From the NCBI GenBank assembly GCA_021821025.1, contig JAKACY010000001.1:1-35552 (forward strand): a stretch of DNA of 35,552 bases, in the 5' to 3' direction. This document shows positions 1-35,552 of the stretch, in pieces. Source of the DNA: Bacillota bacterium. Lineage in GTDB: Bacteria; Bacillota; Bacilli; Alicyclobacillales; SLC66. The first letter of the stretch is position 1. The number at the start of each line of letters is the position of its first letter. Below the pieces are notes generated by a model. That model made no database searches, was not told the DNA's origin, and saw only the letters and a list, made by a program, of their open reading frames with translations. The translations under genes and the position numbers were made by a program.

Positions 1-74
1 ATAATCAATGTTTAAAAGCTGTCTTCGGGTGCAAGATCGTTAGAAGTATAAATTGGGGAGATGACAAACAGTCT

Positions 75-779
75 ATGAGGTTATCTGATTTATTTAAACG
101 CAAGGTAGAAAATAAACCCGCAGTCGATGAAAAGCCAATACGCTCATGGAAAGAGGCATTCGCTGAGAGTGGTAACGTCCTTCAGGCGCCTACACCAAAA
201 ATGCCTAAGGGGTTGAAGTTATGCACCCATCTCGATTTGTCTGAGCATATACGAAAAAGATTACAACGATTCCTTGTAGAACATTGGACTGACAGATCCG
301 AATCGTTGGTAGAAGAATTTATCAAAATAGCATCATCAAACGGAGGATATCCTGTCTTTCCAAGGGAAATTGAAATTGAAGTAAGAAACAAGCATGTACA
401 CACTCCGCAAGAGGAATTGGCGAGGAAGAAAACCGCAGAAATTTACATTCGTCACGAAATGTGGCGTTGGAAAGAAAAAGCTCGTTTGATAGAGGGAACT
501 AAACTTGCGGAGCAATTAAATTCTGAATTTTTATTTGTAACTGTTCGAACATGCGAAGATCAACGGGTCTGCGATAAATGCAACCATTTGAATAACGTTT
601 TCTTCATGCCAAACGAAGTTCCTGAAGTGCCGATTCACTGGGACTGTAGATGTTCTTATCAAACAATTTCAGATATAGATCTTATTGATATATGGCCTGT
701 GCACCTAAACGAAAATGGAAAAGTAACAAAACTGACTCGAGTAGAATTTGAAAAGAAGTATTGTTTAAGTGGAGAATAA
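75..779 (+). CDS. MuF / SPP1 gp7-like head-morphogenesis-type protein (orphan copy beside integrase)
   Basis: C-terminus TVRTCEDQRVCDKCNHLNNVFFMPNEVPEVPIHWDCRCSYQ resembles the C-terminal motif of MuF-like proteins and the second copy at 26489-27337 (SEDQRVRDSH...NVWNCRCAPL). Confidence 0.5.
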   Translation: MRLSDLFKRKVENKPAVDEKPIRSWKEAFAESGNVLQAPTPKMPKGLKLCTHLDLSEHIRKRLQRFLVEHWTDRSESLVEEFIKIASSNGGYPVFPREIEIEVRNKHVHTPQEELARKKTAEIYIRHEMWRWKEKARLIEGTKLAEQLNSEFLFVTVRTCEDQRVCDKCNHLNNVFFMPNEVPEVPIHWDCRCSYQTISDIDLIDIWPVHLNENGKVTKLTRVEFEKKYCLSGE

Positions 780-1022
780 TCATTCGTACGGCGACGACAC
801 TTCGAAATATTTTACGATGATAAAGATCGAAAACGCGACGATGAATACAGGTTCAACTGGGATACCCATAAGTTGAAGCTTGTTTAAGCCCGGGATTAAC
901 CCTATCGTATATTCTTGCAAAAGAGATAAAACTCCAAACAACAGCGCATAGGTTGCTGTGATCGAAATGGAATGGAGAATTTTTCGAATCGCGGGATTCA
1001 ATTGTGAAACTTGTTTGTTCAT
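780..1022 (-). CDS. small membrane protein, unknown function
   Basis: 80 aa with two hydrophobic segments; start preceded by GAGGTGAG; stop abuts the stop of 75-779. Confidence 0.5.
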   Translation of the reverse strand: MNKQVSQLNPAIRKILHSISITATYALLFGVLSLLQEYTIGLIPGLNKLQLMGIPVEPVFIVAFSIFIIVKYFEVSSPYE

Positions 1023-1248
1023 TTATCTCACCTCGGTTTTCATGGATAATCAAATCCCGTGAGTTCAGTATAACCCTATTGTATTCACGGTCAACCACCC
1101 ATAATCAATAGCGCCTTATAACTGTGTTTAATACAATCGATCTATAAACGAACATACATTCTTCAAGGGGTGGGGTGATGTCCGCTAACGTACCACCGTC
1201 CCCAACTCAGATTGGGAACGAAAAACACAAAAAAGGGGAATAAATCGT

Positions 1249-2475
1249 ATGGCTAACATCGAAAAACGTGGGGAATCATCTTGGCGCCTGTCGCTTGATG
1301 TGGGGTTTGACGCTAACGGCAAACGCGTCCAACACCGCAAAACAGTTCGCGTTGACGATCCCGACATTCTAAAGTCCAAAAAGAAACTCGAAGCGTATCT
1401 CCAAGCGCAATACGTCGCCTTTCGTGAACAGGTTGAATCTGGCCAGTACATCAAACCGGATCGATCGACGTTCGAGGACTTTGTGGCCGTCTGGAAAGCG
1501 AACTATGCAGACCATAAACTTGGTGCGTACACACGCCGAAATTACAACTACGTGATTACCTCACGTCTTCTGCCCGAATTCGGCCATATGGAGTTGCGCA
1601 AGATCCAGACGATGCATATCGTTGCCTTCTTGACGAAGCTACGTGACCCCGAGAACCGCCAAGATGGACACCATAAGCCTTTATCAACAAACACGCAATT
1701 AAACATCTACAAAACGCTGAAATCCATCCTTGACGCGGCGGTGAAGTGGAAAGTCATCGAGAAGAATCCGATGGATGGCGTGGATCGTCCAGCACCGGAT
1801 AAAGTTGAAAAGAAGGAACTGCGCACGAAAAAAAGATCCTACACACCTGAAGAAGCAGACCAGCTTGTAGTCGCCCTACAAGACGAACCCTTTTCGTGGC
1901 GTATGTATATTCTCGGCTTGATGATCGGTGGTTTTCGCCGTGGCGAACTTTTGGGCTTGGAGTGGCCAGAGGTGGACTTTGAACAAAACGGCCTGCATAT
2001 TAGGAAGCAAATTAGCGTCAACGAAAAAGGACGAGCTGTGGAGGCAGAGTTGAAAACGGAATCTTCGGAAGGTTTCGTTTCGATGCCAGGTTGGTATATG
2101 CGTGATCTTGCACGCTATCGTAAGCAGTGGTTAGAAGATCGTGTGGCCTACGGCGACAAGTGGATCGAGGGCAAGCAATATGTGTTTTGTGGTGACTATG
2201 GAAAAATGCGATATCCAAACACGCCTACCATGTATTGGCATCGATTTCTTGAAAGGCATTCTGAACTTCCATTTATCCGACTCCATGATCTGAGGCACAC
2301 GGCGGCTATGCTACTTCGGGACGAGGGCGTGGATCTTAAAACAATTCAGGAGCGACTTCGGCACTCCAAACTGTCTACCACCGCCGATTTCTATGCGCAC
2401 GAATCCGAAAAAATCAGTCGCCAAGCAGCCGATCATTTAGAACGCTTCGATCCCAAGAAAATCGTCAAACCCTAA
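1249..2475 (+). CDS. int: phage tyrosine recombinase / integrase
   Basis: N-terminal arm-binding/SAM-like region and C-terminal catalytic motifs (GGFRRGELLGLEW, RLHDLRHTAAMLLRDEGVDLKTIQERLRHS, TADFYAH). Confidence 0.95.
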   Translation: MANIEKRGESSWRLSLDVGFDANGKRVQHRKTVRVDDPDILKSKKKLEAYLQAQYVAFREQVESGQYIKPDRSTFEDFVAVWKANYADHKLGAYTRRNYNYVITSRLLPEFGHMELRKIQTMHIVAFLTKLRDPENRQDGHHKPLSTNTQLNIYKTLKSILDAAVKWKVIEKNPMDGVDRPAPDKVEKKELRTKKRSYTPEEADQLVVALQDEPFSWRMYILGLMIGGFRRGELLGLEWPEVDFEQNGLHIRKQISVNEKGRAVEAELKTESSEGFVSMPGWYMRDLARYRKQWLEDRVAYGDKWIEGKQYVFCGDYGKMRYPNTPTMYWHRFLERHSELPFIRLHDLRHTAAMLLRDEGVDLKTIQERLRHSKLSTTADFYAHESEKISRQAADHLERFDPKKIVKP

Positions 2476-2478
2476 ATA

Positions 2479-2498
2479 TGATCCCAAAATGATCCCAA
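2479..2498 (+). repeat. candidate integrase arm-type sites (left pair)
   Basis: TGATCCCAA at 2479-2487 and 2490-2498, 11 bp apart. Confidence 0.6.
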
Positions 2499-2566
2499 TG
2501 CCCATTTTCCGAACGTGCGTTCGCGTTATAAATAAAGAAATAACCTGCATTTCTCAAGGTTTTCGG

Positions 2567-2612
2567 TGGAGCGGGCGATGGGAATCGAACCCACGCTATC
2601 AGCTTGGAAGTT
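2567..2612 (-). other. att core: 3' part of tRNA-Gly(TCC) from anticodon loop to CCA
   Basis: Minus strand CTTCCAAGCTGATAGCGTGGGTTCGATTCCCATCGCCCGCTCCA matches a tRNA-Gly 3' half; the 5' half is absent (replaced by AT-rich sequence). Confidence 0.85.
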
Positions 2613-2643
2613 TGAAAAAAATGTAAATTAATTTTATTATCTA

Positions 2644-2994
2644 TTACGATAAACCGCACCAAATCAAGGTTTTGCACGGTTTTCTTTTAAATTTTTTAGT
2701 AACCACTATTACCCCGCAGTAACCATTTTGATCCCAATATGATCCCAATGGGATCAAGCCACGTTTGGCAACAACGATTGCATCCACGATGCCGTAATCC
2801 GTTAACGAGTAGACAGCGATGCCCAGTGTGTGTTTGGCTGTGGCAAAGGTAGACTCCAGCAGTTGATCCGCATGCTGACCAGCGCGGGTGAAGGCCCATT
2901 GTGCGCTCACAGGATGAGACGTGGTAGTGGCCGCGAATGCCGGCGTAACCGATAGTAGGCTAGCTAGTAACCCGGCAAGTATAAGTTTTCGCAT
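2644..2994 (-). pseudogene. truncated secreted PLD-like (HKD nuclease family) N-terminus
   Basis: Signal peptide plus LLESTFATAKHTLGIAVYSLTDYGIVDAIVVAKRG resembling PLD nuclease N-termini; no HKD motif; translation then reads through the TGATCCCAA repeats. Confidence 0.5.
2729..2748 (+). repeat. candidate integrase arm-type sites (right pair)
   Basis: TGATCCCAA at 2729-2737 and 2740-2748, with the same 11-bp spacing as the left pair. Confidence 0.6.
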
Positions 2995-3018
2995 GGGTAG
3001 TCGTCTTTTTCTCCTTTG

Positions 3019-3474
3019 CTACGGTTCTCTCCAGTCAAGTAGGGTCCACCCCTTCCATGTTTGTACAGGACGCTTTGTCTTGCCTAGCGTGGATCTTTTA
3101 ATCTGCATCAGCCCCGCACGTGCTTGCTCAGGCGTACCCGGTAAAAGATGCGCGTGCGTGCGAAGCCATAAATTAAGATTACGTATCTCATAGAGGTCTC
3201 CGGCCGGTGAAACAATAACCCAGATTAGAGCCTTATGATTAGTCTCAAACGGTCCAGCGATGGGACTCTGTAAGGCTGCCTGCATGCCCAGTTTAAGGTT
3301 CGACGTCTGCCTGCGCAGACTTAATCGCGCTCTTGACGCTTTACTCCACGGGCGTCCTTTCGCGGTCTTTGCCCGCCGTGCGCGCTCTTGTCTGCATTCC
3401 CTCGAACAAGTTATTTTTCGATCACTCGGAGAGCACGTAAATACCGTTTTACAAATCACACATATCCTGTCCAT
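3019..3474 (-). CDS. zinc-ribbon DNA-binding-like phage protein
   Basis: N-terminal CxxC...CxxxC (CVICKTVFTCSPSDRKITCSRECRQER) followed by a basic region. Confidence 0.55.
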   Translation of the reverse strand: MDRICVICKTVFTCSPSDRKITCSRECRQERARRAKTAKGRPWSKASRARLSLRRQTSNLKLGMQAALQSPIAGPFETNHKALIWVIVSPAGDLYEIRNLNLWLRTHAHLLPGTPEQARAGLMQIKRSTLGKTKRPVQTWKGWTLLDWREP

Positions 3475-3510
3475 GACCCCATTTTATCAAATATTTTTCT
3501 CGCCTGTGTG

Positions 3511-3539
3511 TTGACAAAAACAACGGTTTACTGTATGAT
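3511..3539 (+). promoter_or_regulatory. consensus sigma-A promoter
   Basis: TTGACA (3511-3516), 17-nt spacer, TATGAT (3534-3539). Confidence 0.8.
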
Positions 3540-3566
3540 AAAGACATCAAAGAGAGGATCGACGAA

Positions 3567-3911
3567 ATGAAAACCTACGAATTTGTTACTGCTAAAGGAA
3601 CTGCGGCAAGTGTCATCGCCGATGAGACCACGATTGAACGCAAGGACGATTGGGGCGATGTGTACTCCAGCAAGACCGAGACCAGGATCGTCGCAGTTGT
3701 AGTCAATGGTACACGCTGTGAAGCGACACGCGGACGTGTTCAAGGGATGGACGGCGCCAACTTTAAGTTTGGTGGCAAACAAGCGTTCCTGCCGGTGCCG
3801 AAGAACATTATGGACGAAATCTTCAGCGCGCCGAAGTCAAGTGAAGTCAGTGCGAAACTCGATGCTGAGCTGGCCGCTTTTAATCGCTATATGGATAACG
3901 AGAATAACTGA
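3567..3911 (+). CDS. hypothetical protein (cassette gene 1)
   Basis: Downstream of the sigma-A promoter; GAGAGGA ribosome-binding site; opposite to the late operon. Confidence 0.65.
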   Translation: MKTYEFVTAKGTAASVIADETTIERKDDWGDVYSSKTETRIVAVVVNGTRCEATRGRVQGMDGANFKFGGKQAFLPVPKNIMDEIFSAPKSSEVSAKLDAELAAFNRYMDNENN

Positions 3912-3926
3912 GGAGGAGGGAAATCG

Positions 3927-4388
3927 ATGATCGAAGCGATTTACGTCCATAACAACGGGTGGGACGCCATTGTCCTGCAGGACGGCAGTTGGTTGCAGGT
4001 GGAGTCCGAAGATTTCCAAGCATATATCGCTGAAGACGCCGAAAAGTGGTTATATAATTGGCACGGCAATTATCAATGGGAAGCGTCCGATGTTTGGGAA
4101 AGTGCCAAATCGATGGGTGCTATCATCGCGTTTTACGAGGATGGGAATTTGGTGATCCGCGAACCTGCAGTCTGGGAACGCCGTGTTGAATATTGGATGG
4201 GACGCGAAATCGTAGGCGTTGCTGAAGCGGCCAAAATCCTCGGATGGGATAAGCGGAAGCTGAGCACCTATCTCCAGCGTGGCGTTTTCCCGGCACCATT
4301 GCAACGGCTTGCGAGTGGCCCGATATGGACGCGGGCAATGATTGAAGAATTTGCGAAAACAAAAACAGCCCCCACTCGTGATGAGTGA
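3927..4388 (+). CDS. hypothetical protein with C-terminal HTH (AlpA/MerR-like) domain (cassette gene 2)
   Basis: GGAGGAGGG ribosome-binding site; C-terminus VAEAAKILGWDKRKLSTYLQRGVFPAPLQRLASGPIWTRAMIEEFAK resembles a winged-HTH excisionase/AlpA-like domain. Confidence 0.6.
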   Translation: MIEAIYVHNNGWDAIVLQDGSWLQVESEDFQAYIAEDAEKWLYNWHGNYQWEASDVWESAKSMGAIIAFYEDGNLVIREPAVWERRVEYWMGREIVGVAEAAKILGWDKRKLSTYLQRGVFPAPLQRLASGPIWTRAMIEEFAKTKTAPTRDE

Positions 4389-4392
4389 GGGC
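4361..4392 (-). terminator. rho-independent terminator of the late operon
   Basis: Minus strand GCCCTCACTC-ATCAC-GAGTGGGGGC followed by TGTTTTTGTTTT; 10-bp stem with one mismatch. Confidence 0.7.
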
Positions 4393-4494
4393 TTGCACGG
4401 GGTACAATGGTCCGCATCGTTGAGAGGCGTTGTACGCTCTATTGCGCCGAGTATAGCATATAGCTGCGGATTACGCTACCAAGTTAGTACCAAG

Positions 4495-4899
4495 TTACGC
4501 CTTTGCACTCGCCTTGTTCGCCACCACAGCCTGCTCCACGAGTGACCCGATCACTTGTGGCACGTTACCGATCACGTTACTGCCAAGTTGAATCAACGCC
4601 GCGCCTTGCGCTTGTACGGCCTTCACCGCATCCGCTTTGACCTGAGCCGCTAATTCCGGCGTCCACTTCCCTGTCGCCTTAGCATCGGACACGACAGACT
4701 GATTAAAACTACTCACCACACCATCGGCAATTCTTCCCAAACCATTTAAAACGGTAGTAGCGAGTTGCGCTTGTTGCACGTTTGTGTGGTGTGTTAACCA
4801 CATTTTAGCTTTTGGCAACGCATAAGCCACCACACCAGTTACTACGGCTGTAAGCAATCCCGCTAATCCCTGCACAATTTGCGTTTCGAGTCCGTTCAT
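4495..4899 (-). CDS. holin (phage LL-H-type superfamily)
   Basis: Start MNGLETQIVQGLAGLLTAVVTGVVAYALP, overlapping the endolysin stop as ATGA; N-terminal TM helix and long helical tail. Confidence 0.7.
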   Translation of the reverse strand: MNGLETQIVQGLAGLLTAVVTGVVAYALPKAKMWLTHHTNVQQAQLATTVLNGLGRIADGVVSSFNQSVVSDAKATGKWTPELAAQVKADAVKAVQAQGAALIQLGSNVIGNVPQVIGSLVEQAVVANKASAKA

Positions 4900-5531
4900 C
4901 GTTTCATCAGCCTCCGAATGATTGATTTTTTCACCTTTTGTTCGCTCCACGCGCCGAAATTCGCAACGCGCGTTTCGTCCGCATCAATGCCCAGCCCGGC
5001 TACCATGAGGTTTACTTCGTTCTGGTAAACATCTGCACGATCGAAGAGTTGACCGTTTGACCATGCAATCGTCTGCCAAAGGAAATCAGGGCGAATAGCA
5101 GAGTCGAACAGTTTTTGCACCGTATGGATGCCGCCGTAGACGCCTAAACGGTAGGAACCTAGATTCTTCCGTACCCCTTCGAAATAACGGAAAATCGCAA
5201 GAAAGTCCTGCTCCTGCGCGTCAAAGTCGACCGTAAAGTAAATCGCTGTATGCAGCGGTTGACGAAGCCACACAGCCTCCTTCACTGCATTTCTAGCATC
5301 TCGTAAGCCTTGTGCATAGGTGAAGTAACCAATATGCGTTGGGTTCAGCTCAAAGATGCTCACGATGGATAAACCTTCTTTGTGAAGCGCGCATACTTCG
5401 ATCGGCGTTAATCCATTGGGCAAACGTAACGTCTTAGCGCCAAGATAGCGACACGCCGTTTCGTAACCGTCTTTCTTGAGTGCTTGCGCTGTTTGCTGTG
5501 TTACGGGCGAATAACTGTCAAATGCCTTCAT
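4896..5531 (-). CDS. endolysin, DUF1906 / Rv2525c-like glycoside-hydrolase-like domain
   Basis: FDSYSPVTQQTAQALKKDGYETACRYLG...IYFTVDFDAQEQD...YRLGVYGG...LWQTIAWSNG pattern. Confidence 0.75.
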   Translation of the reverse strand: MKAFDSYSPVTQQTAQALKKDGYETACRYLGAKTLRLPNGLTPIEVCALHKEGLSIVSIFELNPTHIGYFTYAQGLRDARNAVKEAVWLRQPLHTAIYFTVDFDAQEQDFLAIFRYFEGVRKNLGSYRLGVYGGIHTVQKLFDSAIRPDFLWQTIAWSNGQLFDRADVYQNEVNLMVAGLGIDADETRVANFGAWSEQKVKKSIIRRLMKR

Positions 5532-5995
5532 ACTTCGTCACTTCCTTCCAAAATGTCGATGCCATCCTTGGCAACCGATTGGCTGAACCATAGCGGGGCG
5601 GTTGTATCGTGGATGCCGATACCCGACGCTCGGTGATGTTTCATGCACAAAATCACGAGATTTCGTATGTCATCGGGAGACTTGACATCGCAACCCTGTA
5701 ATTTCTTGCTGTATCCGTAGAAGTCGAAGACGCCAAGATCAAATACCCTCTGCATTTTCGATCCATCTGCATCATTCCACTCCGACCACTCGCATAAGAA
5801 ATGGTGAGCTTCTAGCGGATGTGGCGACGGTGGCAGATTAAGCAATTCGCAGACGAAGCAACCATGCCTGTCCGTTATAATTAACTGCTTGCGGTTACGT
5901 TCGAACTCTGCACTTGCTGATCGTTGCTCATGTTCAGGATCTTCGACAATTTCTGTGAAGGTATGTTTCGTCTCATGTGCTTTCACGTTGCTCAT
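5528..5995 (-). CDS. HNH-like protein in lysis module
   Basis: CFVCELL...LEAHHFLCEW...NLVILCMKHHRASGIGIHDT resembles an HNH zinc-binding scaffold. Confidence 0.5.
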   Translation of the reverse strand: MSNVKAHETKHTFTEIVEDPEHEQRSASAEFERNRKQLIITDRHGCFVCELLNLPPSPHPLEAHHFLCEWSEWNDADGSKMQRVFDLGVFDFYGYSKKLQGCDVKSPDDIRNLVILCMKHHRASGIGIHDTTAPLWFSQSVAKDGIDILEGSDEV

Positions 5996-6357
5996 ACATC
6001 GCCTCCTCTCAGCATTTCTATGATCTCATTAAGCTTGGTGTCGCGGGCTTTGTCCGACTCGGCTTTCTCAGCGTGCATCTGCCGAATCTCAGCTAGCTCA
6101 GCCATCACACGGTCATGCGTGTCACCTAACACACGTTCTGTTCGGTCACCTTGCTTGTTGGCAACAAGAGCCAACACAGGAAGCGCTACAGACTGAAACA
6201 GAATAGACACGCCCCACAGTAGCCATCCCTGCACGTTCGCAGGAGGGTCCACGATAGCCCCTACCACGTCGATCAGCAGGAGTAGCCAAAACAAAAGCAT
6301 CGTCGCCATAAACGATGCTAGTTTGTCTGCTATCCAATCGTTGAAACGTTTCACCAT
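5992..6357 (-). CDS. membrane protein with coiled-coil tail, possible second holin-like protein
   Basis: Start MVKRFND overlaps the upstream stop as ATGGTGA; two TM segments then a charged helix. Confidence 0.55.
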   Translation of the reverse strand: MVKRFNDWIADKLASFMATMLLFWLLLLIDVVGAIVDPPANVQGWLLWGVSILFQSVALPVLALVANKQGDRTERVLGDTHDRVMAELAEIRQMHAEKAESDKARDTKLNEIIEMLRGGDV

Positions 6358-6662
6358 TTCACACTCCTTGCTAACAGACCTAGCAGAAATGCCGCTAACA
6401 TGACAGCACCCGTCACCTGATATTGCCAACGTTGCATCTTAGCCGTCTGCGATTCTACCTTGTCGGTACGATCATGAAGATCCTTTAGCTCATCGCGTAA
6501 CGTGCTAATCCGCAAGTCCATGCTCTCTTTACTGGGATAGCGGTCGTCTAGCTTGTCCATGATTTTTTCGAGGGTATTTTTCACTTCCGCCATCCCCTCC
6601 TTGAGATAAATAATAGATTCCTCAAGCGAGGAAATTCTTTCTTCTGGCGATTTCTGCATCAC
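6351..6662 (-). CDS. XhlA-like hemolysin/lysis accessory protein
   Basis: Long coiled coil then a C-terminal TM segment (YQVTGAVMLAAFLLGLLARSVKW). Confidence 0.65.
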   Translation of the reverse strand: MMQKSPEERISSLEESIIYLKEGMAEVKNTLEKIMDKLDDRYPSKESMDLRISTLRDELKDLHDRTDKVESQTAKMQRWQYQVTGAVMLAAFLLGLLARSVKW

Positions 6663-7219
6663 CTTCCCCCTCCAAACTGGCCCCGATACTCCAACGCCCC
6701 ATATATCGGTATGTCTTCAGGCGCACAATTGCGCAACGCTGCAATCTTTTCACTCGCCGCCTGATAGCAGTCATAGCATTGTAGCGAGCAGATGATCGAT
6801 CGTTTCATTTCAAAGGGCATCTTCAACCCCGTCAGGAGGCGTACAAACTGTACAAAGATGTCACCGTAGGAGTAACGCCAATGAGTACGCCAGAACGCAT
6901 TAGCACGATGCACCACGTCCTCGCGCTGTTGCGCTGTTAAAGACATGGCCCACACATCCGCCACGTCTTCGTATTTCGCCGCATTGCTTCTAACCACGCC
7001 GCGTCCCAAAGCTTCCGACACATAGCAAAGCCCCGTATCCTCCGTGGGATCGGGGCCGAGATAGACGCAACAATGCGAGTAGATAGGTACGTGGTCTGGA
7101 GGTTTTTTGTGCTCACGTAGCAACCCTAAACCTTCTACGGTGTCGATAGCCGATCCGACTACTGATGGTGCATAGCACATAAGGATGTCACCTGGTAACG
7201 GTTGATAAGCCATCGTCAT
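6659..7219 (-). CDS. YiiX / NlpC-P60-like papain-fold protein
   Basis: PGDILMCYAP...YSHCCVYLG...SEALGRGVVRS...CSLQCYDCYQAAS. Confidence 0.6.
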   Translation of the reverse strand: MTMAYQPLPGDILMCYAPSVVGSAIDTVEGLGLLREHKKPPDHVPIYSHCCVYLGPDPTEDTGLCYVSEALGRGVVRSNAAKYEDVADVWAMSLTAQQREDVVHRANAFWRTHWRYSYGDIFVQFVRLLTGLKMPFEMKRSIICSLQCYDCYQAASEKIAALRNCAPEDIPIYGALEYRGQFGGGR

Positions 7220-7225
7220 ACCCCC

Positions 7226-7456
7226 CTAATTAATAAACCCTTGAGCTTTCCACGCATCAAAGTACACTTGCCATCCTGCCTTGGCTTGCGTCGTTGCGGA
7301 TAATCCGGCGTACGTATAAGGCCCGCTTCCGAACATAGTTTGAAACGTAGTTACAGGCACGGTGACACTACCGCCATTGTCATGTGATTCGAGTTCGTAT
7401 ACTTGCTGTTCACCTGTTGGCGTGTAGATCGTTTTTAGTAGACTATCCAGCATCAT
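7226..7456 (-). CDS. hypothetical small phage protein
   Basis: ORF in tight operon context (ATGA-type overlap with the neighbour). Confidence 0.5.
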   Translation of the reverse strand: MMLDSLLKTIYTPTGEQQVYELESHDNGGSVTVPVTTFQTMFGSGPYTYAGLSATTQAKAGWQVYFDAWKAQGFIN

Positions 7457-8022
7457 GCTACCCCCAAAGATATGCCGTTGATCGTCAATGCGGCTGTGTT
7501 GCTTGCATCAGCTTCGATAGAGTAATACACATCGGATGTGTAGATGCCACTATTGCCACCGTTGGTGTTGTTCAGCACCGGATTAAAGCCTTGGTAGCTT
7601 CCCGACGACGCATAAGTATATACTTGCTTATTCGTCAACTTCGTTGTTGCCACGTAAATCCAAGATTGTGCCGTGCTCGTTCCAAGCCCTGAAACATCTT
7701 GAAACCCAATCATTGTACGATTGCCAAGCAGATTAATCGACGGTGAGTTGTACGTTGCACCTGCCGCAAGGGAGATGTTAGCGGACGGCCCAACAAGCAA
7801 TACTTCACCGAGACTCGGCAAAACACCGAGCGGGACCGGAATTTGGCTTTCCTCGATCAGTTGTTGTGCTGTGGCAGGATCAACCACGCTAATCTGACCA
7901 TTCGCAAGTCCCGTTGTGTACGCGGCGGTTCCGTCGTCAATTAATTGTGGCACGACGCTGATCGTCACTCCACTAAGGGTAACGGGTGATCCGGTTGTGC
8001 TTCTTACGTATACTTCTGCCAT
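7453..8022 (-). CDS. hypothetical virion-associated protein
   Basis: Beta-rich Gly/Ser/Thr-rich sequence between fibre genes and lysis genes. Confidence 0.55.
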   Translation of the reverse strand: MAEVYVRSTTGSPVTLSGVTISVVPQLIDDGTAAYTTGLANGQISVVDPATAQQLIEESQIPVPLGVLPSLGEVLLVGPSANISLAAGATYNSPSINLLGNRTMIGFQDVSGLGTSTAQSWIYVATTKLTNKQVYTYASSGSYQGFNPVLNNTNGGNSGIYTSDVYYSIEADASNTAALTINGISLGVA

Positions 8023-8099
8023 TATTGTTTAGCCTCCTCTGGGCATAAAAATAGACGCTCATCGCGCCGTGTGAGATTACCCGCTGTTCTGTTGCTCGT

Positions 8100-8858
8100 T
8101 TAGTACGTTGCCGCCGTCCAAACGACAGCTTGTACGTCCGCTACTGTGGTAGCCGCTTCGACTTGTGCAACGAATGTAGCCAATTGCGGATACTGTGCTT
8201 CCTTCCAATTATCACCATCCGAGTACACGCCGAAAAATTCCGCTTTCGTGTGACTCACCCATCCTGCGTCGAGCGTTAGAATCGTTGCTGTTGTTTTGTT
8301 GGGGTTGGTGGTGAACGCCGAAACAACGCCTGTGAAATTACTCTGTGCGCTACTATCTGTTGGATAGGTATGTGGTGTCGTAGCTGTGCCCACTAGCGTT
8401 TTCGCGGTAAATCCACCGGACAACGTTGCATTCATAGATGCTTCAAGTGTTGCAATTTGCGTTGACTTGGCTTGTGCAAGTTGTTGTGCAGGCCATGCGC
8501 TATTAGTCACGAATGCCCCTGACTGATACAGATAAGCTTGCGGCTGATTATATGCTGCTTGTTCATCTGCGTTCATGACCACCGTCACACCATCGAATGG
8601 CCCAATGATTGCCTGATTCGGATGAATAAGGTTAGAATCAAATGCTATTGCCACCGTGGTAGTCGTCACCACACCTTCTTTATCTGTGCTTGTCGTGGTG
8701 TTTGTGCTAGGTGTCAGCGTGTTAGTGCTTGTCGTCGTCGCCTTTGGCGCATCCGTGCCTACTGTTACCGTAGTTGTCTGAATCATTGGCGATTGTGTCT
8801 GCGAGTGTTTACCGAGAGCACCTGTTGTCGTGTCATATGTTAGCCATTGATATGTCAT
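8100..8858 (-). CDS. tail fibre assembly-like protein, DUF4376-type C-terminus
   Basis: Adjacent to the fibre gene; C-terminal LATLEASMNATLSGGF...AEFFGVYSDGDNW...VADVQAVVWTAATY. Confidence 0.55.
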   Translation of the reverse strand: MTYQWLTYDTTTGALGKHSQTQSPMIQTTTVTVGTDAPKATTTSTNTLTPSTNTTTSTDKEGVVTTTTVAIAFDSNLIHPNQAIIGPFDGVTVVMNADEQAAYNQPQAYLYQSGAFVTNSAWPAQQLAQAKSTQIATLEASMNATLSGGFTAKTLVGTATTPHTYPTDSSAQSNFTGVVSAFTTNPNKTTATILTLDAGWVSHTKAEFFGVYSDGDNWKEAQYPQLATFVAQVEAATTVADVQAVVWTAATY

Positions 8859-8859
8859 A

Positions 8860-10776
8860 TTAGCTCACCGTCCATGAAGATGTAGAAGCTGTATTTGCGT
8901 TTGCCGTAGGTGATTGAGTCGTCATAAATTGTAAATAGCCAGTTAACACATTGACCTTAAAGTATCCCTGTACATAATAACTCCCATCGTACAAAGTCAA
9001 GGCCGTTCCTTGTACTGAGTCTGTTTGTCCTATCGATATTCCATATAAAAAAGAATTTGATGTTGCATTCGTCATCCACTGATTTCCATTCCATTCACTC
9101 ATACCTATTGCGCCTTCCCCCGTATTAGTCCCCGCCGTCACCATCACGTTATACATTTTTGCTCCGCTTGGCACACTTGCCACGTTGATGACCGTACCTG
9201 CCGCCACATTGAACGTCCCAGCAGATGGTGTCCATTCGCCGGATGCGGAGCCGAGTTGACCAGAGGCGGCGGTGACGGTGCCTGCTGCAGTCAGGTTGCC
9301 TGAGCCGTCAAGATTAAACGAAGGGCTTGGGTATGACGATCCATTGTTTGGAATGACTCGAAAAGTACTTATTGTAAGATCAACGGAGTTACCGCTATTA
9401 CTGTTTCTGAATAGTTGCACACCGCCACTGTTTGATGGTTGGGAAATTGGCTTGTTAATTCCGTAATAGGTATTGTTCTCTGTGCCTGTAAGTGTGACTA
9501 GACTGCTAAAATCCACAGGATTCTCCACCGTCTGCGGATTCGGTGCGCCTGAATCTGTTCGTAAGATGTTGGTAAGACCCACACCAGAACCTATAAATTC
9601 AGTAGCTGTAACAGAACCTGCAAATGTGGCATTACCTGAACCGTCATCAAGAATATTATGCAATGTCTGTACTCCATCTACGGTACTAACGGCAAATGCA
9701 ACTTTGCCGTTAGTACCTCCACCAACAACAACTCCAAAAGGCCATGTGCCTGGAGAAGCAGGTGCGCCTACACCTAATGCATATGAATTACCATTAAAGT
9801 CTGCTATATTACCGATTGCGACTTCATTTACTCCATATGAAAAATTTACCGGATTCGCTACCACCTGTGGATTCGGTGCACCTGAATCTGTTCGTAGATA
9901 GTTGGTAAACTGTGTATTACCTGTGTCTGCCGTTGTAACAGCTATCGGAGTGCCACTTGCAGGCGCGACACTAATTTCTACAGTGCCGGGCGTGGTGGTA
10001 GTGGCGGTGGGGACGGTTGGCACATTGCCAAGTTCTGAAAGTGGCACGTTGCCCGTTGCGTCAAGCGAAGAGACTCCGCTGGCTACACCTACTGATGATG
10101 CGAGGACGTAGGTGTCGATGGGGATGGTTGCCGTGACGTTTGTTGCGCTGCCTACCGCTGTGTTGATTTGAAACTGACGCGAGAATGGCCCATCGCTGTA
10201 AGGTGGTATGGTGTCACCGTTTAACGCCGCGTTTGCGTATGCGTAGAGGATTTCCGTACCTGATGCGTTGTCTGCGAATAAGCCGATTTCACTCGTATAT
10301 GTAGACACCGCGAGTGATGTATTTTGGTACAAGGCATTGATTTGAGCCGTGCTACTTGCTGTTGATATGGAATTGATGTTGAAGTAGCTAATCGGATCAA
10401 TAAGCGCCGTTAGTTGTGTTTCGTCGGCGGTTAGCGTGATGGACGCACCTACCGCATATGTGGCATTCGCGGTGTACGATGTGACGCTGATGTTCGTTGC
10501 TCCTGCTGCAGTTGATGCGCTCGTGGTGACTGTCTGTGTAGTCGCTCCTGAGCCGATTACAATGCTACTACCACTCGCTATGCCATAAGCAAGTGCGCCA
10601 ACCGTTAGGCTCGTATACACCGTTCCCGAGACAAGCGCAGATGCGAGTGTGTCAGTAAAACCTAACTGTCCGCCTCCAATCTGCATACGGGTAAACTTGA
10701 GCTGTGTGCCACTTTGCACGGCTGCGTAGAGTGCTTGTCCTGCTGTCGTTAGCACCATATTTCCGTAAGTTGCCAT
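8860..10776 (-). CDS. tail fibre protein, tail-collar (DUF3751-type) N-terminus
   Basis: MATYGNMVLTTAGQALYAAVQSGTQLKFTRMQIGGGQL...LTALIDPISYFNINSI. Confidence 0.85.
   Translation of the reverse strand: MATYGNMVLTTAGQALYAAVQSGTQLKFTRMQIGGGQLGFTDTLASALVSGTVYTSLTVGALAYGIASGSSIVIGSGATTQTVTTSASTAAGATNISVTSYTANATYAVGASITLTADETQLTALIDPISYFNINSISTASSTAQINALYQNTSLAVSTYTSEIGLFADNASGTEILYAYANAALNGDTIPPYSDGPFSRQFQINTAVGSATNVTATIPIDTYVLASSVGVASGVSSLDATGNVPLSELGNVPTVPTATTTTPGTVEISVAPASGTPIAVTTADTGNTQFTNYLRTDSGAPNPQVVANPVNFSYGVNEVAIGNIADFNGNSYALGVGAPASPGTWPFGVVVGGGTNGKVAFAVSTVDGVQTLHNILDDGSGNATFAGSVTATEFIGSGVGLTNILRTDSGAPNPQTVENPVDFSSLVTLTGTENNTYYGINKPISQPSNSGGVQLFRNSNSGNSVDLTISTFRVIPNNGSSYPSPSFNLDGSGNLTAAGTVTAASGQLGSASGEWTPSAGTFNVAAGTVINVASVPSGAKMYNVMVTAGTNTGEGAIGMSEWNGNQWMTNATSNSFLYGISIGQTDSVQGTALTLYDGSYYVQGYFKVNVLTGYLQFMTTQSPTANANTASTSSWTVS
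9509..9575 (-). repeat. fibre internal repeat, copy 1
   Basis: Encodes LRTDSGAPNPQTVENPVDFS. Confidence 0.7.
9841..9909 (-). repeat. fibre internal repeat, copy 2
   Basis: Encodes LRTDSGAPNPQVVANPVNFS; close nucleotide match to copy 1. Confidence 0.7.
10429..10650 (-). repeat. shared virion module, copy A (tail fibre)
   Basis: TLASALVSGTVYTSLTVGALAYGIASGSSIVIGSGATTQTVTTSASTAAGATNISVTSYTANATYAVGASITL. Confidence 0.9.
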
Positions 10777-10790
10777 CGTATCCCTCCTGT

Positions 10791-11351
10791 CTAGGACGTA
10801 GTGATGATAGTGATGTCACTAGTCGTAACCACCATTGCAAGATAAGCCTGTTCGCCTACCGCTGTATTCGCAACAATCACCAGCTCAACGCCCATTGGTT
10901 TAGGCACAATCAGCCCTGCTGTAACTAACTCCTGCGAAACGTTGTCTGTCAGATTTGTAATCACGGCTTGCATCGTCATATTTTGGTTGTCTACGAGTTG
11001 CAGCAGTACAGACGGGAAAGCATTATTCCATATCTCGTAAATGGACGGAATCGTCCCGTCCCAGTTGTTTCGCGCGATTCTCGCCTGCAACACAAGTCGA
11101 TAGTGCGTATCGTCGAGGATTGATGATGCACCTGATAGCGGTACGCCGATGTCGCGCGCTTGCCCGATCGACACGCCGAGTATGTCAAGCTGAGCTCCGA
11201 CAGCGGTATTGATGTCAAATGCCGTCAAAAGATCATTCGCGGCTGTTGTGGTATCGTCGACTAGTTGTAAGGGTGCCGTGAGCCATGCCATGAATTTAGG
11301 CTTGTTGTAGTGTTCAGACGTGATGAGATCTAGGTATGGTTGTATCGCCAC
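10791..11351 (-). CDS. DUF2612-type phage baseplate/tail protein
   Basis: YLDLITSEHYNKPKFMAWLTAPLQ...GAQLDILGVSIGQAR...YRLVLQARIARNNWDGT. Confidence 0.8.
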   Translation of the reverse strand: MAIQPYLDLITSEHYNKPKFMAWLTAPLQLVDDTTTAANDLLTAFDINTAVGAQLDILGVSIGQARDIGVPLSGASSILDDTHYRLVLQARIARNNWDGTIPSIYEIWNNAFPSVLLQLVDNQNMTMQAVITNLTDNVSQELVTAGLIVPKPMGVELVIVANTAVGEQAYLAMVVTTSDITIITTS

Positions 11352-11363
11352 GTATGCGCCTCC

Positions 11364-12761
11364 TTACTGCGCCGTTACGGTAACGGATGACGTAGTGGTC
11401 TGCGATGCTTGGTTGTAAGGTATCGTTATGTCTGTGTTGCCGAGCGCAAAGGTAACGGATGCGCCTACCGCATACGCCGCATTAGCCGTAAAACTCGTGA
11501 CGCCGATACTGGTAGCGCCTACCGCTGCCGCTGTGCTTGCTGTGACAGTCTGCGTGGTTGCTCCTGTGCCGATAATCAACGACGCGCCCGAATCAACGGG
11601 TGAAGTGAGCGCGGTAACATCGAGAGTCGTATATGCCGTGCCGCTCGCTAATGCGCTTGTAAGCGTCGCGCCGAGAATGATGGCCGCTTGTACGCTGATT
11701 ACGGAGAATGTCGGCACGGATGGGTTGCTATTGACTGTGAGCGCAGCGCCGAAAAGGCCGCTGATGTAAACGGGTTGACCAATTGGGATCCCGTTTGTGT
11801 AGGACGCGCCTGCCGCTTGAATTGCAGCGGTTGTGTCTACTGTATACCCCGTGAGCATTTTTACGGTGTAGGAAATCGCAATCTGCGTATACGCCGCCAC
11901 ATCGTAGTTAATCGGCGTGACCACATTGTATTGATCCGTCACATCGACGGTGGTGGTGCCGAACGTGCCACATCCTGGACCCTTGCGTGCCCATATTGCG
12001 TTGGCAATCGCGCTAGAAACTCCGCCCTCCACCACGCAACAAATGGAGTTCGCAGGTATTCCGATCGCATTAGTGGTATTTGTGTCGTTTTCGTAGACTT
12101 GGAATCGTGTAACGCCTGTCAGTGCCGCTAAAGCGCCCTCGATTCCTTCTAACACTGTTACGCTAGGCTGTGCTGTGCTGATCGCTTGCCGCGAACGTAA
12201 GGCGCTGTCCGTTTCCTGCGCTACGCCTACCGTTGCGGCTGATGGGTTGGTGACGCTTGTCCATCCGTAAGTCGGCGTAACGATGGTGGTGATGGTGCCC
12301 GCTTGAGCGCTGATTGATCCTGCGACTTGGCACGTGGCTGTTGTGGTGACAGTGCCGCCACTACCTATGATTGTCGGACTAGGTAGCCCCCAGTTGTTGC
12401 CGTTCGCGTCTTGGATGATACCACCTGTAATAGTGGTATTTGGTGTACCTGCGATCGTGACAGGTACGGTAGAGTACGTGGATACTAGCCGCGAAATACC
12501 GTTAATTGCAACCACGGCATCTAGTCCTGTGCCTATCGCGGTCGCAGGACTACGAGAGTTATAGACGGCTTGCAAAAATAAGTTGGTATCGTTGATTTTA
12601 CTGGCAAACGCGCTGATATATTGATAGTCTTGCGAATCAATCCCGAGGTAAATATCAGCGCCGAAAATTTGCTGCGCGGATGCAACAAGGGAATCAACAA
12701 TGTCCTGATAGGACGGAATTGTTACGCCTGATGCTGCGATCGATGGCGGCGAATAGGTCAT
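11364..12761 (-). CDS. baseplate J-like protein
   Basis: Baseplate J pattern (DALRSRQAIS, VLEGIEGALAALTGVTRFQVYEN, C-terminal NTDITIPYNQ..TVTA) and locus position. Confidence 0.9.
   Translation of the reverse strand: MTYSPPSIAASGVTIPSYQDIVDSLVASAQQIFGADIYLGIDSQDYQYISAFASKINDTNLFLQAVYNSRSPATAIGTGLDAVVAINGISRLVSTYSTVPVTIAGTPNTTITGGIIQDANGNNWGLPSPTIIGSGGTVTTTATCQVAGSISAQAGTITTIVTPTYGWTSVTNPSAATVGVAQETDSALRSRQAISTAQPSVTVLEGIEGALAALTGVTRFQVYENDTNTTNAIGIPANSICCVVEGGVSSAIANAIWARKGPGCGTFGTTTVDVTDQYNVVTPINYDVAAYTQIAISYTVKMLTGYTVDTTAAIQAAGASYTNGIPIGQPVYISGLFGAALTVNSNPSVPTFSVISVQAAIILGATLTSALASGTAYTTLDVTALTSPVDSGASLIIGTGATTQTVTASTAAAVGATSIGVTSFTANAAYAVGASVTFALGNTDITIPYNQASQTTTSSVTVTAQ
11445..11669 (-). 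repeat. shared virion module, copy B (baseplate J)
   Basis: TLTSALASGTAYTTLDVTALTSPVDSGASLIIGTGATTQTVTASTAAAVGATSIGVTSFTANAAYAVGASVTF. Confidence 0.9.
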
Positions 12762-12763
12762 CT

Positions 12764-13090
12764 TTAGAACGTCACCTCCTTGAGTACGACATCACCAAAC
12801 ACGGATTGCACCGTGGCATTAAATGTATATTTGCGGTTACTATAAGTGCTTGAAAATTGACTGATAGACTGGACGTTTGCAACGCTGAGGATATTTTCTT
12901 GCACCAGCATATCCACGGCGTTTTGATGCTCCGGCGTACCAGGAACACCTAGAATGGACTGAAAGAGCGGGAATCCTGCGCTTGTATCCTCCCACCATTC
13001 ACTCTGCAACAATTTAAGCGACGTATAGATGGCTTGCCCCACTGCGATGGTGCCTGAGTAAAAATCGTCGGCGTTGCTACCAAAAACCAT
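12764..13090 (-). CDS. baseplate wedge-like protein
   Basis: Small protein between spike and J (LLQSEWWEDTSAGFPLFQSILG). Confidence 0.65.
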   Translation of the reverse strand: MVFGSNADDFYSGTIAVGQAIYTSLKLLQSEWWEDTSAGFPLFQSILGVPGTPEHQNAVDMLVQENILSVANVQSISQFSSTYSNRKYTFNATVQSVFGDVVLKEVTF

Positions 13091-13135
13091 ATCCCCGTTA
13101 GCATCTAACTTTCTGTATATGATAGGATCATCTCC

Positions 13136-13780
13136 TTAACTCGGTCCACTAGTCGTGCCACCTCCCGATGGAGCAACGTGGGTATGCGTCGTCATGGCAA
13201 TCCCGCCAATTTCGGCAGTTGGCGATTTGATTGCGCCTGTGGTGGTTAGTGCCCCAGTAATGTTTACATCCCCTTGCATCGTAATGCCGCTTGCGGACAC
13301 TTCCACAAACACGCTGCCGTCGTCCGTCCGCAGTTGCGCCCCCGATGTGGAATAGCTACTAATTACGCGCGGCTGGCTCCAAACCCCCATAATCGCGATA
13401 CCATCCGATAGATCGTGTCGGCGCTTCTCAGCCTGATTTTGCACACCGCCGTTCGAAAACCAACCGTCCATGCACATATCCAAGAAAACCACGACGCACT
13501 CGTCACCTTTTTGGATCGGCAGCGTGAGCGTAAATCCACCCGCACGTGGGATGGAAACAGGTACGTCAACAAGCAACGGGATCTCTACCCATTTATACGT
13601 GAGGTCCGGTTGCTTCACGCGCTCGCGGATTGCGGGTTGTACCGTGACAGTTTGCTCGGTTGCGTTGAACGATTGCACGATACCCGGTATTGCGTTACGG
13701 ATGTTCGCGCTCACAGCGTCCATGATCGTATGGTAAAGTTCCTCTTCATTATTCGGTAGTATGTCATTGATCGTTAACAC
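13136..13780 (-). CDS. baseplate spike, Gp138 N-terminal-type OB protein
   Basis: AIPGIVQSFNATEQTVTVQPAIRER...LPIQKGDECVVVFLDMCMDGWF...HTHVAPSGGGTTSGPS. Confidence 0.8.
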   Translation of the reverse strand: MLTINDILPNNEEELYHTIMDAVSANIRNAIPGIVQSFNATEQTVTVQPAIRERVKQPDLTYKWVEIPLLVDVPVSIPRAGGFTLTLPIQKGDECVVVFLDMCMDGWFSNGGVQNQAEKRRHDLSDGIAIMGVWSQPRVISSYSTSGAQLRTDDGSVFVEVSASGITMQGDVNITGALTTTGAIKSPTAEIGGIAMTTHTHVAPSGGGTTSGPS

Positions 13781-13792
13781 GTTTGCACCTCC

Positions 13793-15244
13793 TTACCACG
13801 GACTAGCGGTACTGGATGAGATCATACCCGGTATGCCTCCCGCTTGACTCACAGTCGTACACGATGTATACCAGTCCGTATCTCGCGTGTCTCCGAGGTG
13901 TTCCACTCCTACCACGCGATAGATCCCTGCCGCATCAAGTGGGCGCTGCACTTGCCCGATGATGTATGTCTGCGCTTGGATCAGGTCATTTGAGATATGC
14001 ACCAGTGTGTTAATTTGGATCGTGGGGTTGAGCAAACACTCAAATGTCACCCCGAGATTTTGCTGTGCAGGTTGCCCGATAAGACCGCTTGACGGATTGA
14101 GTGTAATGATCTCTCCCTTTGGTGGGTCGGTCGCATGGAGTAGGTTAATCGTCCCGTTGTGCCCCGCGTAGTACGCTAGGTTATTGCCCTGTGCGATTTG
14201 CCGGAAGTATTGGCGAGTTAAGCCGAATACCACTTTTCCCCGCGATAGCGGCGACGTATCAAGCATTGGGGATAAATCGCCCAACGGTGATACAACCGTG
14301 GCTTTACTTGCCAAACTCTCAACGATACTACGCGCTGATTGCCCACGGTTAAGTGTGAACGCCGCGAAGGCTTGATTCAATTGCCGATTGGCCGCTAAAC
14401 AATTGAGCGTCAATCGATAGGTCACGTTGTCGGGTTTGTCCCTAATTGGCTCAATGATGTCACCATCAAAGATTAATCCGTACTGTGTACCCACGTAGCC
14501 GGCTTCTACCGTGATCCGGTCACCATAGTTGAGGATGAAGTTTTCTGTCTCGGGATTGAGATTGTAGATAACTACAGTGCTGAATGGTGGTGTCTGATTG
14601 ACCACCGTCTGAATATCGAAGGTGCAATGTAGATCTGAAACATCCAGTGCAATCCCCTGCGCATTGCTCACGAGAATACGATAACGCCGCCCATACAAGA
14701 CGTTTCCGAGACGTTGACTATTCGCTACAACGCTATAGTTAGTCGCAGGAAAGCTAATTTGTGGTGTTGCAGATGTGCTAGGTAGTGCATACTGTGTGGA
14801 TGCGTCGAACGTCAACCCACTCGGTGTCGTAAGGTTTTGCCCTGTGATCTCGTTGTAGGCCACGTACAGGCTTACGCCGTCTTTATAATGCCCGGCATCC
14901 CAGGGTGACTGAATAATGGCGTTTAATTCGTTCGTCGGCGATCCTGTCTTGATCGCCGCTCGCACACTCGCATAGGACGGATCGGTGTTGTAGAGGGTGG
15001 CATATCCTTGCGCTCCTGCGGCTGGCGTAGGAAAGACAACGAATCCTCCAGAAGTAGTAGCCCCCGTTCCCAGCGCGTCAACCGCGCTGTTCCCAGGTGT
15101 GATACCCGCAGGATTGTTACCAGGCCAGTTCGCACTTCCCACCCCCTCCTCCACTTGCCACTGGGAAAGGATGACGTTAACATCCAGTCCGCAAGCATTA
15201 GAGGCAAGCTGGGCTAACGATTGGACATACGGGTCAATATACAC
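13793..15244 (-). CDS. baseplate hub (XkdQ/late control-like) with N-terminal glucosaminidase-like domain
   Basis: N-terminus VILSQWQVEEGVGSANWPGNNPAGIT...; hub region RYRILVSNAQGIALDVSDLHCTFDIQ...ERVYNLNPETEN-like. Confidence 0.7.
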   Translation of the reverse strand: MYIDPYVQSLAQLASNACGLDVNVILSQWQVEEGVGSANWPGNNPAGITPGNSAVDALGTGATTSGGFVVFPTPAAGAQGYATLYNTDPSYASVRAAIKTGSPTNELNAIIQSPWDAGHYKDGVSLYVAYNEITGQNLTTPSGLTFDASTQYALPSTSATPQISFPATNYSVVANSQRLGNVLYGRRYRILVSNAQGIALDVSDLHCTFDIQTVVNQTPPFSTVVIYNLNPETENFILNYGDRITVEAGYVGTQYGLIFDGDIIEPIRDKPDNVTYRLTLNCLAANRQLNQAFAAFTLNRGQSARSIVESLASKATVVSPLGDLSPMLDTSPLSRGKVVFGLTRQYFRQIAQGNNLAYYAGHNGTINLLHATDPPKGEIITLNPSSGLIGQPAQQNLGVTFECLLNPTIQINTLVHISNDLIQAQTYIIGQVQRPLDAAGIYRVVGVEHLGDTRDTDWYTSCTTVSQAGGIPGMISSSTASPW

Positions 15245-15256
15245 GATCTCGCCCCC

Positions 15257-15637
15257 CTAACCGATGTAGTCGAAGTTATCCGCCCAAACAAGTTGGAACG
15301 TCGGCGCATTCGGATTGCTTGCAGAAGTGCCAAGCGTGTTGAAATCCGGAATGTCAGGCAATCCGCTAGAAGTCGGCAGTAGATAGGCGCTTCCAATGCC
15401 GAGATATTGATATGGCGCCAGGATGTCATAAGGTGGCGAGCCGCAAATAAGCGGGATTGCGTCCAGAAGCAAATTGTTATTGCTGTCCGTGATCGACATG
15501 TACCAATACGCACCCGGTGTGTTGTAGGTGATCTCGAATGTCAGTGTCACATTGTTTCCGTTGACCGGAAGCGTGCAAGTCATCGTTTGATTCATACCCT
15601 GTACAATCGGAATTATGACCTGTGCCATTCTGACCAC
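15257..15637 (-). CDS. baseplate plug/Pam3 gp18-like protein
   Basis: NQTMTCTLPVNGNNVTLTFEITYNTPGAYWYMSITDSNNNLLLDAIPLICG. Confidence 0.6.
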   Translation of the reverse strand: MVRMAQVIIPIVQGMNQTMTCTLPVNGNNVTLTFEITYNTPGAYWYMSITDSNNNLLLDAIPLICGSPPYDILAPYQYLGIGSAYLLPTSSGLPDIPDFNTLGTSASNPNAPTFQLVWADNFDYIG

Positions 15638-15644
15638 CTCGCAT

Positions 15645-16208
15645 TCAATTAAAGGCGCTTCCTAGCAGTGATAGCAACGATGCAGGGACCTGCGCAGGTT
15701 GCTTCTTCCCTTGCTTAGCCTTGTTTGTGACCGCTGGATTTGCGCTGATCTTGACTACACTCACTGTCGCCACCAAAAGCTCTTGGAGTGTGACGGACGC
15801 GCGTAAGCCATGGACTGTCGTGCTATCATCCTGTGCCGTCAGATTCTGCACCAGCATGTTCTGGTAGAGCCCAAGTCGTGTATAAACCTGCACGGGGATT
15901 CGTTGTTGCTGTAATTCAAATAACACTTGATAAGCCTGTACTGACCGTGACGAACCGCCCGAAAACTGCCCTGCTATAAAGCTTCTTGCCACATCCGACA
16001 TACCAATCGTCATATCTAAGGTGCGCGGCTGAAGATAGGCGTAATCGGATACGGTTGAGCCGAGTTGTACCGGATGTTCAGTGATAGTCAGCGTTGAGGT
16101 TGGTGACACCGTTAGAAATGCATCAAAGAACCAACCACCAATATTCGTTTTGGCGTACACATAACTTTTGATCGAGGGGGACGTGAGGTCGAGAATTGGC
16201 GATGCCAT
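15645..16208 (-). CDS. Dit-like / LysM-region baseplate protein
   Basis: TSTLTITEHPVQLGSTVSDYAYLQPRTLDMTIGMSD and position after the tape measure gene. Confidence 0.55.
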   Translation of the reverse strand: MASPILDLTSPSIKSYVYAKTNIGGWFFDAFLTVSPTSTLTITEHPVQLGSTVSDYAYLQPRTLDMTIGMSDVARSFIAGQFSGGSSRSVQAYQVLFELQQQRIPVQVYTRLGLYQNMLVQNLTAQDDSTTVHGLRASVTLQELLVATVSVVKISANPAVTNKAKQGKKQPAQVPASLLSLLGSAFN

Positions 16209-18115
16209 TAGCCAATCACCCCCCGGACATTATGGAGCGCCTTATTAAATGTGTGGTGAATAGTTGCCGCTGTCTTTTGTGGATCTGTAGCACCGTGAAT
16301 CGTGTTGTTTAGTGTGATGTGGACGGTTGAGCTTTTTGTGTTCGATTGAGTCTGAGGATAGAAATAGCTATTGGCCGCCGAAACCGCGCCGCCAAACTGG
16401 ACTAACGGAATGAGAGGAATCTTTACGCCAGGTATCAGATCAATAACTTTGATGAGGTTATCAAAGTTGGCAATGATAGAATTTATGGCATTGACAAATC
16501 CCGTTTCAATTCCCTGCCAAGCATACTGTGCACCGCTTAAAACGCCTGTCCATACGCTATCAAGGTTTTTTGTAAACGGACTTAAAGCAATACCGATCGC
16601 ATTCAAGGCATCTAAAACGATCGTTTTGATTGCATTCCATGTGTTCGTTCCTATTTTTTGCAAGTTAGAAAACTTACCCGTGAAAATATCAACGAGGCCT
16701 TGCAAGATGTAACTGATAAGGTCAACAGCTAACGATAATGCATTCACGATGACCCCGAATAAGTCGGTGAAAAATTTACCGAGCTGTGATAAATGAGAAA
16801 CGTTTTTGGAACTGGTTAAACTCGTAAAAAACGCGGCAAATGCAGCATCGATTCCTAATGCTATGCCTTTTATAGCGTTACCTAAACTCATGAATGAAGA
16901 AATAAGTCCGCTAAAGGTGCCGTCTGAATTAAATTGTGCCATCATACCCATAAACCAATGGCCGATATTGACGAATGTCTTTCCCAATCCGCTGAAAATA
17001 CTATTCATATTTTTGGCGCTCTTACTTGTTGCATCCACCCTTTTGGAAGCCGTACCAATTTTTAATAATTCCTTCCACATGGGAGCAAGCGCCGATTTAC
17101 CGCCGTGAATGTACGTTTGAAAGTCGTCAAAAAGTAGAATAGCTGCTGAGAGGATAGTCATGAATTGGCCGAGGGGGCCGGTGTTCCATATGAGAGTTAG
17201 AACGCCTAATGCCGCGCCAATCCCTTTAGCCCATCTGGGTAGATAGTTAGCCATCTTCACAAGCCAATTCCATACGTTCCCTAAAGCTTGTACAATATAT
17301 ATCCCCATCTGCATAAAGGAAGCCATAACGGCCGCTACCCTTTTTGTCCAAGTGGGCATCTGCTTGACGATCGCGCTATTGACCGAGTCAAGAAACCTTT
17401 GGACTTGGCTGATCGGTCCCGCCATATACTTGGTGAAGTAGTACCCGATCCACTGTAACGAGTAGTTAGCTTCTAGTTGCATTTGTGCGAAGCCAAGGGT
17501 GATATTCTGAATACTGCTGATCTGCTGATTGTAGTTGCTAGGTGTTTGCATCCGGAGCGCAACCGCGTGAAGCTTCTGGTATTGAGCTAAGAGAGTCGGA
17601 GATAGATACAAGTCTTGCAGATTGGCACCAAGAGCCTTGAGAGACAAACTGAACGCCATGGCTTGCGTCTGCGTCGTCCACATGGATCGCGATAGCATTT
17701 CCATCTTGATTTCTTGATTGCCAAGGCCGCTCAACACACCTACCGTAGCCCCCGCAACGGCTGTCGCAAACGTGGCCACGGCCGCCGATGCTTCCCCGAA
17801 ATAAAGAATAGCTTTCTGTGCATAGTCTTTGAGGGGTAGCGTGGGAGGAATGATGTTTTTCGTGCTTACATTCGCACTTCCCGCACTGTTAGAAGAAGTT
17901 TCATTTGGGACTCGTGGGAACTTAACGGACTTAATGGCTTTTTCTAGCCCCAATACCGCGAGTGCCGCTTTTCCAAACTCATATACTGCATGGGACGCGA
18001 ATTTTGTGAGCATCGTTTCTAAATCCGTTGTGGCTTTTGTGGTTTCCTGATAGGATGCTTTGTCGACAGAAAAACCCAACGAGACCATATGGTCTTTGAT
18101 TGTTTCAATACCCAT
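16208..18115 (-). CDS. tail tape measure protein
   Basis: Long hydrophobic/helical protein. Likely start at MGIETIKDHMVSLGFSVDK (18115) behind AAAGGGGA, rather than the ORF-track start at 18295. Confidence 0.85.
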   Translation of the reverse strand: MGIETIKDHMVSLGFSVDKASYQETTKATTDLETMLTKFASHAVYEFGKAALAVLGLEKAIKSVKFPRVPNETSSNSAGSANVSTKNIIPPTLPLKDYAQKAILYFGEASAAVATFATAVAGATVGVLSGLGNQEIKMEMLSRSMWTTQTQAMAFSLSLKALGANLQDLYLSPTLLAQYQKLHAVALRMQTPSNYNQQISSIQNITLGFAQMQLEANYSLQWIGYYFTKYMAGPISQVQRFLDSVNSAIVKQMPTWTKRVAAVMASFMQMGIYIVQALGNVWNWLVKMANYLPRWAKGIGAALGVLTLIWNTGPLGQFMTILSAAILLFDDFQTYIHGGKSALAPMWKELLKIGTASKRVDATSKSAKNMNSIFSGLGKTFVNIGHWFMGMMAQFNSDGTFSGLISSFMSLGNAIKGIALGIDAAFAAFFTSLTSSKNVSHLSQLGKFFTDLFGVIVNALSLAVDLISYILQGLVDIFTGKFSNLQKIGTNTWNAIKTIVLDALNAIGIALSPFTKNLDSVWTGVLSGAQYAWQGIETGFVNAINSIIANFDNLIKVIDLIPGVKIPLIPLVQFGGAVSAANSYFYPQTQSNTKSSTVHITLNNTIHGATDPQKTAATIHHTFNKALHNVRGVIG

Positions 18116-18179
18116 TTTCGCATCCCCTTTTTTCTCGAAATATAAAGTGTATACTAAAACTAAAAATAGGAGGGATAAT

Positions 18180-18383
18180 ATGTTATATTTATTGGCAATT
18201 CTGTTACCGCCTGTTGCTGTTCTTTTTTGTGGTAAGCCTTTTTCGGCAATCCTAAATGTAATTTTGACATTGTGTGGATATTTTCCGGGAGCCATTCACG
18301 CTGTTCTCGTCGTCAACTCGCATAAGCAAGATAATCGTTTTAAGCACCTTGAAGAGACCTTGATCACGCGCAGGCTACGGTGA
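18180..18383 (+). CDS. Pmp3/YqaE (UPF0057)-like small membrane protein
   Basis: MLYLLAILLPPVAVLFCGKPFSAILNVILTLCGYFPGAIHAVLVV; AGGAGGG ribosome-binding site before ATG 18180; TATACT -10-like box at 18150-18155. Confidence 0.85.
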   Translation: MLYLLAILLPPVAVLFCGKPFSAILNVILTLCGYFPGAIHAVLVVNSHKQDNRFKHLEETLITRRLR

Positions 18384-18396
18384 TCAGAGGTCTCTT
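18352..18396. other. 16-bp hairpin over two convergent stop codons
   Basis: AAGAGACCTTGATCAC / GTGATCAGAGGTCTCTT with one bulged base; no long U tract on either side. Confidence 0.6.
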
Positions 18397-19021
18397 TGTG
18401 TCGCTTCTTGCGCTCTGCGTTCATTCTCATACTTGATGGTCAAAATTTCATGGGCATCCAAAAGATCATCAAATGTAAAAACATCTTCGATGATATCTTT
18501 GTGCGTCCAGAATCCCGCTAAAACAGGAGCGAACAAAAACTCATCGATGTTTTTGAGCCTTACGGGGATGTAGTCAAGAGACCGCTCAGGAGTCCGCCAA
18601 GACCAGTCCCGGTAAAAAAACCCGATAAGTTAAACACCAGCGCGTGAACCGTGAGTGCCATGACGGTAATCACGTCCTCATCAAGTCCATTAACAGCGAA
18701 GGAGCCGTTTTCCGCTAAGACAGGTGTATATCCTGCCTTCAACTCTTCTTCGCATATACGCAAGCATTTGTCTTGCAGATAAGAGAAGTCAGACTCTTTG
18801 AGTTCCGTTAATTTCCCGAACATTTGAGCGATGTTGATTTGAGAAGTGTCTAAATCTTCTACGTTCTTAGCGTTTGCAACGTTGCCCCATTTCACGCCTT
18901 CAAACATAGGAGCAAGGAGGGCGGAAACTTTCAAAACGATAAATGAGCCATCCCTCGCGCTAAACTTCTTAATCCGAAATTTGCGTTCGTTGATCATTAC
19001 GGACTTATAGGATTCGCCCAT
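18384..19021 (-). CDS. tail assembly chaperone, -1 frameshifted G-T-type product
   Basis: Slippery T_TTT_TTT at 18620-18614; the -1 frame is open for 77 codons (YRDWSWRTPERSLDYIPVRLKNIDEFLFAPVLAGFWTHKDIIEDVFTFDDLLDAHEILTIKYENERRAQEATQRDL*). Confidence 0.8.
18560..19021 (-). CDS. tail assembly chaperone, unshifted product
   Basis: 153-aa ORF ending LSGFFTGTGLGGLLSGLLTTSP just past the slippery site. Confidence 0.8.
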   Translation of the reverse strand: MGESYKSVMINERKFRIKKFSARDGSFIVLKVSALLAPMFEGVKWGNVANAKNVEDLDTSQINIAQMFGKLTELKESDFSYLQDKCLRICEEELKAGYTPVLAENGSFAVNGLDEDVITVMALTVHALVFNLSGFFTGTGLGGLLSGLLTTSP

Positions 19022-19024
19022 CGA

Positions 19025-19462
19025 TTACGCCACCTTCTGATCGACATGAGCACTCATCAAATCCCACGTCACTTGTTGCCCATCCGCCTCAAACGGACGC
19101 TCGGGCAAGATCTGGAACGATACATCGTAGGCATTAATCAAATCCATCATGATCGGAGATCGGATGGTTATGCCGAATTGTGCCCATTCCGACGCGCTAG
19201 CCGTATCCACATAGTCGTAAGCTTTGCGTAGCCACTTATCCAGAGCAGAGGTTTGCTGGATCGCCAACGCAATCGTGCCGTTTTTTCCCTCCACTTTCGT
19301 CACCATCACCGCTCCGTCTGCTGCCACGTCTTGTTTGGTTCGTTCTGTCGTCATCGTGACTTTAATGCTGCCAATCCCTTCGCCTTGCGCCACGTATCGA
19401 CCAACAGACGGATGAGAGATGATAAACTCCACATCCGCAAAGCTGTAGATTGTCGTTGCCAC
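19025..19462 (-). CDS. tail tube protein (XkdM-like)
   Basis: Directly after the sheath gene; SIKVTMTTERTKQDVAADGAVMVTKVEGKNGTIALAIQQTS. Confidence 0.8.
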   Translation of the reverse strand: MATTIYSFADVEFIISHPSVGRYVAQGEGIGSIKVTMTTERTKQDVAADGAVMVTKVEGKNGTIALAIQQTSALDKWLRKAYDYVDTASASEWAQFGITIRSPIMMDLINAYDVSFQILPERPFEADGQQVTWDLMSAHVDQKVA

Positions 19463-19475
19463 TCTTCATCCCTCC

Positions 19476-20804
19476 TTATAGATCCACCACGACGCCAATC
19501 GTGACGTGTTCTAAAGCGCCCGCCATCTTCACGCACGCATAGATTGGGGGTGCCTGTCTAGCCACGATTTGCGTTGCGGTTTGACTCGCTATCGTCGCAG
19601 CTTGCACCAGATAACCAGTCGAAAGCGTATCACCTGTTTGCAAGTTCAGCACGGGCGCCGCTGTCCAAATACCGGGTGCAAGAATGCCGGCAGTCGCAGC
19701 TTGGCGACAGGCACCCGTCACGGCATTCACGAGTATCCCGACGCCACTATCCGTTTGTGGAATTTTGGGGCCCGATGTGAGTGCGTTCATGATGGCCGTC
19801 TGAATATTCGCCGTCAGGATGTCCAGGTTCAGAATTTGGTCAAACGGCGTGCCATCTGCCATTGTACCTTGCACAAGCAGATCATACGTATTTCCGTAAG
19901 CCGTGTAAATGTTGCCATTCCACCCCAAAATCGCTGTCGCTTGTGCAGTCGTCAGCACCTCTGGCGTAACACTCACTTCCGGCTTGTACGCCATTGTAAA
20001 TGCGGAATTGGCAAGTCCTGTATTTGCGCCCATCGCATAGCCCATCGCCGCAACCGCCGCGTGGGCAGTCGTACTATACTGCCCAAAGCTTCTGGACGCC
20101 TTGAGGGACTGAAGAGTAGACATGACGTTCGGTGTCGTGCCCGCGAGAATTGATGCGTCGGAGGTATCGTAAAAATACGCTGATGCAGGTGTAGCGGATT
20201 GAATAAAGGCGCTCACGGCTTCTATATCCGCATCCGTCGCGCCATCAGCGTAACCGGCATACCAGTTCACGTTGTTACTTCGGCATGCTGTCACCGCCTC
20301 AAGAACGGTTTCTACATTCGAAATGCCGGCCCCAATCGCGTACGCCGCGTTTGCCGTAAACGATACAACATCGATCGTGGTCGCGCCTGCGCTCGCAGCG
20401 GACGTTGTCGTCACTGTTTGCGTAGTACCACCAGTCCCAATGGTCAGCGTATCCCCAGATGCAACGGCCCCTGTTAATGGCGCCACATCAAGTGTGGTGT
20501 ACACTGTACCGCTTGCTAAAGCTGCCGCGAGAGTTGTGGAGGCCGTCCCTTGACGCCCAATCAGCACATTAGTTGGAGTTGGCGTTTGGGCGAAATAGAT
20601 TTCAGCCGCCGCGTATTCCGGCTCGGTGCCTGTCCAACCGCTCGAAAGCATATCGGCCGTACTGCTATAGAGTTCCGTTCGTGTAACATTGTTGATAATT
20701 GCGGATGGCCCGACAATCAGACCAAGATTAAACGTTGCCGCTTGTGCTCCTGCTGGCGATACTTGGACAGTCACGGCTACGATATTACTTAACGACTGGG
20801 TCAA
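19476..20804 (-). CDS. tail sheath protein
   Basis: DUF3383/sheath-like: MTQSLSNIVAVTVQVSPAGAQAATFNLGLIVG...EPEYAAAEIYFAQTPTPTNVLIGR; followed by tube protein. Confidence 0.85.
   Translation of the reverse strand: MTQSLSNIVAVTVQVSPAGAQAATFNLGLIVGPSAIINNVTRTELYSSTADMLSSGWTGTEPEYAAAEIYFAQTPTPTNVLIGRQGTASTTLAAALASGTVYTTLDVAPLTGAVASGDTLTIGTGGTTQTVTTTSAASAGATTIDVVSFTANAAYAIGAGISNVETVLEAVTACRSNNVNWYAGYADGATDADIEAVSAFIQSATPASAYFYDTSDASILAGTTPNVMSTLQSLKASRSFGQYSTTAHAAVAAMGYAMGANTGLANSAFTMAYKPEVSVTPEVLTTAQATAILGWNGNIYTAYGNTYDLLVQGTMADGTPFDQILNLDILTANIQTAIMNALTSGPKIPQTDSGVGILVNAVTGACRQAATAGILAPGIWTAAPVLNLQTGDTLSTGYLVQAATIASQTATQIVARQAPPIYACVKMAGALEHVTIGVVVDL
20319..20543 (-). repeat. shared virion module, copy C (tail sheath)
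   Basis: TLAAALASGTVYTTLDVAPLTGAVASGDTLTIGTGGTTQTVTTTSAASAGATTIDVVSFTANAAYAIGAGISN. Confidence 0.9.
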
Positions 20805-20814
20805 ATTCCTTCAC

Positions 20815-21342
20815 CTACCCTTCAATGACTTGCGCAGTCGCGGCCTGAATATAAGGCACCGTCGAGTTGCGCGTGATCAGCTCATAAAAACGTGCAAAAA
20901 ACGTTGTTCGATTCCACCACAGACCATTGAATAATTCCGGCGCTCGCGTGGGCATTGAGACGTTTGTGATCAGCGCCAGGTTGTTTTGCGCGAGCGTGGT
21001 TTTATATGGCTCTTGAAAAAGGCTCGCCCTTACCAAGTCCGCGTTGTCAAAACTGTCGGGGCCGTAAAATGTAAAAATGACACGTAACGCTGCCGTGTAC
21101 ACGAGGTCAGCGTTTGCCGTCGTGCTATCATTCTCGCTGTACTCGGTGTGCATTTGCTGGGTATAAGGGTCATCCTCGTAGTTGATACTGAGAAAACACA
21201 CATCGTAATCGATTGGCCAACCCGGAGCCCCCCCTGTCGGCCATTCAATGCGCACTGCCCCTTGATCGGTGGTATTCAATATCTGCGATACCGTCGATTG
21301 AAACAAGTTTTCGATCTGAGTCATCAAAAGAACGGTTGACAT
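20815..21342 (-). CDS. tail completion/neck protein (LIC_12616-like)
   Basis: Likely start MSTVLLMTQIENLFQSTVSQIL; position between neck and sheath genes. Confidence 0.6.
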   Translation of the reverse strand: MSTVLLMTQIENLFQSTVSQILNTTDQGAVRIEWPTGGAPGWPIDYDVCFLSINYEDDPYTQQMHTEYSENDSTTANADLVYTAALRVIFTFYGPDSFDNADLVRASLFQEPYKTTLAQNNLALITNVSMPTRAPELFNGLWWNRTTFFARFYELITRNSTVPYIQAATAQVIEG

Positions 21343-21719
21343 TATTCGTCCACCATCCTTATGCAGATACATTTATAATAGCCGTAGTCCGCGAAGGGGG
21401 ACAGTTGCGCGGCACGGTACAGGTTGCCATCGTTCGCCCACAAGACTTGATCCGAAGTGCCGTTGACATTACTGACGACAAGCGGCGTCTGCGTGTACAC
21501 GCAGATCGCACCCTTCATTCGATCGCCTTCCGGGACTTGTTCGAGGTCCGTTTCCTTTGGAATCGTGATGACACCTGTTACCGTGATCTGGGTTGGTGTT
21601 CCAGGTGTCCATCGTCCCCCTACCCACGATCCGTTTTGACGATTTACTGTGATAGTTTGAGAGAAAGCGGGATCCACCAGGAGGCTCCCCACATTGATCA
21701 TTTTTTCTCCACCACCCAC
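21342..21719 (-). CDS. head-tail connector/closure-like protein
   Basis: Position; VDPAFSQTITVNRQNGSWVGGRWTPGTPTQITVTGVI. Confidence 0.55.
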   Translation of the reverse strand: MGGGEKMINVGSLLVDPAFSQTITVNRQNGSWVGGRWTPGTPTQITVTGVITIPKETDLEQVPEGDRMKGAICVYTQTPLVVSNVNGTSDQVLWANDGNLYRAAQLSPFADYGYYKCICIRMVDE

Positions 21720-22279
21720 GTAATCGCCCGACGCATTTCCCCCGTGTCAATTAAAGGTCGATCGCTCCCCTTTTGTTTGATCGTTCCAGGGGCGTTAGCC
21801 GGCCAGTTGTTTCTCGGGTCCGTGAACCAGTTGTACGCCGCGTCTCTTCCGATTTTCCCCGCGGCATTCAAAAAGGGCATAAAGTCTTTGCCCTCTATTG
21901 CCGCGATATGCGCTTTTGCAAACTGTTTGGCAATCTTTCCTTTGACGCTGGCAATTGCCGGTTCAAGCAATGGACGCGGCGGGATCTGCCACAGCGGAGA
22001 ACCATGCTCATGTAGATACAGTTGATACGCTTTGCTATAGGGCGTCCCTGCGTCCAACTGTGGTTGCATTTCATCGCGCATACTCTTTTTGCGTACGCCG
22101 TGCTCTTGGATGTACAGCAGCTGCGCATTAGTAAGCGTGCTGTTTTTGTGCATCTCGCCTGCCGGAATCCCCACAAACACGTCTATCTTGGAGAGTGCTT
22201 CCAGGCGCTTTTTCAGGACTCCTGTTTCGTCTTTTTGTACCGCATGTTTGACAACTGCCTTAAAAATGCCCATCCGCAC
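21698..22279 (-). CDS. HK97 gp10-like neck protein
   Basis: VFVGIPAGEMHKN...LLYIQEHG...IPPRPLLEPAI...RPLIDTGEMRRAITWVVEKK. Confidence 0.7.
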   Translation of the reverse strand: MRMGIFKAVVKHAVQKDETGVLKKRLEALSKIDVFVGIPAGEMHKNSTLTNAQLLYIQEHGVRKKSMRDEMQPQLDAGTPYSKAYQLYLHEHGSPLWQIPPRPLLEPAIASVKGKIAKQFAKAHIAAIEGKDFMPFLNAAGKIGRDAAYNWFTDPRNNWPANAPGTIKQKGSDRPLIDTGEMRRAITWVVEKK

Positions 22280-22284
22280 ACCTC

Positions 22285-22797
22285 CTAATAGACGTACATG
22301 CCACCTTTACCAACCAGCCGACCAAATGTAATCAGCTGTTGCCCGTAAACGGTCAAGTGAAACGCCCCCCATCCAGCCATGGTCGGTGTGTCACGTCCAG
22401 CCAGGTTAGGGTCATAATTTACACTCACATCCCCTACAGACTTACTCACGATGACGCCTTGCGCTCGTCCCGCTTCAAACACGGCGGCTGCTCCGCTGTT
22501 CGGGTCCGCCATACTCTGCAGGTACAGCGTGCAAAAGTGTGCCACGTAGAACCCCATCGCCATCGCCCACATTGAACGCCACCTTGCCTCTTGCAGTGTG
22601 GCGTTCGCCATGGTGATAAATGATGCTAAAACGGATGCAGGGACGACAGGATTCCCTTGCGCATTATTCCCAAACTGCGGATAAAATGCAAGAAAGTCCG
22701 TCGTGGCATACGGAGGATTCGATCCCGTGCGCAGATTTGAGCCGCTCGCAAACACAAAAAAACCATTCGCGTCAACGAATGATGGGTCTGTACTCAA
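22285..22797 (-). CDS. DUF4054-type head-tail adaptor
   Basis: TTDFLAFYPQFGN...ATLQEARWRSMWAMAMGFYVAHFCTLY...GRDTPTMAGWGAFHLTVYGQQLI. Confidence 0.75.
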   Translation of the reverse strand: MSTDPSFVDANGFFVFASGSNLRTGSNPPYATTDFLAFYPQFGNNAQGNPVVPASVLASFITMANATLQEARWRSMWAMAMGFYVAHFCTLYLQSMADPNSGAAAVFEAGRAQGVIVSKSVGDVSVNYDPNLAGRDTPTMAGWGAFHLTVYGQQLITFGRLVGKGGMYVY

Positions 22798-22799
22798 GG

Positions 22800-23054
22800 T
22801 TATTCACCTGCTTTTTGTTTCGCTCTTTGCTGCACTGACGTGGCTTTATCCGCGGCTTCTTTCTTTTCGACTTCGGCAACCTGCGCGTGTGATTCCAAAA
22901 CGGTAATATCCCCGTCTTGAGACGCCAGCCTAAAGAGTAACGTATCTTTTACCCAATCTGGAACAACCGCAAACTCCCGCGCACGTACTGTTACAGCTGA
23001 ATCGGATCGCCCGGGATTCGGGAACTTGAAGGCTTTTTTCGAAAAAATTCTCAC
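22800..23054 (-). CDS. hypothetical small head protein
   Basis: ORF between adaptor and capsid genes; FPNPGRSDSAVTVRAREFAVVPDWVKDTLLFRLA. Confidence 0.6.
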   Translation of the reverse strand: MRIFSKKAFKFPNPGRSDSAVTVRAREFAVVPDWVKDTLLFRLASQDGDITVLESHAQVAEVEKKEAADKATSVQQRAKQKAGE

Positions 23055-23066
23055 ACGGTTCCCCCC

Positions 23067-24065
23067 TTAGATCCCATCGACATAGGCAACGGTTTGATAG
23101 TAAAGGTATTTCACCTGCCCGATCTGCGCCACATAGCCTGTGAGGTAGGCGAACTGTTCCACACTGATTTGCGTGAGCGCGCGATTGAGCGGCACGGGCA
23201 GATCAAAGTTCACGCGGTTTTCGAGATTGACGTACGCAGCCATGCGGTCTGTGCCACCTGCGCCCGCACCAGTACACCAGCGGGAAGGCACAATTTGCAC
23301 ATCAACACCTTGGCTGCGCCCGATGTTGTTATTGAGGAGGTATTCAAGAATGCTCTGACTGCCGGCTGTGGTGACAGGTTGCATCAACGCGGCAAACTGG
23401 ACAGGTGGCACCAAGATGTGATTCGCCATGCCCGTTAGATCGTACTGCGACGCTTCCCACGTAGACGTAATAATCGCGTTAATATCGTTCAAAATCTCTT
23501 GCGGTGTCTTTGTTGCCCACGTTGTGTAGGTGCTCGCACCCACTGCTGCCGTGGTTGCAGTCACATCCGGGTCATTCGTAAGCCCGGTGACGCCGAGAGT
23601 AGGGACGCCTGTATAGACGATGTTATCGATCGATTTGTTGTAATTGAGACGGATACCACTGTCCATGATGTCGTTTAAACTTCTGCCGACGTTCTGCAGT
23701 TTTTGCTGATCGATGAACGGAATTTTCAGGACGTTAGCGAACTCAAAAACCTTCCAAACGTCCTTAGTGATGTTCGCCTGCATCGTCGCGATGTCGTTGG
23801 TTTCCCCACCAATAATGCCACTACCGTTTGCGCCGCCTGTCGTGGCGTAATCAACAAATACGTTGGAAGTGTAGTCCACAAAACCGCCGCCGGTTCTCGC
23901 CACGATGTCACGCGGCCACGTCACAGACGCAAGCGGTTCTAACAAGCGCGGGTCTTGTTTTTCAAGTTCGCCCACGAGGAATGTCATGCCTGTACCGACT
24001 GCCGCGTCATTGGCGAAGATGCCAGACGTCTTAAATCCTGTATTGTCAACGATTGTTCCCTTCAA
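23067..24065 (-). CDS. major capsid protein (DUF2184-like)
   Basis: Position and sequence: MTFLVGELEKQDPRLLEPLASVTWPRDIVARTGGGFVDYTS...; C-terminal RVNFDLPVPLNRALTQISVEQFAYLTGYVAQIGQVKYLYYQTVAYVDGI. Confidence 0.85.
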   Translation of the reverse strand: MKGTIVDNTGFKTSGIFANDAAVGTGMTFLVGELEKQDPRLLEPLASVTWPRDIVARTGGGFVDYTSNVFVDYATTGGANGSGIIGGETNDIATMQANITKDVWKVFEFANVLKIPFIDQQKLQNVGRSLNDIMDSGIRLNYNKSIDNIVYTGVPTLGVTGLTNDPDVTATTAAVGASTYTTWATKTPQEILNDINAIITSTWEASQYDLTGMANHILVPPVQFAALMQPVTTAGSQSILEYLLNNNIGRSQGVDVQIVPSRWCTGAGAGGTDRMAAYVNLENRVNFDLPVPLNRALTQISVEQFAYLTGYVAQIGQVKYLYYQTVAYVDGI

Positions 24066-24090
24066 CCTTCATACCTCCTTATGAATGAAA

Positions 24091-24840
24091 TTAAGCGTTG
24101 TTGCGCACAAGCAACGTGATTTCAGCCGAGTTGTTGGCGTCCATCAGTCCTGTTTTCCACTGCGCATTCGTAATCAGGACGCTGTTGCTTCCGTCGGCAA
24201 CAGCTTCCCAACCGCCGATCACTGCATTGGGGTACGTGGCGTTTAGCGCCGTGCGGATGTAAACAGCACTGCGTGCGCTCGGTGTGCCGTTTTGGCACGT
24301 CACAATCACCGACCCCACTTGAATCACATCACACGGATCGCCAGGGTTGTACTGGGCTGTGCCCCCACCGAAGTAAACTGTAGATTGCTTGACTTCGCGC
24401 ACGGCCACGCCTGCGAACTGAGTAAAGGTATTAGATGCCGCAACAGCTACGCCAACGGCGTACGCAGCGTTTGCCGTGAAAGATGTGACACTGATTGACG
24501 TGGCCCCGATTGTGGCCGTCGCGCTGGCCGTCACTGTTTGACCGTTCGAACCAATGACGATGCTGTCGCCCTCTAAAACAGGTCCTGTCAATGCCGCCAC
24601 AGACAAAGTCGTATATGCTGTTCCCGACACCAGTGCAGCACTCAAAGTCGTAGAAGTCGTGGAGAATAGGGAATACGTGTTGTTGGGGTTCAACACCACG
24701 GGTGCCCCAAAAGGAATAACAGCCGTGTCCGTGCTTTGAACAGGTCTGTTTTCAATAACATCATTCAGACCGCGTGACCGTTGACCGGGGTACCCGTAAT
24801 TTAAGACTTTTCCTATTGCTGTTCCGCCTGCATTTGCCAA
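24091..24840 (-). CDS. capsid structural cement/decoration-like protein
   Basis: Upstream of capsid; MANAGGTAIGKVLNYGYPGQRSRGLNDVIENRPVQ...FAGVAVREVKQ...YNPGDPCDVIQVGSVIV. Confidence 0.7.
   Translation of the reverse strand: MANAGGTAIGKVLNYGYPGQRSRGLNDVIENRPVQSTDTAVIPFGAPVVLNPNNTYSLFSTTSTTLSAALVSGTAYTTLSVAALTGPVLEGDSIVIGSNGQTVTASATATIGATSISVTSFTANAAYAVGVAVAASNTFTQFAGVAVREVKQSTVYFGGGTAQYNPGDPCDVIQVGSVIVTCQNGTPSARSAVYIRTALNATYPNAVIGGWEAVADGSNSVLITNAQWKTGLMDANNSAEITLLVRNNA
24436..24657 (-). repeat. shared virion module, copy D (cement protein)
   Basis: TLSAALVSGTAYTTLSVAALTGPVLEGDSIVIGSNGQTVTASATATIGATSISVTSFTANAAYAVGVAVAA. Confidence 0.9.
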
Positions 24841-24859
24841 GGTAAAGCCTCCTCAGGTT

Positions 24860-26443
24860 TTATTTTTGTTGCATATAGTGCGGATTGCGGGCGGCTGCGA
24901 TTTGCTTACCAAGTTGCGACAGATCCGCTTGTTGCGCGGCTTTCTGTTTCTCGTCGCCCACTTTTTTTCGGTTAGCAGCTTCGATAGCCGCATAGGTGTT
25001 GGTGGAGGGAATACCGAGAATACTCCGTGCGGCTGCATCAGACGCTTTCTTACGCTCTACGGGGTCTTTAATCGCCGCAATAATCGGCTTCATTGCTTTG
25101 AGTGCTTGAAGTTTATACGCACTATCAGCTCCTGTGAATGCGTTGCGCGGGCGCTCCTCTGGCGGCAATACGACGCCCTCGTCCCCGACGGTTGCTGGAT
25201 CAATGGTGTGCGACTCTTCCTCGCTCTTAGCCGGCGAATTTTCCGGGTCTTCGAGCTGCGCGATGGCCGCATCAATGGCGTCCTTGCCTTCGTCCTGCGC
25301 CTTATCCTTGATGCCTTTCACCATATCCATCAATTCGTCTAGTTTCTTTTCAAGGCTGCTGATCCTCATGGCATCGTCCGGCGTTGCGTCCTTCGCGGTG
25401 TCTTTCTTACCTTCGTCGGGCTCGCTTTGATCGGCCTTTTCCTCAGCCATCGCGTCAACGGCCTCCATCAAGTCTTCCGGCTCCGCGTCTTGCGCATAGT
25501 GTTTTAATCCCATCGCGGCTAAAAAATCCGTGACGCGCGATTGTTTCTTCGTCGGCAGTTTCGCCTTTGGCATACTGTCATTCCCCTTTCGTTTCCGGTC
25601 ATCCGGAGTTAAAATCTTGCCGTCTCGATATTCAAATCCGTTTCCACGTAACCGATTGGAAGCCTCCACGATTCGGCGTCCAATATTCGCCCATTCTTCA
25701 TGGGTGTACCCCCCTTTTTCCCGTTCTCCTTCCCGATTAAAAAAATCAGGATCGTGATCAATATGGGGAGCGTCAATTGGGTACTTATAGTTCACAGGGT
25801 CACCATATTGTTCACGATCATCAGGGTAACCTTCTGGGGGGGTACGGTGACCGTCCTTCTTTTCAGCGATACCGTACTTCCTTGCCGCGTCTTCGTTACT
25901 CATGTCTCGAGCAAACTGTGGCTTGCCGTCAAGAATGCGCACACGATCACCTGCTCTCCCTTTGTCTACCACGGCTACATGATTGCCAAGGATCCCCGTC
26001 TGAGAGTAGGTGCCGTCTCTGTTTTCTACCAAGTCAAATTCAAATCCGGCACTCACCTCCCTCTTGCCGTTTTCAATCTCATCCATCAGCGTCTTGTCGT
26101 AGACGTTGATGTCAGCCAGCAGGAGGTCACTGCTTTCCCCTGCTCCTTGACGCACGTTTTGTACCGATCCCCTGATGTACATCGTGGCATTTTCTGGCGT
26201 TACATGATCCATCGGGTGCCCATCCGTTAAAGGTTTCCCCTCGAAACTAGCCATGGTAGCAGGGTTGAACAACTCAGCAGGAGACCGATAGACACGCACG
26301 ATATCCAACTCAGGGTGTGTGATTTCCTTCCCTAGGTAGTCGAACCAGCCTGCACGCGAAATCGGTACGTTGTGGGCAACTAGAAACCCGTCAGGCGTTC
26401 GTGTCTGGTTCGGCGATATTCGCGATCCTAAAAATGCTTTCAC
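24860..26443 (-). CDS. DUF2213-type prohead protease fused to scaffold-like C-terminus
   Basis: RTPDGFLVAHNVPISRAG...VYRSPAELFNPATMASFEGKPLTDGHP...; charged helical C-terminus. Confidence 0.8.
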   Translation of the reverse strand: MKAFLGSRISPNQTRTPDGFLVAHNVPISRAGWFDYLGKEITHPELDIVRVYRSPAELFNPATMASFEGKPLTDGHPMDHVTPENATMYIRGSVQNVRQGAGESSDLLLADINVYDKTLMDEIENGKREVSAGFEFDLVENRDGTYSQTGILGNHVAVVDKGRAGDRVRILDGKPQFARDMSNEDAARKYGIAEKKDGHRTPPEGYPDDREQYGDPVNYKYPIDAPHIDHDPDFFNREGEREKGGYTHEEWANIGRRIVEASNRLRGNGFEYRDGKILTPDDRKRKGNDSMPKAKLPTKKQSRVTDFLAAMGLKHYAQDAEPEDLMEAVDAMAEEKADQSEPDEGKKDTAKDATPDDAMRISSLEKKLDELMDMVKGIKDKAQDEGKDAIDAAIAQLEDPENSPAKSEEESHTIDPATVGDEGVVLPPEERPRNAFTGADSAYKLQALKAMKPIIAAIKDPVERKKASDAAARSILGIPSTNTYAAIEAANRKKVGDEKQKAAQQADLSQLGKQIAAARNPHYMQQK

Positions 26444-26468
26444 CTTTTCTCACCCCCTCCCAACGGCA

Positions 26469-26491
26469 TAAAAAATAGCCCCGAGGGGCTA
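26469..26491 (-). terminator. rho-independent-terminator-like hairpin inside head operon
   Basis: Minus strand TAGCCCC-TC-GGGGCTA-TTTTTTATG; overlaps the MuF-like gene stop codon. Confidence 0.7.
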
Positions 26492-27337
26492 CGATACGAC
26501 GCTAGGTTCCCAGATCTGTTCAAACTGGGCTCTTGTCATCGTAGAAATCGATCCGGCCCGGTAGACCTTCGCCGGCCAATTGACCTCATCCAGATCGATA
26601 ATCCCGAGCGGCGCACAACGACAGTTCCACACGTTCCCCGCGTGGTAGTTGCCAACATCACGTTCGCCGATCAATTGTTCGGGACTGGGCGGATCGTCCC
26701 ACGCGACCAACACACGATCCATATGTCTGTGACTATCGCGTACTCGCTGATCCTCTGACGTGCGCCATTGATACCACTTGATGCCGAGGTAATCATTCCG
26801 AGCCTTTTCAAGCGCCGTGTGCGTCTTACTCGTTTCCGTGCGGGCAATCAAATTTGCCTTCACATCCGACACATGCGGATAGATCGACTGCAACTCTTTC
26901 GCGATGTCAGATGCACGCATGCCTGCAAACGACTTAGTAGCGATGTGCTCCGCGAATTCGCGTGCGACATTCGCGGGAACGGATCGGATATACTCCGCGT
27001 TGCGCTGAACTTCTGTACTGACAGCCCCACCTATTGGCGTTTCTAATTCCCTTATGAGCGCTTTATGTAGTGTCGCCCCTTTACTGTTCACATTGGCCGC
27101 TTGGCGCCAGGTGCGTCCCGCGTTGCTGAAGATGCCCGTGACCATCTTCATGGCCGTGGCTTCCGCGTAACGCTTAAACCAGGGGTCCTCCGTGGCGGCG
27201 CGCAAACGGCGAATAACCTCAAACGGATTATCGACGTCGACCAAAAGGGAATGGAGTTTGGTCAGCGCCCTTTTGACCGCTCGACGATACTCCCCCTCGA
27301 TCCGCTTGCGAGGCCCCCACAGATCCGAAGGCGTCAT
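26489..27337 (-). CDS. head morphogenesis protein (MuF / SPP1 gp7-like)
   Basis: RTETSKTHTALEKARNDYLGIKWYQWRTSEDQRVRDSHRHMDRVLVAWDDPP...NVWNCRCAPL. Confidence 0.9.
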   Translation of the reverse strand: MTPSDLWGPRKRIEGEYRRAVKRALTKLHSLLVDVDNPFEVIRRLRAATEDPWFKRYAEATAMKMVTGIFSNAGRTWRQAANVNSKGATLHKALIRELETPIGGAVSTEVQRNAEYIRSVPANVAREFAEHIATKSFAGMRASDIAKELQSIYPHVSDVKANLIARTETSKTHTALEKARNDYLGIKWYQWRTSEDQRVRDSHRHMDRVLVAWDDPPSPEQLIGERDVGNYHAGNVWNCRCAPLGIIDLDEVNWPAKVYRAGSISTMTRAQFEQIWEPSVVS

Positions 27338-28766
27338 CTGGTATCACCTCACCTTGGCTCGTTGAATCCTCCGCGTGCTCAATCTGTTCGTCGGTGATGT
27401 TGGTAAACATGCCCGTAGTGTCTCCCATTTGGCGCAGCTCTTGAAGAGCGGTTTTCTGCGAAATGATGCCAGCATTGAATACGTTGACGACAGCCGTGGA
27501 TTTTTGTTGAACCAAATCGGCGATCTCTTTATCATCGGGTGATTGCACCGGATTAAACGCATAGTCCAGATCGTCAGGAATACCCCCTAATTCGCTCATA
27601 CACATGATCGGGAGAATCTTATCCAGCACCGGGGTCAAATCCGATTCTTGACGTTGCTCCACGACTTCGTAGTAGTTTTGCATGTCACTCTCTCCGGTTG
27701 CGTCCATACCTGCTGGAGAGCGTCCAAATAGTTTAGTGACTGGCATGGACGCGGCCCCCGCAAGATCCATCATGAAGGATTCATAGATTTCGTTCATGCC
27801 TGTGAAGGAATACTGGTGCGTCTCGAAACTGTCCGCAGCATCCAACACGTTTAATCCCATATTAGACATGAGCCAGTTTTGGGCCTGAACCTGGTTGTAA
27901 AAGTCGTTCTGGCCCTGCGGATCACCGGTGGCCAGCATCGTGCCTAAATCACCGATCTTATAAACGCGCAAATTAGCCAGGAAGGTGAGCTGCGCGATAT
28001 TCCAGCTAACGTTGTCGCGCTTCTTGAGTTCATCGAAGACGATCTCGACCTCAGATGCGCCCCAACCTACCTCAGCCATCTGCTCCCAGTAAGGTAATTG
28101 ACGTCCAACAAACCGCAAAATGCGAGAATGGTGTACTCTCAGTACGCGCCCCCCATCAAGCGTTACTTCGTAGTACAGCGGCAAGCCAAATTCCACGTCA
28201 TTGATGTCCTGCACCGTCTCGCCCGACGGATAAGCACCCGTCCAGCGATCCACGATCATGATGTTCGTGAAACTCCCCGGCATAATCGTGTCAAAGTCCA
28301 GCGGCTGATCAAGGATATCCTCATGCCCAGAAATAACGATAATTCCGACCGCACCACCATACAACCTGCCCCACTTTAGGCCGTGAAGAATCTTTTGTTT
28401 AAACCTTCTAGTCCGCCAGAGTTTATCAATCTTTTTGATTTGATCTGGTGGCAATGCCGTATTCAGCGTGATCCAATTGCGCGTCATGTCTTCGGGGATT
28501 GTATCGACAACACGACGAATCACCCAGTGGTTGCGGTAGAGGCTATTGATCAGCTGATAGTCGTTGGTCAACCGCGTGAGTGGGTATCGAGTGCCCTCCA
28601 TCACGTTCGGCGTTCCATATCCGAGGCGCCCTAAAACGTTCTGGAAGGAGTCGTTCACAATCATCTTTTTCACAGCCTCGACAACCGCATCATTGGCGCG
28701 AACACGCGATGATGAGGGAAGGCTAGGATTGGATGCCGGTCTACTTGTACGTCCCTTTTTGCTCAT
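27228..28766 (-). CDS. portal protein (DUF1073-like)
   Basis: YRNHWVIRRVVDTIPEDMTRNWITLN...GRLYGGAVGIIVISG...VTKLFGRSPAGMDATGESDMQNYYEVVEQRQE. Confidence 0.9.
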   Translation of the reverse strand: MSKKGRTSRPASNPSLPSSSRVRANDAVVEAVKKMIVNDSFQNVLGRLGYGTPNVMEGTRYPLTRLTNDYQLINSLYRNHWVIRRVVDTIPEDMTRNWITLNTALPPDQIKKIDKLWRTRRFKQKILHGLKWGRLYGGAVGIIVISGHEDILDQPLDFDTIMPGSFTNIMIVDRWTGAYPSGETVQDINDVEFGLPLYYEVTLDGGRVLRVHHSRILRFVGRQLPYWEQMAEVGWGASEVEIVFDELKKRDNVSWNIAQLTFLANLRVYKIGDLGTMLATGDPQGQNDFYNQVQAQNWLMSNMGLNVLDAADSFETHQYSFTGMNEIYESFMMDLAGAASMPVTKLFGRSPAGMDATGESDMQNYYEVVEQRQESDLTPVLDKILPIMCMSELGGIPDDLDYAFNPVQSPDDKEIADLVQQKSTAVVNVFNAGIISQKTALQELRQMGDTTGMFTNITDEQIEHAEDSTSQGEVIPDDAFGSVGASQADRGGVSSSGQKGADQTPFPFGRRR

Positions 28767-28784
28767 CCGCTTTCCTCCTTCCCC

Positions 28785-30047
28785 CTATCGATTGAGTCTG
28801 CGCGGAGCGACGATGGTTTTGACCGTGTAACGCATCATGTCCATTGCGTGGTCAGCCTGCTTCAACGGCTTTTCCTCACCACGGTTAGCGGCTTTGTCAT
28901 CCCAGACGTATCCAGCTCGCTCCATGATCAGATTTGGACAGTTGCGTCGATGCACTTTGAGTTTTCGTTTAGAAACCATCGTCGAAGTCGCGCGAATGCC
29001 CTCTAACACATCATTGTCCGCATCCTTCGTTCGGTACCCACGCAACCGAAGCGACACTTTGAAACTCGCAGCGCTGGGATCGACGATCACATAACGAGGT
29101 CGCGGACCATCCGCGATAAACGCGTCCATGTCATCCACGTAGGCGCGATCCTCTTTTTGCACGCCCTCCGTACGGCCACTATAGTAATACTCTTTCATGC
29201 ACCACAGCGTATCACCGTCGTCGTACCAGTCCCCAAACACGGTGGCATTCTGTGTTCCGTAGTCCACGCTGATGTAGCGTACGGCGCTATTTTTGAGGCC
29301 CGGTGGAACGTCAGAATCCTCGAACGTATTGGCGGCGTCATCCCACATGTCGTAGATGACGCCCTCGGCCATTACCCATAAGCCAAGAATATAACGCTGG
29401 AAGAATACGCCACTGTAGAGGCTTCTGTACCGTGCTTTGATGCGCTCTGGCAGGCTCAAATTATCGTCCATGGTGAAATGCAAATGGAGGGCATTCATCT
29501 CCCGCGCTCGGTCGATCCACTTGAGCTTAAACCAGTGAAAAGGGCCTGCTGGGTTGCAGTTAAACCAGTATTTCGATCCGTCCACGCTACAGCGGCCCGT
29601 GGCCTGCTCCACGAACGACTCAGGCATCAACGCCACTTCGTCAAAAAAGACGCCGGCCAACGTAAAGCCTTGGATGAGGTCTTGGCTGCGCTCATCGCGG
29701 CCGCTGAACAGGTAAAATTCATTCTCACGCCCATGAAATCGCACCGTGAAGCTGTTGCGCGTCAAATGCTCCGTTACCTGATAGCCACGACTTTGTAGCA
29801 TCTTTTTCAGCGGGGTAATCACATTACGCCGAAGTGCGCCGATGGTCTTACCCGCCAGCGCGAAGTTTTGCCCATCGAAGTTCTCCATCGCAAAGAACAC
29901 AAACGACAACGACATAGCCAGCGTCTTACCGGCCCGTATAGAACCATCCGCGATAATGGCGTCTCTGTCTTTATGTGGCGATTGTGGCATCCACCAAGTC
30001 AACAACTGTTTTTGCTTGCGGCTGAACGGCTGAAACCGAAAAGACAT
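28785..30047 (-). CDS. terL: terminase large subunit (PBSX family-like)
   Basis: FQPFSRKQKQLLTWW...DGSIRAGKTLAMSLSFVFFAM...GVFFDEVALMPESFVEQATGRCSVDGSKYWFNCNPAGP...ISVDYGTQNATVFG. Confidence 0.95.
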   Translation of the reverse strand: MSFRFQPFSRKQKQLLTWWMPQSPHKDRDAIIADGSIRAGKTLAMSLSFVFFAMENFDGQNFALAGKTIGALRRNVITPLKKMLQSRGYQVTEHLTRNSFTVRFHGRENEFYLFSGRDERSQDLIQGFTLAGVFFDEVALMPESFVEQATGRCSVDGSKYWFNCNPAGPFHWFKLKWIDRAREMNALHLHFTMDDNLSLPERIKARYRSLYSGVFFQRYILGLWVMAEGVIYDMWDDAANTFEDSDVPPGLKNSAVRYISVDYGTQNATVFGDWYDDGDTLWCMKEYYYSGRTEGVQKEDRAYVDDMDAFIADGPRPRYVIVDPSAASFKVSLRLRGYRTKDADNDVLEGIRATSTMVSKRKLKVHRRNCPNLIMERAGYVWDDKAANRGEEKPLKQADHAMDMMRYTVKTIVAPRRLNR

Positions 30048-30097
30048 TTACCCTTTTGCGCCTCCTTGCGATGAAACAAAACGAGATTGTGTTTCAT
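29999..30097 (-). CDS. possible 32-aa leader ORF overlapping the TerL start
   Basis: GGAGGT, 7-nt gap, ATG: MKHNLVLFHRKEAQKGKCLFGFSRSAASKNSC*. Absent from the ORF track (short). Confidence 0.35.
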   Translation of the reverse strand: MKHNLVLFHRKEAQKGKCLFGFSRSAASKNSC

Positions 30098-30220
30098 AAC
30101 GAGTACCTCCACAATCTCAGATGCGATAAGGACTTTTTAGCTTTCTGGACGGCTCCCCTAAAAATCAGGCGACTCGTAAGAAACACATTGAGACTTAGCA
30201 TGCGGTTGAGTTTCTTTGCG

Positions 30221-30871
30221 TTATCCGTCTCTCTCATCCATCCACGTCTTGGAAACCTCGCTCTTTAGGGCATCCATGAAACCATCATCTTCCTGCTCGC
30301 TGCCTGCCGGATTCTTCATGCGGTCGATCTCCAGTTGCTTAAATTCCACTTCTTTCTTCATGACCTCTAGTTTTAGTCGTCTTGCATCCGACTCATCAGC
30401 GATGGCGTTAAACTCTTTAATTAAGGCGCGCAATTCTGCCTGTGCTCGCGCCTGCGCCTGCATAAAATTAGCCTGCCGATCCCACGCTGTCTGCACCAAC
30501 CAAGAGGTTGATGAGCCGGCAGCCCCTGTGGATTCGCTGGATTTGAGGGCGGAGTGGTCTTTCTCATCAGCAACATACATAATGCGCTGTGCACGAATAA
30601 TCGCAGAATAAGAGATCAAAATATTAGCCCAGAGAATATCTGCAGGGCTACTCGTGTCAATGTCCTGCATAAGCGTTACTTGGTCCGGGGTTAAATGCTT
30701 TGCCCAAAAACCCCACTTCAGCGCATTTTGTTTGCCCTTGGGAGGGCCCGCCGAAGCGCCTCCATGCAATTTACATCTGCCCGCTCCAACGTGATCCGTC
30801 CCCCATCCGGATGGGCGTTGACAAGGAGTACCACTTCGAGTTTTCGCGTTGCAGTGCTTCAGTGTCACCAC
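30221..30871 (-). CDS. terminase small subunit
   Basis: Precedes terL; CNAKTRSGTPCQRPSGWGTDHVGAGRCKLHGGASAGPPKGKQNALKWGFW. Confidence 0.8.
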   Translation of the reverse strand: MVTLKHCNAKTRSGTPCQRPSGWGTDHVGAGRCKLHGGASAGPPKGKQNALKWGFWAKHLTPDQVTLMQDIDTSSPADILWANILISYSAIIRAQRIMYVADEKDHSALKSSESTGAAGSSTSWLVQTAWDRQANFMQAQARAQAELRALIKEFNAIADESDARRLKLEVMKKEVEFKQLEIDRMKNPAGSEQEDDGFMDALKSEVSKTWMDERDG

Positions 30872-31078
30872 CTTCTGTCATGAGGTTAATTTGATTACAC
30901 GTGTATCATTTTTCGTGCATACTGCGATCGCGTGTCGATTGCTTATCGACTTCGATTGGCCGCTCCTGACACGCTCAGGGCGCAATCCGCACGGCCCTAC
31001 TACTTCGTATGCCTTGTAATCTTGTATCGCAGTTATAAATCGCACGGTATATGCCACGAACCCATATAGACGTTGCTA

Positions 31079-31288
31079 CTATGGGTCGGCATAACGTGTC
31101 TGACGCACTTTTCCGTCACGTCGCTCATAGGTGTTCGCGGACCGCATCAAGCGATCAAACATCGCATCCGCAATGGCATCGTCGATCTGGCCATCCACCA
31201 CGACGCATCGCGGTAATAGGCAGACGAGTTTCGATCCTGATGGCTTGCTCCACTTGCAACCCTCACACGGACGCTTCAACACGAACAC
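31079..31288 (-). CDS. small Cys-rich protein
   Basis: CEGCKWSKPSGSKLVCLLPRC; AGGAGGTG at the start. Confidence 0.5.
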   Translation of the reverse strand: MFVLKRPCEGCKWSKPSGSKLVCLLPRCVVVDGQIDDAIADAMFDRLMRSANTYERRDGKVRQTRYADP

Positions 31289-31302
31289 CTCCTGAACGAC
31301 GC

Positions 31303-31329
31303 AAAAAAGACGCCTGCATTGCAGACGCC
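31303..31329 (-). terminator. rho-independent terminator at early/late boundary
   Basis: Minus strand GGCGTCTGC-AAT-GCAGGCGTC-TTTTTT, fully paired counting two G-U pairs. Confidence 0.75.
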
Positions 31330-31520
31330 TTGCTCAATTTACTCGTTATGGACATACTCCCTCGCCAAAAATGATACCTTTTTCTCGTTTTCCTGTCAAG
31401 CGGTCTTTCGAAAAAAGTTGAAAATCCTTGATTTGGCGCGGTTTGTTGGGTCTACCCCTTTTTCGCGACAGGGCTGAATAGCCTACCTCCTAGTAAACTA
31501 TAGTAACTTTCGGTAACTTT

Positions 31521-32078
31521 TTAGAGGTTGCCTCGATTTTTTAGCCGAAACCGACGCAACAGGTAGTAAAGAATCGTATCTTTTGCTTTTTCGTACTGTT
31601 CGACCGTTACACTCGGCCAGCCCCGGCGTTCTCGCAAGAGAGCTCTCACGAACGTGTCCTCGATCACGTCGTCACACAGGTATCGCACGCGAACGATATC
31701 GACGCCAAGTTTCACCATGCTTGAATCTAAGCTAAGCAGGTTACGTTTCGATCGCACTAGTAACGCGCTATCCATCCACGCGCAATACCGCCTCAAGTCG
31801 TCCGCATGTAGCCGATCATCCTCACGGTCCCGAAAGGTCGGGATCTGCCCGAATACACGAACGACGCGAATCAGACCAGGATCCATATCGTTCTCATACC
31901 CCGGCTTCGGCCGAACCTCTTGGCACACGAAGCCTGCAGCAAGTAACTTCTTGCAGACGCGATAGGCTTCAAAAAGCTGGGCCAGTGTCGGAGGAGTATC
32001 CGCGTTGCGCCACCACATTCTCATCCAGGTCACCTCGCTTGCTTGTTTTGCTTCGCGTTTGTTGCGTCCGTCAGCCAT
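31521..32078 (-). CDS. hypothetical early protein, possible late regulator
   Basis: Helical, basic; position just before the early/late boundary. Confidence 0.55.
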   Translation of the reverse strand: MADGRNKREAKQASEVTWMRMWWRNADTPPTLAQLFEAYRVCKKLLAAGFVCQEVRPKPGYENDMDPGLIRVVRVFGQIPTFRDREDDRLHADDLRRYCAWMDSALLVRSKRNLLSLDSSMVKLGVDIVRVRYLCDDVIEDTFVRALLRERRGWPSVTVEQYEKAKDTILYYLLRRFRLKNRGNL

Positions 32079-32263
32079 TCAACGAGCATCATCATTTGCT
32101 TGACGACCAGCGGATGATTGCGGTATCGATTGCTGATCTCACCTGCCGAATCAGCGACCGATTGCCAGAACTCGTAACTTTCCATGCCGTATTGCATGGC
32201 TGCTTGATTTGCCTTTTTGATCCACGCGACGACATCAGCGAAAAACGCCTCGTAATCGATCAT
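32030..32263 (-). CDS. hypothetical small protein
   Basis: Operon context, short overlaps with neighbours. Confidence 0.5.
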   Translation of the reverse strand: MIDYEAFFADVVAWIKKANQAAMQYGMESYEFWQSVADSAGEISNRYRNHPLVVKQMMMLVEWLTDATNAKQNKQAR

Positions 32264-32266
32264 CGC

Positions 32267-32662
32267 CTAAACCTCTTCTACCCGAACATAGATCCCTGGA
32301 AGATCAGCAAAAAACTTTTCAGCAATCAAGCTCACCACCAGGACATCATCTTCCCAGAACCCCACGTCCGTCATGCAGTCAAAAAACAACTTTTGCACAT
32401 TATCGATATCGGGCTTCGTTGCTTTGTACTCGCCATTCACATGTTTGCCACTGATCGGGAAACACCACTTCATGATAAGACGAACTGGATGGGTATAGGG
32501 CTTGTCCGGAATGAATCGGCCAAGATGAGCCATCAACTTCGCTCGTGCTGCTTTCAGTTCCGGAGGTTCGTAAAACATAGGCTTCCCCTTCACGACCCTC
32601 ACTTGTTTTTGCTGATGTGTGATGGTGGGTGGTATCATCGGCATAAAAAATTCAGTCGGCAT
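32267..32662 (-). CDS. RusA-like Holliday junction resolvase
   Basis: ATKPDIDNVQKLFFDCMTDVGFWEDDVLVVSLIAEKFF matches the RusA catalytic pattern; start MPTEFFMPMIPPTITHQQ. Confidence 0.9.
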   Translation of the reverse strand: MPTEFFMPMIPPTITHQQKQVRVVKGKPMFYEPPELKAARAKLMAHLGRFIPDKPYTHPVRLIMKWCFPISGKHVNGEYKATKPDIDNVQKLFFDCMTDVGFWEDDVLVVSLIAEKFFADLPGIYVRVEEV

Positions 32663-32915
32663 TGTCGTCAACTCCTTCTTCCCAGTCTTCAAGCAACGTG
32701 CGCAAGTAACCTAAAGCGATATCGTCAGAACAAAGAGATTTGCGATCAAGGACGAATTTTACTTGAAACACATCATCACCTGTTTTTTTGCTGTTGTACC
32801 AAACCCCGAGTTGTAGTTTTCCAGCTTCGTCAAAACACCTCATAAAATAATTGCCGAATTTGATTGTTTCGGGAGTTTCATTTTCCCAATATTTGTTGTC
32901 GTATTCTTTTATCAT
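32652..32915 (-). CDS. hypothetical protein
   Basis: MIKEYDNKYWENETPETIKFGNYFM behind GAGGAG; the longer ORF-track start (33065) runs into hairpin sequence. Confidence 0.6.
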   Translation of the reverse strand: MIKEYDNKYWENETPETIKFGNYFMRCFDEAGKLQLGVWYNSKKTGDDVFQVKFVLDRKSLCSDDIALGYLRTLLEDWEEGVDDNAD

Positions 32916-32938
32916 TTTTTCATTCTCCTCTCGCGCGA

Positions 32939-33000
32939 AAGACTGGATGAGACGAGAAGGGGTTGCCGCAAACCAGCGGCGGCAACCTTCTCTCAGTCTT
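32939..33000. other. long imperfect hairpin
   Basis: AAGACTG/CAGTCTT outer and GAGAAG..GTTGCCGC/GCGGCAACCTTCTC inner arms. Confidence 0.7.
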
Positions 33001-33020
33001 ACAGACTTACATAATCCTAA

Positions 33021-33100
33021 TATATGGGCGCCCGTAGATATGCACGCGATACTACGGCCGTGCACGAATATATGTGTGTGATACTACGGGCGCGTATATA
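33021..33100. repeat. inverted and direct repeats
   Basis: TATATGGGCGCCCGTAG (33021-33037) versus CTACGGGCGCGTATATA (33084-33100); GATACTACGG at 33048 and 33080. Confidence 0.7.
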
Positions 33101-33127
33101 TAGGCCAGAAAAGTCGATCATCGAATC

Positions 33128-33345
33128 ATCGCGGCATTGATCTTTTTTAAATGGTGTTCGCTACGTTTACCCCTTCGCGGCATAGACCATGTTTCGATGG
33201 TTCTCGCCGCGAAACACTATCGCGGTGACGACCATGATTTTATGGTGCTCGTCGCGAAAGCCATTGTTCGCGATGACCATAGTTTCATGGTGTTCGCCGC
33301 GAAGCACGTTTCGCAGTGGCAACCATATTTTTGTGATGCTCGCGA
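33128..33345. repeat. five degenerate tandem units (~43-48 bp) with nested inverted repeats; candidate origin
   Basis: Units start near 33128, 33174, 33219, 33267, 33310; best unit TTCGCGGC-atag-ACCAT-gtttcg-ATGGT-tctc-GCCGCGAA. Confidence 0.75.
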
Positions 33346-33348
33346 TGC

Positions 33349-35552
33349 TTACGGCTTGTGGATGAAACCGTCTTTGATGACGTACCCGAACCGTTTGACC
33401 CAGTCTCTCACGGTTCGATCGGGCACCTCTTTGCCTGATTTAGTGAACCATTCCGTTACATCTTTTACGGTTGGTGGGTCACCAAAATTACAACTATTAA
33501 CGGCTTGTTCGAACTCTTTTTCTTTGGAATTACGTTCCGCTTTCGCTTTAGTAGTCCTCTTGTCCGTTGCCTTTTTCCACGGCGGTTGTTCCCCTTCTGG
33601 GTCGATATCTTTAAGACTTCCAACCTCGTCGATTTTATGAATGGGATAGGAAAACCACATATTCACCGGCTCGAATTTGGCATACTCACGCAGCGTGCCT
33701 TCTACACGCCACGCTGAACGTGTCTGAACGCTTTTGATCGTCTTTTCGACTTCTCCTTTAACAACGAGGGAAAAAGCGTCAGGAACAGCTTTTTTGGCGT
33801 GTTCCTCCATAGCTTTCGCACTGAGTGCATCGTCTTGTGAAACGTGGTCTGCTGCGTATTGAGGCGCAAAGCGTTTGATAAGCTCGTGATACGTTACACA
33901 TAGCGCCTTGTTTTCTTCTTGCTTTACAAGAGCTTCTGTCATGTCGAGTTCCACAAGGTCAATCAGAGCGTCTGGGTCGCGTGCAAAGACGCCGCTACCG
34001 CTTGCGCGATCCATCGATTTTTTGCCGCCTTGTGCGCCTTTTGAGTGATGGTGACAGTAGATCACGCTGGATCCGAGTTCGTTGCAGATCTTATCGAATT
34101 GATTGGTGAAGTGCGCCATTTGATCCGCGCTGTTCTCATCGCCCGTAAGCACTTTATAAATCGGGTCAATGATGATGGCGATGTAATTTTTCTTGGCCGC
34201 ACGCCGAATTAATTTCGGGGCAAGCTTGTCCATTGGCACTGATTTGCCCCGGAGGTTCCAAATGTCGATATTGTCAATATGGCTTGGAGGCAATCCAATA
34301 GCAGAATAAACTTTCCGAAAACGATCAAGGCAACTCGCTCGATCTAATTCGAGATTGACATAGAGTATTTTCCCTTGTGTACATAGCCAACCGAACCAAC
34401 GTGCACCCTCGGCAATTGCAATGGAGAGTTCAATAAGGGCAAAGGATTTACCGGCTTTTGATGGACCTGCCATGAGCATTTTATGGCCCTGCCTAAGTAC
34501 ACCTTCAATAAGTGGTGGTGCGAGTTGAGGCATGTTATCCCAATGATCAGCCAAGCTTTCTGGATTCGGAAGATCGTCATTGACGCCCTCAATCCATTCA
34601 ATCCATTCATTCCAGTTTGATTTTCCAATGTTTGTATCGACAATAAATTGTTTTTTCCCATTGCGTTCCACGCCAGGCATGCGGGAAAGTCTGGATGGAT
34701 TCCGATTCTGGCTATCAATGTTGAGACCGTTGCGCTTGCATACGGTATAGAGATAATCCACACGTTTACGATACTCATCGTAATTCGCGGCATCCACTTT
34801 CACGATGGCATGAAGGCTTTTGCTTCCGCTGTACACCATGAGGGCAATCGGCAATTCGAGTTCACGCACGATGGCATTCTGTTTTGCGATGGCCATCGTA
34901 TCCGACTCCACCAGTGCATAGCGGAAATCGGTGACGTTTTCATTTTTGACACCTTTCCCATCCAGAGGATTGAATCGGATCCACGCACCAGCTTGAGGAT
35001 TGTAATCGCCAAGCACCGAACCTACGTCTCCATCCGATTGATTTAACAACTGAATCAATTCACCAGCAGTACGATCCCAATTGCCTTTCGTTGGCAGGAA
35101 TTTGCCATCTTCGTTTTCCCATGTCGATACAACATACCCGACATTCTCGGAGGCTTCGAAGAGCGTTTGCAAATAGGTGGTAAGTTGTGATACAGGATTC
35201 CATTCTGCTGGTTCATTAATTTCCCGCTCTTCGATCCAGTTTTTATCCACGACCACGTATTCTCCGGCATCGCCGGCGATCTCATCATCCCAGTTCAGTT
35301 CATGATCATCACGATGAGATAACGGTAGCCAGCCATTTTCTTTCGCCATTTGTGTGATCGTGGCTCCCGTAACTGGCGCTCCGGCCCCTTCAAATGAGGC
35401 CCACTTATTGAAACACTCTCCGGGATGATAGCGACTACCATCCCTTTTGCTCCACTCGTCCCAGTCGCTAGCCGTATACCCTTCATGTTTCAAGGCCATC
35501 CCTACAGACACCCACGCTGAGTAATCCAGTCGAACAGGATCGATATACTGCA
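33349..35552 (-). CDS. primase/RepA-like helicase fusion, N-terminus truncated by window edge
   Basis: PriCT-like N-terminus (YIDPVRLDYSAWVSVGMALKHEG..DWDEWSKRDG), primase-like region, RecA-like AAA_25 (MLMAGPSKAGKSFALIELSIAIAEG). The frame stays open to 35552. Confidence 0.85.
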   Translation of the reverse strand, partial: QYIDPVRLDYSAWVSVGMALKHEGYTASDWDEWSKRDGSRYHPGECFNKWASFEGAGAPVTGATITQMAKENGWLPLSHRDDHELNWDDEIAGDAGEYVVVDKNWIEEREINEPAEWNPVSQLTTYLQTLFEASENVGYVVSTWENEDGKFLPTKGNWDRTAGELIQLLNQSDGDVGSVLGDYNPQAGAWIRFNPLDGKGVKNENVTDFRYALVESDTMAIAKQNAIVRELELPIALMVYSGSKSLHAIVKVDAANYDEYRKRVDYLYTVCKRNGLNIDSQNRNPSRLSRMPGVERNGKKQFIVDTNIGKSNWNEWIEWIEGVNDDLPNPESLADHWDNMPQLAPPLIEGVLRQGHKMLMAGPSKAGKSFALIELSIAIAEGARWFGWLCTQGKILYVNLELDRASCLDRFRKVYSAIGLPPSHIDNIDIWNLRGKSVPMDKLAPKLIRRAAKKNYIAIIIDPIYKVLTGDENSADQMAHFTNQFDKICNELGSSVIYCHHHSKGAQGGKKSMDRASGSGVFARDPDALIDLVELDMTEALVKQEENKALCVTYHELIKRFAPQYAADHVSQDDALSAKAMEEHAKKAVPDAFSLVVKGEVEKTIKSVQTRSAWRVEGTLREYAKFEPVNMWFSYPIHKIDEVGSLKDIDPEGEQPPWKKATDKRTTKAKAERNSKEKEFEQAVNSCNFGDPPTVKDVTEWFTKSGKEVPDRTVRDWVKRFGYVIKDGFIHKP

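What the first reader, a model, noticed from the sequence alone, without database searches (positions are those of the whole stretch)
18150..18396. Pmp3/YqaE-like gene placed antisense in the tail operon, stop-to-stop with the frameshift product
A complete small membrane gene (own AGGAGGG, TATACT box) lies on the plus strand between chaperone and tape measure. Its TGA (18381-18383) directly abuts the TGA of the frameshift ORF (18384-18386), and both sit in one 16-bp hairpin. Pmp3 proteins affect membrane potential and cation stress in hosts, so this may be a moron active in lysogens, or an antisense brake on tape measure expression.
Basis: partly seen in the sequence, partly recalled or inferred. 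Interest (0 to 1): 0.66.

Follow-up and report, generated by a model that had tools for sequence, protein, structure and literature searches.

The report
Antisense Pmp3 moron beside tape measure
A temperate phage carries a small membrane-protein gene of the Pmp3 family, read backwards and from its own start signals, at a spot in its tail genes where related phages have nothing; it is most likely a lysogen-expressed gene that changes the host membrane, perhaps to block other phages, but that function is untested.

Summary
The gene is real. ORF 18180-18383 (+) encodes a 67-aa Pmp3/YqaE protein (PF01679, E 1.9e-13). It has AGGAGGG and a TATACT box and lies alone on the + strand, exactly between the tail-chaperone frameshift ORF and the tape measure gene (TMP) of a temperate myophage. 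The abutting stops and hairpin also exist, but the hairpin is not conserved. In 87 of 95 distinct junctions from related phages the same spot is empty (gap at most 25 nt), so the gene is an insert, a moron. A prophage in another family of the host order has an antisense pmp3 at the same junction, and the two genes show protein-level selection. Among 59 genomes of that order these are the only two Pmp3 genes found. A phage with an unrelated tail module has antisense pmp3 at the equivalent junction. Other inserts there include small hydrophobic proteins, and the HK97 superinfection-exclusion gene gp15 occupies the same slot on the sense strand. Best reading: a lysogeny-expressed membrane moron, most likely acting in superinfection exclusion at genome entry. 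That function is inferred from position and analogy only. The pmp3 transcript would run away from TMP. Pmp3 morons are already annotated in Paenibacillus larvae phages; the antisense tape-measure slot is new.

The parts
18180..18383 (+). pmp3 moron gene, 67 aa, two hydrophobic segments
   Evidence: PF01679 E 1.9e-13; phrog_38199, moron category, E 6.5e-20; hydropathy segments from residues 1 and 21; codon-position differences 14/7/35 against L040, p 1.1e-5
18150..18155 (+). -10 box TATACT, 30 nt before the ATG; no clear -35
   Evidence: same box at -29 in L040 and TATAAT at -31 in L142, -38 in L151; chance about 6.6% per site
18168..18174 (+). Shine-Dalgarno AGGAGGG of pmp3
   Evidence: sequence; only + strand frame of the late region with both SD and -10
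18352..18396 (.). hairpin holding the stops of both convergent ORFs; possible weak + strand terminator (tail TTTGTGT)
   Evidence: z -3.75 and -6.14; single perfect copy in the genome; absent in L040, L142, L151
18384..18620 (-). -1 frameshift extension of the tail assembly chaperone (open frame; entered by slippage, no start of its own needed)
   Evidence: phrog_4364; conserved across relatives
18611..18623 (-). slippery run GGGTTTTTTTACC, in frame GGT TTT TTT
18560..19021 (-). tail assembly chaperone
   Evidence: PF21822 E 3.1e-15
16208..18115 (-). tape measure protein, ATG at 18115, SD AAGGGG about 18124-18129 next to the pmp3 promoter
   Evidence: tape measure PHROGs; N-terminus IETIKxxxVSLGF matches relatives
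1249..2475 (+). integrase: the element is temperate
   Evidence: phrog_1 E 6.9e-61

Best explanation
The Pmp3 gene is a stand-alone moron. It was inserted on the strand opposite to the late operon, at the junction between the chaperone frameshift ORF and the tape measure gene. It is read from its own promoter, independently of late transcription, so it can be expressed while the phage is a silent prophage (inferred). It makes a small two-helix protein that sits in the host's cytoplasmic membrane (family and hydropathy shown, location inferred). There it most likely acts as a superinfection-exclusion protein: it interferes with the membrane step of genome delivery by incoming phages, a step in which the tape measure protein takes part (inferred from the slot, which HK97 gp15 also occupies, and from the kind of proteins found there). 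That it is a lysogen-expressed membrane moron I hold at about 0.85; that exclusion is its function, at about 0.4.
For: Insertion: 87 of 95 distinct related junctions have a gap of -22 to +25 nt and 8 have inserts; the window's gap is 268 nt. The unit has 39% GC against 50% for the window, 3rd percentile. Recurrence: the prophage G041/L040, in another family of the same order, has antisense pmp3 at the same junction with the same -10 spacing. Selection: codon differences 14/7/35. Host: 2 of 59 genomes of the order have Pmp3, both at this prophage site; two other prophages of the order, same tail clade (100/99), have an empty junction. Slot: an unrelated tail module (L142) has antisense pmp3 between its chaperone-position genes and TMP. 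L043 and L157 carry other small hydrophobic proteins in the window's junction; L157 shows TTGAAA-17-TATAAT and a terminator of its own. HK97 gp15, a superinfection-exclusion moron, lies between frameshift product and TMP; [quoted passage not shown] L239, a sister of L151, has an antisense lipobox protein where L151 has pmp3; changes in the tape measure protein overcome exclusion by the lipoprotein Ltp (PMC10883804).
Against: No exclusion or expression data exist. Pmp3 is not homologous to gp15 and matches no PADLOC model. Most Pmp3-bearing phage contigs carry it elsewhere: near the integrase, lysis or terminase genes. That fits a general host-fitness moron as well, and weakens a specific tie to TMP. 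Pmp3 is common in bacterial chromosomes, where no exclusion role is known to me. The known exclusion cases with a tape measure link are phages with long non-contractile tails, whereas this one has a contractile tail.
Confidence: 0.45

Rival explanations
1. Host-fitness moron: Pmp3 is made in the lysogen and stabilises membrane potential or ion balance under salt, pH or envelope stress, giving a host that lacks its own Pmp3 a benefit. The place next to TMP only marks a tolerant insertion site.
For: Pmp3/RCI2 proteins are linked to ion homeostasis and salt stress in plants (PMC3278423). In the host order 57 of 59 genomes have no Pmp3 and the other two have only the prophage gene. Pmp3 morons in other phages sit in ordinary lysogenic-conversion positions.
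Against: No stress data for any bacterial or phage Pmp3 were found here; the link is from eukaryotes. It does not explain why antisense membrane proteins recur beside TMP in separate tail modules.
Confidence: 0.35
2. Antisense regulation: transcription from the pmp3 promoter interferes with late transcription into TMP and the genes after it, during lysogeny or early lysis; the protein is secondary.
For: The promoter faces the late operon, just upstream of the TMP ribosome site; antisense orientation in four phages.
Against: The RNA would pair only with the short region before TMP and the frameshift ORF, not with TMP. The codon-position pattern shows that the protein is what is conserved. Nearly all relatives do without it. 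HK97 gp15, L043 and L157 are on the sense strand.
Confidence: 0.08
3. Virion or lysis role: Pmp3 is a late protein that helps tail assembly or lysis.
For: Location in the tail module only.
Against: Opposite strand to the late operon, own start signals, absent from nearly all relatives.
Confidence: 0.04

Closest known systems
HK97 gp15 moron (superinfection exclusion)
   Same: Small membrane-type protein (62 aa, hydrophobic N-terminus) in exactly the same slot, between frameshifted chaperone and TMP, with an annotated terminator
   Different: Sense strand, no sequence similarity, long non-contractile tail, enterobacterial host
Pmp3-like morons of Paenibacillus larvae phages (Lily, Norbert, Riker, BN12, phiERICV; phrog_38199)
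   Same: Same protein family carried by temperate phages
   Different: Lie between lysis genes and the integrase/repressor region, not beside TMP; 46-53% identity over part of the protein
Prophage of G041 (L040/L144), same host order
   Same: Antisense pmp3, same junction, same -10 spacing; same tail clade
   Different: 54% identical; pmp3 end overlaps the frameshift ORF by about 74 nt; no shared hairpin
TP-J34 Ltp and P22 SieA exclusion proteins
   Same: Prophage-made membrane-associated proteins acting at DNA entry
   Different: Other proteins at other genome positions; homology not tested here

Membership tests
Pmp3/YqaE/RCI2 (PF01679) | profile score above the curated cut-off | tested here: met
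   50.6 bits vs 22.9, residues 1-45 of 67
Pmp3/YqaE/RCI2 (PF01679) | about 50-70 aa with two membrane helices and the conserved motif | tested here: met
   two hydrophobic segments; family-wide invariant residues kept; AlphaFold2 gives helices 2-17 and 20-66 but at low confidence, pLDDT 68
Pmp3/YqaE/RCI2 (PF01679) | affects membrane potential or cation tolerance | not testable with these tools
   needs bench work
phage moron | inserted between genes that are contiguous in relatives | tested here: met
   87 of 95 junctions tight
phage moron | base composition unlike its surroundings | tested here: met
   39% against 50% GC, 3rd percentile
phage moron | own promoter | tested here: inconclusive
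   conserved -10 at about -30 in three phages but no -35 and no hit in the general scan
phage moron | own terminator | tested here: inconclusive
   strong hairpin with weak T run, not conserved
phage moron | expressed from the prophage | not testable with these tools
   no RNA data
HK97 gp15-type superinfection exclusion | position between frameshifted chaperone and TMP | tested here: met
   opposite strand
HK97 gp15-type superinfection exclusion | homology to gp15 | tested here: not met
   no alignment
HK97 gp15-type superinfection exclusion | blocks DNA entry of phages | not testable with these tools
   needs bench work

The most novel reading that the evidence does not exclude
Pmp3-family proteins, whose bacterial role is unclear, serve temperate phages as superinfection-exclusion factors that act on tape-measure-dependent genome entry, and the chaperone-TMP junction is a recurrent, cross-phage docking site for membrane-anchored exclusion genes on either strand.
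Probability: 0.3. Interest if true: 0.75.

Novelty: new variant of a known kind. Interest (0 to 1): 0.5.

Why it matters
Pmp3 is a widespread small membrane protein whose role in bacteria is unclear. Two prophages of one host order carry it at one exact spot, in hosts that otherwise lack it, which gives a clean system to ask what it does. If it excludes phages, the chaperone-tape measure junction becomes a simple place to look for unknown exclusion proteins in phage genomes.

Tried and rejected
(1) Chance ORF: rejected by family score, start signals and codon pattern. (2) TMP starting at 18295 over pmp3: rejected, since the ATG at 18115 matches relatives' N-termini and the upstream frame is closed in L040. 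(3) Shared hairpin as a conserved regulator: rejected. (4) Common origin of the window and L040 pmp3: undecided. The window protein is nearer to Methylococcales proteins (72%) than to L040 (54%), but 60 columns cannot resolve it; the sister hypothesis is not rejected (AU p 0.30), so one gain with losses and two gains are both open. (5) Searches of viral contigs with the window's Pmp3 or chaperone alone gave nothing; alignments worked. (6) Naming the host: not possible with the tools. (7) PADLOC and NCBIfam gave no useful name. (8) Fold search was not run because the model confidence is low. (9) The 82-aa and 148-aa sense-strand frames at the L151/L239 slot are doubtful genes.

Full report
What is there. 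The window is the whole contig C183 of a 2.5 Mb draft genome and holds a temperate myophage: integrase at 1249-2475, endolysin, tail fibres, baseplate hub, tape measure, chaperone, tube, contractile sheath, capsid, portal, terminase, primase. The structural genes are on the - strand. At 18180-18383 on the + strand lies a 67-aa ORF that is a clear Pmp3/YqaE protein (PHROG 38199, classed as a moron). Among 382 ATG frames on the + strand of the late region it is the only one with both a perfect Shine-Dalgarno and a -10 box.

It is an insert. I fetched relatives by the tail sheath and by an alignment of the chaperone frameshift segment. In 95 distinct junctions the distance between the frameshift stop and the TMP start is -22 to +25 nt in 87. 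Eight have inserts: L040 (antisense pmp3), L043 and L157 (small hydrophobic proteins, sense), L102 and L229 (read by eye as homing-endonuclease types, no profile run), L114 (a second tube-like gene), and L078 and L218 (no clear gene). The window, with 268 nt, is a ninth. The unit's GC is 39% against 50%.

It recurs and is under selection. L040 is a prophage of genome G041, in another family of the host order. It has pmp3 in the same place and orientation, TATACT at -29 and AAAGGAGGGG. The two proteins are 54% identical. Over the core 47 codons differences fall 14, 7 and 35 at codon positions 1, 2 and 3 (p 1.1e-5), the mark of a conserved protein. Four prophages of the order form one tail clade (100/99): two have pmp3 and two, G018 and G034, have tight junctions. 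In 59 genomes of the order the only two Pmp3 genes are these two prophage genes; some of the genomes are drafts, including the window's own at 81% completeness. So Pmp3 is a function that the prophage brings in. Whether there was one gain or two cannot be settled.

The slot. Using both proteins, 16 viral contigs with Pmp3 were found. In L142/L143 antisense pmp3, with TATAAT at -31, lies between the chaperone-position genes and the TMP of an unrelated tail module, again with abutting stops. Its TMP relatives show no pmp3 there. In L151 it lies antisense directly after TMP; at that slot its sister L239 has instead an antisense ORF with a lipobox (MKWTIVLIAALALGAAACGGG), below a shared stretch CCTTGACAAAG. 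Elsewhere Pmp3 sits near integrase, lysis or terminase genes. HK97 has its moron gp15 exactly between frameshift product and TMP. [quoted passage not shown] gp15 and Pmp3 are not homologous.

How it works. The gene's promoter is separate from the late operon, so it can be read in the lysogen (inference). The product is a small two-helix membrane protein. The slot, the recurrence of membrane-type inserts there, and the HK97 parallel point to exclusion of other phages at genome entry (about 0.4). A host-fitness role through membrane potential is nearly as likely (0.35). The antisense brake is unlikely (0.08): the RNA runs away from TMP and the protein is what is conserved. The count of membrane-type inserts is small, and I did not test enrichment over all phage inserts.

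Novelty. Pmp3-type morons are already annotated in Paenibacillus larvae phages (PMC9341999) and gp15-type morons are known. The antisense Pmp3 in the chaperone-tape measure slot, repeated in separate phages, is a new variant.

Noticed in passing
window 19476-20804 (-), residues about 91-163: The tail sheath has an insert of roughly 70 residues that is absent in most relatives, whose matches skip that segment.
   Followed up: no
L043:10273-10497 and L157:830-1057: Small hydrophobic proteins of about 75 aa on the sense strand in the chaperone-TMP junction, weakly alike (E 4e-4); L157 has TTGAAA-17-TATAAT and a terminator of its own.
   Followed up: partly
L239:5848-6213 (-): Antisense ORF with a lipobox directly after TMP, at the slot where sister phage L151 has pmp3.
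   Followed up: partly
L124:5001-5138 (Paenibacillus phage PG1 10862-10999): Pmp3-like gene that is not annotated in the public record.
   Followed up: no
L140: Prophage with a primase 76% identical to the window's and its own Pmp3 just before the terminase genes.
   Followed up: no
L114:5508-6085: A second tube-like gene lies between the frameshift ORF and TMP.
   Followed up: no
window 18180-18383 (P0001) against PDB 7ueb/8gwa: The nearest solved relative is PscF (also named Ric1), a 58-aa chain (E 1.2e-4); from memory, a small subunit of a photosynthetic reaction centre, which would suggest that Pmp3-like proteins can bind larger membrane complexes.
   Followed up: no
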